Source: Gemmatimonadota bacterium
GTDB lineage: Bacteria; Gemmatimonadota; Gemmatimonadetes; Longimicrobiales; Gaopeijiaceae
Assembly: GCA_022827345.1 (NCBI GenBank)
Contig: JAJDTB010000032.1
Coordinates: forward strand, 310,001 to 374,000
DNA: 64,000 nt
Direction: 5' to 3'
Shown here: positions 1-64,000 of the stretch, piece by piece
Position numbering within the stretch: the first letter of the stretch is position 1
Layout: each line of letters starts with the position of its first letter
Made by a program: the position numbers and the translations under genes
The notes under the pieces: model-generated
Database searches by the model: none
Seen by the model: only the letters and a program-made list of their open reading frames with translations
Told to the model about the DNA's origin: nothing

Positions 1-223
1 TGTGGCAGTCGATCAATCCGGGCGTGAGCCACGCGCCCCCGCACCTCAGGACCTCGGGCGTGGAGGCTATCCGGTGCGCGGGAAGGTCCGCCATTCTGCC
101 CACCCACGCGATCCGTCCGCCGGCGCTGGCGATCGCCCCGTCTGCGATAATGCCGAGCGACCGCCCGGTCATCGTCGCGAGATTGACCTCGGTCCAGAGT
201 CTGTCCCACGGTTTTTCGGGCAT
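1..223 (-). CDS. hutI: Imidazolonepropionase, N-terminal part (cut by window edge)
   Basis: Imidazolonepropionase opens the imidazolone ring to give N-formimino-L-glutamate, the third step of histidine breakdown. Only about the first 74 residues lie in the window. The reading frame starts at ATG (221-223) and is open to the edge. It ends in the amidohydrolase signature LTPGLIDCH, the strand that carries the first metal-binding His of the family, preceded by the usual N-terminal beta-sandwich (IIADGAIASAGGRIAWVG). It lies divergent to hutF, with 138 bp between the starts, beside hutU and hutH. The family and the neighbourhood agree; the rest of the gene is outside the window. Confidence 0.85.
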   Translation of the reverse strand, partial: MPEKPWDRLWTEVNLATMTGRSLGIIADGAIASAGGRIAWVGRMADLPAHRIASTPEVLRCGGAWLTPGLIDCH

Positions 224-361
224 CCTGGCTCCTGAGGGGCTGCCGATTTCGCCGTCCCGCCCACCGGATCCCGCGCGGTCAGTCCCTGCACGGCACGCGA
301 TTCCGGGCCAGATTGATGCATCGTTTCCCGCCGTTCCGCAATCTGTCGCCGAGGAGACTTC

Positions 362-1813
362 GTGCCGCCCCGGACACCGGACCGACCCCCACTCCACTTC
401 GACCGGCTCCTGATCGGGGACCGGTGGGAGCGCGATGTGCGGATGGAAACCGGGGGCGATGGCCGCGTTGCCGCGCTCTCGCCACGGGGTTCGGGCGAGG
501 GATGCGAACGGGTAGCCGGATGGGCGGTGCCGGGGGTTCCCAACGTGCACAGCCACTCCTTTCAGCGCGCCATGGCGGGACTCGCGGAAGGGTGCGGGCC
601 GGATTCGTTCTGGCGTTGGCGGGACGTCATGTACGCGTTTGTCGACCGCCTGACCCCCGGCGATGTCGAGGCGATCACGGCGCAGCTGTACGTGGAGATG
701 CTGAAATCGGGCTTCACCTGCGTCGGCGAGTTCCACTACCTCCACCACGCGCCTGGCGGACGCAGGTACGACGATCCGGCAGAGATGAGCGGGCGGATCG
801 TCGCGGCGGCCCGAACGGTCGGGATCGGTCTGGTGCACATGCCGGTCGTGTACGAGGCCGGCGGCTTCGGCGGGAACGCGCTGCAGGGTGGGCAACGGCG
901 GTTTCGCATGGATCTGGAGGGTGCGGCGGGGCTGCTTGAGGCGCTCCGAGGGGAGTCGTTCGAGCCGGGCGTTCAGCTGGGGTGGGCGCTGCACAGCCTC
1001 AGGGCCGTCTCGCGGGAGACGCTGGGACGGCTGGACGAATTCGTTGCCGGCGATGCCCCCGTGCACATCCACATCGCCGAACAGGAGCGGGAAGTGCGCG
1101 ACTGCCTCGCGCACCGCGGCGCACGGCCGGTCGAGTGGCTGCTCGACCATGCCCCGGTGGACTCGCGCTGGTGCCTGGTGCACGCGACCCACGTCGCGGA
1201 TGAGGAGATGGACGGGATCGCGGCGAGGGGTGCCGTGGTCGGGCTCTGTCCGACCACGGAGGCGAATCTGGGGGACGGGTTGTTTCCGCTGGGGGCATTC
1301 GCCGCCGACGGCGGGCGCTTCGGGATCGGGACCGACAGTCACGTGTCTCGAAGCCCCGTGGAAGAGCTGCGGTTGCTGGACTACGGTCAGCGACTCGTGT
1401 CCCGCAGCCGCTCGGTGCTGGGGACCGAGCACGACAGCGCAGGGCGGGAGAAAGGGGCCCGGTCCGCGGTGCGGGACGCCGGGGGGCGGCGCGAAGGAGC
1501 CCTGTCGGGCGCCGGGGGCGCGTTGCTGGCCCACGCCTGGCGCGACGGGTGCGGGGCGCTGGGGTGGAACGCGGGCACCATTGACGCCGGTGCCAGGGCC
1601 GACCTCGTGGTGCTGGATGATGGACATCCCGCCCTGCTGGGTCGCGGCGGGGAAACGGTGCTCGATTCGTGGGTGTTCTCGGGGACGGAGAACCCGGTTC
1701 GGCACGTGATGGTGGGGGGACGCTGGGTTGTACGGGACGGGCGCCACCGCCGGGAGGAAGAAGTGAAGGAGGCGTTTGCGGAGGTCGTCAGGCGTCATTC
1801 ACGGGTTGCGTGA
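362..1813 (+). CDS. hutF: Formimidoylglutamate deiminase (HutF)
   Basis: This cytosolic zinc amidohydrolase converts N-formimino-L-glutamate to N-formyl-L-glutamate and ammonia, the deiminase branch of histidine degradation. The 483-residue protein has the expected motifs: metal ligands HSH (63-65), HIHIAE (235-240), HATH (274-277) and GTDSH (323-327), then a C-terminal beta-sandwich (ADLVVLDD). The start is GTG at 362, six bases after a GAGGAG ribosome site at 351-356. Residues around 355-385 form a charged, low-complexity insertion relative to the core. HutF implies an HutG-type formylglutamate amidohydrolase elsewhere in the genome, since none is seen here. It converges on hutU with 30 bp between the stops. 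Confidence 0.92.
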   Translation: MPPRTPDRPPLHFDRLLIGDRWERDVRMETGGDGRVAALSPRGSGEGCERVAGWAVPGVPNVHSHSFQRAMAGLAEGCGPDSFWRWRDVMYAFVDRLTPGDVEAITAQLYVEMLKSGFTCVGEFHYLHHAPGGRRYDDPAEMSGRIVAAARTVGIGLVHMPVVYEAGGFGGNALQGGQRRFRMDLEGAAGLLEALRGESFEPGVQLGWALHSLRAVSRETLGRLDEFVAGDAPVHIHIAEQEREVRDCLAHRGARPVEWLLDHAPVDSRWCLVHATHVADEEMDGIAARGAVVGLCPTTEANLGDGLFPLGAFAADGGRFGIGTDSHVSRSPVEELRLLDYGQRLVSRSRSVLGTEHDSAGREKGARSAVRDAGGRREGALSGAGGALLAHAWRDGCGALGWNAGTIDAGARADLVVLDDGHPALLGRGGETVLDSWVFSGTENPVRHVMVGGRWVVRDGRHRREEEVKEAFAEVVRRHSRVA

Positions 1814-1843
1814 CTCCGTCTTCCGGTCACGCCAGCGGCGCCG

Positions 1844-3505
<1,662 letters not shown>

Positions 3506-3560
3506 TTTCATCTCCTGTCGGGCCCGTGTGCATCACCGGTTGAACGCCGCGGGGATTCCT

Positions 3561-5111
3561 TCACGAGCCGTCACGCCCCGAGCCGGTCAGCGCTCCCGCC
3601 CGGACCAGCCCTGTCAACACCGCGATATCATCGCTCAGCACCCGGTCCTCGACCAGCGGCGGCACCTCGGCGCGCACCGCTCGCAACGCGCGCTCCACAC
3701 CCGCCCCCGCACGCATCGGCCGGTGGAACTCCACCGCCTGCGCTCCGCAGAGCAATTCCACGGCCAGCACCGTCTCCAGCAGCGCGATGCTCCTGCGCAC
3801 CTTGCGCGCGGCCGCCATGCCCATCGACACGTGGTCCTCCTGCGACGCGCTCGTGGAGACCGAGTCGACGCTGGCGGGCGATGCCAGCACGCGCATCTCG
3901 GCCAGGGCGTCGGCCGCGACGACCTGCGCGATCATCAGGCCCGAACGGGCACCGGGCGCGGTGGTCAGGAAGGCGGGGAGGCCCGACAGATCGGGGTTCA
4001 GGAGGCGGTCGATCCGGCGCTCGCTGATCGAGGCCAGGTCGGCCGCCGCGATCGCGACCAGGTCCAGGCACTGGGCGACGATCTGCGCGTGGAAGTTTCC
4101 CCCGCTGAGCACACGCACCGCGCCGGAGCCATCCTCGGGGCGGGGGTCGTCTTCCCCGACCGGAACGACCAGCGGGTTGTCGGTGGTGGAGTTCGCCTCG
4201 GTCGTCAGGATCCTTGCGGCGTACCCATGGGCCTCCCGCGCCGCGCCGTGGACCTGCGGCATGCACCGGAGCGAGTAGGCATCCTGCACGCGCGCGTCCC
4301 CGGTCCTGTGGGATTCGCGGATCTCGGAGCCCGCCAGCAAGGCGCACAGCCTCCGAGCGCTCTCGATCTGGCCGGGGTGGGGCCGGGCCGCATGGATCTC
4401 GTCCCGGAACGCTTCGGGTGTCCCCCGCAGCCCTTCAAGGGTGGTCGCGCCCGCAACGTCGGCGGTGTCGAGCGCGCGTCCGAACCGCATGAGCGCCAGG
4501 GCGCCGATCGCCGTCACGGCCTGGGTTCCGTTGACGAGCGCCAGCCCTTCCTTTTCGGCGAGTTCGAGGGGCGCGATCCCGGCCCGGTCCAGGAGCTCGG
4601 ACGCTTCCGCCACCTCGCCGCCGGCCTCGGCCCGCCCCTCCCCCATCAGCGCCAGCGCCACATGCGCCAGCGGCGCCAGGTCACCGCTCGCTCCCACCGA
4701 CCCGATCTCGGGCACCATGGGATGGATTGCGTGGCTGAGGAGGTCGAGGAGGCGCTCGACCACGACCAGGCGGCACCCGGACTGCCCCCGGGCGAGCGCG
4801 TTGGCCCTGAGCAGGAGGATGGCGCGGACTTCCGCGGCAGGCAGCGGCCGTCCCGTCCCGGCCGAGTGGCTCCTGACCAGGTTGCGCTGCAGCGCCCGCT
4901 GTTCGTCGCGCGCGATCCGCACCTGTGCCAGCCTGCCGAAGCCCGTGTTGACGCCGTAGACGGGTCCGTCGGCATCGAGGAGGCGCTCCAGCCGCTGCCG
5001 TGAGCGCCGCACCCGTTCGGCGGCGCCCTCGTCGAGCCGCACCGGGACGCGGCCCCGCGCCACGGCTTCGACCTGGGCGAGCGTGAGCCCCATCCCGTCG
5101 ATGGTGATCAT
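3561..5111 (-). CDS. hutH: Histidine ammonia-lyase
   Basis: Histidine ammonia-lyase removes ammonia from L-histidine to give trans-urocanate, the entry step of the Hut pathway. The 516-residue protein has the Ala-Ser-Gly triad (A141-S142-G143 in SVGASGDLAPLAH) that cyclises into the MIO electrophile, and the active-site Tyr52 in VYGVNTGFG. Other family blocks are ALVNGTQAV and QVHGAAREA. The ATG overlaps the TGA of the upstream AhpD-like gene by four bases (ATGA, 5108-5111) and has no strong ribosome site of its own, so translation is probably coupled to that gene. hutU follows downstream. Confidence 0.96.
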   Translation of the reverse strand: MITIDGMGLTLAQVEAVARGRVPVRLDEGAAERVRRSRQRLERLLDADGPVYGVNTGFGRLAQVRIARDEQRALQRNLVRSHSAGTGRPLPAAEVRAILLLRANALARGQSGCRLVVVERLLDLLSHAIHPMVPEIGSVGASGDLAPLAHVALALMGEGRAEAGGEVAEASELLDRAGIAPLELAEKEGLALVNGTQAVTAIGALALMRFGRALDTADVAGATTLEGLRGTPEAFRDEIHAARPHPGQIESARRLCALLAGSEIRESHRTGDARVQDAYSLRCMPQVHGAAREAHGYAARILTTEANSTTDNPLVVPVGEDDPRPEDGSGAVRVLSGGNFHAQIVAQCLDLVAIAAADLASISERRIDRLLNPDLSGLPAFLTTAPGARSGLMIAQVVAADALAEMRVLASPASVDSVSTSASQEDHVSMGMAAARKVRRSIALLETVLAVELLCGAQAVEFHRPMRAGAGVERALRAVRAEVPPLVEDRVLSDDIAVLTGLVRAGALTGSGRDGS

Positions 5112-5755
5112 GCGGCCGGGCCGCCGTGCGCCGGGCCCGCGCCGCGTGCCGCCGTCCCCCCTCGCGCAGGCCTGAGAGCGACGAACTCTTCCCTGGTCAG
5201 CGTGTGGTCCGCGCCCTCCCAGTAATCTTCGAGCTCCACCCCAAGTCCGTCGGCCAGGCGGTTGACGTAGTTGTAGTACGATGTGACCTGGCAGATGTCG
5301 AGAATCGCGGCGTCCCCGAATCCGGCGGCCCGAAGCGCGTCCGTGTCGGCGGACGTCATGCCCCCCGGGTCGCGGGTCAGCTTGATCGCGTAGTCCAGCA
5401 TGGCGCTATCGCCGTCCGTCAGGGAATCCGGGCGCTTGCCCCGGGCCAGGGCGTCGCCGAGATCAGGCGTGCCGGTGATCCTGCGGAGTCCCGCTCCGTG
5501 GTGGTTGATTCAATAGAAGCAGTCGTTCGCGGCGGACACCGCCACCGCGATCATCTCGCGCTGCAACCTGGAGAGCGGCGAGCGGCCGGTCATGAGGTGG
5601 CGGTAGAGATCATGGTGGTGCTCCATGGAAGGCGGGTTCAATGAATGGACACGCAGGATGTTGTCCAGGTTCCCCCGCGCGTCCGAGTACCGCGCGTAGA
5701 GCTTCGCCAGTTCGGGTCCGGCTTCGTCGCGATTGGTGTATCGTATGTGGGCCAT
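5108..5755 (-). CDS. AhpD-like (carboxymuconolactone decarboxylase fold) predicted selenoprotein, TGA read as Sec82
   Basis: This peroxidase-related member of the AhpD/CMD family is expected to be a small thiol or selenol redox enzyme. The frame opens at ATG 5755, is interrupted by TGA at 5510-5512, and continues in the same frame for 133 codons to a TGA at 5108-5110 (215 residues if read through). The TGA falls in the active site: AANDCFY-U-INHHG. In AhpD the site is C-x-x-C with a His four residues after the second Cys; here C79, U82 and H86 keep that spacing, so Sec would replace the reactive Cys. Both halves match the family, with conserved-looking sequence on each side and no other stop. 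A SECIS-like hairpin follows the TGA. The gene leads hutH and hutU with a four-base overlap. No selA, selB, selC or selD is visible in the window. A nonsense mutation of a Cys codon is the main alternative. Confidence 0.75.
5484..5498 (-). promoter_or_regulatory. SECIS-like hairpin downstream of in-frame TGA
   Basis: In the mRNA sense, 11 bases after the TGA (5510-5512), the arms CGGAG and CTCCG form a perfect 5-bp stem closing the loop CGGGA. The apical loop starts 16 bases after the TGA and has G at its second and later positions. Known bacterial SECIS elements lie within the coding region just downstream of the UGA, with a guanine near the start of a short apical loop, so position and shape both fit. 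A lower CC/GG pairing across a small internal loop may extend the stem. Function is inferred from placement. Confidence 0.55.
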
Positions 5756-5784
5756 GTTGAATCAAAATAGCCGGAGAGCAGCGA

Positions 5785-8289
5785 ATGTTCATGATACCCA
5801 GGAGCTTCCGCCGCGTGTTTAGCGTCACGGGCATGGCGATCGGCGGCGGTACTGCCGTCCGAACCCTCGCCGTCCTCGTCGCGGCCGTGGTGTCGGCGAC
5901 GAGCGCGGTCCACGCACAGGACGAGTTCGGGCGGATGGTTGCCGTGTCGGGCGAGACCGTCCTGGTCGGCAAGCCGGGCCCCGCCCGAGGACCCGCGGCG
6001 CTGTACCGGTTCGAGCGGGACAACACGGGCGCGTGGGTGCTCGCGACCTCGTTTTCGCCGCCGGGGACCGCCGAGCTGGGGTACCGCCTGGCGCCCTCCA
6101 TGCAGTGGAGCGGCGATCGACTGGTGGTGGGCTCCGCGGATCCCGATGTGGAGGTCGGAGCGCATGTCTTCCGCGGTACATCCGCCGGCCTGGTGCACGA
6201 AACCGGGCTGGAGCTTTTCCGGCCGGCGAACCCCGGCCAGGCCGCGGATCCCGGGGGCCCGGGCGGTGCGGCGCTGGACTTCCCCGGGATCATGCGGATC
6301 CTCGCGCCGCCGCTGCGCACGGTGGCGGTGGGCCGGGACCAGGTGGCGGTGTCGGTCGCGGGAGACGGTGCAAGCCCCCCCGCCGTGTACCTCTATCAGC
6401 GGGACGCGCGGCGCGGGTGGCAGCCTCCCACCCTGGTGCAGCTCCCCGGACCCGCCTCCGAGTACCCGGACTTCGGGGCCGCGATGGCTTTCCGGCGGGA
6501 CGAAGTGCTGGTTTCGTCGCCGAGCGCGGACGAGGTGGGCCGCGTGTTCGTTTTCCGGCCGCAGGACAGCGAGCTCGGGAACGTCACGCTGGCGCCGGCG
6601 GATTCGCTGGCGGCGGGAGCGCGCTTCGGAGCCACGCTGGCGGTCGACGGCAGCCGCATGCTGGTGGGGGCGCCGGGGGCCCGGGGGGGAAGCGGGCTGG
6701 TGTACGCATTCCGGCGCTTCGATCCCGGCGAGTGGGAGCAGCACCAGGTGCTTTCCCTCGGCGCGGATGAAGGCGGCGCGGCCCCGGGGTCCTTCGGAGC
6801 GACGCTCGCCCTGCTCGGTGACGAGCTGTGGGTGGGGGAGCCGGGCGCGGAGTCGGGCGCGGGCCGGGTCCACCGGTTCCGGTTGATCGACGGGGAGTGG
6901 CAGCCCGAGCCGGTCGCCATACCCCAGACCGCGCCCGGGGCAGGACTGGGCACGGCGATTGCGCTGGGGAGCCGCGTCGCGGTCGTGGGCGCGCCGGGAA
7001 CGGACGGCGGCTACGGGGCCGCCATGGTGTTCACCCGGGAGCTGGGCGGACCCTGGGGCGAGGCCGAGTGGCTCAGCCCCGGACCCGGACCCGAAGCCGT
7101 GACCGGGGGGGAGGTCACCTGCGAGGACGGCGCCGCGGCGGCATTCTCCTGCGACAACGTCGACCTCATCGCCTTCCTCCCGAATTCCGCGCTCGGCGGC
7201 GGCCCCGGCGAGCGCGTCAGCGACGTGTGGGGCTGGTCGGACCCGGAGACCGGCCGCGAGTACGCCCTGGTCGGCCGCACCGGCGGCGCGGCGATCGTCG
7301 ACATCACCGACCCGGCGGCCCCGCGCCATGTCGGCACCGTCCCCGCCAACCCGAGCGGCGCGCGGGACCTCAAGGTCTACGCCGACCACCTCTTCTTCAC
7401 CGGCGACGGCGCCGGCGCCCACGGGCTCGTCGTCTTCGACCTCACCCGCCTCCGCGACGCCGTCCCCGATCCAACCAGCCCCACCGGCGGCGTCGATTTC
7501 GAGCCCGACGCCGTCTACCGCGGCATCGAAAGCGCCCACAACCTCGTGATGGACGCCGAGAGCGGCTTCGCCTTCCCCGTCGGCGCGAGCGGCGGCGGCG
7601 AGACCTGCGGCGGCGGCCTCCACATGGTCGATGTGCGCGATCCCAAGGCCCCAGTCTTCGCGGGCTGCTTCACCGACACCGTCGGGCTCATCGCGCCCGG
7701 ACGCACCCACGACGCCCAGTGCGTCGTCTACCGGGGCCCCGACGACCGCTACCAGGGCCGCCAGCTCTGCTTCATCTCGAACGAGACGCTGCTGAGGATC
7801 GTCGACATCACCGACAAGGAGGCCCCCGCCCCCATCGGCGCCGCCAGCCACCCCGGCGTGGCCTACATCCACCAGGGCTGGCTCACCGAAGACCACCGCT
7901 ACTACTACCTGGACGACGAGCTCGACGAACTGGTCGGCACGGCCCCGAGAACCCGCACCTTCATTTACGACGTGGCGGAACTCGACGACCCAATCCTGGT
8001 CGGCCACGTCGACGGCCCGACCGGTGCGACCGACCACAACCTCTACGTCAAGGGCGACCGGATGTACCAGGCCAACTACCAGGCCGGCTTCCGCGTCTTC
8101 GACATCAGCGATCCGGAGGCGCCGGAGGAGATCGGCTGGTTCGACACCACTCCGTACGAAGGCGATCCGCCCGGGTTCGTGGGAGCGTGGACGGCCTACC
8201 CCTACTTCGAGAGCGGCACGGTGGTCGTCACCAGCATGTACGAGGGGCTGTTTCTGCTGAGGCCGAGGCCCAGACAGCTGATTCCCTGA
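5785..8289 (+). CDS. Secreted FG-GAP / choice-of-anchor-B family protein
   Basis: The 834-residue protein has an N-terminal signal segment (charged start, hydrophobic TLAVLVAAVVSATSAVHA, cleavage near HAQ). Residues about 45-440 hold FG-GAP-like repeats (FGATLAVDG, LLVGAPG-type blocks), predicting a beta-propeller. The C-terminal half, from about residue 465, is a choice-of-anchor-B region with LVIVD-like repeats: AIVDITDPAAPRHVG, HMVDVRDPKAPVFAG, RIVDITDKEAPAPIG, RVFDISDPEAPEEIG. Such proteins are extracellular or surface exposed and of unknown specific role. The start ATG at 5785 follows GGAGAG (5773-5778). It is divergent from the AhpD-like gene with only 29 bp between the starts, so their promoters must overlap. 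No catalytic motif was seen. Confidence 0.8.
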   Translation: MFMIPRSFRRVFSVTGMAIGGGTAVRTLAVLVAAVVSATSAVHAQDEFGRMVAVSGETVLVGKPGPARGPAALYRFERDNTGAWVLATSFSPPGTAELGYRLAPSMQWSGDRLVVGSADPDVEVGAHVFRGTSAGLVHETGLELFRPANPGQAADPGGPGGAALDFPGIMRILAPPLRTVAVGRDQVAVSVAGDGASPPAVYLYQRDARRGWQPPTLVQLPGPASEYPDFGAAMAFRRDEVLVSSPSADEVGRVFVFRPQDSELGNVTLAPADSLAAGARFGATLAVDGSRMLVGAPGARGGSGLVYAFRRFDPGEWEQHQVLSLGADEGGAAPGSFGATLALLGDELWVGEPGAESGAGRVHRFRLIDGEWQPEPVAIPQTAPGAGLGTAIALGSRVAVVGAPGTDGGYGAAMVFTRELGGPWGEAEWLSPGPGPEAVTGGEVTCEDGAAAAFSCDNVDLIAFLPNSALGGGPGERVSDVWGWSDPETGREYALVGRTGGAAIVDITDPAAPRHVGTVPANPSGARDLKVYADHLFFTGDGAGAHGLVVFDLTRLRDAVPDPTSPTGGVDFEPDAVYRGIESAHNLVMDAESGFAFPVGASGGGETCGGGLHMVDVRDPKAPVFAGCFTDTVGLIAPGRTHDAQCVVYRGPDDRYQGRQLCFISNETLLRIVDITDKEAPAPIGAASHPGVAYIHQGWLTEDHRYYYLDDELDELVGTAPRTRTFIYDVAELDDPILVGHVDGPTGATDHNLYVKGDRMYQANYQAGFRVFDISDPEAPEEIGWFDTTPYEGDPPGFVGAWTAYPYFESGTVVVTSMYEGLFLLRPRPRQLIP

Positions 8290-8347
8290 CCACGACGGGG
8301 CACTTCGCGCGATCCATCCATTACGGCGCGCGGGCACACCGCCAGAG

Positions 8348-8419
<72 letters not shown>

Positions 8420-8525
8420 GATACAAAAGGGGCGCGGCAGTCGGCCGTCGCCCCCGGAAGCAGTTGGCGGCGCGCCTCGACCCGTCAGGGACGGCGTCAA
8501 GACGCGGCTGGACTGCCAGTATCAG

Positions 8526-8598
<73 letters not shown>

Positions 8599-8677
8599 GA
8601 AGCGGCACCCCGATTCCGGATGCCGGGGCCCTCCCGCGGCAACGCTTCCCGGGAGCGCGTCGTCAGAAGGGACAGCA

Positions 8678-8706
8678 ACGTTAGGGACGGGGCCCGAGAG
8701 TGTCAA
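8678..8706 (-). promoter_or_regulatory. Promoter of tRNA-Gly/tRNA-Cys unit
   Basis: On the minus strand a perfect TTGACA -35 box (8701-8706) is followed after 17 bases by TAACGT (8678-8683), a weak -10 match. Predicted transcription starts about 70 bases before tRNA-Gly, which is normal for a tRNA precursor. Confidence 0.5.
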
Positions 8707-8828
8707 CCGCGACCCGGCGTTCGTCCGTCAAGCGGTTGGCGAAGCTCCGCCACGCGCGGCGGCTCCGTTCTCGCCCGCAACGGTCGCTATTATCTTGTCT
8801 CCGCCAGCGCCTTCTTCCCGGATGAGCC

Positions 8829-10469
8829 GTGCCCGGTAACCGCTCGACAGTCCTCACTCTCCTCTCCCTCCTCCTGAGCACCGGCGGTCTGTCCTTCCCG
8901 GAGCCGGCGGGCGCCCAGGAGCCCTATTCCCTCCTGGTCCCGCGCGGGCACGTACGCCTAGGCGTACTGGGCCAGTACTCGACCTTCTCGGACCTCTACC
9001 AGATCGGCAGCCGTACCGACAGCCCCCACAGTCTGGGGGACCTGTTCAGCGGACCCGTCGGCAGCAGCATATTCCCGTTCCTCGGCGAGCCTGAGGCGTC
9101 CGTGCGCGCGCTGATCGAGGATGAATACGACCTGAGCCTGGGTGCCATGTCGTCGGTGGTCGAAAAGAGCACGGCACTGGTTCCCGTGGCGGTGGACGTG
9201 GGCGTCTTTGACTGGCTGACAGTCGGTGCCGTGGTTCCGCTTGTACAGAACGAAACGGAGTTCGCAACGACGTTCGCGGCCGACTCGGCCAGCGCCAACG
9301 CGGGGTTCAGTCCGGGGATGGAGGATCCGGCCGCGGTCACCGGATTCCTCAATGGTCTTCAGGGTTCGATCGGTGCCTACGACATGTTCCGCGGCGAGAC
9401 CTGCGGGGTGGATCCAATGTCCGATGCCTGCCGGGACGCCACGGCGCTGCTGGCGGATGCGCGCTCCTTCCACTCGCTCCTGTCGCTGATGTACGGAAGC
9501 ATGTTCGCGCCGCTCTCCAGGTCCGCGGCCGGGATGGCGCTCGAGGCTCGGCTGGCCGCGTTCGCGGAGGCCTTCGGAGCCGCCGGCGTCACCGGGATCC
9601 CGGCGATGATGCCCCTGGCGAACACACTGCTGACCACCGAGGACCTCGAGCGGCTGGTCTCCGAGCCCGCTTTCGGCATCGAATCGGACACCCCGTTCGA
9701 GAACTGGAGGTCGCTCTGGCGCCTCGGCGACATCGAGGTGAGGGCGGACGCGCGCATCTTCGAGATCGGCGATCGCGGGACTCCGAACCAGCTCACCCTG
9801 GGTGCGGGCGCCATGGCACGCCTGCCCACGGGCGTCCAGGACAATCCCGCCAACTTCCTGGACTCGGGCAGCGGCGACAGGCAGCTCGACGTGGAGTTGC
9901 GGGGATGGATGAATGGCCGCTGGCGTGGCAGCGTGGGGCTCTGGGCCGACTTCCGCTACGGCACCCAGCTCCAGGGAAGCACGGTGCGGCGGGTCTCCGA
10001 CCCAGGGATCGCCTTCGCGCTCCGGTCGACGGAGACTGCGCTCGACTGGAGACCGGGCGACTACCAGTTCCTGGAGCTGTCGCCCTGGTATCGGATCACC
10101 GACGCGATGTCCGTGGTGGGCGGGTATCGGTATTTCCGCAAAGGGGAGGACGCGTTCAGCCTCCCGGTGTTCGTGCCGGTCGACGAGACGGCGGCAGCCC
10201 AGGCGGCCGGACCGACTGCCAACGACCCCGGCATTCTCGTCCCTGGCAGCGGCGGGTCGGCCAGCCAGGCGCTCCTCGGCATGGTGTACAACCGGGGGGC
10301 GTACCTGGGAGACGATGGCGTGGCCGGTGACCCCCTTGAAGTCCGCGTGATGTATCGCAGAACGATCGGCGGGAGCGGCGGAATGCCCGTTGCGGAGTCG
10401 CTGGAGGTTGGGTTCCGGTTTTTTGTGGGGATCTGGGGGCGGCAGGTCACCGCCCCGGAGGAGACGTAA
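8829..10469 (+). CDS. Secreted outer-membrane beta-barrel-like hypothetical protein
   Basis: The family is not recognised. The 546-residue protein has a signal peptide (LTLLSLLLSTGGLSF, predicted cleavage near AGAQ). The body has alternating polar and hydrophobic strands with Gly and aromatic residues, and the C-terminus ends in an amphipathic strand (VAESLEVGFRFFVGIWG), features typical of a transporter-like outer-membrane barrel. Residues about 170-250 form a helical, Ala-rich insertion with two Cys (CGVDPMSDAC) that could form a disulfide. The start is GTG at 8829 with a modest GGATGAG upstream; the nearby ATG frame stops after five codons. Its 3' end overlaps the convergent propeller gene by 23 bp. 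Confidence 0.7.
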   Translation: MPGNRSTVLTLLSLLLSTGGLSFPEPAGAQEPYSLLVPRGHVRLGVLGQYSTFSDLYQIGSRTDSPHSLGDLFSGPVGSSIFPFLGEPEASVRALIEDEYDLSLGAMSSVVEKSTALVPVAVDVGVFDWLTVGAVVPLVQNETEFATTFAADSASANAGFSPGMEDPAAVTGFLNGLQGSIGAYDMFRGETCGVDPMSDACRDATALLADARSFHSLLSLMYGSMFAPLSRSAAGMALEARLAAFAEAFGAAGVTGIPAMMPLANTLLTTEDLERLVSEPAFGIESDTPFENWRSLWRLGDIEVRADARIFEIGDRGTPNQLTLGAGAMARLPTGVQDNPANFLDSGSGDRQLDVELRGWMNGRWRGSVGLWADFRYGTQLQGSTVRRVSDPGIAFALRSTETALDWRPGDYQFLELSPWYRITDAMSVVGGYRYFRKGEDAFSLPVFVPVDETAAAQAAGPTANDPGILVPGSGGSASQALLGMVYNRGAYLGDDGVAGDPLEVRVMYRRTIGGSGGMPVAESLEVGFRFFVGIWGRQVTAPEET

Positions 10470-11499
10470 GCCGCGTCGCCACCTGCTTCAAGCCTCCCAA
10501 CTCGTCCGAAAGGACCAGTTCGGCGCCGTCGAAGAAGGCCGTACTCCCAAGCATCCATTCCTGTTCTTTCGACTGCAAGGAAACGGGAATCGCTTCTCTC
10601 GACCGGAGATCGAACACAAAGCCGATCGCATCCCGGTGCGTCACCCTGGCGAAGAGGCGCCCATCCGGCAGCGCATCGAATTCCGTCACCGAATTGACGG
10701 CCAGCACGCCACCTCCAAATCCCTCCATGCGCCGTCTACGCTGCGCAGCCTTGTCAGCTCGGATGTCTCCAGGGAAGAGGAGAACGCTCCCATCAACACC
10801 GTCATCCTCGAAGGTGACGAGTGCGAATTGCAGTCCGTCCAGAACATGAACCTTTCCGTCGAGCGTGACTGCAACATGATTCGTGGGGCGAAACCTGGTC
10901 GCATCGGTACCCGGCTGCAGCGCGCCGGGAATGCGCCCGAACGGGACTGTCCCCTCGTCGGTTACACGGGCGAGGTAGTAGCCGGGAAAGGCGTCGCCGC
11001 TGACCAGGAAACCCAGTTCGGGATGGACGGCAACGTCGTTGAAGTCGCCCGCGAGCGCGAAGCTGTCCGTTACCTTACCCGCCCAGGTGAGATGGTAGAG
11101 CCGCGACAGCCCCTGGTCCAATACCGCCACTCCCTCGCGACTGCTTGCGAGACGGCTCGGGAATTGGAATTCACCCGGACCTTCGCCCTGCCTTCCGGAT
11201 TCAAGGAGAGGGTTCAGCTGCCGGTCCAGGAACACCACCTTCCGGTTCCGCCCGTCAGCAACGGCATAGCGGGACGTGGTGCCGACGATCGCCGCAACCG
11301 ATCCGAAGAGAGCCCTCGGGTCGTTCCAGGCCAGTTCGGCAAGACCTGGACCGATGGTGTAGCCCTGCCGACTCTCGACAAGCTCGAGAGCATCGACGGC
11401 CAGACGAGCCTCATCGACCACAGGTGTTCGCGGAAAGGAATCACACGCCGCCTGGCTCGCGCAGATCATGCCTGCGGCAAGGAGAAGTGCCTTGGACAT
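10447..11499 (-). CDS. 6-bladed beta-propeller lipoprotein-like protein
   Basis: The 350-residue protein has a signal sequence (MSKALLLAAGMICASQAAC) with a Cys at a lipobox-like but imperfect position. It carries the family motif GRQGEGPGEFQFP and repeated propeller strands (YAVADGRNRKVVFLDRQLN). Related proteins are secreted 6-bladed beta-propellers of unknown ligand. ATG 11499 is preferred over the upstream in-frame ATG at 11616 because it gives the signal peptide directly and avoids overlap with the Gly-rich gene; no strong ribosome site is seen. It lies 49 bp downstream of that Gly-rich gene, probably in one operon. Two paralogues sit at 49543-50811 and 56602-57678. Confidence 0.72.
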   Translation of the reverse strand: MSKALLLAAGMICASQAACDSFPRTPVVDEARLAVDALELVESRQGYTIGPGLAELAWNDPRALFGSVAAIVGTTSRYAVADGRNRKVVFLDRQLNPLLESGRQGEGPGEFQFPSRLASSREGVAVLDQGLSRLYHLTWAGKVTDSFALAGDFNDVAVHPELGFLVSGDAFPGYYLARVTDEGTVPFGRIPGALQPGTDATRFRPTNHVAVTLDGKVHVLDGLQFALVTFEDDGVDGSVLLFPGDIRADKAAQRRRRMEGFGGGVLAVNSVTEFDALPDGRLFARVTHRDAIGFVFDLRSREAIPVSLQSKEQEWMLGSTAFFDGAELVLSDELGGLKQVATRLTSPPGR

Positions 11500-11548
11500 T
11501 GGTCCGGACGGCTTGCCGGGTTCGGCGGAGCATGCCAACGGAGTCACA

Positions 11549-11977
11549 CTAGTCCCTTTCGCCCGCGTCTGTCGATTCCGTATAGTTGTCGCAACGAACC
11601 TCCAAACGGTCACCATCGCTCATGAGGTAGGTTCCCACATAGTACTCGATCGTGGTGCTACTCCCACCCTCCATGTTTCCCCCGATGCTTCCCCCGACGC
11701 CCCCCTTCTTCCCGCCGACGCTGGCATTCAGCCCGCCGCCTAGGTTGGTGGTTTCGGTCACCTTCCGAGACCCCAGTAGAGTGCCGGTCACGGGATTGTC
11801 GGCTCCTCCGGAAATGTAATCTGCACAGGGAGATTGGGCGATCGCCCCAGGCGGGGCTGCAACCACCAACAACACCAGGAGTGTCATGAGGGCGCTCAGC
11901 GCCAACTGCCTAACGTAAGTGGCGGTTTGCTCAGACAAAGTCGCAGCGACCAGTTGCTTCGGAGTTGAGTAAGTCAT
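11549..11977 (-). CDS. Small secreted or anchored Gly-rich protein
   Basis: Family not recognised. The 142-residue protein has a long N-terminal lead, then a hydrophobic segment (ALSALMTLLVLLVVAAPPGAIA, about residues 29-50) that could be a signal peptide cleaved before QSPC or a membrane anchor. It is followed by a Gly/Ser-rich stretch (GGGLNASVGGKKGGVGGSIGG) and an acidic C-terminus. It has two Cys (SPCADY and VRCDNY). The start ATG at 11975-11977 has a GGGAGGA ribosome site about seven bases upstream. It precedes the propeller protein gene and is probably co-expressed with it. Confidence 0.6.
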   Translation of the reverse strand: MTYSTPKQLVAATLSEQTATYVRQLALSALMTLLVLLVVAAPPGAIAQSPCADYISGGADNPVTGTLLGSRKVTETTNLGGGLNASVGGKKGGVGGSIGGNMEGGSSTTIEYYVGTYLMSDGDRLEVRCDNYTESTDAGERD

Positions 11978-12096
11978 CTTGCTTCCTCCCCTTGTTTGGG
12001 ACACTTTTCAACCCAGTGGGCTTCCACCGGCGGAAAGCAAAGTGAGGCTCGCTTCATACTTCGTACCATGTCTTTTTTCGCCTTATTGTTGTCGTT

Positions 12097-12646
12097 TCAT
12101 CCCCTTTGTTTGCTCGCTTCCGAGCCGGCGCTCGCCGAGATCCCCAAAAAGACATCGTCAACGGCCTTGCGGACCCAGAGTTCCAATGGCATGACCGGCA
12201 ACTGACTCGGACTCCGTCCAATGAGTCTCTTTGTGAATCTGCTCCACCCTGCGACATCGCTGAAGCCAAGTCGGAGGGCAACGGTATCGACGCGGAACCC
12301 CTCGGCCCGGAGTGCCATGCCATGGAGTAGTCGAATCCACCGGAGCGCCCGAGAGAACGAGTAACCGTGTCGGGTCGATGCTCTTGACAGATAGGCGGGA
12401 CGACACCTCAACCTCTTGGCCACGCCCGCCACAGATGACAGATACGGGACGTGCCGTGCCCCCCCCCCACCAGTTTTCATTTCCGGTATTGAGCCCGGCA
12501 CGGGTATCAACACCGTGCGTGCGCTGGGTCTGCAGCCCCGGAATCCCCTCGACGGACTGTAACGCAGCCATGCGCAGTCCAGTTCTTGCCAAGGGCGGAC
12601 CCGGACAGGCATTCAGGAAGAGAGCGACGGTTTCCACGAAGCCCAT
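12097..12646 (-). pseudogene. AraC-type HTH regulator, frame broken at a G10 tract
   Basis: The C-terminal half is clearly an AraC-type DNA-binding domain: VAKRLRCRPAYLSR forms the first HTH and LGFSDVAGWSRFTKRLIG the second. In this frame, however, the sequence upstream of the HTH is Arg/Pro-rich and unlike a protein. A different frame starts at ATG 12646 after a strong GGAGG ribosome site (seven-base spacing) and runs into a run of ten G (plus-strand C at 12459-12468). Removing one G joins the two frames into a 182-residue protein. With ten G the product is a 162-residue protein lacking the HTH. The gene may be phase variable, inactivated, or affected by a homopolymer sequencing error. The N-terminal part is not a recognised domain. 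Confidence 0.6.
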
Positions 12647-12751
12647 TTGTGTCCTCCGACAGCAACTCTGTCAATACCTGGCCAGCGAACACCGTGCCAA
12701 TCTATAAGTGGATGTACGTTCAAGCCACCGGAGGTATTGCAGGAATTGGGT

Positions 12752-14425
12752 CTACCCGTCGGGAACCGCTACTCCCAGCAACTCCCGCGCATGTTCCAGC
12801 GACGGCCCCGACTCCGGATCACCGCCCAGCAACCGCGCGATCTCGTGGACGCGCTCCGCCCGCGCCAACCGCCTCAACCCCGTCTCCGCCACGCCATCCA
12901 CCGCACCCTTCTCCACCACGAAGTGATTGACGGCGCGGGCCGCGATGCGGGCCAGGTGGGTCACCGCAAACACCTGGCGCCCCCGGGCCACAGCCTCGAG
13001 CCGCTCGCCGACCTTGTCGGCCACCACGCCGCCGATCCCGGCGTCGATTTCGTCGAAAATGAGGGTGGGGAGGTCGTCGATGTCGGTGAGAACCGATTTG
13101 AGGGCGAGCATGACGCGCGACAGTTCGCCGCCCGAAGCGATTCGCGACAGCGGTCCCGGGGGAAAGCCGGGGTTCATGGTGGCCATGAAGCGGACGCGCT
13201 CGAGGCCGTGGACCGAAGGCTCGGGCAGGGCCTCGAAGTCGACGCGGAAACGCCCGCCCTCGAGGCCCAGGCTCGGGAAAAGGGCATCGGTCTCGCGGGC
13301 AAGGCGGCCAGCCGCGTCCCGGCGGCGGCGCGACAGCTTCGCCGCTGCTGTTGCACATGTTTTCTGCGCATGCACAGCTTTATTGTGCAATTCGGTGGCA
13401 TCCAGTTCGGCCGTTTCGAGTTCGGAGAGTTCGCGCGCCAGGGTCTCCCCGGTTTCGATCACCGCCGCGAGGGTTGGGCCGTACTTCCGCATCAGCGCCT
13501 GGAGGAGGGCCTGCCGTTCGTGCAGGCGTTCGAGCCGCGCGGGGTCGTGGTCGATCGCGTCGCCGTATGAGCGCAGCTCCGCGGCGGCGTCGGAGACGCT
13601 GTGGTAGGCGTCTTCCAGCGCCGAGGCGGTGGGGGCCAGCGCCGGGTCGATCTCGGCGAGGCGGCGCAGGCGGGCGGCCGCGTCGGACAGGCGGTCGGTG
13701 ACGGCTTCGTCGTCGTCGTGCAGGAGAGCCTGCAGCGCGTAGCTCTCGCGCATGAGCAGGTCGGCGTTGGCGAGGCGGTTGACCTCGGACTGGATCTCGT
13801 CGTCCTCCCCGGGCCGGATGCGGGCGCCGCGGATTTCGCCGAGACGGAAGCGGATGAAGTCGGCCCGGCTCTCCAGATCGCGGCGCCGGTCCGCAAGCGC
13901 GTCGAGCCGTCGCTGCAGTTCGGCCGCGCGCCGAAAATGCGCGGCAACCTCCCCCGCGAGCTCCCTGCACTCGCCGAACGCATCCAGCACCTCGCGCTGG
14001 AAGGCCGCCGACATGAGGCGCTGGTGCTCGTGCTGGCCGTGAATGTCCACCAGAAGCGCGCCGATGCGCCGCAGCAGCGCGGCCGTCGCCGGGGAGCCGT
14101 TGATCCATGCGCGGCTGCGTCCCTCGCTGCGGACCTCGCGCCTCATCACCAGGTGGCCGTCGTCCGCCTCCAGACCCTGTTCGTCGAGCGCCGCCGCGAG
14201 ATCCGCGTCGCCCTGAACATCAAACACACCCTCCACCGTGGCCCGCTCCTCACCGCTGCGCACGACCGACGACGACGCGCGGCCGCCCAGCAGGATCTCC
14301 AGCGCATCCACCACGATCGACTTCCCGGCGCCCGTCTCCCCCGAAATCACGTTGAGCCCGGGCTCCAGGCGCAGCAGTGCGCTTCGGAGGACGGCGAAGT
14401 TGCGGATTCGCAGCTCGATCAGCAT
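12752..14425 (-). CDS. recN: DNA repair ATPase RecN
   Basis: RecN is an SMC-like cytosolic ATPase that acts at double-strand breaks in recombinational repair. The 557-residue protein has Walker A GETGAGKS (29-36), the conserved DIHGQHEHQRL block, a central coiled-coil region rich in Glu, Arg and Ala, the ABC signature region LSRIASGGELSRVMLAL, and Walker B LPTLIFDEIDAGIGG. ATG 14423-14425 gives the normal family start (MLIELRIRNFAVL) and has AGGA upstream; the frame is open further upstream, but that part is not RecN-like. nadK precedes it by 181 bp, so it may have its own promoter; no clear SOS box was found. Confidence 0.95.
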   Translation of the reverse strand: MLIELRIRNFAVLRSALLRLEPGLNVISGETGAGKSIVVDALEILLGGRASSSVVRSGEERATVEGVFDVQGDADLAAALDEQGLEADDGHLVMRREVRSEGRSRAWINGSPATAALLRRIGALLVDIHGQHEHQRLMSAAFQREVLDAFGECRELAGEVAAHFRRAAELQRRLDALADRRRDLESRADFIRFRLGEIRGARIRPGEDDEIQSEVNRLANADLLMRESYALQALLHDDDEAVTDRLSDAAARLRRLAEIDPALAPTASALEDAYHSVSDAAAELRSYGDAIDHDPARLERLHERQALLQALMRKYGPTLAAVIETGETLARELSELETAELDATELHNKAVHAQKTCATAAAKLSRRRRDAAGRLARETDALFPSLGLEGGRFRVDFEALPEPSVHGLERVRFMATMNPGFPPGPLSRIASGGELSRVMLALKSVLTDIDDLPTLIFDEIDAGIGGVVADKVGERLEAVARGRQVFAVTHLARIAARAVNHFVVEKGAVDGVAETGLRRLARAERVHEIARLLGGDPESGPSLEHARELLGVAVPDG

Positions 14426-14497
14426 GGCGTTCCTGGCGGGTCGGTCCTGGCGCCGGCGGCGCGGCAGGTCAATTGTGGCGACCCCCGGCGGGCGTTG

Positions 14498-14545
14498 CCA
14501 TGGCTGGATGGGCACACCGTGCTGACGGAACCATGGCTGGATGGG
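14498..14545. repeat. Short direct repeat in recN-nadK gap
   Basis: The 15-mer CCATGGCTGGATGGG occurs at 14498-14512 and again at 14531-14545, a period of 33 bases. The following bases are also similar. It lies between nadK and recN. No function is evident. Confidence 0.5.
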
Positions 14546-14606
14546 TACCCGGTGCGGCCAGTGGCGGCAGTTTGCGCTTCCCGGGCGTCCGGAGGCCAGC
14601 CGGCAC

Positions 14607-15503
14607 TCACCCCCCGAGCAGCGGACCCGCGGCCCAGCTGAGCTTCTGGCGGAGGGTCGCGAAGAAGGAATGCCCCGGGAGTCGGATCAGACCCACGCGG
14701 AAGGTCCCCATCCGCACGACGACCCGCTCTTTGTGCCCCACGGGGCCGCCCTCCTGCCCGTCCACGGTGAGGAAGAGGGATTCGCGGCGGTCCAGCGCCG
14801 TCACGGTGATCTCACCGTCGCCGGGGACAACCACCGGGCGGAGCGCCAGCGTGTGGGGGAGGATCGGCGTGACCACGAAGCAATTCAGATTGGGCACGAT
14901 GATCGGCCCGCCTGCCGAGAGCGAATAGGCGGTAGACCCGGTGGGGGTGGACAGGATCACGCCGTCGCCCGAGAAGCTCCCGATCTCTTCCAGGTCGTCC
15001 TGCGGGCCCACCCAGAGGTCCAGGCGCGCCACCTGCGCCGCCCCGGACTTGTGGACGACCAGGTCGTTGAGCGCGGCATGGGACTCGCGAACCTCTCCCG
15101 CGGCATTCAGCACCTCGGCGTGCAGCGTCTGGCGCCGTTCGAGCGAGAAGTCGCCCCCGAGGACGGCCCTCAGTCCCTCCTCCAGCCCCTCGGCGGACAC
15201 CGAAGTGAGGAAGCCCAGGTAGCCCAGATTGATGCCGAGCACCGGTATATCTCGTCCGAACACGGCGCGCGCGGTGCGCAGCAGCGTCCCGTCTCCCCCC
15301 AGGGAGATGACGAGGTCGACTTGCTGGGTGTGAAGGTCGACAGTGTCGAGACCGGGGGCCGCCGGGGTCAGGTCCGGCTCGACGCCGACCGAGGCGCCGA
15401 ACTCCCGAGCGACGCCCGCGATGGTGCGGCACGCCGCGCCGACGCGTCCGTTGGGTCCCCCCGCCGGGGCCCGGCCCACGATCGCTATCGTCTGGAACTG
15501 CAT
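14607..15503 (-). CDS. nadK: NAD kinase
   Basis: NAD kinase phosphorylates NAD+ to NADP+ in the cytosol. The 298-residue protein has the family GGDGT motif (69-73, in LVISLGGDGTLLRTAR), the NDLVVHK region, and the Gly-rich GVILSTPTGSTAYSLSAGGPII motif that binds the dinucleotide. Length and domain order are normal. It starts at ATG 15503, four bases after the ispA stop, so the two are probably co-translated. The operon order xseA-xseB-ispA-nadK, followed by recN, resembles arrangements in many other bacteria. Confidence 0.95.
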   Translation of the reverse strand: MQFQTIAIVGRAPAGGPNGRVGAACRTIAGVAREFGASVGVEPDLTPAAPGLDTVDLHTQQVDLVISLGGDGTLLRTARAVFGRDIPVLGINLGYLGFLTSVSAEGLEEGLRAVLGGDFSLERRQTLHAEVLNAAGEVRESHAALNDLVVHKSGAAQVARLDLWVGPQDDLEEIGSFSGDGVILSTPTGSTAYSLSAGGPIIVPNLNCFVVTPILPHTLALRPVVVPGDGEITVTALDRRESLFLTVDGQEGGPVGHKERVVVRMGTFRVGLIRLPGHSFFATLRQKLSWAAGPLLGG

Positions 15504-15507
15504 GTCC

Positions 15508-16410
15508 TCACCGCTTGCGTTCGATCACGAATCGGGCGAGCTGGCGGAGCCGGGGCGCGCCCAGGCCGGCGGCGTCGAGGACGGCCAGTCCCCGCGCTAC
15601 CAGCGTCCGGGCCCGCTCCCGGGCACCGTCGACGCCCAGTAGCAAAACATAGGTGGACTTGGCGAAGTCCGCGTCCGAGGGGCGCTTGCCGAGGACCTCC
15701 GCCGAGCCGGTCGCGTCCAGCACATCGTCCATGACCTGAAATGCCAGCCCCAGGTCCCGGCCGAAGCTCCGTACGGCTGCGAGCGCCTCCCGGGACGCTC
15801 CCGCGGCCATCGCTCCCATCTCCAGCGAGGCGGTCAGCAACGCGCCGGTCTTGAGGCCGTGAAGGGCGGCCAGTTCGGCCTCGGAAAGGGACTGCCCCTC
15901 GGCAGCGAGGTCCAGCGCCTGGCCTCCGATCATGCCGCCCGCGCCCGCCGCCTGCAGCAGGGCCTCCACGATGCCCGTGGCCTCGGCGGCGGACCGGCCC
16001 AGCTTCAGCGCAGACTCCCAGGCCCACGCGGCAGCCCACGGGATCAGCGCGGCTCCGGCGGCGGTCGCGGCCTTCACCCCGTGCGAGATGTGGACCGTGG
16101 GGCGCCCCCGGCGCAGCGGCGCGTCGTCCATGCACGGCAGATCGTCGTGGATGAGCGAGTAGGCGTGGATGATCTCCACCGACGCGGCCAGGTCGTACAG
16201 GGCGTCGGAGGGTGTACCACCGAGTTCCGTGCAGGTGGTAACCACCAGGATGGGCCGCAGCCGCTTTCCGCCGCTCAGCACGCCGTCTTCGGCGGCCGCC
16301 TGGACATCCTGCTCCACCACCGCGGCCAGGCCGTCCAGACTCCGTCGCAGCGCTTCCTCCACCTGCATGCGGTGGGACTGCATGAAGCCCTTGAGATCCT
16401 GGTCAGACAT
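15508..16410 (-). CDS. ispA: Polyprenyl synthetase (farnesyl/geranylgeranyl diphosphate synthase)
   Basis: This enzyme condenses isopentenyl diphosphate with allylic diphosphates to make FPP (or GGPP), the precursor of quinones and undecaprenyl carriers. The roughly 300-residue protein has the first Asp-rich motif DDLPCMDD (89-96) and the second near residue 218 (FQVMDDVLDATG), plus the GGKRLRP substrate block. ATG 16410 is preferred: it has GGAG just upstream and overlaps the xseB stop by eight bases. An ATG at 16422 is possible. Chain-length specificity cannot be read with certainty. Genes on both sides form a tight operon. Confidence 0.92.
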   Translation of the reverse strand: MSDQDLKGFMQSHRMQVEEALRRSLDGLAAVVEQDVQAAAEDGVLSGGKRLRPILVVTTCTELGGTPSDALYDLAASVEIIHAYSLIHDDLPCMDDAPLRRGRPTVHISHGVKAATAAGAALIPWAAAWAWESALKLGRSAAEATGIVEALLQAAGAGGMIGGQALDLAAEGQSLSEAELAALHGLKTGALLTASLEMGAMAAGASREALAAVRSFGRDLGLAFQVMDDVLDATGSAEVLGKRPSDADFAKSTYVLLLGVDGARERARTLVARGLAVLDAAGLGAPRLRQLARFVIERKR

Positions 16411-16654
16411 CGTCTCCGGCATCGTTCCCGGCTCCCGGCGTCTCCATCGGACGGACCTTCTCGCCGCTGCTTCCGATCAGCTCCTCCACCCTGAGCTCGG
16501 CTTTCGCGAGGGTCTCCTGGGCACGTCGCAAGTGGCCCACACCCTCCTCGAAGAGCGCCAGGGCGTCGTCGAGCCCCAGTGCGTCGGAGTCCAGCAGGCG
16601 AACGATCTCCTCGATGCGCTCGATGCGGCGGTCGAGTCCGGCGTCAGCTTCCAT
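16403..16654 (-). CDS. xseB: Exonuclease VII small subunit
   Basis: XseB is the small helical subunit of exonuclease VII, which degrades single-stranded DNA; several copies bind one XseA. The 83-residue protein has the typical helical hairpin: RIERIEEIVRLLDSDALGLDDALALFEEGVGHLR, with the conserved LFEEGV segment. The start overlaps the xseA stop by 11 bases and the stop overlaps ispA, so the three are translationally linked. The acidic tail (DAGDDV) is variable in the family. Confidence 0.93.
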   Translation of the reverse strand: MEADAGLDRRIERIEEIVRLLDSDALGLDDALALFEEGVGHLRRAQETLAKAELRVEELIGSSGEKVRPMETPGAGNDAGDDV

Positions 16655-17942
16655 GGGTAGACCCTGGTCGGTTCGGGGTGGGCGGGGCGGTCACGGTGCG
16701 AGTGGGTGGCGCGGTCACCGTGCAGGGCACGTTGCCGTCGACGACGCGGAGGCGGAATTCGCGGGCCGCCGGGAAGTCTCCGATCGCGCGCAGGAGGCGG
16801 CCGTCGGTGTCGAGGGGGACCGCGTAGCCCCGGGCCAGGGTCGCGATGGGAGAACGGGCCTCCATGGCCGCCGCTGCTTCGGCCAGGCGCGCCCTCTCCC
16901 GTCCGATCCGCCGTTTCATCGCGGCCGCCAGATCGAGGGCTCCCTCGTCCAGCCTCAGGCCATAGGCGCCCACCACCCCCCGCGCATGGCCGAAGAGGTC
17001 GTCGCGGGCGCGATCGAGCCGCCAGCGCCGCGAACGCGCCTGACCGGCCAGGGCGCGGCCAAGCCTGTGGCCGAATCCCGCGAGCCGCTCGGCAATGGCC
17101 CTGCCGTCCGGCGCGACGGCCTCGGCGGCGGCCGACGGGGTCGCGGCCCGCCGGTCGGCCACCAGGTCGCAGATCGTCACATCGGTCTCGTGGCCCACCC
17201 CGGACACCACGGGCACCGGACACTCGGCCACCGCGCGCGCCACCGGCTCCTCGTTGAAGCCCCACAGATCCTCTATCGAGCCGCCACCGCGCGCGACGAT
17301 CACCACATCCACGCCGCGCGCTGCCACGATGCCGATCGCGTCGGCGATCCCGCTCCCGCTCCCCGGCCCCTGCACACCGGTCCCCCGCACCAGGAGGCGG
17401 ACCCACGGCGCCCGCCGCGCCGTCACCGCGATGATGTCCCGCAGCGCCGCGCTCGTCGGCGACGTCACGACCCCCACCGCGCGCGGATAGGCAGGCAGCG
17501 GACGCTTCCGCGCCCGGTCGGTGAGGCCCTCGGCGTCCAGCCGCTTGCGCAGCCGCTCGAAGGCGAGCTTCCACATCCCGTCCGCGTCCTCGGCCTCGAG
17601 CCTGCTGACGACGAACTGGTAGCTCCCCCTGGCCTCGTAGAGGGTGAGCCCTCCGAAGACCCGCAGGGTCATCCCCTCTTCCGGGTCGGTGGGCAGGGTC
17701 CTCGCCTCGCGCCGGAACATGACGCAGCGGATCTGCGCCGACCGGTCCTTCAGGGTGAAATAGCAGTGGCCCGAGCGGTGGCGGTTGAAGTTGGCCACCT
17801 CGCCCGTCACCCACAGCTGCGGCAGGGTCTCCTCGAGCAGGAGGCGAACGGCCTTGTTGACCTGGCTGACCGTCCACACCCGGGGAGCGGGGGGCGGTGC
17901 CGGCGGGTCCGCGAAGAGATCCAGGTTGCGTTCCTCCGTCAA
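16644..17942 (-). CDS. xseA: Exonuclease VII large subunit
   Basis: XseA is the catalytic subunit of exonuclease VII. The 432-residue protein has the N-terminal OB-fold ([31 protein letters not shown]) and the core motifs [30 protein letters not shown] and [27 protein letters not shown]. The start is most likely TTG at 17940-17942, which overlaps the folD TGA by four bases (TTGA) and gives [17 protein letters not shown] lies upstream. The C-terminal end carries a Pro-rich tail with the heptad TVTAPPT repeated. Confidence 0.92.
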
Positions 17943-18832
17943 CCGGCCGCCTTCCTCAGTCTGATCGCCGCCTCGACCGTGTTGGCCAGCAGCATGGCGA
18001 TGGTCATCGGTCCCACACCACCCGGCACCGGCGTGATCGCCGAGGCCACCTCGCTCACCCCCTCGAAGTCGACGTCTCCCACCACGCGGTAGCCGCGCGG
18101 GCGCGTCGGGTCGTCGACGCGGTTGGTCCCCACGTCGATCACCGTGACGCCCGGCTTGACCATGTCCCTTGTGATCGTGTTGGGCCACCCCACGGCTGCG
18201 ATCACGATGTCCGCCGTGCGGGTGATGGCGCCCAGGTCGCCGGTGCGGCTGTGCGCGACGGTCACCGTGGCGTTGCCGCCGGGAGCCTTGCGCAGCAGCA
18301 GGAGCGCCATTGGCTTGCCGACGATGTTGGAGCGTCCCACGATGACCGCGTGCTTGCCCGAAGGGTCGACCCCGCTCCTGACCAGCATCTCGATCACGCC
18401 CCGCGGCGTGCATGGGGCCAGAACGTCGGGGTCGCCGGTGGCCAGCCGCCCGACATTCACCGGGTGGAAGCCGTCCACGTCCTTGTCTGGATTGATCGCC
18501 AGGAGGACCTTGGCGTCGTCGATCTGGGGCGGCAGCGGCAGCTGGACGAGGATGCCGTGGATCTCCGGGTCGTTGTTGAGCTCGTCGATGAGCGCGAGCA
18601 GATCCTCCTCGCTCGTCGACGCGGGCAGCGTCACCTGTCGCGAGTGGATGCCGGCTTCAGCCGCCGCCTTGCCCTTCATCCCGACGTAGAGCCGGCTCGC
18701 CGCATCGTCGCCGACCAGCACGGTGGCCAGGCCGGGCACGAGCCCCTCTTCCCTGAGCCCGGCGACCTGCTCGTTGAGCTCGTCCCGAATCTCGCGGGCG
18801 ATTTCCTTTCCTGAAATGATCTTTGCGGACAT
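17939..18832 (-). CDS. folD: Methylenetetrahydrofolate dehydrogenase/cyclohydrolase FolD
   Basis: FolD interconverts 5,10-methylene-THF and 10-formyl-THF through dehydrogenase and cyclohydrolase steps. The 297-residue protein has the catalytic Lys in YVGMKGKAA, the substrate motif GILVQLPLP, the family block [15 protein letters not shown], the NADP site [17 protein letters not shown], and the C-terminal signature [16 protein letters not shown]. Length and start ([12 protein letters not shown]) are typical. Its stop overlaps the xseA start, so folD leads the xseA-xseB-ispA-nadK unit. Confidence 0.96.
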
Positions 18833-18881
18833 GCGTTTCCTGTGTGTGGGTTGATGGTTGACCAGGGGGTTGACCAGACCG

Positions 18882-20471
18882 CTACCGGGCGAAGTCGACG
18901 GCCCGGGTCTCGCGGATCACGACCACCTTGATCTGGCCCGGGTACTGGAGTTCGCTCTCGATCTTGCGGGCCACCGCTTCGGAGATCCGGGCCATGCCGT
19001 CGTCGGTGACCTGTCCCGGCTCGACCATGACGCGCAGCTCCCGGCCGGCCTGAATCGCGAAGCACCGCTCCACTCCGGGGTGCTCGGTGGCAATCTCCTC
19101 GAGCTTCTCCAGGCGCTTCACGTAGCCCTCGAACATCTCCCGGCGCGCCCCGGGGCGCGAACCGCTGATCGCGTCGGCGGCGGTGACGAGCCACGCCTCC
19201 GGATAGCGGTGCGGTTCTTCATCGTGGTGGGCCTTGATCGAGTTCAGGACCAGGTCCGGCTCGTTGTGCCGCTTGCACAGGCGGTACCCCAGCTCCACGT
19301 GCGTGAGTTCCTGCTCGTGGGTAAGTCCCTTGCCGACATCGTGCAGCAGCCCCGCGCGCCGCGTCATCTGCACGTCGAGGCCCATCTCGGCAGCCATGTT
19401 CCCCGCCAGCAGGGCGACTTCGCGCGCATGCGCCAGCTGGTTCTGGCCGTACGAGGTGCGGAACTTCAGCCGCCCGAGCACCTTGACGATCTCGGGATGG
19501 ACGTTGTGGATCCCGAGCCCGTACAGGGCCTCCTCGGCCGCTTCGCGCATCTCGGTTTCGACATCCTGCTCGCTCTTCGCCACCACCTCCTCGATGCGCC
19601 CGGGGTGGATCCGTCCGTCCTCGATGAGCCTCGCCAGCGAGAGGCGGGCCACCTCGCGGCGGACCGGGTTGTAGCCGGAGAGCACCACGGCTTCCGGCGT
19701 GTCGTCGATGATGACGTCGATCCCGGTCGCCTGCTCGAAGGCGCGGATATTGCGCCCCTCGCGGCCGATGATCCTGCCTTTCATCTCGTCCGACGGGAGC
19801 TGGACGACCGAAACGGTGAGCTGGGCGGTCTCGTCGGCGGCCATCCGCTGGATCGCCATCGCGACCACGCGCTTGCCCTCCCGGTCCGCGGTGCGCTGCG
19901 CTTCCTCCTTGATCTCCCGCAGGCTGTTGGCGGCCTCCGCCCGGGCCTCGTCGACCATGTCCGACATCAGCCTGGACTTCGCCTCGTCGGCGGAAATCCC
20001 CGCGATCGCTTCGAGGCGGGAGCGGGCGTCGGCGAGGGCGCGCACCACGTCGGCGCGCCGTTCGGCGACCTCGCGCTCCCCTTCCTTCAGCGTCCGGGCC
20101 TGCTCCTCCAGCGCGCCGGCCCGCTCGTCGAGCGCGTCCTGCCTGCGGTCGAGCTGGTCGGACTTGCGGTCGGCGGCCTCGACGCGCTGCTGCAGACGAT
20201 GCTCACCGCGCTCGACTTCTTCGCGGCGGCGGCCCTCTTCCTGCTCCCAGGATTCCCTGAGGCGGAACCTCGTCTCCTTGGCCTGCAATTCGGCGGCGCG
20301 GCGCAGGCTGGCGGCTTCCTCTTCCGCCCGCTTGCGGATGCGTGACGCTTCGTCTCGCCCAGCTTCCGTTTCCTTGCGCTGTCGTGACCGCTCCCGACCC
20401 CTGCCCAGGAGGTATGCCACGACTGCGGCAACAGCCGCGCCGGCCGCCAGGGACAAACCCAGCGGATCCAT
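18882..20471 (-). CDS. rny: Ribonuclease Y
   Basis: RNase Y is a membrane-anchored endoribonuclease that starts mRNA decay. The 529-residue protein has one N-terminal membrane segment (residues about 7-22), a long charged coiled coil (about 25-200, rich in Glu, Arg and Gln), a KH domain with the GREGRN loop (236-241), and an HD domain with HDVGK (377-381) and KAHHDEEPH as metal sites. The C-terminus is [19 protein letters not shown], as usual. A small hairpin (CCGAAC-GGC-GTTCGG, 20487-20501) lies just upstream of the start in the likely 5' untranslated region. Confidence 0.95.
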
Positions 20472-20616
20472 GTATTCTCTCCACGACCGAACGGCGTTCG
20501 GCCATCGAATTCGACAGTGGCAGCCAGGTCGACACAGCCCGATCCCGGCTCCCGATTACGACCTTTACGATAGGCCGCGGCGCGACGGGCGCGCAACCCG
20601 AACCGCGGCCTGCCGG

Positions 20617-21246
20617 CTAGCGGATCTCGGGGCCGCCGGTGCGGTTGTCGGGGACGAAGCGGTCACGGGCCGGCATCTCGATCGCAACCAGCGACGCCGA
20701 GTCGAGGACGGCGTCTTCCGGCAGCATTCCGTTGAGGTGCAGCACATAGGCCGTGATCGCGTAGACGTCGTCGTCGGAGAGCGATCCCGGGGTCGCCTGG
20801 GGCATCGCCCGGCGCGTGTAGTCGAAGAAGGTGGTCGCGTACGGCCAGTAGGCGCCGAACACCCGCCCCGGGGGCCACGGATCCCAGTCGCCGGCGGCGA
20901 CGAAGCGGTCGTTGGGACCCTCCGTGCCGGTGACGCCGTGGCACTGCATGCACGCCAGCTCATAGATCTCGCGGCCGGCGGCCACGGACCCGCTGCCGGG
21001 CGGCAGACCTTCGCCGTCGGGTTTCACATCGATGTCCCAGAGTGCGACGCGCTCCTCGGAGGCGTCGCTGCCGAAGCCGAATCGCTCCGGTGCATCGGCC
21101 GCGAGGGGAGCGCTCCAGTCTCCGCCGGCATCCGATCCGGCCGCGCCGGCGCCGGGCCCGGAGGCATCCGGCGCGCAGGCGGCAAGGGCGCCCACCATCA
21201 TCCACACCGCGCTGCGGCTTGCGCCGTCCCGCGCCAGGCGCCTCAC
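20617..21246 (-). CDS. SoxD-like cytochrome c lipoprotein
   Basis: This is a predicted lipid-anchored c-type cytochrome that accepts electrons from the neighbouring molybdenum subunit. The 209-residue protein starts at GTG (21244-21246), which overlaps the TGA of the SoxC-like gene (GTGA). It has a signal peptide with lipobox LAAC (Cys24), an acidic Gly/Ala linker, and a heme site C99-M-Q-C-H103. Downstream motifs (DDDVYAITAYVLHLNGMLPED) fit the class I cytochrome C-terminal helix. The FDYTRRAMPQATPGSL segment supplies Met for the axial ligand. SoxD and SorB-type cytochromes are both possible. Confidence 0.8.
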   Translation of the reverse strand: MRRLARDGASRSAVWMMVGALAACAPDASGPGAGAAGSDAGGDWSAPLAADAPERFGFGSDASEERVALWDIDVKPDGEGLPPGSGSVAAGREIYELACMQCHGVTGTEGPNDRFVAAGDWDPWPPGRVFGAYWPYATTFFDYTRRAMPQATPGSLSDDDVYAITAYVLHLNGMLPEDAVLDSASLVAIEMPARDRFVPDNRTGGPEIR

Positions 21247-22508
21247 AGCAGGTCTCCCAGACCGAAGGTGACGGTTCCGTCGGAAGCGATCTTCCAGGCG
21301 CGCTGGTGATTGTGGTGATAGGCCGTTCCCTCGCCCCGGGCGTCCCACAGCTGCTGCACGGTGGGCTGCACGTACCCGGTCTCGTCGGTGGCGCGGCTGA
21401 GGATGACCGTCTCGCGGCCGTCCCAGTTCCACAGGTGCCGGAAGCGCACCGTCGATTTCGAGAGGATCGGCGGCTGCAGGGCGGCGTCGGCCCACGAGCG
21501 GCCGCCGTCGGTGCTGATCTCGACCCGCGTGATGCGCCCGCGTCCCGTCCAGGCCAGCCCCTCGATCTCCCACCAGCCGCCCTCGGGAAGCACGAACGGG
21601 TACGAGGGGAAAGTGATGATCGACTTGGCGTCCATGACGAAGCTGAACTGCCGCGCGGTGCCGTCCTTCAGGGGATCGGTGTAGCGCGAGGTCTCGTCGC
21701 GGGTCATGGTGGGCCGGTCCGTGACCTCGATTCGCCTCAGCCATTTCACCTGTGCGTTGCCCTCCCAGCCCGGGAGCAGGAGACGCACGGGGTATCCCTG
21801 TTCGGGGCGGATTGCCTCGCCGTTCTGACCGTATGCCAGCATCGAGTCGTCCATCGCCTTGTCGAGGGGGACGCTGCGCCCCATGACGGCCGCGTCGCCC
21901 CCTTCGGCGAGGATCCAGCTGGCGCCGGGGCGGACCCCGACCTCGCGCAGGATCGTCGATAGCATCACGCCCGTCCACTCGCTGGTGCTGAGCAGACCGT
22001 CGAGCTGCTGGGGCGAGATGTTGGTGGGCATGCGGTTGCGGTTGTACGCTCCGCCCCCGTTCCCGGAGCACTCGATGAAGCAGATGCGGGAGGTCTGCGG
22101 ATAGCGCCGCAGATCGGCCATGCGGAAGACCATCGGGCGCTCGACCATCCCGTGCACGAGCAGTTCGTGGTCCTCGGCGAGGATTTCGGGGATCCCCGCG
22201 TGATGGCGTTCGAAGTGCAGGTCGGAGGGCGTGATCGTCCCCTGCAGGTCCTGGAGCGGCGTGCGGGAGGAACTCGACAGCGCCAGCGTCCGGAGCAGGC
22301 GGCGGGGCTGCTCGCCCGTTGCCCGGCGGCCGACCTCGGAGACGAAGCGGCCCGGGACCTTCGTGGGATCGACCGGCGGCACCGCCACCTCCTGCGCTCC
22401 GGCCCTGATCGCGTCGAAGCGAGTCATGACCAGGCCCGTGGCGGCGGTCCCGGAGGCCGCGGCGAGCCAGGCCCGGCGTGAGTACTTCGTTCGTTGTCCG
22501 GCTGGCAT
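21243..22508 (-). CDS. soxC: SoxC-like sulfite/sulfane dehydrogenase molybdenum subunit
   Basis: This periplasmic molybdoenzyme of the sulfite oxidase family is most like SoxC, which oxidises the carrier-bound sulfane sulfur. The 421-residue protein has a Tat signal (YSRRAWLAAASGTAATGL, residues 9-26), the Mo-cofactor region with the Cys ligand C147 in FIECSGNGG, the core RLLLPGWEGNAQVKWLRRIEV, and a C-terminal Mo-co dimerisation domain (WAGTG-type VEISTDGGRSW). It is coupled to a cytochrome c gene by a GTGA overlap, as in soxCD or sorAB pairs. No soxXYZAB genes are seen here, so sulfite may be the substrate. Confidence 0.85.
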   Translation of the reverse strand: MPAGQRTKYSRRAWLAAASGTAATGLVMTRFDAIRAGAQEVAVPPVDPTKVPGRFVSEVGRRATGEQPRRLLRTLALSSSSRTPLQDLQGTITPSDLHFERHHAGIPEILAEDHELLVHGMVERPMVFRMADLRRYPQTSRICFIECSGNGGGAYNRNRMPTNISPQQLDGLLSTSEWTGVMLSTILREVGVRPGASWILAEGGDAAVMGRSVPLDKAMDDSMLAYGQNGEAIRPEQGYPVRLLLPGWEGNAQVKWLRRIEVTDRPTMTRDETSRYTDPLKDGTARQFSFVMDAKSIITFPSYPFVLPEGGWWEIEGLAWTGRGRITRVEISTDGGRSWADAALQPPILSKSTVRFRHLWNWDGRETVILSRATDETGYVQPTVQQLWDARGEGTAYHHNHQRAWKIASDGTVTFGLGDLL

Positions 22509-22549
22509 GTCGTCAATCCTCCGCTCTGGGTTGTGTTTCGTCCCCGGCG

Positions 22550-22825
22550 CTAGCCCCCGAGTTCCGCCTCGATGCTGGCCGTGAGCCCCTCCAGGCGCTC
22601 GCCGATCCGGGCGCGCTCCCGCAGCAGCTCGTCGGAGAGGTCGAGCGCCGCCATGATGGCTGCGTTCTTGGTGCTGACGCCACCCTTTCCCGCCGCTTTC
22701 CTCATGCGCTCATCGACCAGCGCGGCGCAGCGACGGGTGTACTCCGCGTCGGCGTCGGCGCGCAGCGTGTACTCCTCCCCCGCGATCTCCACGCGAATCG
22801 CGGTTCTCGGTTCGGTGTCGCTCAT
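22550..22825 (-). CDS. zapA: Cell division protein ZapA
   Basis: ZapA binds FtsZ and promotes Z-ring bundling at midcell. The 91-residue protein has the ZapA N-terminal beta segment (IRVEIAGEEYTLRADADAEYTRRCAALVDERM) and a C-terminal helix for the coiled-coil dimer. Length is normal. Its ATG overlaps the stop of the upstream coiled-coil gene by four bases (22822-22825). The pair lies directly after pheST, a common location for zapA in many bacteria. Confidence 0.88.
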   Translation of the reverse strand: MSDTEPRTAIRVEIAGEEYTLRADADAEYTRRCAALVDERMRKAAGKGGVSTKNAAIMAALDLSDELLRERARIGERLEGLTASIEAELGG

Positions 22826-23133
22826 CGCCTGTCCTCCAGAAACCGTATGCTGGCGAGGATCTGGTCGATGCGCTCGCGGCCCCGTTCGATGCGGAGGCGA
22901 AGTTCGGCGTTCTCGGTCTCGACCTCCTCGACGCGGCGCGACAGCGCAGCGGGATCCTGCCGGCCGTCCACGAACTGCCGGAGAAGCTCGTCGCTGCGGT
23001 CGGCCCGCGTCCGGGCGTCCGCCTCCGACTGCCGCGCCTCCCGAATCTCCGCGATCAGGCGCCGCACCGCCGCCTCGAGCGCTTCGATCCCGGGAACCGC
23101 CGCCGCCGACTCCTCAGCTTCTCGGTTCGACAC
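22822..23133 (-). CDS. Small coiled-coil protein, ZapB-like
   Basis: The 103-residue protein is almost entirely predicted coiled coil, rich in Glu, Arg, Ala and Leu (ALEAAVRRLIAEIREARQSE, VEEVETENAELRLRIERG). There is no catalytic motif. Position directly between pheT and zapA, and the ATGA overlap with zapA, suggest a division role such as a ZapA partner; that is inference. The GTG start at 23133 overlaps the pheT end by 20 bases. Confidence 0.7.
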   Translation of the reverse strand: MSNREAEESAAAVPGIEALEAAVRRLIAEIREARQSEADARTRADRSDELLRQFVDGRQDPAALSRRVEEVETENAELRLRIERGRERIDQILASIRFLEDRR

Positions 23134-25624
23134 CCGTTGCCTCCTTGACCTTCTTCAGCACCCGCCGGCAGGCCCGATCGACCTCCTTGTCCGTCAGGGT
23201 CCGGCCCCGGGCCCGAAAGCGCAAGCGAATGGCTACCGAGCGCGTGCCCGGCGGCAGGTCGTCGCCCGTGTAAAGGTCGAACAACCCGGCTTCCTCCAAC
23301 AGATGTCCGCCGCCCGCCCGGGCCGCGCGCAGCACCTCTCCGGCCGCAACTTCCCCGCGAACCAGGAAGGCCACGTCACGCTGCGAAGCGGGCTGGTCGG
23401 GCAGTTCGCGCGCGGTAACCGCCGCCTTCCGATCCGGCGATGCGGGCAGCCCGATCTCGGCGCCCACGACCGTGCCCGCCCACGGCGGCAGATCCATGGC
23501 CGCGGGACGGATCTCTCCGCCCCGGCCCACTACCCCGCCCGCCGCATTCACCAGCTCGAAGCAGCGGCCCGCCACGAACGCGTCGGCGGCCAATCCGGAC
23601 GCCTCCGCGGTGGATGCCGCGTCCTCACCCCCCGGGTCCGCACCGGCCGCCCCGCCCCGCGCCGGCACCACCGTCCCGCCCGGCCAGGCCTCATCGGCGA
23701 TCAGCTCCATGACGCGCGCGATGTCGTACACGTCGAAGCGGCGGTCCGAGCCACCCCACTGCATCGGCTCGCGGCGACCGTGCAGCACGACGGCGGCCCG
23801 CGCCGACTCGGCCGGAACGGAATCGCCGCCGGGCGCGAAGGCCGTCCCGAGTTCGAAGAGCCGCACATCGCGGACGCCCCGCGACAGGTTGCGCTCCAGG
23901 TGCGTGACCAGTCCGGGCAGGCGGTCGCGGCGCAGGCAGCTCTCGTCCGCGGACATGGGGTTGAGGAGCGGGACGTCGCCGTGCCGGGCGGGGCCGAGGG
24001 CGGGCGTCTGCGCCTCGCTGATGCCGTCGCCGGCGAGCCGGGCGCGCAGCCGGTCCTCGAGCTGGAAGAGGGGGTCGTCGGGGACGGTGCCGGGCCGGAA
24101 GGGCGAGAGCGTCGACGGGAAGACATCGTAGCCGTGCGTGCGCGCTACCTCCTCGATGAGGTCGACCTCGCGCAGGGTGTCGTAGCTGCGGTGCCCCGGA
24201 ACCACGAATTCGATGCTGTCGTCGCCCCGGGTCGCCACCATGTAGCCGAGGGGGGCGAGCAGGGCGATGATCTCGCGGGGCGTGAACTCGACCCCGAGCA
24301 GATGCTTCACCCGTGAGGGCCGCAGCGCGACCACCGGGGCCTCCCACGGCGCCGGACAGGCGTCGATGACCTCGCCGTCGAGCGATCCCCCGGCCGCGGC
24401 GAGAATCAGCTCGACCGCCCGCAGCACCGCGGTCTCCATCGAGGTCGGGTCGACCCCCCGCTCGAAGCGGTAGCTCGCGTCGGTGGACATCCCCAGCGCG
24501 CGCCGGGTCGCCCGCACCTGCTTCGGCTCGAAGAGGGCGCACTCCAGCAGAATGTCCGCCGTCGCGTCCGATACCTCCGAGTCCCGTCCCCCCATCACCC
24601 CCGCAATCGCGACCGGCTCGCGCGCATCGCGGATCATCAGCATCTCGGGCGTGATCGCGCGCGCCTCGCCGTCGAGGGTGACCAGCGACTCCCCCGGCCG
24701 CGCGCGTCCGACCACGATCGTCCTGTCCGCCAGCCGGTCCAGGTCGAACGCGTGAAGCGGCTGGCCAAGCTCCAGCATGACGTAGTTGGTGGCGTCGACG
24801 ACGTTGTTGATCGGGCGCGCGCCCGCCGCCCGCAGCCGGTCCGCGAGCCAGCCGGGCGACGGCCCCACGGTCACGCCGCGGATCACCGCCCCGAGGTAGC
24901 GCGGGCACAGCTCCGGATCCTCGATGCGGATGCGGACTCCCGCCGAGTCGGCCTCGGACCCTCCGCGGACGAAAGAGGCTCCCGCCCCGCCAGCCGTTGC
25001 CGCGTGCCCGCCGGCACCCGCGCCGGCCCCGTTCCCGCCCGTCCGCGGGAACGCCGGCAGCACGATCCCGTCCTGCCCCCTCGGGTGCAGTTCGCGCGCG
25101 ATCCCCACGTGCGACAGCAGGTCGCCGCGATTGGGCGTCACCTCGACGTCGAACCGGAAGTCGTCCAGCCCCGCGGCCTTCGCGAACGGCGCGCCGGGGT
25201 CGAACTCGCCCTCCAGTGGCATGATCCCCGCGTGGTCTTCTCCGAGCTCGAGCTCCCGCTCCGAACAGAGCATCCCCTGGCTGAACTCCCCGCGGATCTT
25301 GCGCTTGCCGATCTTGAAGCCGCCGGGCAGGACCGCTCCGACCGGCGCGAAGGGATAGTATGCACCGGAGCGCACATCCGGGGCCCCGCAGACGACCGGC
25401 ACCTCGCCGTCTGGGCCCATCACCCGGCAGAGGGTGAGACGGTCGGCGTTCGGATGCGGCCTCGCCTCGAGCACCTGGCCGATCACGATGTCGCGCAGCC
25501 CTTCCGAGAGATCGTCGACCTCCTCCACCGGCGCGCCCCGCAGCGCCAGCTGCGCCATCGCCTCGCGGGCGGTGAGGCCGATCCCCGGCGCCACGTCGCG
25601 CAGCCAGCGGAACGATACCTTCAC
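23114..25624 (-). CDS. pheT: Phenylalanyl-tRNA synthetase beta subunit
   Basis: PheT, with PheS, forms the (alpha-beta)2 enzyme that charges tRNA-Phe and edits misactivated Tyr. The 836-residue protein has an N-terminal OB-fold tRNA-binding domain (VIGQVLEARPHPNADRLTLCRV), the B3/B4 editing domain (NNVVDATNYVMLELGQPLHAFD), the B5 domain and catalytic-like core (SYRFERGVDPTSME), and the C-terminal ferredoxin-fold anticodon-binding domain (PDQPASQRDVAFLV). Residues about 205-230 form a Gly/Ala-rich insertion (GNGAGAGAGGHAAT), and there is another loop (GGAAGADPGGEDAAS) near residue 665; both look like lineage-specific linkers. It follows pheS by 66 bp. Confidence 0.95.
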   Translation of the reverse strand: MKVSFRWLRDVAPGIGLTAREAMAQLALRGAPVEEVDDLSEGLRDIVIGQVLEARPHPNADRLTLCRVMGPDGEVPVVCGAPDVRSGAYYPFAPVGAVLPGGFKIGKRKIRGEFSQGMLCSERELELGEDHAGIMPLEGEFDPGAPFAKAAGLDDFRFDVEVTPNRGDLLSHVGIARELHPRGQDGIVLPAFPRTGGNGAGAGAGGHAATAGGAGASFVRGGSEADSAGVRIRIEDPELCPRYLGAVIRGVTVGPSPGWLADRLRAAGARPINNVVDATNYVMLELGQPLHAFDLDRLADRTIVVGRARPGESLVTLDGEARAITPEMLMIRDAREPVAIAGVMGGRDSEVSDATADILLECALFEPKQVRATRRALGMSTDASYRFERGVDPTSMETAVLRAVELILAAAGGSLDGEVIDACPAPWEAPVVALRPSRVKHLLGVEFTPREIIALLAPLGYMVATRGDDSIEFVVPGHRSYDTLREVDLIEEVARTHGYDVFPSTLSPFRPGTVPDDPLFQLEDRLRARLAGDGISEAQTPALGPARHGDVPLLNPMSADESCLRRDRLPGLVTHLERNLSRGVRDVRLFELGTAFAPGGDSVPAESARAAVVLHGRREPMQWGGSDRRFDVYDIARVMELIADEAWPGGTVVPARGGAAGADPGGEDAASTAEASGLAADAFVAGRCFELVNAAGGVVGRGGEIRPAAMDLPPWAGTVVGAEIGLPASPDRKAAVTARELPDQPASQRDVAFLVRGEVAAGEVLRAARAGGGHLLEEAGLFDLYTGDDLPPGTRSVAIRLRFRARGRTLTDKEVDRACRRVLKKVKEATGVEPRS

Positions 25625-25690
25625 CTGACGCCCCTCACGCCACGACCCCCTCGGCCACCGCGCCCGAACGCCGATTCCACCACCGCCCCC

Positions 25691-26701
25691 TCACGTGAAC
25701 TGCCCCAGGAACCGCATGTCGTTCTCGTAGAAGAGCCGCAGATCCCTCACCCCGTGCCGCAGCAGCGCCACCCGGGCCGGCCCCATCCCGAAGGCCCACC
25801 CCGTGTAGCGCTCCGAGTCGTACCCCACGTTGTCGAGCACGGCGGGGTCGACCATCCCCGCGCCCATGATCTCGATCCAGTCGGTCTCTTCCTCCGTCCC
25901 GTCCTCGCGCACGATCACGCGCTTCACGTCCACCTCCGCCGACGGCTCCGTGAACGGGAAGAACGACGGCCGGAAGCGCACCTGCGTTCCGGGTCCCCAG
26001 AAGCGGCGCGCGAACTCGGCGAGCGTCGCCTTGAAATCCACGAAGGTGACGCCCTCGTCCACCACCAGCCCCTCGATCTGCGCGAAGGCGGGGGTGTGCG
26101 TCGCGTCGTAGGTGTCGCGGCGGTAGACCATCCCCGGCGCGATGATCCGGATGGGCGGCGGGTACTTCTCCATCGTGCGGATCTGCACCGGCGAGGTGTG
26201 GCTCCTCAGCAGCAGTCCCGGCGCCAGGTACAGCGTGTCCTGCTCGTCGGCGGCGGGGTGGTCCAGCGGCGTGTTGAGGGCGACGAAGTTGTACCACTCC
26301 GTGTCGACTTCGGGGCCGCGCGCGCGGGTGAATCCCAGGCCGCGGAAGATCGTCCAGATGTCGTCGACGGCCTGGCTGACCGGGTGGATCGTTCCGCGCC
26401 ACTTCCTGCGCGGGGGCAGGGTGAGGTCGAGGTCCGGTTCGCGGCGGGGCTCCGCTGCGGCGAGTTCGGCCAGGCGGCCCTTGAGGGCGTCGCCGAGCGA
26501 CTGCTTCGCCCGGTTCGCCGCCGCTCCCGCCGCCGGCCTCTCCTGCGCGCTGAGGCGCCCCAGCCCTCGCAGCAGCCTGGACAGACGCCCTTCCCTGCGG
26601 CCCAGATAGCGGACGCGGATCCGTTCGAGATCCGCCGCATCCCGCGCCTCGCGGATCGCGGCAAGCGCGTCCCGCTGAAGCTTCCGGAGCTCTTCGATCA
26701 C
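25691..26701 (-). CDS. pheS: Phenylalanyl-tRNA synthetase alpha subunit
   Basis: PheS holds the catalytic site for phenylalanine activation. The 336-residue protein has the N-terminal coiled-coil arm, followed by the class II core: the HPVSQAVDDIWTIFRGLGF block, DTLYLAPGLLLRSHTSPVQIRTM, RVYRRDTYDATHTPAFAQIEG-type motif 2, and motif 3 GMGPARVALLRHGVRDLR. Length is typical. It lies 61 bp after rplT and before pheT, the conserved infC-rpmI-rplT-pheS-pheT order. Confidence 0.96.
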   Translation of the reverse strand: MIEELRKLQRDALAAIREARDAADLERIRVRYLGRREGRLSRLLRGLGRLSAQERPAAGAAANRAKQSLGDALKGRLAELAAAEPRREPDLDLTLPPRRKWRGTIHPVSQAVDDIWTIFRGLGFTRARGPEVDTEWYNFVALNTPLDHPAADEQDTLYLAPGLLLRSHTSPVQIRTMEKYPPPIRIIAPGMVYRRDTYDATHTPAFAQIEGLVVDEGVTFVDFKATLAEFARRFWGPGTQVRFRPSFFPFTEPSAEVDVKRVIVREDGTEEETDWIEIMGAGMVDPAVLDNVGYDSERYTGWAFGMGPARVALLRHGVRDLRLFYENDMRFLGQFT

Positions 26702-26762
26702 AATCGGTTCGCGGTTGCTCGCCGGCCCGCCGGGCCAGGAGCCGGGTTCGCCGCCACGGACT

Positions 26763-27122
26763 CTAGTTACTGAGAGCCGACTTCGCCTGTTCGGCCAGCG
26801 ACGCGAAGGCGTCCGGGCTCCTGATCGCCAGATCGGCCAGCGCCTTGCGGTCGAGCTCGACGCCCGCGCGCTGGAGTCCGTTCATGAACCGTGAATAGGA
26901 CAGGTCGTTCTGGCGGGCGGCGGCGTTGATCCTTGTGATCCAGAGCCGGCGGAAGTTGCGCTTCTTCTTCTTGCGGTCCCGGTAGGCGTGCTCCCAGCCC
27001 TTCTCCACCGCATCCTTGGCGGTGCGGTACAGGTTCTTCCGTCCCCCGAAATATCCCTTCGCCGACCTGAGGATCTTCTTCTTGCGCTTGTTGCGCGCAA
27101 CCGAACGTGTTGAACGCGGCAT
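26763..27122 (-). CDS. rplT: Ribosomal protein bL20
   Basis: bL20 is a 23S rRNA-binding protein needed for early 50S assembly. The 119-residue protein has the basic N-terminal extension ([36 protein letters not shown]) and the globular domain ([25 protein letters not shown]). Length is normal. In several bacteria L20 also represses its own operon by binding the mRNA; the leader upstream of infC is a candidate target here. Confidence 0.97.
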
Positions 27123-27150
27123 TGTATCGTCTCCCTGGCGTGTCCCTGTA

Positions 27151-27348
27151 CTATGTGCCCGGCAACATCCGGCGCACGCGCTTCACGTCGGCGTCGGAGG
27201 TCAAGGTGCCCGTACGGAGCCGCCGCTTCCGTTTCCGGTTCTTCTTGGTAAGGATGTGGGACTTGTAGGCCCGCCTCCGCGCGAGCTTCCCCGATCCGGT
27301 CTTCCGGAAACGCTTCGCCGCGCCCCGGTTCGATTTCATCTTGGGCAT
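27151..27348 (-). CDS. rpmI: Ribosomal protein bL35
   Basis: bL35 is a small basic protein of the 50S subunit. The 65-residue sequence [20 protein letters not shown] and the following [25 protein letters not shown] match the family, with the conserved C-terminal LP segment. It is 28 bp upstream of rplT and 21 bp downstream of infC in one operon. Confidence 0.96.
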
Positions 27349-27369
27349 GTTGTCTCCCGAGTACTTCAG

Positions 27370-27885
27370 CTAGTTCTTGAGCGGACTCAGAATCATGGTC
27401 ATCTGATTCCTCTCGAAGTTGGGGTACTGCTCGACCTTCGCTTCCCCGTCCAGGTCCTTTGTCGCGCGCAGGAGAACGTCCCGCCCGAGCTCGGGGTGCG
27501 TCACCTGACGTCCCCTGAACATCATGGTGAGCTTGACCTTGTTCCCCTCCGCCAGGAATCGCCGTGCATGGCGGAGCTTGAAATCGTAGTCGTGCTCCTC
27601 GATTCCGGGACGGAACTTCACTTCCTTCAGCTGAACGGTGTGCTGCTTCCTGCGCGCTTCCCGCGCTGCGCGAGCCGCCTTGTACTTGTACTTCCCGTAG
27701 TCCATCAGGCGGACCACCGGCGGCCTCGAATCGGGCGCAACCTCCACCAGATCGAGCCCCCGCTGGGCGGCCCGGGCACGTGCTTCATCCAATGACACGA
27801 TCCCGATCTGCCCACCCCGCTCGTCGATCAGACGAATCGGGCTGATGCGGATCTGTTCGTTCACCCGGACGCGTTTTTCTGCGAT
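27370..27885 (-). CDS. infC: Translation initiation factor IF-3, probable ATC start
   Basis: IF-3 controls start-codon selection and subunit dissociation. The domains are normal: N-terminal domain from RVNEQIRISPIRLIDERGGQ, the conserved LVEVAPDSRPPVVRLMDYGKYKY linker region, and a C-terminal domain ending in RNQMTMILSPLKN. No ATG, GTG or TTG lies at the family start position. ATC at 27883-27885 is preceded by AGGGAG eight to nine bases upstream and gives a 171-residue protein of normal length. infC genes of many bacteria use rare AUU- or AUC-type starts that IF-3 itself discriminates against, allowing autoregulation. An upstream in-frame ATG (28032) would add 49 residues across the leader terminator and is unlikely. 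Confidence 0.93.
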   Translation of the reverse strand: MAEKRVRVNEQIRISPIRLIDERGGQIGIVSLDEARARAAQRGLDLVEVAPDSRPPVVRLMDYGKYKYKAARAAREARRKQHTVQLKEVKFRPGIEEHDYDFKLRHARRFLAEGNKVKLTMMFRGRQVTHPELGRDVLLRATKDLDGEAKVEQYPNFERNQMTMILSPLKN

Positions 27886-27945
27886 CTTCGTACTCTCCCT
27901 CTTGGTTGGGGTGTCAAGCCGCCCCGGCCCTCGCACCCGGTTACG

Positions 27946-27967
27946 AAAAAGCCCGGTAAACCCGGGC
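27946..27967 (-). terminator. Intrinsic terminator in infC leader (probable attenuator)
   Basis: In the minus-strand transcript, GCCCGG and CCGGGC pair around the five-base loop GTTTA, followed by TTTTT. It lies 60 bases before the infC start and after the infC promoter, so it is placed like a transcription attenuator for the infC-rpmI-rplT-pheST operon. It could also end thrS transcripts. Confidence 0.65.
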
Positions 27968-28083
27968 CGTTCGACCAGCCGGCCGGGCGTTCGCCCGCTG
28001 CCGACCTTGGAACCCGGAAGCCTTTCGGCCACGAAGGTGAGAGGCGGTCAGTCCTCTGCTTCCTGAAGTTGTCTTCTGCGCCT

Positions 28084-28115
28084 CCCTGCGGAGGCACAGA
28101 CGCCTTCCCGCAGGG
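28084..28115 (-). promoter_or_regulatory. Stable hairpin at the 5' end of the infC leader
   Basis: In the transcript the arms CCCTGCGG and CCGCAGGG pair perfectly, with a nested AGGC/GCCT stem inside and a two-base bulge, giving about 12 bp closed by GTCTGT. It lies a few bases after the predicted transcription start. It may be part of a ribosomal-protein (L20-type) leader structure; the ligand is inference. Confidence 0.5.
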
Positions 28116-28127
28116 GCATAGATCTTA

Positions 28128-28157
28128 ATTGTGGCGAAACGTGCCCGCGAATGTCAA
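28128..28157 (-). promoter_or_regulatory. Promoter for infC-rpmI-rplT operon
   Basis: A perfect TTGACA (28152-28157) overlaps the thrS stop codon and is followed, after 18 bases, by CACAAT (28128-28133; four of six match TATAAT). Predicted start is near 28121, giving a leader of about 236 bases before infC. Confidence 0.6.
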
Positions 28158-30076
28158 GACAAGGCGCGGCTTGTGATCTCTTTCACAAGGCGTTGCGCGA
28201 ACTCGCCCCGGTCCATCGCGACCTGCTTCTTCTTCGCGCCCCGCTTGCGCACCGACACGGTTCCGGCTTCGGCTTCGCGCTCACCGACGATTCCCATGTA
28301 CGGCACCTTCATCGTCTCGGCCGCGCGGATCCGGTATCCCAGAGTGTCGCGTTCGTCGACTTCCACGCGGACGCCCTGGTCCTTCAGACCGGCAGCCAGC
28401 TCGCGCGCCGATGCCGCCCACTGCTCCGAAACCGGCAGGATGCGGACCTGCTCGGGAGCCAGCCAGAGCGGGAACGCACCCCCGTAGTGCTCGATGAGGC
28501 CGCCGATGAAACGCTCCATCGATCCCAGCAGCGTCCGGTGGATGACGACCGCCTGGTGCCGCTGGTTGTCGGAGCCCACGTACTCGAGCCCGAAGCGCTC
28601 CGGCATGAGGAAGTCGAGCTGGAAGGTCCCGCCCTGCCACTCGCGCCCGAGCGCGTCGGTGACGAGGATGTCGACCTTGGGCCCGTAGAAGGCGCCGCCG
28701 CCCTCGTCGAGTTCGAAATCGAGGCCGCGGTCGCGCAGCACGCCGGCGAGGCGGTCGGAGGCGGCATCGTAGACCGCCGGATCGCCGATCGCCTTCTCGG
28801 GGCGGGTCGAGAGCGCCGTGCGGTACTCGTAGCCGAATACCTTGAGCAGGTAGTCGCCGAGGTCGAGGAGGCGGTTGTACTCGTCGGCGATCTGGTCTTC
28901 GCGGATGAAGATGTGGGCGTCGTCCTGGGTGAAGGAGCGGACGCGCAGCATCCCGTGCAGCGCGCCGGACCGCTCGTAGCGGTAGCAGGTCCCCAGTTCG
29001 GCGAAGCGCAGTGGCAGGTCGCGGTAGGAGCGCACCGTGGACCGGTAGATCATGAAGTGATGGGGACAGTTCATCGGCTTCATGCGGAACCGGGCGCCGT
29101 CGTCGTCCATCGCCGGGAACATGTCGTCGGAGAAGACGTCGAGGTGCCCCGAGATGCGGTAGAGCTCCTCGCTGGCGACGTGGGGCGTGTAGACGATCTC
29201 GTAGCCGTGCTCGACGAGCGTCTCCCGCAGGAAGTCCTCGATGATGCGCCGGACGCGGCCGCCGTTCGGGTGCCAGAGGACGAAGCCGGGGCCGACCTCT
29301 TCCTGGATGGAAAAGAGGTCGAGGCGCTTGCCGAGGACGCGGTGGTCGCGCTTCTTCGCCTCCTCCAGGCGGTGCAGATGGGTGCGCAGGCCCTTCGCGC
29401 TGAAGAAGGCGGTGCCGTAGATGCGCTGCAGCATCTGGCGGCGTTCGTCGCCGCGCCAGTAGGCGCCCGCCGCGCTGAGCAGCTTGAAGTGGCGGAGCTT
29501 GCCGGTGCTGGGGATGTGCGGGCCGCGGCAGAGGTCCAGGAAGGGGCCGTCGCGGTAGACGGTGATGACCTCGTCGTCGTCGAACTCGTTGAGGCGTTCC
29601 AGTTTGAGGGCGTCGTCGGAGAAGAGGTCGCGGGCCTCGTCCTTTGTGACGACCTGCCGCTCGAAGGGGTGGTCGGCCTGGATGACGGCGTCCATGCGCT
29701 CCCCGATGGCCTCGATCTGCTCGGGCGTGAAGGGCTCGGGGACGTCGAAGTCGTAGTAGAAGCCGTCGTCGATGGCGGGGCCGAAGCCGATCCCGGCGCC
29801 CGGTACGAGGTCGCGCACGGCCGTGGCGAGGACATGGGCGGCCGAGTGGCGCAGGACGCCGAGCGCCTCCGGATCGCGTTCGGTGAGGAGGCGGACGGAG
29901 GCGCCGTCGGGGAGCGGGCGGTTCAGGTCGACGATCTCGCCGTCGACCACGGCGGCCAGGGCGGCGCGGGCGAGACCCGGGCCGATTTCGGCGGCGAGAT
30001 CCGCGGCGCTCGCGCCGGCAGGCAGTTCGACCGCGCGCCCGTCGGGCAGACTGATGCTGATGGTATGGTTTTGCAT
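28154..30076 (-). CDS. thrS: Threonyl-tRNA synthetase
   Basis: ThrS charges tRNA-Thr and edits Ser. The 640-residue protein has the N-terminal TGS domain (residues 1-65), the editing domain with HSAAHVLATAV and the YYDF block, the class II catalytic core (MNCPHHFMIYRS, RYERSGALHGMLRVRSFTQDDAHIF, GPKVDILVTDALGREWQ), and the C-terminal anticodon-binding domain (WLAPEQVRILPVSE). The Cys and His ligands of the catalytic zinc are in the MNCPHH and later segments. It follows the cyanophycinase gene by 42 bp. No T-box leader was seen. Confidence 0.97.
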   Translation of the reverse strand: MQNHTISISLPDGRAVELPAGASAADLAAEIGPGLARAALAAVVDGEIVDLNRPLPDGASVRLLTERDPEALGVLRHSAAHVLATAVRDLVPGAGIGFGPAIDDGFYYDFDVPEPFTPEQIEAIGERMDAVIQADHPFERQVVTKDEARDLFSDDALKLERLNEFDDDEVITVYRDGPFLDLCRGPHIPSTGKLRHFKLLSAAGAYWRGDERRQMLQRIYGTAFFSAKGLRTHLHRLEEAKKRDHRVLGKRLDLFSIQEEVGPGFVLWHPNGGRVRRIIEDFLRETLVEHGYEIVYTPHVASEELYRISGHLDVFSDDMFPAMDDDGARFRMKPMNCPHHFMIYRSTVRSYRDLPLRFAELGTCYRYERSGALHGMLRVRSFTQDDAHIFIREDQIADEYNRLLDLGDYLLKVFGYEYRTALSTRPEKAIGDPAVYDAASDRLAGVLRDRGLDFELDEGGGAFYGPKVDILVTDALGREWQGGTFQLDFLMPERFGLEYVGSDNQRHQAVVIHRTLLGSMERFIGGLIEHYGGAFPLWLAPEQVRILPVSEQWAASARELAAGLKDQGVRVEVDERDTLGYRIRAAETMKVPYMGIVGEREAEAGTVSVRKRGAKKKQVAMDRGEFAQRLVKEITSRALS

Positions 30077-30118
30077 GGCGGATAAGCTAACGCGGATCGG
30101 CCGTGGGATGGGCGCCCG

Positions 30119-31039
30119 CTACCGCCCCGGCGGCCACGGCGTACCGGTGACCCGGTCGAGCTGCCCCTCGCCCCGGCTCGGGCGGAAGGCCTCGCGGGTC
30201 GCCATGTTGAACCGGTCCCCCGGCGCCAGGAAGTAGAATAGCCCGCCGCTGTCGAGCGTCGCATTGGCATCGTAGATGACCGTGTAGCTCTCTCCGACCA
30301 CCTCGAAGCGGTCTCCCTGCACGACGATGGCCGTGTTTTCGTCGATCCCGATGCCGAGCAGCTCGGGCTTGGCGCGGATCACCTCGATCAGGTCGAACTG
30401 GCGGTTGCGCCGCAGGAGGTGCTGGTCGATGCCGACCCCCTTCAGGAACCCCAGCCCCACCTCGTGATCGCCCATCATGATGGTGTTGGTGCGGGTGTCT
30501 CCGCGAACCAGGTACGAGCCCTGGATCGAGGCCCCGGCCGACGAGCCGCCGATCACGCCGCCGCGGTCGAGCACCGCCCACAGCGCGTCGTGGACCTTGG
30601 TGTCGAGGTAGGAGTCGGCCAGGCGCCACTGACGGCCGCCCGTGAACCAGACGCCGCGGGCGTCGAGGAGCGGTTCGACGAAGGCGTCGGTGTTCGCCAC
30701 GTCGGGGTCGGTGGTGTGCAGGATCGTGATGTCGCGGGCGCCCGCGGCCTCGAAGGGGCGGCGGCCCCGGAAGTACTGATCGTATTCCTCCCCTCCACCG
30801 GCGGTGGGAATGATGACGATGGGTGCGGAAGGGCCGCCGGCCAGGTCGACGAAGCGGGCGAAGACGGCCGGGTCGGACAGGGCGCCGCCGGCGACGATGA
30901 GGCTGCCGTTGGCGGGGCCGACCTGCTGGGCCGACGCGGGTGCGATTGCGAGGACGGTCGCGGCCGCGATGGCGGTGAGGCAGGCGGTGGCCGCGGTGCG
31001 AAGCGGGAGTGGGGGGCGGAGGGGGCGGATGGCGTTCAC
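30119..31039 (-). CDS. Secreted cyanophycinase-like peptidase (S51 family)
   Basis: Cyanophycinase-type serine peptidases cleave cyanophycin (multi-L-arginyl-poly-Asp) or other beta-linked peptides. The 306-residue protein has a signal peptide (TAATACLTAIAAATVLAIAPASA, cleaved near ASAQ). The core contains GSLIVAGGALSD, IVIIPTAGG, GVWFTGGRQWRL, and the nucleophile elbow GGVIGGSSAGASIQG with the catalytic Ser. The start is GTG 31037-31039 with AGGA upstream. A secreted form implies action on external or periplasmic polymers and not on storage granules; this is inference. It precedes thrS by 42 bp. Confidence 0.85.
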   Translation of the reverse strand: MNAIRPLRPPLPLRTAATACLTAIAAATVLAIAPASAQQVGPANGSLIVAGGALSDPAVFARFVDLAGGPSAPIVIIPTAGGGEEYDQYFRGRRPFEAAGARDITILHTTDPDVANTDAFVEPLLDARGVWFTGGRQWRLADSYLDTKVHDALWAVLDRGGVIGGSSAGASIQGSYLVRGDTRTNTIMMGDHEVGLGFLKGVGIDQHLLRRNRQFDLIEVIRAKPELLGIGIDENTAIVVQGDRFEVVGESYTVIYDANATLDSGGLFYFLAPGDRFNMATREAFRPSRGEGQLDRVTGTPWPPGR

Positions 31040-31293
31040 GGCGGCGTTCCTTTGGGTGGCTGATGTGCGTTGGCGACTCACCGCGAAGTTGGGCCAATCC
31101 GCATCGGACCGCCAGCGATGGGGGGTGCGGGGGGGCGGGCGGACTCGGTGGTATCGGCTGGCCGCGAGGCCGCGTGGGGATCCGCGAAGAGCGTCAGCCG
31201 TTTTGCACCACGGCGGCCGGATGCGCAAGGTTATGACGAATGCCCACCATGACGACCGGTCCCGGAGACGCCCCGAAACGGGAGATGCGACGA

Positions 31294-32043
31294 ATGACCA
31301 GATCCACCTGCACCGCGACGATCGGCACCCTCCTTCTTGCAGCCTGCACCACGGAACAGCGTCCGGCCGGTCCTCCCTCCACCGGACCCGAGCTGGTCGA
31401 CGCCGCGATCGCCTACCACGATCCGCACGGACAGTGGTCGTCCTTCCGTCACACCCTGGTGATCGAACAGTCGCGCCCCGATGGCAGCGTGCGCACGGCC
31501 GACATTCGCATGGACGTCCGGCGTGGCGGCTACCGCTACGAGGAGGACACCGCCGGCGGGCTGCTGGTGAAGGGCATCGACGGGCGGGACTGCTTCGCCA
31601 CCGTGGGCGGCCAGCCACCGACCGCGGAACAGGTCGAGGCGCTCCGGCTGGATTGCCCGGGGATCGAGCGGATGCGGGACTACTACCTGTACCTCTGGGG
31701 GCTCCCGATGAAGCTTCGCGACCCGGGCACCAACATCGACCCGGACATCGGAGACGGGGAGTTCGACGGCCAGCCGGCCAGGGTCGCGAAGGTGACCTAC
31801 GATCCCGAGGTCGGCTCGGACATCTGGTACTTCTACTTCGATGCGGACACCTACCGCATGATCGGCTATCGCTTCCATCACGACGAGGCGGCCGGGGACG
31901 GCGAGTACATCCTGCTGAGCGGCGAACGCCAGGTCCTGGACATGAAGATCCCCGTGGAGCGGCGCTGGTTCATGAACGCCGACGACCGCTACCTGGGCAC
32001 GGATGTCCTTGTGGACGACTTCGGAGGAGGCCCGGGAGGGTAG
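31294..32043 (+). CDS. Lipoprotein of unknown function, DUF6503-like
   Basis: The 249-residue protein has a clear lipoprotein signal, TIGTLLLAAC with C at position 15, then TTEQRPAG. The body contains AIAYHDPHGQWSSFRHTLVIEQ and many beta strands (DIRMDVRRGGYRYEED, YFYFDADTYRMIGYRFHH), matching what I recall of the DUF6503 family; function is unknown. ATG 31294 is chosen because GGGAG lies nine bases upstream and gives the best signal peptide. Upstream in-frame ATGs (31240, 31285) would lengthen the charged region. Confidence 0.65.
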   Translation: MTRSTCTATIGTLLLAACTTEQRPAGPPSTGPELVDAAIAYHDPHGQWSSFRHTLVIEQSRPDGSVRTADIRMDVRRGGYRYEEDTAGGLLVKGIDGRDCFATVGGQPPTAEQVEALRLDCPGIERMRDYYLYLWGLPMKLRDPGTNIDPDIGDGEFDGQPARVAKVTYDPEVGSDIWYFYFDADTYRMIGYRFHHDEAAGDGEYILLSGERQVLDMKIPVERRWFMNADDRYLGTDVLVDDFGGGPGG

Positions 32044-32141
32044 CGGACCCGCGGGCAGGCCCGGCGTTGCACAGGGGCCGTCGGCCGTCCAGCCGACTGG
32101 GCACGAGAGTTCACTGAGCCGCGGTGGCGGCTGGATGCACC

Positions 32142-32174
32142 GTGGCCCCTCCCCCGGACCGGGAAAGGGGCCAC
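32142..32174. terminator. Inverted repeat between convergent genes (possible bidirectional terminator)
   Basis: The arms GTGGCCCCT and AGGGGCCAC (9 bp) pair around a C/G-rich centre. It lies between the stops of the DUF6503-like lipoprotein gene and groL. No T run follows, so termination is uncertain. Confidence 0.35.
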
Positions 32175-32219
32175 CCTGGAGTTTCGCTTCGGCTCCGGAA
32201 GAGCCGCTGGCGAACGGGC

Positions 32220-33854
<1,635 letters not shown>

Positions 33855-33911
33855 TTCGTTTTCTCCTGGTATGTTGTCGGTCAGCGCCCGGCGGGCGCGT
33901 GCCGGGGTGGA

Positions 33912-34211
33912 TTAGTTGACGATGGCCAGAATGTCGGACTCGCGGAGAATCAGGTAGTCATCCCCGTCGACCTTGACCTCGGTGCCGCTGTACTTTCCGT
34001 ACAGGACGCGGTCGCCGCTTGCGACCTCCATCGGGATCCGGCCGCCGTCGTCGTTGAGCTTGCCGGGACCTACGGCGACGACCTCGCCTTCCTGGGGCTT
34101 CTCCTTGGCGGTGTCCGGGATGTACAGTCCACCCCGCATCTGCTCGGCCTCTTCCAGGGCCTTCACCACCACGCGATCCGCCAGGGGCTGGATCTTCTCT
34201 GCAGCAGACAT
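33912..34211 (-). CDS. groS: Co-chaperonin GroES
   Basis: GroES caps GroEL rings. The 99-residue protein has the beta-barrel start [14 protein letters not shown], the mobile loop [20 protein letters not shown], and the C-terminal segment [22 protein letters not shown]. Length is normal. A CIRCE element and a promoter lie just upstream. Confidence 0.98.
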
Positions 34212-34281
34212 GCGCTACTCCTTGGAAATGGGTGTTGGATGGGTTCCCGCGACCGGCCGCTCGGGCCCGCCTGCGGGTCTA

Positions 34282-34308
34282 TTAGCACTCGCAGATGACG
34301 AGTGCTAA
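34282..34308. promoter_or_regulatory. CIRCE operator (HrcA site)
   Basis: The perfect inverted repeat TTAGCACTC-N9-GAGTGCTAA (34282-34290 and 34300-34308) is the CIRCE element bound by repressor HrcA. It lies about 70 bases upstream of groES, just after the predicted transcription start. hrcA itself is not in the window. Confidence 0.97.
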
Positions 34309-34321
34309 TAGCAAGCTCCGG

Positions 34322-34350
34322 AGTTTCGCATGCCTCGGCGGGGGTGTCAA
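34322..34350 (-). promoter_or_regulatory. groESL promoter
   Basis: A perfect TTGACA (34345-34350) is followed, after 17 bases, by GAAACT (34322-34327), a weak -10 match. The predicted start near 34315 puts CIRCE at the head of the transcript, the usual arrangement. Confidence 0.5.
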
Positions 34351-34420
34351 CCCCGCAGTGGCGGACATGATCTGGATGCGCGCGGCCGGTGTCGGGACCC
34401 CGGGCAGCCGGCGATTCCGT

Positions 34421-35209
34421 TCAGCCCGCGGCGGCCAGATGCGCCCCGGCGATCCCGAGGCCCTGCAGGGTGAGAAAGGGCTCCACCCTCTCCACCGTCG
34501 CCGCGTGCGGCCCGATGACCGGAGCAAAGCCGCCGGTCGCGACGACCAGCAGGTTCTGCGGCTGCCAGCTGTCCCGGATCCGGGCCACGATCCCGTCCAC
34601 GGCGTCGACAGCCGAGTAGAAGACTCCGCTCTGGATGCAGGTCTCCGTGCGGCGCCCAACAACCGCGTCGGGAGGCACGAGCTCGACGGTGGGCAGCTTG
34701 GCGGTGCTCCTGGCAAGCCAGTCGAGTCCGGCGCTGAGGCCGGGGGCGATCACGCCGCCGCGAAAGACGCCGTCGGCGGTGATACAGTCGAAGGTGGTGG
34801 CGGTTCCCAGGTCCACGGCGATGGTGTCGCGTCCGAAGCGGGTCTTGGCGGCCAGAGTGTTGACGATGCGGTCGGCGCCGACGGTGAGCGGTTCCTCGAC
34901 GTCCAGCTCGATGGACAGGTCGGAGCGGGCGCTGACTTCGAAGACCGCGCCCTCCACGAGCGACGCCATGACCTGGTCAAGCGTTCGCGTTACCGACGGC
35001 ACGACCGAACCGATGACGCCGCGTTGTATGCCGCCCGTGTCTTCCCCCCGGCTCTGGAGCAGCGCGCTCAGGAGGACCCGGTACTCGGACTCCGTGCGCG
35101 GCACCCGGGTGCTGACCCGCCATGTCTCCAGCACTTCGAGTCCGGAAAGGTCCAGGAGCCCGAAGACGGTCTCGGTGTTGCCCACATCGGCGACCAGTTG
35201 GCTATGCAT
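34421..35209 (-). CDS. coaX: Type III pantothenate kinase
   Basis: CoaX phosphorylates pantothenate, the first step of CoA synthesis, without feedback inhibition by CoA and needing a monovalent cation. The 262-residue protein has the phosphate motif DVGNTE (8-13), the PLTVGADRIVNTLAA block, and DLGTATTFDCI; all fit the ASKHA fold. It starts three bases after the birA stop, a pair (birA-coaX) found in many bacteria. Confidence 0.95.
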   Translation of the reverse strand: MHSQLVADVGNTETVFGLLDLSGLEVLETWRVSTRVPRTESEYRVLLSALLQSRGEDTGGIQRGVIGSVVPSVTRTLDQVMASLVEGAVFEVSARSDLSIELDVEEPLTVGADRIVNTLAAKTRFGRDTIAVDLGTATTFDCITADGVFRGGVIAPGLSAGLDWLARSTAKLPTVELVPPDAVVGRRTETCIQSGVFYSAVDAVDGIVARIRDSWQPQNLLVVATGGFAPVIGPHAATVERVEPFLTLQGLGIAGAHLAAAG

Positions 35210-35212
35210 GAC

Positions 35213-36058
35213 TCAACTCCACGATTCGACGGAGCCGGCGATCAGCAGCGATCGGGCTCCGGTGTCATCCCGCAGCTCCAGCGACCCGTCCGGCAGGATC
35301 TCGCCAGCCGTGGCCGCGAGGTCGGCCGCCTTGCGCACGGATCCGGTACAATCTCGCACAACGCCGCGCGCGGACAACCGACGGCCCTTGAGGGCGGACC
35401 GTGCGTTGAGCGCTGCCAGGTCGTCGGCGGGAATGCGGGGATCGGGTCTTGCCCGGAGCGCCGTCAGGGCATCCGCCAGCCGGGCCAGGGCGCTGCCCCG
35501 CGGTACCGGACGAGTGCCGTTTTCGAGGAAGAGAGAGGTCGCCGGAGGGACGACTTCGACGGGCAACTCCGACCTGGCATGGTTGAGGTTGAGGCCGACC
35601 CCGATCAGTACCGCGCCGGGCGTGCCTTCGCAGAGAATGCCGCCCAGCTTGCGGTCGCCGACAACGAGGTCGTTCGGCCATTTGACCTGTACGCGGACCT
35701 CCGGCGCCAGCGCTTCCAGGGCCCGCGACGCCGCCAGTCCCACCCTGAGGGGGAGCGAAGGATCCTCGCTCCCGTGTCCCGCAAACGCCGCGGTCAGCCA
35801 GAGGCCGCGGGTGCTGTCCGACTCCCACCGCCGTCCTCTTTGCCCCCTTCCCGCGCTCTGCCGGTCGGCGACGACGATCGCCGGGAGCCGGTGCCCGGCT
35901 TCGACAAGCTGACGGGCGCGGTCGCTGGTCGAGCCGATGCGGGTGTGGAATTCCACCGTGGCAACCCCCAGCCGGGCCGCCCAGGCTGCTGCCGGGAGTC
36001 CTTCCCAGACTTCCGCCGGGGAGCCTTCCCGGGAATCGAGGGCGGAGTTCGGTGTCAC
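35213..36058 (-). CDS. birA: Biotin-[acetyl-CoA-carboxylase] ligase
   Basis: BirA attaches biotin to the carrier domain of acetyl-CoA carboxylase and related enzymes. The 281-residue protein has GSTSDRARQL, the GRGQRGRRWESD biotinyl-AMP loop, VKWPNDLVVGDRKLGGILCE, and a C-terminal SH3-like domain. There is no N-terminal HTH domain, so this is a ligase-only form without repressor function. The GTG start (36056-36058) overlaps the uppP stop (GTGA). coaX follows. Confidence 0.93.
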   Translation of the reverse strand: MTPNSALDSREGSPAEVWEGLPAAAWAARLGVATVEFHTRIGSTSDRARQLVEAGHRLPAIVVADRQSAGRGQRGRRWESDSTRGLWLTAAFAGHGSEDPSLPLRVGLAASRALEALAPEVRVQVKWPNDLVVGDRKLGGILCEGTPGAVLIGVGLNLNHARSELPVEVVPPATSLFLENGTRPVPRGSALARLADALTALRARPDPRIPADDLAALNARSALKGRRLSARGVVRDCTGSVRKAADLAATAGEILPDGSLELRDDTGARSLLIAGSVESWS

Positions 36059-36855
36059 GAGACCGTCAACCAGAGAAAGACGGCCCCCACCACCCAGAGG
36101 TACGGCGCAAAGACATGGAACGACTGCCTGGCGAGCATGGCGCGGAAGAGGCCGATGGCCGCCACACCGGTCGCGCAGGCGGTGGCCGCGGCCAGAAGCA
36201 GCACGGGGAGGGTCACCGTCATCGCCGTCGCCCCGGCCCCACCCGCCGCCGCCAGATCGGGCAGCTTCAGGAGCGCCGCGCCGCCGACCGCCGGGACCGA
36301 CATGAGAAACGAGAAGGCGGCAGCCTCGGCGGGGCGCACCCCATGCCAAAGCGCTGCGACCACGGTCGCCCCGGAGCGCGAGATGCCCGGGACGATCGCC
36401 GCCGCCTGGGCGACCCCCAGCACGAGAGCGGAGCGGGCGTCGATCGCCATCTCCGGCCCTCGTGCCAGCGCGCGGCGAGCCGTCCACACCACGCATCCCG
36501 TCACGATGAGCGCCACCGCCGTGACCGCGGGCCGGTCGAAGAGCGACTCGAAGAAGTCGCCGAAGCCGATTCCGGCGACAGCTGCGGGGATCGACGCGAG
36601 CACGAGCAGACCGGCATACCCGAGCTGCTTCGCGTCGCCGCGCGCCACCCCCGTGATCAGCGCCCAAATCCGCGACCGGTAGACGATCAGGACGGAAAGG
36701 AGCGTCGCCACGTGCAGCGCCACTTCGATGCCCGCACCCGGCACTTCCACCCCGAGGAACGCCTGCCCCATCACCAGGTGGCCGGAGCTGGACACGGGCA
36801 GGAACTCGGTCGCGCCCTGGAGGAGGCCGAGGAGGATGCCTTCGTACCAGGTCAT
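36055..36855 (-). CDS. uppP: Undecaprenyl-diphosphatase UppP (BacA)
   Basis: UppP dephosphorylates undecaprenyl diphosphate to recycle the lipid carrier for peptidoglycan. The 266-residue integral membrane protein has the family motifs GLLQGATEFLPVSSSGHLV (residues 10-28, with the catalytic Glu) and PGISRSGATVVAAL, and about eight hydrophobic segments. Its ATG overlaps the bshA stop by four bases (36852-36855), and its stop overlaps birA. Confidence 0.96.
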   Translation of the reverse strand: MTWYEGILLGLLQGATEFLPVSSSGHLVMGQAFLGVEVPGAGIEVALHVATLLSVLIVYRSRIWALITGVARGDAKQLGYAGLLVLASIPAAVAGIGFGDFFESLFDRPAVTAVALIVTGCVVWTARRALARGPEMAIDARSALVLGVAQAAAIVPGISRSGATVVAALWHGVRPAEAAAFSFLMSVPAVGGAALLKLPDLAAAGGAGATAMTVTLPVLLLAAATACATGVAAIGLFRAMLARQSFHVFAPYLWVVGAVFLWLTVS

Positions 36856-37988
36856 TCCGCGGCCTGGCTCAGCATGGCCCGGTAGAGGTCTTCGTATCGC
36901 GGCAGAACGCGATCGATCGCAAACCGTTCGACCGCGGCCGCGCGGGCGTCCTCGCGGAAGCTCGCCGCCATCTCCGGGTCGGAGAGCAGGCGGATCCCGG
37001 CCGCGCCGGCCTCGTCCACCGCACCGACCGGCACCAGCATGCCGTTTTCACCGTGCGAGACGACTTCCGGCAGTCCGCCCGCGCGATACCCGACGACCGG
37101 GACGCCGCAGGAAAGGGCCTCGAGGGCCGCCAGCCCGAATGACTCGCTGTCGCTGGTCAGCAGGAAGAGATCGGCGCAGCCGAGCAACTCCTCGACGGAC
37201 GCGTGCTTGCCGAGGAACACGACGTCCCGCGCGATCCCCAGCTCGCGTGCCCGTTCGGCCGCGCGGGGGCGGTCCGGACCGTCTCCGACCATGACCAGGC
37301 GGGCCGCGACCTCCTCTCGAATCCTGGCGTACGCATCGATCACGTCGGTGACGCGCTTCACGGGGCGGAAGTTGGAGACGTGCGTCACCACCTTTTCCCC
37401 GGCCGGCGCAAAGACCTGCCGGTGACAGGGGCCCGGATCGGGTTTGAACAGCTCCGTGTCGACGAAGTTGGGGATGACCCGGACGCGTTCCGCCGGCACG
37501 TCGAAATCGCGTACGGTCACGTCGCGCAGGAACTCCGAGACCGCGGTGACTCCCTGCGAGCGCATGATCGAGAAGCGCGTCAGCTCGCGGAAGGAGGGGT
37601 GCATGCCCACCAGCGTCACGTCGGTGCCGTGCAGGGTGGTGACGATGGGCGGGGCCTCCCGGCCGTTCAGCATCTCGCACGCGATCCACGCCGACGTGGC
37701 GTGAGGGATGGCGTAGTGGACGTGGACGATGTCGAGGCCTTCGCGCAGCGCGGTGTCGTGGATCGTGGCGGCGAGGGCGAGCGAGTAGTGGGAGTGCTCG
37801 AAGAGGGGATAGCGCTCCATCTCGACTTCATGGAAGTACACGCGCTCGTGGAAGCCCGACAGGCGGAAGGGCTGTGCGTAGGAGATGAAGTGGATTTCGT
37901 GCCCGCGCGCCGCCAGGCTGATCCCGAGCTGGGTCGCCACGGCCCCCGAGCCGCCGTAGGTCGGGTAACAGGTGATGCCGATCTTCAT
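36852..37988 (-). CDS. bshA: N-acetyl-alpha-D-glucosaminyl L-malate synthase BshA (bacillithiol pathway)
   Basis: BshA, a GT-B glycosyltransferase of family 4, joins UDP-GlcNAc and L-malate in the first step of bacillithiol synthesis. The 378-residue protein starts MKIGITCYPTYGGSGAVATQLG, with the typical YPTYGGSG loop, HVHYAIPHATSAW, TTLHGTDVTLVG, NFVDTELF, HVSNFRPVKR and the C-terminal ESFGLAALEALSCGVPVVGYRAGGLPE. ATG 37986-37988 overlaps the miaA stop (ATGA). The frame extends upstream but without BshA-like sequence. Other bsh genes are not in the window. Confidence 0.92.
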   Translation of the reverse strand: MKIGITCYPTYGGSGAVATQLGISLAARGHEIHFISYAQPFRLSGFHERVYFHEVEMERYPLFEHSHYSLALAATIHDTALREGLDIVHVHYAIPHATSAWIACEMLNGREAPPIVTTLHGTDVTLVGMHPSFRELTRFSIMRSQGVTAVSEFLRDVTVRDFDVPAERVRVIPNFVDTELFKPDPGPCHRQVFAPAGEKVVTHVSNFRPVKRVTDVIDAYARIREEVAARLVMVGDGPDRPRAAERARELGIARDVVFLGKHASVEELLGCADLFLLTSDSESFGLAALEALSCGVPVVGYRAGGLPEVVSHGENGMLVPVGAVDEAGAAGIRLLSDPEMAASFREDARAAAVERFAIDRVLPRYEDLYRAMLSQAAE

Positions 37989-38935
37989 CCCGCCCGCCCC
38001 CGCCACGCGGCCACCACAGCCGCGCGCTGCGCTTCCACCGGCGCCGTCCCGTCGACCCTCACCACGCCAGGGCCCAGCTGGTGGCGAAACCACGTGCGCT
38101 GCCGGCGCGCATACCGGCGGGTGGCCACCCGGGTCCGTTCCACCGCCTCGTCCAGGCTGATCTTCCCCTCGAGGTGGTCGGCGATCTCACGGTATCCCAC
38201 GCCGTCGAGCCCGGCATCGCGGCGCGAGCACCCGTCCCGCAACAGACCCGCGACCTCCTCGACAAACCCCTCCGCCACCATCGCGCGGGCGCGCTCCCGG
38301 ATCCGCGCATCCAGCACCTCGAGCGGCACCTCCAGCAGGCACACCACCCCGCCGAGCGGCGTCCCCTCGCCGGGTTGACGGCGATGCCACCACGACAGGG
38401 GCCGCCCCGTCAGCAAGGCGATCGAGAGTGCTCGGAGCATGCGTTGGCTTCCCCCCGCAATGGCGACATCGGCGCGCGCCGGATCGAGAAGCCTAACCCA
38501 GCGCTCGAGTTCCTCCCGGGGCAACCTTCCCAGCATGTCCTCGATGGCGCCGCGCCGGCTTCCGTCCAGCGGCGGTTCCCGAAAGATCGGCTCGGTGAGC
38601 ACCTTGAGGAAGAACCCGGTGCCGCCGACCAGCATCGGCACGCGCCGGCGCCCCCTGATCGAGGCGATCCAGCCGCGCGCGTCTCTCCCGAACGCGCCGG
38701 CGCTGTAGCGCTCGCCGGGGTCGCGGATGTCGAGGCCGTGGTGCGGTACGGCCGCCCTCTCCCGCGCCGTCGCCTTCGCGGTGCCGATGTCCATGCCGCG
38801 ATAGATCTGCCGCGAGTCCATCGAGATGATCTCTCCGCCGATCTCGCGTGCGACTCCGATGGAGAGGGCGGTCTTCCCCGCCCCCGTGGCCCCGACGATC
38901 GCCAGGAAGTCGGGGGCGCCGGACCGCGCGATCAC
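37985..38935 (-). CDS. miaA: tRNA dimethylallyltransferase
   Basis: MiaA prenylates A37 of tRNAs that read UNN codons. The 316-residue protein has the P-loop GATGAGKT (15-22), ISMDSRQIYRGMDIGTAK, PHHGLDIRDP, LVGGTGFFLKVL, and the C-terminal YARRQRTWFRH. Length is typical. Its ATG overlaps the mutL stop by four bases and its stop overlaps the bshA start. Confidence 0.96.
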   Translation of the reverse strand: MIARSGAPDFLAIVGATGAGKTALSIGVAREIGGEIISMDSRQIYRGMDIGTAKATARERAAVPHHGLDIRDPGERYSAGAFGRDARGWIASIRGRRRVPMLVGGTGFFLKVLTEPIFREPPLDGSRRGAIEDMLGRLPREELERWVRLLDPARADVAIAGGSQRMLRALSIALLTGRPLSWWHRRQPGEGTPLGGVVCLLEVPLEVLDARIRERARAMVAEGFVEEVAGLLRDGCSRRDAGLDGVGYREIADHLEGKISLDEAVERTRVATRRYARRQRTWFRHQLGPGVVRVDGTAPVEAQRAAVVAAWRGRAG

Positions 38936-40698
38936 TTGCGCCCGAACTTCCGCCGCAGCTCGTCGAGCCCGAGTCGGACGGCAACGGGCCGGCCGTGGAT
39001 GTCGTGGTAGGGCAGCTCGGTGGCGAAGAGCTGGTCGAACAGCTCGTGCATCTCTTCCTCGGCGAGCCTCTGGCCGGCCTTGATCGCGCCCTTGCAGGCG
39101 AAGCTCATCGCCACGCGTTCGTTCTGATTGTGGGCCGACTCCATGAGGTCCGAGCCGTTGGTCAGCTCGTCGATCATCTCGCGCATGCAGCGCTCGGCGT
39201 CGAAGTACGGGTGGGGGCTCGGCACGGCCTGCACCAGCAGCGCGCGTTCGCCGAAGCGGTCGAATTCGAACCCCAGCCGCGCAAACAGGTCGCGCACGGA
39301 CTCCACCACATCCATCTCGGGCCGGGTGAGCCGGACGGTGAAGGGGAAGAGCAGCCGCTGCCCCTGCCCGCCCCCCTCATCGAGGCTCTTGATGATGCGC
39401 TCATACAGGACGCGCTCGTGGGCCGCATGCTGATCGAGGATCATGAGGCCGTCGCGCGTCTCGGCGAGGATGAAGCTGTTGTGGACCTGCAGGAGCGCGG
39501 GACGCGGCGCCCGGTGGGCGGACCGTCCCTCCACCTGCGCCGTTCCCGCCTCCGGTCCGTGCCGGGGCCCGAAGAGGTGAATCTGGGAGGTGTCGTCCTG
39601 GATCGGCGTGCCCGCCCCCGGCGCGGGCCGGCTCGAAAAGCCCTCGTCCTCTCGCGTGCCCTCCCGCACCATCGCCGCCGGCCCACCGATCGTTGCCGCC
39701 GAGTCGATCCCTTCGAGCGTCTCCCGAATCGACGCCTCCACGAAGTCCTCGATCTGGCGGCGCTTGCCGAAACGGACCTCCGCCTTGGCCGGGTGCACGT
39801 TCACGTCGACCTCGACCCTCGGCACCGTCAGGAAGAGGAAGAGCCAGGGCCGCGCGGCTTCGGGTATCGTGGTGCGGTAGCCCCGGTCGGCCGCGGCGAC
39901 CACGCCGGGGTCGCGGAAGGGCCGCCCGTTCACGAACAGGTGGGTGCGGCGGAAGCCGGGCCGGGCGAGGTCGGGGCGCTGGATCGCCCCCCGGAGTCCG
40001 AGCGTGCCCCGCTCCGATGCCACCGGGATCAGTCCCGCCTTGCCGGCATCCTCCCAGATCGCCCCGATCCGCGACCGCAGTCCGCGCTTCGCCGGCAGAT
40101 CCAGGATCGTGCGCCCACCCGACTCCAGGATGAAGCGGGTGCCGGGGTTGGCCAGCGCCTGGGCGTGGACCACCTCCGAGACAGCCCGGGTCTCGGCCGC
40201 GGCCGTGCTCAGAAAGCGGGCCCGGACCGGCGTGTTGAGGAAGAGGCTGCGCACGTCCACCGTCGTCCCCTGCCGCCGGGCCACGTCGTCGATCCCCTGG
40301 ATCCGCCCGGCCAGTACCCGCACGCGCACCCCGGCCTCCTCGCCCTCCACCGCCGTCTCGATGACCATCCTCGAGACGGCCGCGATCGAGGGAAGCGCCT
40401 CGCCCCGAAAGCCGAGTGTGTGAATCTCCCGAAGGTCCTCGGCGTGGCGCACCTTGCTGGTTGCATGCCGGTCCAGGCAGGCGAGCGCATCCTCGCGGAT
40501 CATTCCCACGCCGTCGTCGACGACCCGAATGCCGAGCTTGCCGCCCTGCTCGATCGACACCTGCACCGTGGACGCGCCCGCGTCCAGCGCGTTCTCCACC
40601 AGCTCCTTCACCACCGAGGCGGGCCGCTCCACGACCTCGCCGGCCGCAATCTGGTTCGCCACATGGTCGGGGAGAACCCTGATCCGTGGGCGCAGCAC
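38932..40698 (-). CDS. mutL: DNA mismatch repair protein MutL
   Basis: MutL is the GHKL ATPase linking MutS to downstream repair. The 588-residue protein has IRVLPDHVANQIAAGEVVERPASVVKELVENALDAG (N box), DDGVGM, HATSKV, GFRGEALPSIAAVS and the VNVHPAK motif, then a Pro/Gly-rich linker and a C-terminal dimerisation domain. The QHAAHERVLYERI segment at the start of that domain is typical. A DQHAxHER motif and the lack of a full DQHAx2Ex4E endonuclease motif should be checked. The start is GTG 40696-40698 with a G-rich ribosome site. It is 11 bp after tatD. Confidence 0.95.
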   Translation of the reverse strand: MLRPRIRVLPDHVANQIAAGEVVERPASVVKELVENALDAGASTVQVSIEQGGKLGIRVVDDGVGMIREDALACLDRHATSKVRHAEDLREIHTLGFRGEALPSIAAVSRMVIETAVEGEEAGVRVRVLAGRIQGIDDVARRQGTTVDVRSLFLNTPVRARFLSTAAAETRAVSEVVHAQALANPGTRFILESGGRTILDLPAKRGLRSRIGAIWEDAGKAGLIPVASERGTLGLRGAIQRPDLARPGFRRTHLFVNGRPFRDPGVVAAADRGYRTTIPEAARPWLFLFLTVPRVEVDVNVHPAKAEVRFGKRRQIEDFVEASIRETLEGIDSAATIGGPAAMVREGTREDEGFSSRPAPGAGTPIQDDTSQIHLFGPRHGPEAGTAQVEGRSAHRAPRPALLQVHNSFILAETRDGLMILDQHAAHERVLYERIIKSLDEGGGQGQRLLFPFTVRLTRPEMDVVESVRDLFARLGFEFDRFGERALLVQAVPSPHPYFDAERCMREMIDELTNGSDLMESAHNQNERVAMSFACKGAIKAGQRLAEEEMHELFDQLFATELPYHDIHGRPVAVRLGLDELRRKFGRK

Positions 40699-40709
40699 CG
40701 AAGTCCCCC

Positions 40710-41492
40710 CTACGCGCTCGGGCCGTCCGCAGCCAGCCCGAAGAAGCGCTCCGTATTCCGCAGGGTGTCGGCGGCCACCGTTTCCAGCGACTCTCCCCGC
40801 ATGCGCGCCAGCGCGGCCGCCACGTGGACCACCAGTCCGGGCTCGTTGCGCCGGCCCCGCTTCGGCACCGGCGCCAGGTACGGCGAATCGGTCTCGATCA
40901 TGTAGCGGTCCGACCTCACCGTGCGGGCCAACTCGGCGTCGAAGCTCTTGAAGGTCGCGATGCCGGTGAAGGAGACGTACCACCCCACCTCCATGGCCAG
41001 TTCCAGGAGGGCAGCCGACCCGGTGAAGCAGTGCAGGACGCCCTTTACCGCCCCCGCACAGTCGCGCAGAACGGCGGCCGTGTCCTCTTCGGCGCTGCGG
41101 GAGTGGACGACCAGCGGGAGCCCGGCCTGGCCCGCCAGGGCCGCATGGCGAGCAAAGCTCCGCCGCTGCGCCGCCCGCGGCGCGTTGTCGTAGTAGTAGT
41201 CCAGCCCGGTCTCGCCGATCGCGACGCAGCGCCGGTGGGACGCGATGTCGCGAATGGTCCCCAGCTCCGCCTTCGATCCCGCGCGACCGACCGCGTGCGG
41301 ATGCACCCCCGCGGAACACCACACGTTATCGTGCTCACAGGCCAGGTCGAGCGCCTCCAGCGCGTCCGCCCCGTCCGATGCGATCGTGACGATGCAGGCT
41401 ACCGGCGCCTCGCGGGCCCTTTCCAGGACCGATTCACGATCCGAATCGAAGGAGGAGTCGGTGAGGTGACAGTGCGAATCGGCGAACTTCAA
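40710..41492 (-). CDS. tatD: TatD family metal-dependent hydrolase
   Basis: TatD-type proteins are TIM-barrel metallonucleases with 3'-5' exonuclease activity. The 260-residue protein has the metal motifs DSHCHLTD near the N-terminus, the GETGLDYYYD block, VVHSRSAEEDT, LHCFTGS, and ETDSPYLAPVPKRGRRNEP. The TTG start (41490-41492) overlaps the secF stop (TTGA). The protein has no signal peptide. Confidence 0.9.
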   Translation of the reverse strand: MKFADSHCHLTDSSFDSDRESVLERAREAPVACIVTIASDGADALEALDLACEHDNVWCSAGVHPHAVGRAGSKAELGTIRDIASHRRCVAIGETGLDYYYDNAPRAAQRRSFARHAALAGQAGLPLVVHSRSAEEDTAAVLRDCAGAVKGVLHCFTGSAALLELAMEVGWYVSFTGIATFKSFDAELARTVRSDRYMIETDSPYLAPVPKRGRRNEPGLVVHVAAALARMRGESLETVAADTLRNTERFFGLAADGPSA

Positions 41493-42451
41493 ACCGTGGC
41501 CGCTCTCCGCGTCTTCTGCTGCTTTGCCTTGCGGGCATCTCCTGTGCCGTAGCGCTTCTGGATCTCGAGCAGCGCCGGCGAGGCGATGAAGATGGACGAG
41601 TACGTACCGATCAGCACACCCAGGATCAGCACCAGCGTGAAGTCGCGGATGACCGCGCCGCCGAGCACCAGCAGGGCCAGCAGCACCCCGAGAGTCGTCC
41701 CCGAGGTCAGCACCGTCCTCGGCAGCGTCTCGTTGATCGAGCGGTTGACGAGCCTGTAGGGGTCCTCGCGGCGCCCGCCCCGCGCGTTGAGGTTCTCGCG
41801 GATGCGGTCGAAGACGACGATGGTGTCGTTCAGCGAGTACCCCACGATCGTCAGAAGCGCCGCCACCGTGGGAAGCGCGATCTCCACCCGGAAGAGCGCG
41901 AGCAGCCCGAGGACGATGAAGATGTCGTGGGTGGTCGCGATCACCGAGGCCACGCCGAACCGGAACTCGAAGCGGATGGCGATATAGAGCAGCGTGAGGA
42001 CGAAGGAAAAGAGGATCGCGAGCGCGGCCCTGCCCTGCAGCTCCCGTCCGATCTTGGGTCCGACCGACTCCTGGCGGACGATCTCGAAGGAGTCCTCGCC
42101 GTACGCGGCAGCGATCTGCGCCGCGAGTGCCGTAGCCACGTCGTCGATCGCAACGCCCTCTTCGACGGGCGCACGCACCACGAACTCGTTTTCCTCGCCG
42201 AACCGCGTGATGGGCGGCGCGTCGGTCCCGCCCAGCGCCTCCCGAAGTTCCGCGTCGGTGGTGGGCTCCTCGATGCGCACCTGCACCAGGACGCCCCCGA
42301 GGAAGTCGACTCCGTAGTTCTGCCATGACCCCATGGCCGCGAAGTTGACCACCATGGCCACGATGCCGACCGCCAGGACCGCCGCCGAGACGACGTACGC
42401 CTTCCGGCGCATGTTGATGAAACCGTATTTCGCGTCGTGAAAAAGCCACAT
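41489..42451 (-). CDS. secF: Protein translocase subunit SecF
   Basis: SecF, with SecD, uses the proton gradient to help SecYEG export. The 320-residue protein has six predicted membrane segments, a periplasmic domain after the first (VDFLGGVLVQV), and the C-terminal motifs VGYSLNDTIVVFDRIRENL and VLTSGTTLGVLLALLVLGG. Length is normal. It is 37 bp after secD and is coupled to tatD. Confidence 0.96.
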   Translation of the reverse strand: MWLFHDAKYGFINMRRKAYVVSAAVLAVGIVAMVVNFAAMGSWQNYGVDFLGGVLVQVRIEEPTTDAELREALGGTDAPPITRFGEENEFVVRAPVEEGVAIDDVATALAAQIAAAYGEDSFEIVRQESVGPKIGRELQGRAALAILFSFVLTLLYIAIRFEFRFGVASVIATTHDIFIVLGLLALFRVEIALPTVAALLTIVGYSLNDTIVVFDRIRENLNARGGRREDPYRLVNRSINETLPRTVLTSGTTLGVLLALLVLGGAVIRDFTLVLILGVLIGTYSSIFIASPALLEIQKRYGTGDARKAKQQKTRRAATV

Positions 42452-42488
42452 GGCTGAGTTGTCCCTGAATGCTGGCTGTTGCTGCTGG

Positions 42489-44147
42489 CTAGATGCTGAT
42501 CGGGTCCGATCCCCGCTTCCTGGTCATGTAGATCAGGAACATCGTGCGGGTCACGTAGAGCGCCGAGAAGAACGAGGCCACGATCCCGATGCAGAGCGTG
42601 ACCGCGAACCCCCGTACGGGTCCGGTTCCGAACTGGAAGAGGATGAGACCGGTGATGAGCGTGGTGATGTTCGCGTCGACGATCGCCGACAGCGCGTTGC
42701 TGAAGCCCTCGTCGACCGCGGTCCGGGGTGCGCGCCGCCGCTCAAGCTCTTCGCGGATGCGCTCGAAGATGAGGACGTTCGCATCCACGGCCATCCCGAT
42801 CGAGAGGATCAGCCCCGCGATGCCCGGCAGCGTGAGCGTGGCGTTGAGGGCCGACAGCCCGCCGAGCACGAGCATCAGGTAGAACCCCAGCGCCATGACG
42901 GCAAGCACTCCGGCCATCTTGTAGTAGACCATCATGATGACGACGACGGCGACGACGCCCACGATTCCCGCGGTCCTGCCCTGGAGTACGGACTCCGCCC
43001 CCAGTGACGGACCCACCCGCCGCTCCTCCAGGATGGTGAGCGGGGCCGGGAGCGCACCGGCGCGCAGCACCAGCGCCAGATCGGTCGCCTCGGAAAAATC
43101 GGCGCTGCCCAGGTCGATCGTGCCGCGCGCGCCGATCCGGTCACGCACCACCGGCGCGCTCACGACTTCGCCGTCGAGAACGATCGCGATGCGGTTGCCG
43201 ATGTTGGCCGCCGTCAGACGCTGGAAGTCGCGTCCGCCGAGCCGGTTGAGCTCGAACAGCACCTGGGGCTGGTTGAACTGCTGATCCCGGTTGGCCGTCG
43301 CATCGTTGAGCTGGTCGCCGGTGAGGAAGGGGTCCTCTTCGAGCACGTACAGTTCGCGGTAGAAGCGGCCCCCGCGTGGGATCGAATCCCAGCCCCACTG
43401 CAGGCTGATTCCGCGCGGGAAGGCCCGCTGGAATTCGGGGAGCGCCATCCATTCGGTGGCGATCTCGACATCGGCGGCGTCGACCAGATAGGTCCCTTCG
43501 TCGCCCTGGTTGAGCAGGCCGGTGAAGGGGCGCAGGTTGAGCTCCACGTCCTCTTCCTCGGCGGCGTCCTCACCCGCGGCGTCGGTTTCCGCAGCCTCCT
43601 GGGCCGGGTCGGCGGCGGCGCTGTCCGCCGCAGCCGTCGTGTCGTCGGGGTCGCTGAACAGCAGCTGCTCGATCGACGTCGTGGCCTCGGCGGCCTCGGT
43701 CGCCCTTCCCATCTCCCGCAGGCCCTCTGCGCCGATGGCGGCTACGACGGCCCGGTCCAGCCTCTCGAGCGCCTGGTCGACATCCGTGTTCGGGAGGACC
43801 AGCTTCCATTCGAGAAACGCCTGCTGGTTGATGATCTCCTTGGCCCGCGTCTCGTCATCCAACCCTGCAAGCTCGACGATGAGGCGCTCGGAGCCGATTC
43901 TCTGGATCAGCGGCTCCTCGACGCCGAATTCGTCGACGCGCGTGCGGATGATACGCTCCGCCCGCTCGATCGCGTCGGCGCGGCGCTCCGGCGTCAGCGT
44001 CTCGTCCGGGTCGTCGATCTCGAGGACGAGGTGCATCCCGCCCTGAAGGTCGAGGCCCAGCTTGAGGCCGTCCGAGAAGAAGTAGAAGGCGCTAATGCCC
44101 AGCGCCGCCAGAATGACGATCAGCCGGACTCGAAATGACTTCAGCAT
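42489..44147 (-). CDS. secD: Protein translocase subunit SecD
   Basis: SecD is the larger partner of SecF in the export machine. The 552-residue protein has an N-terminal membrane segment, the block GLDLQGGMHLVLEID, a large periplasmic domain, and a membrane domain with GKTAG-type VLQGRTAGIVGVVAVVVIMMVYYK and GMAVDANVLIFERIREEL. Residues about 155-200 form an acidic, low-complexity insertion (TTAAADSAAADPAQEAAE and EDAAEEEDVELNL), a probable lineage-specific linker in the periplasmic part. A perfect TTGACA -35 box lies upstream at 44294-44299; no good -10 was seen. Confidence 0.96.
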   Translation of the reverse strand: MLKSFRVRLIVILAALGISAFYFFSDGLKLGLDLQGGMHLVLEIDDPDETLTPERRADAIERAERIIRTRVDEFGVEEPLIQRIGSERLIVELAGLDDETRAKEIINQQAFLEWKLVLPNTDVDQALERLDRAVVAAIGAEGLREMGRATEAAEATTSIEQLLFSDPDDTTAAADSAAADPAQEAAETDAAGEDAAEEEDVELNLRPFTGLLNQGDEGTYLVDAADVEIATEWMALPEFQRAFPRGISLQWGWDSIPRGGRFYRELYVLEEDPFLTGDQLNDATANRDQQFNQPQVLFELNRLGGRDFQRLTAANIGNRIAIVLDGEVVSAPVVRDRIGARGTIDLGSADFSEATDLALVLRAGALPAPLTILEERRVGPSLGAESVLQGRTAGIVGVVAVVVIMMVYYKMAGVLAVMALGFYLMLVLGGLSALNATLTLPGIAGLILSIGMAVDANVLIFERIREELERRRAPRTAVDEGFSNALSAIVDANITTLITGLILFQFGTGPVRGFAVTLCIGIVASFFSALYVTRTMFLIYMTRKRGSDPISI

Positions 44148-44333
44148 GGTGCTTCCTGTTCCCTCCGTGAACCTTCGGCGTCTGGACCTTGGGCGAACGC
44201 ATCCGCACTCCGGGTTGCCCGGAGCCGGTGTCGCCGAACCGGCCCATCCCGCCGCTATGGCAGCCTAGGAAACTCGCCCGGTGCGGTGGCGGGTGTCAAT
44301 CACCGGGGCGAGTGCAGGCGGGACAGACGACTT

Positions 44334-45080
44334 CTACCGGTAATCGGGATTCGGAAAGTCGAAGCGGCAGCCCGCGTCCCAGTCGGAGCGCTGGTTGCCG
44401 TGGGCCGGGATGCCGCCGGCGTCCTTCAACATGCGCGCCAGGTGCATCAGGTTCCAGGTCATGAATGTGGTGTTGCGATTGGTGAAGTCGTTGGCCGGCC
44501 CGCCGGAGCCTTCGTCCAGGTACGACGGTCCGGGGCCCGCTTCGCCGAGCCAGGCCGCGTCGGCCTGGGGCGGGATCGTGTAGCCAAGGTGCTGCAACGA
44601 GTACAGGATGTTCATCGCGCAGTGTTTGGCGCCATCCTCGTTGCCGGTGATCAGGCACCCCGCGACGCGCCCGTAGTAGGCATACTGGCCGGCGTCGTTG
44701 AGGAGGTGCGAGGCCGCGTAGAGGCGCTCGACGACGTGGGTGCAGACGGACGACTTCTCGCCGAGCCAGATGGGTGACGTGAGGACGAGAATGTCGGCCG
44801 CCATCACCTTGTCGAGGATGCCGGGCCAGTCGTCGTGATCCCAGCCGTGCTCGGTCATGTCGGGCCAGACGCCGTAGGCGAGGTCATGGTCCACCGGGCG
44901 GATCACCTCGGTGGCGACTCCGTTGGCCTGCATGATCGCTGTCGAGATGTCGATCAGCCCCTGTGTGTGCGACATCTCGCCGGTGCGCTTGAGCGTGCAG
45001 TTGAGAAAGAGGGCGCTGAGGTCCGAGAAATCCCAGCGCGATCGGGTGCAGAGATCGTGTTGCTTTTCGGTCAGTGTCAT
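44334..45080 (-). CDS. Flavodoxin-fold NAD(P)H-dependent FMN reductase-like protein
   Basis: The 248-residue protein belongs to the FMN_red / flavodoxin-like superfamily. The N-terminal block LFLNCTLKRTGEMSHTQGLID fits the FMN phosphate-binding loop, VLTSPIWLGEKSSVCTHVVERL the flavin-ring loop, and CLITGNEDGAKHCAMNILYSLQHLGY the third loop. Such proteins reduce FMN, quinones or nitro compounds; the substrate cannot be named. ATG 45078-45080 is chosen as the family-like start; no strong ribosome site was seen. It is divergent from the ComEC-like gene. Confidence 0.8.
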   Translation of the reverse strand: MTLTEKQHDLCTRSRWDFSDLSALFLNCTLKRTGEMSHTQGLIDISTAIMQANGVATEVIRPVDHDLAYGVWPDMTEHGWDHDDWPGILDKVMAADILVLTSPIWLGEKSSVCTHVVERLYAASHLLNDAGQYAYYGRVAGCLITGNEDGAKHCAMNILYSLQHLGYTIPPQADAAWLGEAGPGPSYLDEGSGGPANDFTNRNTTFMTWNLMHLARMLKDAGGIPAHGNQRSDWDAGCRFDFPNPDYR

Positions 45081-45185
45081 GGGTCTGGTACTTTCGCTGT
45101 TGGATTGACAAAGCGGTCCATCAGGAGTCCATGCAGAGGACCCGATGCAGTAATACCCCGAACACCATTGCAACGTTCGCACTCC

Positions 45186-45221
45186 GTTGTCGGCCAGATT
45201 CGGGCAAATCTGGCGGACAAC
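45186..45221. repeat. 36-bp inverted repeat in divergent promoter region
   Basis: GTTGTC-g-GCCAGATT, a six-base spacer (CGGGCA), then AATCTGGC-g-GACAAC: 14 of 15 arm positions pair. It ends 37 bases before the ComEC-like gene and lies 105 bases upstream of the FMN reductase gene. It could be a protein operator or an RNA hairpin in a 5' untranslated region. Confidence 0.7.
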
Positions 45222-45258
45222 GTTGCCGCGCCCAATCGGCCCACCTACCCTTTCGGGC

Positions 45259-46662
45259 ATGTCCCAACCGAGTATGCAGACGCCCGGCCGCGGCGGTCGC
45301 GAGGGCCGTGGCGCACCCGTTGCGGCAGCGGCGGCCGCCATTCTCGCGCTGCTCCCCGCGGCGGCCACGGCCACCCTCTCGCAGGCGCCCCGCGCGGAGT
45401 TGCAGAACGGGAGTGCGGCAGACCCGCCCGCGCCCGCCACCGCCGCCCTCCCCCTCCCCTCCGACACCGTCCTCGGCGTCACCTTCCTCGATGTGGGCCA
45501 GGGCGATGCCGTGCTGCTTCAGGCTCCCGAGGGGCAGACGGCACTGGTCGACGCGGGCCGGGGCGACATCGTTCCATTGCTGCGGGAGATGGGCGTGGAG
45601 CGGATCGATCTGCTGGTGGCGACGCATCCGCACGCGGACCATATCGGGGGGATGGCCGGGGTGATCCGGTCGATGCCCGTGCGGTTCTACATGGACAACG
45701 GGCAGGCGCACTCGACGGCGACCTACAGGCGGCTGATGACCACGCTCGACGAGCGGCCCGAGATCACCTACCTGGAGGCCGTGCCGCGCACGATTTCGCT
45801 GGGGAGCGCCGAGATCGAGGTGCTGCCGCTGCTGCCGACGGGAACGACCGACCACAACAACCGCTCGGTGGCCCTGGTCGTGAGGTTCGGGGAGTTTCGC
45901 GCCCTGCTGAGCGGCGACTCCGAGGTGCGCCAGCTGACGCACCTGGTCGGCCTGGGAGTCGTGCCGGTGGTTACGGTGCTGAAGGCGCCGCACCACGGGA
46001 GCGACAACGGGGTTACGGCGGAGTTCCTTGCGGCGGCGCGGCCCGAGGTGGTGGTGATCTCGGTGGGGAGAAACGGGTATGGGCATCCGAGGCCGGCCGC
46101 GCTGCGGGCCTTCGCCGGGGCGGGCGCCACCGTGTTGAGGACGGACGTGGAGGGGCATGTCGCGATTCTCGGCCGTCGCGACGGAGGGTACGGTGTCGCG
46201 CGCGGGGAGCAGGTGGCTTCGGCGCGCGGGTCGGGTGCGGGCCGGACCGGGGCTGGGGACGGGACCGGGGCTGCGGCGGGAGACGCGATTATTGGCGCGG
46301 GTACGGCAAGCGCGGGATCGGCGGCGGCCGCCAGTCATGGCTTGCGTCTGCGGGTGCATGCCGACGCGCCGGGCGACGACAACCGGAACCCGAACGGAGA
46401 GTATGCGGTACTGGAGAATTCACGGGGCTCCGACCTGTCGATCGCGGGATGGACGCTCTGCGACGCGGCGAACCATTGCTTCCGTTTTCCGCGGGGGGCC
46501 GTACTGGCTGCCGGGGGACAGGTTGTGGTCCACACGGGCTCGGGACAGGGCGACGGCATACGCTACTTCATGGGTCGAGGGAGGGCGGTATGGAACAACA
46601 ATGGAGATACGGCCACGCTTACCGACGCAGCGGGCGCAACGGTACTCGTGTTCAGGTATTGA
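45259..46662 (+). CDS. Secreted ComEC-like metallo-beta-lactamase-fold hydrolase with lamin-tail domain
   Basis: The 467-residue protein has an N-terminal export signal (APVAAAAAAILALLPAAATATL). Residues about 72-305 form a metallo-beta-lactamase domain of the ComEC/Rec2 type: FLDVGQGDAVLLQAPEGQTALVDAG and the metal site THPHADH (122-128), LSGDSE, LKAPHHGSDNG. After an Ala/Gly-rich linker a C-terminal lamin-tail domain (LTD, about 375-467; NPNGEYAVLENSRGSDLSIAGWTL, VWNNNGDTATLTD) follows. The combination fits a secreted DNA- or nucleotide-active enzyme; the substrate is inference. The start ATG 45259 is preferred over an upstream in-frame ATG at 45187 because it places the signal near the N-terminus. 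A DUF3006 gene follows. Confidence 0.85.
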   Translation: MSQPSMQTPGRGGREGRGAPVAAAAAAILALLPAAATATLSQAPRAELQNGSAADPPAPATAALPLPSDTVLGVTFLDVGQGDAVLLQAPEGQTALVDAGRGDIVPLLREMGVERIDLLVATHPHADHIGGMAGVIRSMPVRFYMDNGQAHSTATYRRLMTTLDERPEITYLEAVPRTISLGSAEIEVLPLLPTGTTDHNNRSVALVVRFGEFRALLSGDSEVRQLTHLVGLGVVPVVTVLKAPHHGSDNGVTAEFLAAARPEVVVISVGRNGYGHPRPAALRAFAGAGATVLRTDVEGHVAILGRRDGGYGVARGEQVASARGSGAGRTGAGDGTGAAAGDAIIGAGTASAGSAAAASHGLRLRVHADAPGDDNRNPNGEYAVLENSRGSDLSIAGWTLCDAANHCFRFPRGAVLAAGGQVVVHTGSGQGDGIRYFMGRGRAVWNNNGDTATLTDAAGATVLVFRY

Positions 46663-46673
46663 GTGGAGGCGGA

Positions 46674-46970
46674 GTGACTGACGAGAGCGGCGCCGAACGC
46701 GCCGAACATATCTGGGTTGCAGACCGCATCGAGTCGGGGATTGCAGTACTGGTCCGGGACGACGACGCAGAGACGAAGAACGTGCCCGTCCCGCTGTTGC
46801 CGGCCGGCACCCGGGAAGGCACGGTGCTGCGGGTCCCGGAAGACCAGGGGCGTCCGGCCTGGAGCCACGCGGTCGTCGACGATGAGATGCGCCTGGAGAG
46901 GTTGCGTGAGGCGGAGGAAGTGCTGCGGCGGCTGCGCGGGCGTGATCCCGGGGGAGACGTGGTCCTGTAG
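46674..46970 (+). CDS. DUF3006 family small protein
   Basis: The 98-residue protein starts at GTG 46674 with GGAGG upstream. The core WVADRIESGIAVLVRDDDAETKNVPVPLLPAGTREG matches the DUF3006 pattern, a small beta domain often encoded beside secreted ComEC-like hydrolases. The C-terminal half is a charged helix (DDEMRLERLREAEEVLRRLRG). It begins 11 bp after the hydrolase stop and is probably in the same operon. Function unknown. Confidence 0.8.
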   Translation: MTDESGAERAEHIWVADRIESGIAVLVRDDDAETKNVPVPLLPAGTREGTVLRVPEDQGRPAWSHAVVDDEMRLERLREAEEVLRRLRGRDPGGDVVL

Positions 46971-47048
46971 GGGGCCGGGACGGCTCGCGGGCTCTCGTCT
47001 GACGTATGGGCGCGCGGGCTCGGAGGTCGCTACATTGTCTCTGAGCAG

Positions 47049-47525
47049 ATGAGGTTACTTGCCCAGGGTGCGATGACAGGACGAGGCAGGGCGCGGATCG
47101 CCATGAGATGGATGAGCGCGGTTGTGGCGCTCGTGCTGCTCCCGTCCATGGCTCCCGACCTTTTCGATCTGGGGTGTCCGCATCATATCGGGCACGCGGA
47201 TACGGAGGGGCACGCCCGCGACGCGGACCACCACGGCCACGACGCGGACCACCACGGCCCGATCGCGGACCACGCACCGGCCCGCGAGCACCTCGCGGCA
47301 CGAGCCGGCGGCTACGACGCTCACGACGGCACCCTGCCTCCGCCATGCACCTGCGTCGGCAGCTGTCCGACTTCGTCCGGGCCATCCGCCCCCTCGAGTC
47401 CCGTCGCGACCGCCCCGGCGTTCCGGGCCGCGGTGTCCTCCCGGGCAACGCCCACCCTCGAGCGCGTTGCGGACCGACGCGCCCCCTACACACTCCCCTT
47501 CGCGAACGGTCCCCCTCTCGCGTGA
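47049..47525 (+). CDS. His/Asp-rich predicted secreted protein
   Basis: Family not recognised. The 158-residue protein has a hydrophobic segment (WMSAVVALVLLPSMAPD) near its N-terminus, followed by a His/Asp-rich region (PHHIGHADTEGHARDADHHG and repeats of DADHHG) and a Cys pair in PPCTCVGSC. His-rich secreted segments often bind metals such as copper, nickel or zinc. It precedes a predicted outer-membrane protein gene by 88 bp. Two later ATGs (47073, 47103) could be the true start; the ribosome site is not decisive. Confidence 0.5.
   Translation: MRLLAQGAMTGRGRARIAMRWMSAVVALVLLPSMAPDLFDLGCPHHIGHADTEGHARDADHHGHDADHHGPIADHAPAREHLAARAGGYDAHDGTLPPPCTCVGSCPTSSGPSAPSSPVATAPAFRAAVSSRATPTLERVADRRAPYTLPFANGPPLA
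47220..47259 (+). repeat. 21-bp tandem repeat coding for DADHHG
   Basis: The 19-base unit starting GACGCGGACC and ending CACGGCC is present at 47220-47238 and again at 47241-47259 with a 21-base period, in frame within the His-rich gene, encoding DADHHGH-DADHHGP. Copy number of such repeats may vary between strains. Confidence 0.7.
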
Positions 47526-47613
47526 ATCCGGCGCCGACTCCGGCGCGCGCAGCCGGTGCGACACGACCGGCGATTTCAGCAATCCACGGATTCAATCAAG
47601 AGAGGATACTCAT

Positions 47614-48651
47614 ATGCGCAGTTTTGCATGCCTGTGCGCCGCGGCGGCGCTCACGTTCGCCTCGCCCACGCTCGTTCAGGCCCAGTACGAATGGACCGCT
47701 TCCCGCCCGGACGGCCACGCGCCCATCGGCGTGATGGGCGACCACACCCACGAGCGTGGCGAATTCATGCTGTCCTACCGCTTCATGCGGATGCTCATGG
47801 ACGGCAACCTCGACGGAAACGACGAACTCGACGTCAGCGACGTCCACCGGGACTTCATGGTGGCGCCGCTCGACATGACGATGACGATGCACATGGCCGG
47901 GCTCATGTACGCGCCCAGCGACGTCGTCACCCTTCTGGTCATGACCAACTGGCTCGACCAGTCGATGAACCACCAGACGCGCCCGGGCGGCATGTTCGAG
48001 GCCGCTTCGTCCGGACTGGGCGACACCAGCCTGGGTGCGCTCATCGGGGTCAGGCGGACCGGACCCGTTCGCATGCACCTGAACGCGGCCGTGTCGATCC
48101 CGACCGGTTCGATCGAAGAGACGGGCGTGAACCCCATGAGCATGGGCCGCGCCGTTCAAATGCCCTACCCCATGCAACTCGGCTCGGGCACGTGGGACTT
48201 CACCCCGGGGATCACGATCCTGGGCATGAGCGAGAGCACCTCGTGGGGGCTTCAAGGCAGGACCACGGTCCGCATGGGCGAAAACAGCCGCGGCTACGCC
48301 AAGGGCAGCCAGACCGATGCGACGGTGTGGTTCGCGTTGAAGCCGAGCGACCGGCTCAGCCTTTCGGCCCGCGTGCTCACCAGATCCTGGGGCGACTATT
48401 CCGGGCACGACGAGGCCTACGGCAACCCCATGATGGCCCCGACGATCCGCGAGGAATTGCGCGGAGGAACGCGCGTGGACGTGCCGATGGGGTTGAATTT
48501 CTACTTTCCGGACGGCGCCTTGGCGGGGCACCGGATCGCGGCCGAGTGGCACATCCCGGTCTACCAGAACCTGCGCGGGCCGCAGCTGGGGACGGACTGG
48601 ATCCTCACGCTCGGCTGGCAGAAGTCGTTCGCGCCGCTCGGGCACCACTGA
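47614..48651 (+). CDS. Outer-membrane transporter-like beta-barrel, possibly metal-linked
   Basis: The 345-residue protein has a signal peptide (SFACLCAAAALTFASPTLVQA) and a beta-rich body with Met-rich stretches (MSYRFMRM-type LSYRFMRMLMDGNLDGNDEL, MTMTMHMAGLMYA) and GDHTHERGEFML at the start of the barrel. Met- and His-rich barrels like this are often encoded in copper or heavy-metal loci; that role is inference. The start ATG 47614 follows GAGG about eight bases upstream. The C-terminal strand TDWILTLGWQKSF fits the barrel end. Confidence 0.65.
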   Translation: MRSFACLCAAAALTFASPTLVQAQYEWTASRPDGHAPIGVMGDHTHERGEFMLSYRFMRMLMDGNLDGNDELDVSDVHRDFMVAPLDMTMTMHMAGLMYAPSDVVTLLVMTNWLDQSMNHQTRPGGMFEAASSGLGDTSLGALIGVRRTGPVRMHLNAAVSIPTGSIEETGVNPMSMGRAVQMPYPMQLGSGTWDFTPGITILGMSESTSWGLQGRTTVRMGENSRGYAKGSQTDATVWFALKPSDRLSLSARVLTRSWGDYSGHDEAYGNPMMAPTIREELRGGTRVDVPMGLNFYFPDGALAGHRIAAEWHIPVYQNLRGPQLGTDWILTLGWQKSFAPLGHH

Positions 48652-48675
48652 GGGCGCAAGCGAGGCAAGCGTTGC

Positions 48676-48706
48676 AGCGGGGGCGGTCGATGCGGCCGTC
48701 CCCGCT
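48676..48706. terminator. Hairpin between convergent genes, possible terminator
   Basis: The arms AGCGGGGGCGG and CCGTCCCCGCT pair (11 bp with one G-U) around a nine-base loop. It lies between the stops of the outer-membrane protein and the MNT gene. No T run follows. Confidence 0.4.
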
Positions 48707-48714
48707 TCGGTGCT

Positions 48715-49083
48715 TCAGGGGGCCGACCCGACCACCCAGACGGCTTCGTCGTTCAGCATCCGGGCAAAGCGTCCGCCGTGTTGGTGCAACCGCTGCCATT
48801 CCTCCGCGGTGTAAACCAGCAGGTCGGCCGGCACCGGCAGTCGCTCGTAGGGCCAGTCCCGATTGCGTTCGAGGCGCGGACGGTCGCTCTCTTCCACAAT
48901 CGCCACGATGTCGAGATCGCTTCCGAATCCGGTGTCGCCCCGTGCGTGGGAACCGAAGTAGCCGAGGGCGACGAGCTCCGGCCGTGTAGCCACTTGCGCT
49001 TTCGCCCATTCCCGGACGGCGGTCAGTACCTCTTCAGGCGTCGGCCAGCGCTTTACGGACGAATTCGAGGATGTCACGGGCAT
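48715..49083 (-). CDS. MNT-domain nucleotidyltransferase (antitoxin of HEPN/MNT pair)
   Basis: The 122-residue protein has the minimal nucleotidyltransferase motif GS-x10-DxD: G44-S45 ... D56-L-D58 in GYFGSHARGDTGFGSDLDIV. In HepT/MntA-type systems the MNT protein transfers AMP to the HEPN toxin and blocks it. It lies directly after a HEPN gene and overlaps it by 50 bases from ATG 49083 (GTG 49077 also possible). Lack of a C-terminal domain is normal for MNT antitoxins. Confidence 0.82.
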   Translation of the reverse strand: MPVTSSNSSVKRWPTPEEVLTAVREWAKAQVATRPELVALGYFGSHARGDTGFGSDLDIVAIVEESDRPRLERNRDWPYERLPVPADLLVYTAEEWQRLHQHGGRFARMLNDEAVWVVGSAP

Positions 49084-49423
49084 ATTCAACCGCCTGCGAA
49101 CTGTGCAGCGACCCGTAGTGCTCGAAAGCCGGGCCTTCATCGTGCCCGTTCGGGTACCTGGCCGGAATATAGTAGTTGTCCAGCACGCGTGCCCGGTCAA
49201 CCAGAGCATCGGGCGGAGTTACCGGCAACTCGCTCAACAGCCTGGCCGCAACGTGACCCCATGCTTCCCTGCCCTGAGCCAGGTGGAGCGCCTTCACGGC
49301 TTTTTCCGATGCCTGGTGCGCTGCGAAACATGCCCAGTCGTGTCTGCCGTCGCGGTAAGAAGCCACGGCCTGTGCCAGGTCGTGCTCGGCTTGGGCAAAC
49401 CAGTCTTTCGATCGATTTGGCAT
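49034..49423 (-). CDS. HEPN-domain protein (toxin partner)
   Basis: The 129-residue helical protein has the HEPN pattern: DWFAQAEHDLAQAVASYRDGRHDWACFAAHQASEKAVKALHLAQG, then NYYIPARYPNG. It is partnered with an MNT gene. The RxxxxH ribonuclease motif of active HEPN toxins is not clearly present, so activity is uncertain. The start ATG 49423 has GGAG eight bases upstream. A possible promoter lies at 49454-49481. Confidence 0.82.
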   Translation of the reverse strand: MPNRSKDWFAQAEHDLAQAVASYRDGRHDWACFAAHQASEKAVKALHLAQGREAWGHVAARLLSELPVTPPDALVDRARVLDNYYIPARYPNGHDEGPAFEHYGSLHSSQAVEYARDILEFVRKALADA

Positions 49424-49453
49424 GGATTGGCTCCGCTTACTCGGCCGGGGTTG

Positions 49454-49481
49454 ATTATCTGGCCCCCACTCATACTTCGAA
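49454..49481 (-). promoter_or_regulatory. Possible promoter of HEPN-MNT genes
   Basis: On the minus strand TTCGAA (49476-49481) is followed, after 16 bases, by GATAAT (49454-49459, five of six match the -10 consensus). The -35 match is weak. It is 31 bases before the HEPN start. Confidence 0.35.
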
Positions 49482-49542
49482 GGTAACCCAGCCGAGTTGC
49501 ACCGGAGGACAAGTCGGTGGCCGGACGCGGCCGGGCCCGGCG

Positions 49543-50811
49543 CTACATCGCCTGAACTGCCGCAGGCACCTCGAGGCGGTGCACGTGCAGACTGTGGATC
49601 CCGAGTTCCGATTCGCGTTGCAGCAGCACGTAGTCGGCGCCGAACTCCAGTACCGAGCCGGGTATGCGGGAGGGCAGGTGGCAGAGGAACCCTCCGTCGG
49701 AATCGAAGGCCAGCCAGCCCCGGCGTTCACGTGGCCGATCGTATTGGCGAACCCAGATGCGGCCGTCTCTGCCAATCATGATCGCCCGAATCGCCGGGAA
49801 CAGATCTGCAACCGGGCGTTCCGGGCTGATCCGGGCGTCGTCGAAGTCGCGCCAGTCCGGCTCGGCCCACTGCCTGCGTCTCTCGATGAAGTCTTCCCGC
49901 CAGGCGCGTACGTCGGCGCCTGTCACCTCCCTGTCGGATTCGTTCCAGCGCACGATGAGCCGGAGGTTGAACTCGTCGTCCAGTACCCGCACCTCCGTTT
50001 CGCTGCCGTGCCCCAGCACGATGGTGGAACCACTTGCGTCAACCTCTGCGAATGACTGGAAGAGGGGGAACAACCAGAAGTTCTCCGCATCGCTGACCAT
50101 GCCGCTGGTCCGGTCAGGGATGCGGGCGAGGTTGCCGACAAGATCGCCTTCGGGATCGTACACCAGGACCATCAGTGTGTCGGCAACGCTGAAGTTCTCG
50201 CGCCGAGCCCGTTTGCTGCTCGTATTCACGCTATATCCGTTGTCAAGGACGCCTCCACCCGAAGACGGCGGGTCGACCAACATCGGCGAGAGATTGACTT
50301 GGCGGACGAACTCACCCCGGGGTGTGAACAGGTTGTACCGCCAGGGACGGTAGTCGCCGACCCATAGCGTATCCCCGGCTGTGATCCAAAGCAGGAAGGG
50401 ATCGCTGAATTCGCCCGGCCCTTCCCCGTGCCGCCCCATCGAGCGCAGATGCTTGCCGGCTTCGTCGTAGATGCGCACCTCCGCGCTGTTGCGGTCGACC
50501 GCCACGATGGACCCGTCGGACAAGAGGCCGGCGCCCCGAATCGACGAGAACCACTGGCTTTCGTCGCCTTCGTCCTCGCCGATCATCGCGGTGGGCTCGG
50601 TACTGATGGCACAGACAGCGTCCGAGTTCGCCGGGTCGCTGGTGACGATTCGGACCCCGGCACTGTCGATCGCGATTTCGGGGATTTGCTCGGCCACGGG
50701 CCCGCAGGCTGCCGCCGGAAAGACCAGGAGCACCGCGACAATGGTCAATCCGTGGCGGAGCGCGCGGCCCGGAGATACCGTGAGTGCGTAGGTGTGCGTT
50801 CCGAGATCCAT
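49543..50811 (-). CDS. 6-bladed beta-propeller lipoprotein-like protein
   Basis: The 422-residue protein has a signal sequence (HGLTIVAVLLVFPAAAC) with a lipobox-like AAAC. The body has the paralogue motif GRHGEGPGEFSDP and propeller strands (ADGTSxx-type SIVAVDRNSAEVRIYDEAGKHL, DTLWVGDYRPWRYNLF). Ligand unknown. ATG 50811 is preferred over the in-frame ATG 50847 because GAGAGG lies six bases upstream. It is divergent from the PadR operon, with 154 bp between the two starts. Confidence 0.72.
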   Translation of the reverse strand: MDLGTHTYALTVSPGRALRHGLTIVAVLLVFPAAACGPVAEQIPEIAIDSAGVRIVTSDPANSDAVCAISTEPTAMIGEDEGDESQWFSSIRGAGLLSDGSIVAVDRNSAEVRIYDEAGKHLRSMGRHGEGPGEFSDPFLLWITAGDTLWVGDYRPWRYNLFTPRGEFVRQVNLSPMLVDPPSSGGGVLDNGYSVNTSSKRARRENFSVADTLMVLVYDPEGDLVGNLARIPDRTSGMVSDAENFWLFPLFQSFAEVDASGSTIVLGHGSETEVRVLDDEFNLRLIVRWNESDREVTGADVRAWREDFIERRRQWAEPDWRDFDDARISPERPVADLFPAIRAIMIGRDGRIWVRQYDRPRERRGWLAFDSDGGFLCHLPSRIPGSVLEFGADYVLLQRESELGIHSLHVHRLEVPAAVQAM

Positions 50812-50916
50812 GTTCAGCCTCTCCCTTCGACGTTCGGGCGTTTCCACCGGGTGCGGCCACCGACATCAGGGGCAACCGGTTCGACCACCCCCTTTGCGTT
50901 GGCCGCGAGTTCATAT

Positions 50917-50947
50917 ACATTGAATGTCAAGGTACATTGATTATCAA
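50917..50947. promoter_or_regulatory. Inverted-repeat sites in the padR promoter region
   Basis: The segment carries ACATTGAATGT (50917-50927) and ATGTCAAGGTACAT (50924-50937). PadR family regulators typically bind ATGT...ACAT-type palindromes and repress their own genes. The site overlaps a possible -10 (TATACA, 50914-50919) and lies about 30 bases before the PadR start. The assignment to PadR is inference. Confidence 0.5.
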
Positions 50948-50965
50948 GGTATGGGAAGGGGTGTT

Positions 50966-51307
50966 GTGAACAAACCGGTATCCAAGGGACTCGTCGCAGC
51001 GTCCTCGCGCCCGATGGTTCTGTCCATCCTGGCGGGAGGCGAGAACTACGGGTACGAGATCCTCAAGCAGGTCAAGCTGCTTTCGGGCGGCAGGCTGGAA
51101 TGGTCGGACGGGATGCTCTACCCCGTCCTTCACCGGCTTGAGCGTGACAGGCTGATCAAGGGCCGCTGGCAACTCACCGACGCGGGACGGCGTCGGAAGT
51201 ACTATCGGCTGACCGCCCGCGGGAAACGGCAGCTCGCTACCGACCGGGAGAACTGGCGCATGGTCCACGGCGCGCTCGAGACGTCATGGGGAGGCGGGAG
51301 TGTTTGA
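50966..51307 (+). CDS. PadR-family transcriptional regulator
   Basis: The 113-residue protein has the PadR winged helix: MVLSILAGGENYGYEILKQVKLLSGGRLEWSDGMLYPVLHRLERDRLIKGRW, then the wing with YYRLTARGKRQL. PadR proteins usually repress adjacent genes and respond to small molecules or stress. The start is GTG 50966 with GGAAGG six bases upstream. It overlaps the next gene by eight bases; the three genes after it encode small membrane proteins that PadR probably controls. Confidence 0.9.
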   Translation: MNKPVSKGLVAASSRPMVLSILAGGENYGYEILKQVKLLSGGRLEWSDGMLYPVLHRLERDRLIKGRWQLTDAGRRRKYYRLTARGKRQLATDRENWRMVHGALETSWGGGSV

Positions 51308-51932
51308 CACGGAAGAGGCGATCCTGCGCTGGCGGAAGACGCTGGAGCGTCAGACCGGGCTCACGGCGCGGGAAGTCGACGAACTGGAGGATCATCTCCG
51401 CGCGCGCCTGGGATTGGAGCAGGAGCTGCACCAAGGGATGGCGACCGCCAGGGCGTTCAGGAACGTCAGCGATGAAATCGGAGAGGCGGAGGTGCTTTCG
51501 CGGGAGTTCGCGAAGGCGGGCCGGCCCAGGTGGCGCGGGCTGGTCGCCGCAGGGTGGGCGCTGTTCGCGGCTTCCGTCTTCCTGCCGGTGCTGAGCGAGT
51601 TCACCATCCGGTACGGGTATCACGTCTTCTGGGAACGCTGGATAATCTGCCTGCCCCTGCTTCTGACGCTCTGGGACGCCCGGCGCGGGGATCCCTCCAG
51701 GAGTCGTGCACTGGTGTGGCTCAACACCGCCGCAGCGTTTTATCTCCTCGTCGCAGGGATGGACGAACTGATCCGCGGCAGCAACGCCATCGTCGTCGGC
51801 GACATGATTCGGCAGGGCAGCTTCTTCATCGGGTATTGGACCTGGATGGCCTCGCAATTGCTGGTAACGGCGGGTCTCTGGATTGGTTCCCGCCGCCGAG
51901 TGTCGGCGCGGGTCCTGCGGGCACCGGTCTGA
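51300..51932 (+). CDS. Membrane protein with N-terminal permease-prefix-like domain
   Basis: The 210-residue protein starts with a charged helical domain (EEAILRWRKTLERQTGLTAREVDELEDHLRARLGLEQEL), resembling the prefix domain of ABC-type permeases next to PadR genes in Acidobacteria and Gemmatimonadota, followed by about four membrane segments. No catalytic or transport motif is seen. The start GTG overlaps the end of padR; GGAGG lies upstream. The next gene encodes a paralogue with the same prefix (ELEDHLRAR). Confidence 0.75.
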   Translation: MFDTEEAILRWRKTLERQTGLTAREVDELEDHLRARLGLEQELHQGMATARAFRNVSDEIGEAEVLSREFAKAGRPRWRGLVAAGWALFAASVFLPVLSEFTIRYGYHVFWERWIICLPLLLTLWDARRGDPSRSRALVWLNTAAAFYLLVAGMDELIRGSNAIVVGDMIRQGSFFIGYWTWMASQLLVTAGLWIGSRRRVSARVLRAPV

Positions 51933-51949
51933 GGACGGGAGGCAGTTTC

Positions 51950-52618
51950 ATGTTCGCGGCGGAGAAAGAGGTGCGGCGGTGGCGTGAGGAGGTGGAGCGT
52001 CGGTCCTCACTTTCGCCGCGCCAGATCGACGAGTTGGAAGACCATCTGAGGGCGCGCGTGGAGCTGGAGATGGAGTTGGAGCCGGCGCTGGGGCCGGCCA
52101 GGGCGCTGGCGATTGCACGGGGAGAACTCGGCCGGGCGGTGGATTTGTCGAGGGAGTTCGCCAGGGTTGGGAAGCCGACGTGGCGGCGGTGGATGGTCGC
52201 GGGGCTTTCAATGTTCGGCGTGTCATTCATGTTGCCGGCGACCGACCAGTTTCTGGGCCTCGGTCTGCGACCGGATGACTGGATGCCGGGGTGGCAGGCC
52301 TTCCTGTGGGCTCTGGACCACGGTGGGAACGCGATCGAACTGCTCAGTCCGCTCAGCAGTGGCCTGGTGCCAGCGGTACTGTTGGTGTTGCGCCTCAGGC
52401 GATCCTCGAGCGTGCGATGGCCGGCGTGGCTGATGATGGGTGCGACGGCGCTCAACGTGTATTGGGCGATCGTTCTCGCTGTCAGCGGACTCAATCCCCT
52501 GATCGAACTCGGGATGGGCTACTGGTTCTGGGTCGCGTCGTTCGGATGCCTGGCCTCGGCTTTGTGGCTGCGTGATCGCGAATGGGCATCGGCCAAGGTG
52601 AAGGAGGTCATCGCATGA
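51950..52618 (+). CDS. Membrane protein with permease-prefix-like domain (paralogue)
   Basis: The 222-residue protein shares with the upstream gene the charged prefix (REEVERRSSLSPRQIDELEDHLRARVELEMEL) and then four predicted membrane segments. It starts at ATG 51950, with GGGAGG seven bases upstream. The pair look like a tandem duplication with divergence. The stop overlaps the next gene by four bases (ATGA). Function unknown. Confidence 0.75.
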   Translation: MFAAEKEVRRWREEVERRSSLSPRQIDELEDHLRARVELEMELEPALGPARALAIARGELGRAVDLSREFARVGKPTWRRWMVAGLSMFGVSFMLPATDQFLGLGLRPDDWMPGWQAFLWALDHGGNAIELLSPLSSGLVPAVLLVLRLRRSSSVRWPAWLMMGATALNVYWAIVLAVSGLNPLIELGMGYWFWVASFGCLASALWLRDREWASAKVKEVIA

Positions 52619-53103
52619 AGCTGGGCAAGACGGAATGGCGGCGCCTGATGTTCGGCGCGTGGGCGGTGTTCGCCGTCTCGTTCTTCCTGCCCGCCTACAT
52701 CGAAGGGCGGCCCGGACCGCCGTCTCCGGACGACTCGGCGGTCAGTGTCGTGGCGGGAGACGCCGAACCCGGCTGGGAAGCACTCCTGAACGCGCTGATC
52801 TTTGGAGACCGGACCGGCAAGGTGAGCGCCCTCACCAATCTGCTGATGCTCTTCAGCCTGGCGACCCTGCGCACCAGGTGGACAAGGCGGCGGCTGGTCG
52901 GCGGCCGGTGGCTGCCGCTGGTCGTGGGGGCCGCCGGCGTGCTGAATCTCCTGTACTGGCCGATCTGGGTGGCAGATGAAAACGCCGTCGCGGGTCTGCT
53001 GGTCGGCTACTGGGTGTGGGCGGTGTCCTTCGTGGTCACAGCCGTGGGGTTGTGGATGCTCGCCTTGGGACGGCAGAAAAGTAATGTTGACATTACAGAA
53101 TGA
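52615..53103 (+). CDS. Small membrane protein of the PadR operon
   Basis: The 162-residue protein has about four hydrophobic segments (LMFGAWAVFAVSFFLPAYI, ALTNLLMLFSLATLR, LPLVVGAAGVLNLLYWPIW, GLLVGYWVWAVSFVVTAVGLWML) and lacks the prefix domain of the two genes before it. Its last codons (SNVDITE) lie in the first palindromic repeat at 53081-53096. The ATG overlaps the previous stop; AAGGAGG precedes it. Function unknown. Confidence 0.7.
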   Translation: MKLGKTEWRRLMFGAWAVFAVSFFLPAYIEGRPGPPSPDDSAVSVVAGDAEPGWEALLNALIFGDRTGKVSALTNLLMLFSLATLRTRWTRRRLVGGRWLPLVVGAAGVLNLLYWPIWVADENAVAGLLVGYWVWAVSFVVTAVGLWMLALGRQKSNVDITE

Positions 53104-53118
53104 CGTGTTGACATTACA
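53081..53118. promoter_or_regulatory. Tandem palindromic sites after the PadR operon
   Basis: The palindrome GTAATGT-TG-ACATTAC (53081-53096) and a second, partly degenerate copy at 53102-53117 share the perfect 13-mer TGTTGACATTACA (53085-53097 and 53106-53118; 21-base period). Each contains TTGACA. They lie in the 3' end of the last gene of the PadR operon and upstream of the S9 peptidase gene, which they could control. Confidence 0.6.
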
Positions 53119-53310
53119 TTTCTGGAGTTGAGTTCAATCCTGGTACCGTTGCCTCCGGGCGATGGCGGTCCAACTGGATCTCGTCCTCCTGCTCGCGCGC
53201 CCTCGCGACATCGTAAGCAGCCTGCAAGTCTGGCACATCGTGCTTTCGCTCCCCATCAGCACGGCTTAAGGTTCCGCCGCAGTCCCACCTCCCGAAGGAG
53301 CAAAGCCGTC

Positions 53311-55596
53311 ATGCCAGGTCGCCGACACCCATCCCCGCTCCCCCTTATCGCCGGTTTCGCCGGTGCGCTCGCCCTCACCGCCGCCACCCCCCTCCCCGCC
53401 CAACCCCAGCAGCGCCCCTTCACGGCGGAGATCGCCCTCGACGTCAACCTCGTCAGCATCGCGGCGGTGACCCATGACGGCGCCCGCGTCGCCGCGACCG
53501 TACGCACGCGGCGCGACCGCACCGATGTCGACCATCAGCGCTACGGCGACCCCACGTACATCTCCCCCGTGGCCACGCGCCTGATGGTGATCGACACGCG
53601 GAGCGGGGAGCGCACGTGGGTGCATGAGGAACCGGCGCAGCTGCGCGGCTTCGCGTGGTCGCCCGACGGGGAGCGGCTGGCGTACTTCGCCGTCGAGGAG
53701 GGTGAGTACGTACTCAGGATCTTCGACGCGAACGCGGGCCGCGCGGCAACGGTCTCGCCCGGCACCGACAAGCAGATCGCGTCGTCGTCGCCGCTCGAAT
53801 GGGCTCCCGATGGCGAGAGCGTGCTGGTCGGGCTGCGTCCCGCCGGGTGGGCCGAAGAAGCGCGCGCGGCGTTCGTCGCGCTAACCGAGGCGCCGGTCAT
53901 CGTGCAGGATTCCCGCAACGATTTCCTGGCCTGGGACCGCGTGAGGAACATCGCCGCGAGGCAGATCACCGCCCTCATCAGCCTGGACAACGGCGACGTG
54001 CGGGAGATACTGGGCGGCGTGACGCCGGCCGGCGCGGGGTTTTCGGAGGACGGGTCCTACATCACGTATTCGACGGCGACGCGCACGAAGACCTCGTACA
54101 CGCGGCGGGACGGGACCGAGTACGAGCTCTTCCGGCTGGCGCTCGCGGAGGGGAGCGAGCCTGAGTCGCTGCGGGACACGGGCGAGGAGCGGATGAACGT
54201 GACCTGGAACGACGCGCGTGACGCGTTCGCGTATGCGGATGACGGATCCGTGTACGTACGACGGATCGGCGAGGAGGACGCCGTGGATGTGACGGCCGAT
54301 CATCGCGGAGATCCTCCGGACACCGAAGCCGGCGAGGCGGGCGATGACGCCGACGCCGACTCCACACGCATCCGCTTCTCCGTCGAGCGCTGGAGCCCCT
54401 CCGGCGACGCGCTCCTCCTCGCCTCCCAGGACGCCTGGCACCTCCTCGACCTAGGCAGCAGCGACCTCCGCACCCTCCTCGAACTCGAGGACGACGACGA
54501 TGCCCGCCCCCGCCGCCAGGTCCAGGGCTGGAGCGACGACGGCCGCCACCTCTACTTCAGCCAATCCGCCCGGGACCGCTGGCAGCGCGGCCTGCAACGC
54601 CTCGACACCACCACCGGCGCTACCGAAACCCTGGCCCTCGACAGCAACCTCTACCGGTCCTGGAACATCTCGGCCGACGGCGGCACCATCGTCTACACCA
54701 TGTCCGACGGCGACCACCCCGACGAGATCTGGGCCGCCCGCGGCGACCTGTCGGCGCCCCGCCGGCTCACCACCTCCAACCCCCAGCTCGACGACATCGC
54801 GCTCACCCGCAGCGAGCTCATCGAATTCCTGGACGTCGACGGCAACACCCTCTACGGCATCCTCTACTACCCGGCCGGCTACGAGCCCGGGCGCAAGTAC
54901 CCGCTCGTGGCGGAGATCTACGAGCAGTTCTTCGACAACGGCTTCAACGAGAACATGAACCTGATCACCGCACAGGGGTGGTTCGGGTTCCGTCCGTCGG
55001 TGCGCTTCGAGGAGGGGTTCCCCGGCGAGGCGTGGCTCAAGGCGGTGCCCAACGCGATCAACAAGATCATCGAGCGCGGACTGGTCGACCCGGACAAGGT
55101 GGGCGTCTACGGGCAGAGCTACGGCGGCTACGCGACCAACCTGCTGATCACGCAGACGGATCGCTTCGCCGCCGCGGCAAATGTTTCCGGGAAGGTCAAC
55201 ATCATCTCCTTCCTGGGCGACTCGCCGAAGATCACGACGCGCAACTACGCGGCCGCCGAGGTCGGGCAGGACCGGATCGGCGCCACGCTCTGGGAGCAGC
55301 CGCACAAGTACATCGAGCACTCGGCGGTCATGTTCGCGGACAGGATCGAGACGCCGCTGCTCATGCTCTCGGGCGAAGGCGACTGGAACGTGCCGGCCAC
55401 GAACCAGCGCGAGATGTACTACGCGCTGCGCCGGCTGGGGAAGGAGGTCGTGTGGGTGCACTACACGGCGGGCGGCCACGGGGCCGGGCGCGCGAGCACC
55501 GCAGCCGACTTCGCGGACCACTGGCAGCGCATGTTCGACTGGTTCGCGGAGCACTTCGGGGAGGAGGAGAGGAGGGCGGCGACATCGGACCGGTGA
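53311..55596 (+). CDS. Secreted S9 family prolyl oligopeptidase-like serine peptidase
   Basis: The 761-residue protein has a signal peptide (LIAGFAGALALTAATPLPAQ), an N-terminal seven-bladed beta-propeller region (about 40-520; repeats such as FAWSPDGERLAYFAVEEG and WSPSGDALLLASQD), and a C-terminal alpha/beta-hydrolase domain with the nucleophile G-Q-S603-Y-G-G, Asp in GEGDWNVPATNQ and His in TAGGHGAGRA. Such peptidases cleave short peptides outside the cytoplasm. The start ATG 53311 follows AAGGAG by ten bases. The palindromes at 53081-53118 lie upstream. Confidence 0.9.
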   Translation: MPGRRHPSPLPLIAGFAGALALTAATPLPAQPQQRPFTAEIALDVNLVSIAAVTHDGARVAATVRTRRDRTDVDHQRYGDPTYISPVATRLMVIDTRSGERTWVHEEPAQLRGFAWSPDGERLAYFAVEEGEYVLRIFDANAGRAATVSPGTDKQIASSSPLEWAPDGESVLVGLRPAGWAEEARAAFVALTEAPVIVQDSRNDFLAWDRVRNIAARQITALISLDNGDVREILGGVTPAGAGFSEDGSYITYSTATRTKTSYTRRDGTEYELFRLALAEGSEPESLRDTGEERMNVTWNDARDAFAYADDGSVYVRRIGEEDAVDVTADHRGDPPDTEAGEAGDDADADSTRIRFSVERWSPSGDALLLASQDAWHLLDLGSSDLRTLLELEDDDDARPRRQVQGWSDDGRHLYFSQSARDRWQRGLQRLDTTTGATETLALDSNLYRSWNISADGGTIVYTMSDGDHPDEIWAARGDLSAPRRLTTSNPQLDDIALTRSELIEFLDVDGNTLYGILYYPAGYEPGRKYPLVAEIYEQFFDNGFNENMNLITAQGWFGFRPSVRFEEGFPGEAWLKAVPNAINKIIERGLVDPDKVGVYGQSYGGYATNLLITQTDRFAAAANVSGKVNIISFLGDSPKITTRNYAAAEVGQDRIGATLWEQPHKYIEHSAVMFADRIETPLLMLSGEGDWNVPATNQREMYYALRRLGKEVVWVHYTAGGHGAGRASTAADFADHWQRMFDWFAEHFGEEERRAATSDR

Positions 55597-55681
55597 CCCT
55601 GCCCAAACCCTGCGGGACGGCGTGGATTACGGGCCGGGGGGAAGTTGCGCCGCATGTTCACGGCGACCAGGGGGACCGGCT

Positions 55682-56593
55682 TTGACCACCTCACTCCATG
55701 GCCAGCACGCCGTCGTCACCGGCGCCAACTCCGGCGTCGGCCGCTCGGCCACCGAGATGCTCCTGCGCGCGGGCGTCCACGTCACGATGATCTGCCGCAG
55801 CCGCGAGCGCGGGGAGCAGGCGCTGGCCGAACTGCGCGATATGGTGACAGCCGACGCGAGCGCCCCCGAGGGGGCATCCGGCCGAACACCCCGCGAGCAC
55901 GCCCCACCCGCCGTCGCCCTCGAGCTCGCCGACATGTCGAGCCTGGACGATGTCCACGCGGCCGCCGACCGCATCGCCACCCGCCTCCCCGCCATCGACA
56001 TCCTCGTGAACAACGCGGGCATCTCGCGGGCGCGCTGCGTGATGTCCCCCGACGGCTTCGAGCTGACCTTCGCCACGAACCACCTCGGCCACTTCCTCCT
56101 CACCCACCTCCTCCTCGAGCGCCTCGCGGCGGGACGCGGGCGCATCGTGAACGTCAGTTCGAAGGGCCACCGGCACGGCGACCTCAAGCGCGCGAACCTC
56201 GACGACATCGCCCGTGGACGTGCCTGGCGCGGCGGCCTGCAGGCCTACGGCGACTCGAAGCTCGCCAACATCCTCTTCACCGCCGAATCCGTGCGGCGGT
56301 GGGGCGGCCGCGGCATCACCGCCAACGCGGTCCACCCCGGCGTGCTCGCCACCGAGATCTGGAAGAAGACGCCGGCACTGGTGCGCATCGTGTTCCATCC
56401 CCTCACCTGGTTCATGGACAAGCCCGATGTCGGGGGCGCGGCGGTCATGAACCTCGTCGGAGATCCTGCGCGCGATGACGTGACCGGGCGGTACTTCGAC
56501 ATCGAGGAAGAGATGACGCCGAGCGACCAGGCGCGGGACGATGGGCTGGCGCAAGAGCTGTGGGACCGGAGCGTGGAGTGGACGGGAGGATAG
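55682..56593 (+). CDS. Short-chain dehydrogenase/reductase, retinol dehydrogenase-like
   Basis: The 303-residue protein has the SDR Rossmann motif TGANSGVG near residue 13, NNAG in DILVNNAGISRARC, the catalytic Ser in IVNVSSKGHRHG and Y-x-x-x-K in YGDSKLAN. The pattern (FATNHLGHFLLTHLLLE) resembles retinol-dehydrogenase-like SDRs, but the substrate cannot be told. The TTG start (55682-55684) has a G-rich site upstream. It is 85 bp after the S9 peptidase. Confidence 0.85.
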   Translation: MTTSLHGQHAVVTGANSGVGRSATEMLLRAGVHVTMICRSRERGEQALAELRDMVTADASAPEGASGRTPREHAPPAVALELADMSSLDDVHAAADRIATRLPAIDILVNNAGISRARCVMSPDGFELTFATNHLGHFLLTHLLLERLAAGRGRIVNVSSKGHRHGDLKRANLDDIARGRAWRGGLQAYGDSKLANILFTAESVRRWGGRGITANAVHPGVLATEIWKKTPALVRIVFHPLTWFMDKPDVGGAAVMNLVGDPARDDVTGRYFDIEEEMTPSDQARDDGLAQELWDRSVEWTGG

Positions 56594-56601
56594 ACGAGGC
56601 T

Positions 56602-57678
56602 ATGGCGAACGTGAGAGGGACCTGTCGCATCCCCGCAATCGGCCGCTGTCACGGATCAGTCGCTGCGGCAATTGCAATTGCAACCACCACGGTCGCGTGT
56701 GGCTCCGGCACGGACACGCCCAGGACCGTGGCCCTCGTTGCTGCCGCCAGGGTGCCGGCGCCCTTCAGCATCGACTCGTATGTCCTGTTGCTGGACGACC
56801 ATCGGGTGTGCGTGAACAATTCCTTTGAGATGCGTGTGCGGTGTGTCGACCGAGACGGGAGCCTGGTGGGAACGTTCGGTCGAGAGGGAGAGGGGCCAGG
56901 TGAGTTCCAGCTGCCACCGCGCCTGCTTCGCGGCCCTGACGGCACGGTTGGGACAATCTCCATGAATCGGCTTTCCGTTTTCACCCCGGGTGGAGACTTG
57001 GTTGACGAAAAACCCTTGGCCATCATCTTTCCCCTCCCGGCCCGCAATACGTTCGACACGACCCTCCTCGCCCATTACTACCCCGGGGCCGACATGACCC
57101 CGGTGGAGGTCGACCTTTCGGACGGCTCTGTGCTGTGGGAACGCGATGACATTGACACCGTCGCCGAGACCGAGTGCGGAGATCTCTCGCTCGGAGTCGC
57201 TTCCCCCTCCGGCGGGTGGACCTTTCCTGCATGCCAGGACGAACTCGTGTTTCTCGAACACCGTGACGCCCCCACCGCCAGGTCTCTTCAATCGCCTACT
57301 TACGCTGAAGAGTTCCCTAACGAACGTGATATCGCAGAGTTCGACGGCCAGAGGTCCTTTATCGACCTAGACACGTACCGGCAACTCCCGAAGCGCAACC
57401 ATCTCACAGTGGGATCCCTCGCTTACGACGACCACGGACGTTTGTGGGTAGCAACGCAACGTGATCGCGCCCACTTCTCCTACTTCGACCTATACGTCGG
57501 CACCGAGTACGTCGGCTCGGTGAGGATCAGGGACCGCGTCCTGGGCTACGACCTCTATGGTTCAACGCTGGCTGCCCTGGTCGAGCGCGAGCCCGGCCCG
57601 GACGGCATCGGATGGCGTGCCGTGGACTGGTACGATATTGGCGCGTTGGGTCTGGGTCTGGGCACGAGTTCGGACTAG
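56602..57678 (+). CDS. 6-bladed beta-propeller lipoprotein
   Basis: The 358-residue protein has a signal sequence ending in TVAC (AAAIAIATTTVACGSG), a good lipobox. The body has the paralogue motif GREGEGPGEFQLP and propeller strands (GSLVGTFGREGEG, LSVFTPGGDLVDEKP). Ligand unknown. ATG 56602 is preferred over in-frame 56560, which overlaps the SDR gene. Codons of this gene are less GC-biased at the third position than those of neighbours. Confidence 0.75.
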   Translation: MANVRGTCRIPAIGRCHGSVAAAIAIATTTVACGSGTDTPRTVALVAAARVPAPFSIDSYVLLLDDHRVCVNNSFEMRVRCVDRDGSLVGTFGREGEGPGEFQLPPRLLRGPDGTVGTISMNRLSVFTPGGDLVDEKPLAIIFPLPARNTFDTTLLAHYYPGADMTPVEVDLSDGSVLWERDDIDTVAETECGDLSLGVASPSGGWTFPACQDELVFLEHRDAPTARSLQSPTYAEEFPNERDIAEFDGQRSFIDLDTYRQLPKRNHLTVGSLAYDDHGRLWVATQRDRAHFSYFDLYVGTEYVGSVRIRDRVLGYDLYGSTLAALVEREPGPDGIGWRAVDWYDIGALGLGLGTSSD

Positions 57679-57741
57679 CCCGTGCGGCGCGGGACCATTT
57701 GATCGGCATGAGCCAGATGACCACCTCAAGAGGAAGCAACG

Positions 57742-58227
57742 ATGCCCGGGATTGACCACACCGACACCACCTCGCCGAACCGCATCGGCACCTGCCTCTG
57801 GTTCGAGGACCGCGCCGTCGAAGCCGCCGAGTTCTACGTCTCCCTCTTCCCCCAGTCCCGGATCCTGGACGTCTCGACGGTCGGCGCAGGCCCGGCCAAG
57901 GACAACTCGTTCGTGGTCTTCGAGCTTGCCGGGCGGCCGTTTCAGGGGATCGACGGCGGTCCGATGTTCAAGTTCACCCCCGCCATCTCCTTCGTGGTGA
58001 ACTGCGAGTCGCAGGACGAGATCGACCACTACTGGGCCGCGCTCTCGGACGGTGGTGAGGAGGGCTACTGCGGTTGGCTCAACGACCGTTTCGGGGTGTC
58101 GTGGCAGGTGATCCCCGCAAACATGGGCGAGCTGATGAGCGCCGACCCGAAGCGCGTCATGGAAGCGCTGCTCACGATGGGGAAGATCGAAATCGAGGCG
58201 CTGCGGAAGGCGGGCGCCGGGGGCTGA
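57742..58227 (+). CDS. VOC superfamily protein, PhnB-like
   Basis: The 161-residue protein belongs to the glyoxalase/VOC fold, PhnB or 3-demethylubiquinone-like type: GTCLWFEDRAVEAAEFYVSLFPQSRI, ELAGRPFQGIDGGPMFKFTPAISFVVNC, DHYWAALSDGGEEGYCGWLNDRFGVSWQV. The catalytic role is not known. AGAGGAAG lies before the ATG. A terminator-like hairpin follows the stop. Confidence 0.85.
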   Translation: MPGIDHTDTTSPNRIGTCLWFEDRAVEAAEFYVSLFPQSRILDVSTVGAGPAKDNSFVVFELAGRPFQGIDGGPMFKFTPAISFVVNCESQDEIDHYWAALSDGGEEGYCGWLNDRFGVSWQVIPANMGELMSADPKRVMEALLTMGKIEIEALRKAGAGG

Positions 58228-58239
58228 GGCGCGCGGAAG

Positions 58240-58260
58240 CGTTTCAGCTGAAACGTTTTT
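58240..58260 (+). terminator. Intrinsic terminator after the VOC gene
   Basis: CGTTTC-AGCT-GAAACG forms a perfect 6-bp hairpin with a four-base loop, followed directly by TTTTT. It lies 13 bases after the VOC stop and before the convergent DUF5916 gene. Confidence 0.65.
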
Positions 58261-58287
58261 CGGGGCTTCAGCGACGGCTCGCGCCAC

Positions 58288-60729
58288 CTACCGCCTGAAC
58301 CGATAGCTCACCTTCGCGAACAGCCCGTCCGCGGTGGGCCGCACGTCCCGGAACCGGAGCCGCTCGGTGTCCTCCATCTGCCGTGAATAGCCCACGAAGA
58401 ACACCGTGCCCGGGGTGGGCTCGTAGCTGAGCAGGGTCTCGATCCCGAAGTCGTTGGCGTCGGAGCCGCTGCGGAGCGAGCAGTCGCCCGAGCTGCAGCC
58501 CAGCAGCGGCCGGCCGGTGGCCGGGTCGACCAGGTCGCGGCGCATCTGGGCCCCGTACTCGACGATCGTGCGCAGAAAGAGCGCCCGGTTGAACTGGTAC
58601 TGGGTCTTGATGCGCGGGATCACCGCCTCCAGCGCGAGGGTGCCGTCGCTCTCCCGCACCAGGCTCTGGTAGCGCAGGCCGAGCTCGGCCGACAGGTGGC
58701 GCGTGGGGTAGGCGTACGCCGCGATGTCCGCGTCCCAACCGGTCCCCACCTCGATCGGCACGCCGTAACGGAGGTCGAAGACGGCGTCCTGGCTGTAGCC
58801 CCATCGGACCCGCCCGCGCAGCTTGTCCCAGCTGTTGACCCAGAAGAAGCCGCCGAGACCGTGCAGGAGACCGAACGGGTCCTGGTCGGCAACGAAGGGA
58901 GTCGCTCCGCCCCGGCCGTCGTCGACGAAGAGCCCGTCGTAGTCCGCGGCGCCGAAATCGTAGCGCCTGGCGGTGGCGGCGAGCAGCACGGTGATGTTGT
59001 TGCGTAACGACGTGGTGACCCCGTAGCGGACCTCGGCTTCCTCGAAGACCTCGCGCCCCCAGAACGAGTCGTGGTCCCAGAAGAAAGAGGCGTCGAAGCC
59101 GGGCCGGAACTGTTCCACCAGCGCGCCGGGCTCGCCACGGAAGTTGTATTCGAGACGCGACTGCAGGCGCGTGTCCCCCACGCGCGGAATCAGTCCGCTG
59201 GCCGCGTCGAATCCGTGGGCCACGTCCTCGAGGTCGAGGTTGAAGGTGAGCGTGGGGCTGGCGCGCTGGAACTGCAGCGACAGATAGCTCCCCGTCTCGT
59301 CGTCGGAGCTGGTCGTCGCAGTGCGGCTCCCGGCGCCGATCACCGTGAGCGTGTAGCGGCGCGCCATCACGAACCGGCCGTCGAAGCCGAGCATGCGGTT
59401 ATACTCGTCGCCGCTGGTTGTCCGGTCGGTGTACACCATTCCCAGCGTGGATGCGCTGCCAAGGTCCCGCCGGGCCCGCAGCAGGTTGACCACCGGCCTC
59501 TCGACCAGATCGCCGGAATCGCCGACCTCGTCGACCGCCCCCAGGTATCCCAGCTGGAAGCCGCCGACCTTCCCCGACAGCTTCGCCCCCGCCACCGGAT
59601 TGATGACGCTGCGGGTGTAGACCAGGTTCTTCGGCATCGTGAAGATCTCGGTCCCCTCCAGGAAGAATGGCCGCTTCTCCTCGAAGAAGAGCGCGAACCG
59701 CTCGTTGACCGCGATCTGCCCGGCGTCGGCCTCGACCTGGCTGAAGTCGGGGTTGTAGGTCCCGTCGAGCGTAAGGTTGGAGGTGAGGCCGTACTTGGCG
59801 TTCAAGCCGAATTCGCCGCTCACCGGCTCCCGTTCGAATGCCTTTGCGCCTGCGTCATAGGTCCCCTGGCGCGTCCCGGTGAGGACCGGGTTCAGCTCCA
59901 GGAAGAGGCCGCGGTCGAGGTCGCGCAGCCCGGTCAGCGAGCCCGAGAGCGTGAGCCGGTTCGCGACGTCCTTGGTGACCGGCGCCCAGGAATCGTCGAA
60001 GCCGGTCCGCTGGATCTTGCGGAAGACCTGCAGCCCCCACTCCTGGTCGTTCGACTCCGGGAAGCGGATGCTCTTGAAGGGGATCCTGACCTCGAGGGCG
60101 TACCCCCAGTCCTCCACCTGGCCCTCGGAATCCCAGACGAAGTCGGGGTTCCAGTCGATCGGGGGGCCGAAGTTGCGGCCGAAGCGCCCCACCCTGCCCT
60201 CGATCCACAGCCCGTCCTGCTGCACCCCCAGCGGGTTTGCCACGATCGAGTACGCCTGGCGCTGGTCGTTGAAGGTGTCGAGGACGAACTGGATGTAGTC
60301 GTCGGTGCGGTAGAAGGTGTCGCGCTCGCCCAGCGTGGCCCGGATGCCGCCCGGATTGTCGTCGAAGGCGCGGACGCCGAAGTAGATGGCGTCCTCCGAG
60401 ATCAGGAGCAGCACTTCGGTCTCCTGCGTGGCCGGGATCCCCTCGGTGGGGTCGAACTGGGAGAAGCCGGTGAGCAGGGCCGCCTCGGACCACGCGGCGT
60501 CGTCGAGGCGTCCGTCGATGGCGATATCCGGGTCGGCGGCGCGGGGAGCGGCGATATCGATCTGGCCTTCGAGGCCGCTGTAGACCACCGCCGCCGGGGT
60601 GCCGCCCGGAGTTGGCCGGTCGGGGCGGGGCGCGAGGATGTCCTGCTGGGCTCCAGCCCGGGACTCGGCCATCGCCGGGGTGGGGCCCGGCGCGAGGGAC
60701 GCGAGCGCGATGGCTGCGAGGAGCGTCAT
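58288..60729 (-). CDS. DUF5916 protein with N-terminal CBM9-like domain (outer-membrane barrel)
   Basis: The 813-residue protein has a signal peptide (TLLAAIALASLAPGPTPAMA), a carbohydrate-binding-family-9-like domain (about 45-250: IAIDGRLDDAAWSEAALLTGFSQFDPTEG, EWGLQVFRKIQRT) and a large C-terminal DUF5916 barrel region with many aromatic beta strands ending in GLFAKVSYRFRR. Such proteins are outer-membrane or surface proteins of unknown substrate. The frame is open upstream for 79 more codons without signal; ATG 60729 is chosen because a signal peptide starts there. The ribosome site is weak. Confidence 0.75.
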   Translation of the reverse strand: MTLLAAIALASLAPGPTPAMAESRAGAQQDILAPRPDRPTPGGTPAAVVYSGLEGQIDIAAPRAADPDIAIDGRLDDAAWSEAALLTGFSQFDPTEGIPATQETEVLLLISEDAIYFGVRAFDDNPGGIRATLGERDTFYRTDDYIQFVLDTFNDQRQAYSIVANPLGVQQDGLWIEGRVGRFGRNFGPPIDWNPDFVWDSEGQVEDWGYALEVRIPFKSIRFPESNDQEWGLQVFRKIQRTGFDDSWAPVTKDVANRLTLSGSLTGLRDLDRGLFLELNPVLTGTRQGTYDAGAKAFEREPVSGEFGLNAKYGLTSNLTLDGTYNPDFSQVEADAGQIAVNERFALFFEEKRPFFLEGTEIFTMPKNLVYTRSVINPVAGAKLSGKVGGFQLGYLGAVDEVGDSGDLVERPVVNLLRARRDLGSASTLGMVYTDRTTSGDEYNRMLGFDGRFVMARRYTLTVIGAGSRTATTSSDDETGSYLSLQFQRASPTLTFNLDLEDVAHGFDAASGLIPRVGDTRLQSRLEYNFRGEPGALVEQFRPGFDASFFWDHDSFWGREVFEEAEVRYGVTTSLRNNITVLLAATARRYDFGAADYDGLFVDDGRGGATPFVADQDPFGLLHGLGGFFWVNSWDKLRGRVRWGYSQDAVFDLRYGVPIEVGTGWDADIAAYAYPTRHLSAELGLRYQSLVRESDGTLALEAVIPRIKTQYQFNRALFLRTIVEYGAQMRRDLVDPATGRPLLGCSSGDCSLRSGSDANDFGIETLLSYEPTPGTVFFVGYSRQMEDTERLRFRDVRPTADGLFAKVSYRFRR

Positions 60730-61015
60730 CGGTCCGCGCAGGCCGAAGTCGTCGCGAGCAGCCACGTCCACATCGCCGTCCGATTGATCATTGACCGCCC
60801 CGGCAGAGATCTGACCCGCCGATCCCGGCCGGTCTCCACCTTGACGATAGCGCCGCGCGGGCGGGCCAAGAAGACCTGCTCCCGCGGCCCGAGGCGGAGT
60901 CGTTGCTCCTTCCGGCACGATTGGCGATCCTCCGGGGGATGACGGTTTCACTTCCACGGACAGCATCGGTCAAGGGGACGGTAATAGCGCCTCTTCGGGA
61001 ATGCAGGCGGGTGCG

Positions 61016-61225
61016 ATGACGGCGTTGCTGCTCGTCGCCTGCACCGCGTGCGAACCTGCGCCTTTACTTGAAGACACCTTGAGGGAGAGGGCCGTTGAGG
61101 GCGATGCGGAGGCCGCGACGTGGCTCCTCGCCGCGGCGGAGCTCGGTCACGCGGGGGCCCGGCACCAGCTCGGCCCGCGCCGCCGCGGCGCACCCCCCAT
61201 TGTTGATATCACTATGATATCATAA
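61016..61225 (+). CDS. Small lipoprotein with partial Sel1-like segment, possible remnant
   Basis: The 69-residue frame has a lipoprotein-like start (MTALLLVACTAC) and then DAEAATWLLAAAELGHAGARHQLG, which resembles part of a Sel1-type tetratricopeptide unit. The end (PPIVDITMIS) runs into the AT-rich palindrome, suggesting truncation or an accidental C-terminus. An in-frame ATG at 61001 is also possible. Real expression is unproven. Confidence 0.35.
   Translation: MTALLLVACTACEPAPLLEDTLRERAVEGDAEAATWLLAAAELGHAGARHQLGPRRRGAPPIVDITMIS
61204..61222. promoter_or_regulatory. AT-rich tandem palindrome TGATATCA
   Basis: The palindrome TGATATCA occurs at 61204-61211 and 61215-61222, an 11-base (one helical turn) period, inside a GC-rich context. 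Such paired sites are typical operator architecture for small dimeric regulators such as ribbon-helix-helix antitoxins; no regulator gene lies next to it. Confidence 0.4.
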
Positions 61226-61297
61226 TGATAGCGCCCGATCCCGGTGCGGCGGCCTGGGCCGGCACCACTCCCCCTCTGCAGCGGCCGGAGACGGGAC

Positions 61298-63385
61298 TCA
61301 CCCCTCCGTCGCCGCCGGCCGGTCGTCGTGCGTGCCCCAGCGCTCGAACCACTGCCGCAGGTACAGCTGGGTGCGGATGAAATTCGACGGCAGGCGGGAC
61401 GTGCCGTGCCACTCGCCCTGGAAGCGCAGCATGGCCGTGGGCTTGTTCTGCGCCTTTAGCGCCTGGTAGAACTGCTCGGTCTGCGACATCGGGGTGCGCA
61501 GGTCGAGCTCGCCCGTCATGAGCATCGTGGGCGTGGTCACGTTGCCGACGTACATGATCGGTGAGCGCCGGATATGCTCGCTCGGGTCCTCCCAGGGGAA
61601 GTGCTCGAAGTCGGCGTACCAGCGCAGCGGGTTGCCGTCGACCTCGCCCGGGAAGGCGAGCCAGTTGGTCACCGGGCAGTTCGAAGAGGCGGCGCGGAAG
61701 CGGTCGGTGTGGCCGACGACCCACGCGGTGAGGACGCCGCCGCCGGAGCAGCCGTAGACGAACATGTTGTCCTCGTCGACGTAACCGCGCGACAGCAGCT
61801 CGTCAACGCTCGACATGAGGTCGTGGAAGTCGTTGTTGGGGTAGTCGTACTGGATGGCGTTGCCGAACTCGGTGCCGTAACCGGAACTCCCGCGCGGGTT
61901 TGTGTAGAGGACGACGTACCCGTTCGCCGCGTGCTCCTGCCAGCCGAAGTTGAAGCCGCCGTTGTACATGCCGTGCGGCCCGCCGTGGATGACGAGCATC
62001 ATGGGGTACCGGAGCGAGGGGTCGAAGCCGGGGGGCTTGATGACCCAGCCGTGGATCGCCAGGCCGTCGTGCGACGATTCCGCCCAGATCTGTTCGACCT
62101 CGCCGAGCGTCACCCCGGCCAGCACTTCGTCGTTCACCGCGGTGAGACGCGTGCGCTGATCGGGCCGGTCGACGGGGAAGGCGTAGATGTCGCCCGGCTC
62201 GTGGGCGTCGCCCCAGGTTCCGACCGCCATGCCGCCGGCGCTCACGTCGTTCAGGGAGAACATCTGCGGGCCCTCGCTCGCGGCGCGGACATCGCCGCCG
62301 GTCGACGCGTACACGATGTTCGCGTAGCCGTCGGCCTGGACGTTGAAGTAGACGCCGCTGCCGTCCGGCGCCCACTGGAGGCCGCGCGGGGTCCGGTCGA
62401 GTTCGGTGGTGAGCGCCCGCGGGTTCGATCCGTCCGCGTTCATGACGTAGAGCGTGGACTCGATGTAGTCGAAGGTGGTCGTGTCGTGGCCGACGTATGC
62501 GATCATGCGGCCGTCGGGGGAAGGGATCGGAGCCCCGTCAGGGCCTTTCCGGGTAGTGACCTGCCGCAGTTCGCCGGAAGCGACGCCGAGCCTGTAGACT
62601 TCGCTCTCCTGCCAACGATACAGCGCATCGTCTTCGATCAGGCCGCTGAAGAGCAGGGTCTCGCCGCTCGGCTCCCAGACGGGCGCGCCGTAGTTGTGAT
62701 CCCCGCGGGTGAGTTGGCGGGGGGTGCCGCCGCCGGCCGGGACGACGAAGATGTGGCGGAAGCTCTCGTCGAGGAATCCGACGCGGTCCTGGCGGTAGAC
62801 GAGGCTCTCGATGATGCGGGGGCCAGGCGTCCATTCGGCGCCTTCGGGGCGCGGCAGCGAGACCTGCCAGTGGCGGGAACTCGGGTTTTCCGCGCGGACG
62901 CTCTTGGTGAAGGACAGCTGCGTGCCGTCGGGCGACCAGGCGATGTCGGAGGGCGTCTCGGTGAGGCGCGTGACCGGCGAAACCGCGCCCTCGGCGTCCA
63001 TCCAGCGCACGAAGATCTGCGTGTTGCCCTCGTCGTCGGGGGCGAGGAAGGCGATGCGGTCGCCGGAGGGGGACCAGCGGGGGGACGAGCCGGCGATCAG
63101 GTCGCGGGGGCGCGATCCGTCCGAGTTCACGATGCGGATCGACGATTCCCAGCTGTCGTTCATCTTGTCGACCCAGCCGTGGGTGTAGACGACCTGCGAC
63201 CCGTCGGGCGAGATCCGGGGGTCGCTGACGCGCTCCCAGTCGAGCCAGGTGTCGAGGGAGAGGGGGGTCTGGGCGGATAGCGGGGCTGTGCTCGAGGAAA
63301 CCGCGACGACGGCCACGAGCGCGATGACGGTGAGACATGCAGGGCGCTGCAGGGAGCGGCGCCGACCGAGGTCGAATGCGTGCAT
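61298..63385 (-). CDS. Secreted S9 family peptidase (acylaminoacyl-peptidase type)
   Basis: The 695-residue protein has a signal peptide (CLTVIALVAVVAVSSSTAPLSAQ), an N-terminal beta-propeller (WD-like strands such as DIAWSPDGTQLSFTKSVRAE), and a C-terminal alpha/beta-hydrolase domain with PRGSSGYGTEFGNAIQ, the nucleophile elbow YGCSGGG (Ser near 547), Asp in LMTGELDLRTPMSQ and His in FQGEWHGTSRLP. The elbow GCSGGG replaces the usual GxSYGG of the family. The start ATG 63385 has GGGAGG six bases upstream. It is probably a periplasmic dipeptidyl or acylaminoacyl peptidase. Confidence 0.88.
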   Translation of the reverse strand: MHAFDLGRRRSLQRPACLTVIALVAVVAVSSSTAPLSAQTPLSLDTWLDWERVSDPRISPDGSQVVYTHGWVDKMNDSWESSIRIVNSDGSRPRDLIAGSSPRWSPSGDRIAFLAPDDEGNTQIFVRWMDAEGAVSPVTRLTETPSDIAWSPDGTQLSFTKSVRAENPSSRHWQVSLPRPEGAEWTPGPRIIESLVYRQDRVGFLDESFRHIFVVPAGGGTPRQLTRGDHNYGAPVWEPSGETLLFSGLIEDDALYRWQESEVYRLGVASGELRQVTTRKGPDGAPIPSPDGRMIAYVGHDTTTFDYIESTLYVMNADGSNPRALTTELDRTPRGLQWAPDGSGVYFNVQADGYANIVYASTGGDVRAASEGPQMFSLNDVSAGGMAVGTWGDAHEPGDIYAFPVDRPDQRTRLTAVNDEVLAGVTLGEVEQIWAESSHDGLAIHGWVIKPPGFDPSLRYPMMLVIHGGPHGMYNGGFNFGWQEHAANGYVVLYTNPRGSSGYGTEFGNAIQYDYPNNDFHDLMSSVDELLSRGYVDEDNMFVYGCSGGGVLTAWVVGHTDRFRAASSNCPVTNWLAFPGEVDGNPLRWYADFEHFPWEDPSEHIRRSPIMYVGNVTTPTMLMTGELDLRTPMSQTEQFYQALKAQNKPTAMLRFQGEWHGTSRLPSNFIRTQLYLRQWFERWGTHDDRPAATEG

Positions 63386-63471
63386 GGGAGACCTCCCGAT
63401 GTGCGTGAACGGCTGGAGACTACCGCTCAACATGGGGCCTGGACCGCAGATAGGACAGCGGAGCGATGCGG

Positions 63472-64000
63472 TTAGAAGAACACCGGCTCCCTGTACGCCC
63501 CGAAGACGTCTTCCATGGCGGCCCTGATCTCGTAGAGCGTGCAGTAGGCGCGGGCGCAGTCGAGGATGTACGGGACGGTGTTGGCGCCGCCGGCGGCCGC
63601 GGCGCGGAGGCCGGCCAGGGTCGAGGTGACCCGCTCGGCGTCTCGCTCGGCGCGCAGCTTCGCCATCTTGGCGCGCTGGCGCTCCTCCACCCTGGGGTCG
63701 ATCTGAAGGGTGTCGATCTCGATCTCGTCGGAGCCGCCGGTGAACCGGTTGACGCCGACCACCGTTCGGAGCCCGGCCTCGATCTCTGCCTGCTGGCGCG
63801 AGGCCGAATTCGCGATCTCGCGCTGGAACCACCCGTTCTCGATGCCGGGAACCACCCCGCCCTGCCCGTCGATGCGCTCGAACATCTCCTCGGCCTCGGC
63901 CTCGAGCCGGTCGGTGAGCGATTCCACGTAGTACGAGCCGGCGAGCGGGTCGATGGTGTTGGGCACGCCACTCTCATAAGCCAGAATCTGCTGGGTCCTG
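63472..64000 (-). CDS. Methylmalonyl-CoA mutase large subunit, C-terminal part (cut by window edge)
   Basis: Methylmalonyl-CoA mutase interconverts methylmalonyl-CoA and succinyl-CoA in propionate metabolism. The visible 175 residues start RTQQILAYESGVPNTIDPLA and continue GSYYVESLTDRLEAEA, the end of the TIM-barrel catalytic domain, and finish with YILDCARAYCTLYEIRAAMEDVFGAYREPVFF. The protein stops without a B12-binding domain, so the cobalamin domain must be a separate subunit. The stop TAA is at 63472-63474; the rest lies beyond the window. Confidence 0.9.
   Translation of the reverse strand, partial: RTQQILAYESGVPNTIDPLAGSYYVESLTDRLEAEAEEMFERIDGQGGVVPGIENGWFQREIANSASRQQAEIEAGLRTVVGVNRFTGGSDEIEIDTLQIDPRVEERQRAKMAKLRAERDAERVTSTLAGLRAAAAGGANTVPYILDCARAYCTLYEIRAAMEDVFGAYREPVFF

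Follow-up and report, generated by a model that had tools for sequence, protein, structure and literature searches.

The window analysed here is a stretch of 64,000 nucleotides (positions 310001-374000 of contig C9) from a 4.79 Mb Gemmatimonadota genome that is available as a draft assembly of 75 contigs. Its left end carries genes of a hut operon. Histidine ammonia-lyase (hutH, 3561..5111; TIGR01225, 642 bits, cut-off 539) and urocanate hydratase (hutU, 1844..3511; TIGR01228, 942 bits, cut-off 375) are encoded on the minus strand. A gene for formimidoylglutamate deiminase (hutF, 362..1813; TIGR02022, 561 bits, cut-off 413) lies inside the cluster on the plus strand, and the 5' part of an imidazolonepropionase gene (hutI, 1..214, minus strand; TIGR01224, 428 bits, cut-off 298) runs leftwards out of the window, the whole gene occupying C9 308997-310214. 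At the head of the operon is a predicted AhpD-like selenoprotein gene of the peroxidase-related type (TIGR01926), which spans 5108..5755 on the minus strand and is supported by its translation, a family profile and orthologues. Its stop codon overlaps the hutH start codon in the sequence ATGA (5108..5111, minus strand). The arrangement ahpD, hutH, hutU, opposite-strand hutF, hutI recurs in several genomes from this genus and family.

Some features of the surrounding genes are worth recording. HutF (362-1813) exceeds its family models in length and matches them in two stretches; residues of about 363-420, around SRSVLGTEHDSAGREKGARSAVRDAGGRREGALSG, are unmatched, which may reflect an insertion or a local shift of frame. 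The divergent neighbour of the selenoprotein gene (5785-8289) encodes a choice-of-anchor B family protein (TIGR04312). No more than about 30 nt separate the start of its frame from that of the selenoprotein gene, which requires either very compact promoters or a misplaced start. Little Shine-Dalgarno complementarity precedes the start of many selenoprotein genes (L021-L073), which may mean that the transcripts are leaderless. The Shine-Dalgarno energies predicted for hutH range widely within the genus.

The selenoprotein frame reads from 5755 to 5108 on the minus strand. It is interrupted by a single internal TGA (5512-5510) and closes at a terminal TGA (5110-5108). When the internal TGA is translated as selenocysteine (Sec), the 215 codons before the stop give a product that begins MAHIRY and continues through AANDCFYU82INHHGAGLRR. 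The original prediction described an AhpD/CMD frame crossed once by TGA exactly at the second Cys of a CxxC site (C79-F-Y-U82), with His86 at the AhpD spacing, and both translation and the family match confirm this. TIGR01926 aligns to residues 5-174, spanning the TGA, with 144.7 bits (cut-off 81.8; 2.4e-42), and Pfam CMD also matches. The frame was further said to stay open and family-like for 133 codons beyond the TGA. It is open throughout these codons, but it resembles the family only to about residue 185. The last 30 or so residues vary among relatives and are unlike the family. A plus-strand reading of the region gives no family protein and was rejected. Ordinary annotation would split a gene of this kind at its UGA.

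All of the residues expected at an AhpD active site are present. Glu67 (5555..5557), Cys79 (5519..5521), Tyr81 (5513..5515), Sec82 (5510..5512) and His86 (5498..5500), all encoded on the minus strand, are invariant among 30 orthologues. In PA0269, the residues that make up the proposed proton relay of AhpD (Glu36, Cys48, Tyr50, Cys51 and His55; PMC3141380) have the same spacing. Tyr81 and His86 take the positions of PA0269 Tyr50 and His55, and of His132 and His137 in Mycobacterium tuberculosis AhpD. Cys79 is the first, or partner, Cys of the CxxU pair. Solved Cys relatives (3c1l and 2pfx among them) align through the site and have Cys at position 82. An AlphaFold2 model based on 30 orthologues (pLDDT 77.6, falling below 50 from residue 201 on) adopts the all-helical AhpD fold. 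Foldseek matches the model to AhpD-type structures including 3c1l, 2pfx, 6k40 and 2oyo, the best being 3c1l with a TM of 0.82 by target.

The internal TGA is conserved across a wide range of relatives. In the same GTDB family, 54 orthologues were read, and every one has it at codon 82, at identities from 97% down to 53%. A search of 295 related genomes returned close homologues with one internal TGA; 81 loci were read from it, plus ten of a paralogue class. TGA occupies the aligned codon in each of the 70 main Sec-type loci (L021-L090), and TGC or TGT takes its place in eleven remoter ones (L091-L101). Four other homologues have TGC (G023, G039, G065 and G069), and no selA was found in their genomes. 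Overall, TGA is found in all Sec-clade homologues, and TGC or TGT in 15 others. The Cys anticipated at position 82 in relatives is seen both in these homologues, four of them from genomes without detected selA, and in the solved Cys structures. Named genomes were scanned as well, and the top 80 loci, which are those nearest to a Sec query and not a census, all carry TGA; they come from Gemmatimonadota, Chloroflexota, Planctomycetota, Acidobacteriota, KSB1, SAR324 and others. The collected Sec-type homologues with TGA number 150, of which 94 are distinct around the site. Placing the Sec and Cys states on the tree calls for two changes.

Selection also acts on both sides of the codon. Within the genus, pN/pS computed from uncorrected proportions has a value of 0.15 for the part preceding the TGA and of 0.35 for codons 13-87 beyond it. 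Purifying selection on either side implies that the product is selected as one protein. A sequencing or assembly error at 5510-5512, or a pseudogene with a nonsense mutation, might be suspected in a draft assembly of 75 contigs, but this reading already fails on account of the identical TGA in the nearest named relative (a Gemmatimonadetes metagenome bin, 97% identity) and in dozens of independent genomes down to 53% identity, and also conflicts with the selection 3' of the codon and with the conserved hairpin described below.

The host genome encodes the machinery needed for selenocysteine insertion. Matches to these families were counted only above their cut-offs, as control genomes gave widespread weaker ones. 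By this standard selA (508 bits), selB (321 bits), selD (378 bits) and a tRNA-Sec gene (76.5 bits; tRNA-SeC with anticodon tca (UCA) according to ARAGORN) are all present, and the objection that the machinery might be absent fails. The selD gene (L018, G000:C61:28808-29728) has an internal TGA of its own and probably encodes a selenoprotein, as in many bacteria. Among 72 genomes of the family, selA occurs in 36 of the 37 that have the selenoprotein gene versus 22 of the 35 that do not (Fisher p 0.0002, with kinship uncorrected). The exception, G024, carries a Sec gene with TGA (L039) and no selA was found in it; this genome is 88% complete in 830 contigs, and selA may be missing from the assembly.

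These results bear on the objection that the UGA is a true stop. UGA is a normal stop codon in this genome, and an in-frame ATG at 5401 could serve a downstream product, so that an 81-residue protein might be made and the rest translated separately or not at all. Such an arrangement is highly improbable. It would break off the CMD domain halfway through the active site, and the codons past the UGA are under purifying selection. The Sec machinery is present in the genome, and the gene is nearly restricted to genomes bearing selA.

A candidate signal for selenocysteine insertion lies just downstream of the codon. A predicted bacterial SECIS hairpin, CGGAG-CGGGA-CUCCG (5484..5498, minus strand), starts 11 nt after the UGA. 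Sec homologues share a consensus with the stem CGGRG/CUCCG and the loop CGGGN, which includes the guanosine looked for in the apical loop of such elements. All five stem pairs can form in 77 of the 94 non-redundant Sec sequences. In 200 trials in which every protein was kept but synonymous codons were drawn anew according to the usage of the genes themselves, a five-pair stem appears in a mean of 12 and a maximum of 24 of the 94. Conservation of the hairpin therefore exceeds what protein conservation explains. The five-pair stem is found in none of the 15 Cys homologues. Compensated pairs, with U-A replacing C-G, occur in L161 and L173, the hairpin is displaced by three bases in L183 and L187, and some distant homologues are without it. 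Single-sequence folding of the region after the UGA scores no better than shuffles (z 0.29), and Rfam holds no family matching the hairpin. The hairpin is accepted as a SECIS element because of the comparisons with shuffles and Cys homologues, rather than its single-sequence energy.

With these components, SelB and charged tRNA-Sec would act with the hairpin 11 nt downstream to make the ribosome read UGA codon 82 as selenocysteine. Comparison strongly supports this decoding, and the codon is almost certainly used in this way. The original prediction that a TGA at the reactive Cys marks a selenoprotein thus has the backing of the Sec machinery, the conserved TGA and the Cys homologues. Leaving aside any role in histidine metabolism, the gene very probably encodes a Sec-decoded AhpD-like oxidoreductase. 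The product would be an all-helical enzyme of the AhpD/CMD fold, with Cys79-x-x-Sec82 as its redox pair and Glu67, Tyr81 and His86 as its relay. To judge from the family, the enzyme probably works through a redox cycle in which the selenolate reduces a peroxide or disulfide, forms a selenenylsulfide with Cys79, and is re-reduced by some cellular donor.

Other chemistries are known for this fold, and a Sec enzyme might, for example, carry out reductive dehalogenation in the manner of Bmp8 instead of reducing peroxides or disulfides. The fold search does match structures of the Bmp8 debrominase (6ohi, E 1.7e-4). However, the match to the peroxidase-related group is far better in both sequence and fold and nothing in the operon is related to halogens, which leaves a Bmp8-like role very unlikely. 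The literature searched yielded nothing on Bmp8.

The link to histidine genes noted in the original prediction is right, and it is conserved across one family of uncultured Gemmatimonadota and seen only there. The 54 loci of this GTDB family include three on contigs that end too soon to be informative. In 45 of the 51 testable loci a same-strand hutH directly follows the selenoprotein gene, and in six it is absent. A 4-nt NTGA overlap is possible in 36 of the 45 hut-linked loci. Selenoprotein genes that lack an adjoining hutH are L036/L130 (G008), L044, L052, L054, L056 and L074. The whole G008 genome yielded no hutH, and the selenoprotein gene may have outlived the pathway there. Outside the family, the neighbours of the gene vary; the flanks read contain no hutH, and no other common neighbour is evident by eye. 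Eight loci (L205-L212) from genomes without the selenoprotein gave no Cys version at the head of a hut operon. In the tree, the family sequences group together as a single supported clade of 55 (SH-aLRT 97), and the distribution fits a single gain of the hut position followed by several losses.

The host genome has a second TIGR01926 homologue, L111 (G000:C5:9833-10393), in which TGA occupies the corresponding position (GCFYUTQAHAHDLR). It belongs to a separate supported clade with L102-L110 of relatives. Its aligned stretch also contains a TAG, which is probably the real end of the protein.

The position of the selenoprotein gene at the front of an operon, ahead of hutH and hutU, suggests that the job of the protein is tied to histidine breakdown. 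From operon position, the chances of such a tie can be put at about even. The simplest roles would be to keep the Hut enzymes reduced or to remove peroxides that arise along the pathway; the literature searched holds nothing usable on the thiol sensitivity of histidine ammonia-lyase. The gene is not required for histidine breakdown, since 23 of the 35 family genomes without it still have hutH.

The hut link could instead be incidental. A general antioxidant selenoprotein may have been placed before hutH in an ancestor of the family and retained there by the overlapping start. The changing neighbours of the same protein outside the family fit this account, as do the family members that have no nearby hutH and the many genomes that have hutH without the gene. 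On the other hand, most of the family has retained the adjacency and gene order despite large divergence. Gene presence also goes with hutH, which is found in 35 of the 37 family genomes with the selenoprotein gene versus 23 of the 35 without (72 genomes; p 0.0025, kinship uncorrected). An incidental link is a serious contender, with a probability somewhat short of even.

The UGA may have a regulatory consequence as well. Ribosomes that fail to insert selenocysteine would stop about 400 nt upstream of the overlapping hutH start and never reach it, and this is what makes selenium-gated hutH expression possible. Under such control, the supply of selenocysteine would largely decide whether HutH is made. 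That UGA decoding gates histidine breakdown by selenium supply, with the selenoprotein itself serving the redox needs of the pathway, is a speculative and rather unlikely combination. If this translational coupling is true, selenium supply would affect histidine degradation.

The selenoprotein itself belongs to a known family, and what is new is the hut position conserved across one bacterial family. As the original prediction had it, Sec-containing AhpD-like proteins are known from environmental DNA. AhpD-like CxxU selenoproteins were first described from the Sargasso Sea metagenome in 2005 (PMC1088965) and proved abundant in ocean samples, with one named 'AhpD-like 1' (PMC2398784). A further paper places them under TIGR01926 (PMC13188914). 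The open-licence literature searched holds no earlier mention of a selenoprotein linked to hutH or, in agreement with the original prediction, of an AhpD-like selenoprotein tied to a histidine operon. The present sequences add a well-supported clade to the known family and, as far as could be found, tie an AhpD-like selenoprotein to a defined catabolic operon for the first time. This linkage is a concrete lead on the role of AhpD-like selenoproteins.

Several known systems share parts of this arrangement. The Cys-form proteins mlr4105 (3c1l), the TM1040 protein (2pfx) and the AhpD-like protein of D. radiodurans (6k40) have the fold and active-site motif in common with the selenoprotein, and 3c1l is its best match in both sequence and structure. 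These forms have Cys in place of Sec, and no hut operon link was found for the three. Loss of the Deinococcus AhpD-like Cys protein leads to greater H2O2 sensitivity (PMC8945050). M. tuberculosis AhpD has a relay of Glu, Cys-x-x-Cys and His with the same spacing (PMC3141380), but it uses Cys rather than Sec and is a distant fold match (E about 0.1). NF041238 (AhpD_rel_CFYUT, a family of 357 positions) also has the CFYU motif; the match here is only partial (64.4 bits versus a cut-off of 175), and membership was rejected.

The hut genes themselves are those of a standard bacterial operon, as hutH, hutU, hutI and hutF all score over curated cut-offs. The operon differs from the standard one in having a selenoprotein gene at its head that overlaps hutH. 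Known AhpD-like selenoproteins (TIGR01926/COG2128) likewise have a CxxU site with Sec for the second Cys and a SECIS-type hairpin downstream. The available parts of the reports on them give no genomic link to histidine genes, whereas here the hut operon begins with the selenoprotein gene.
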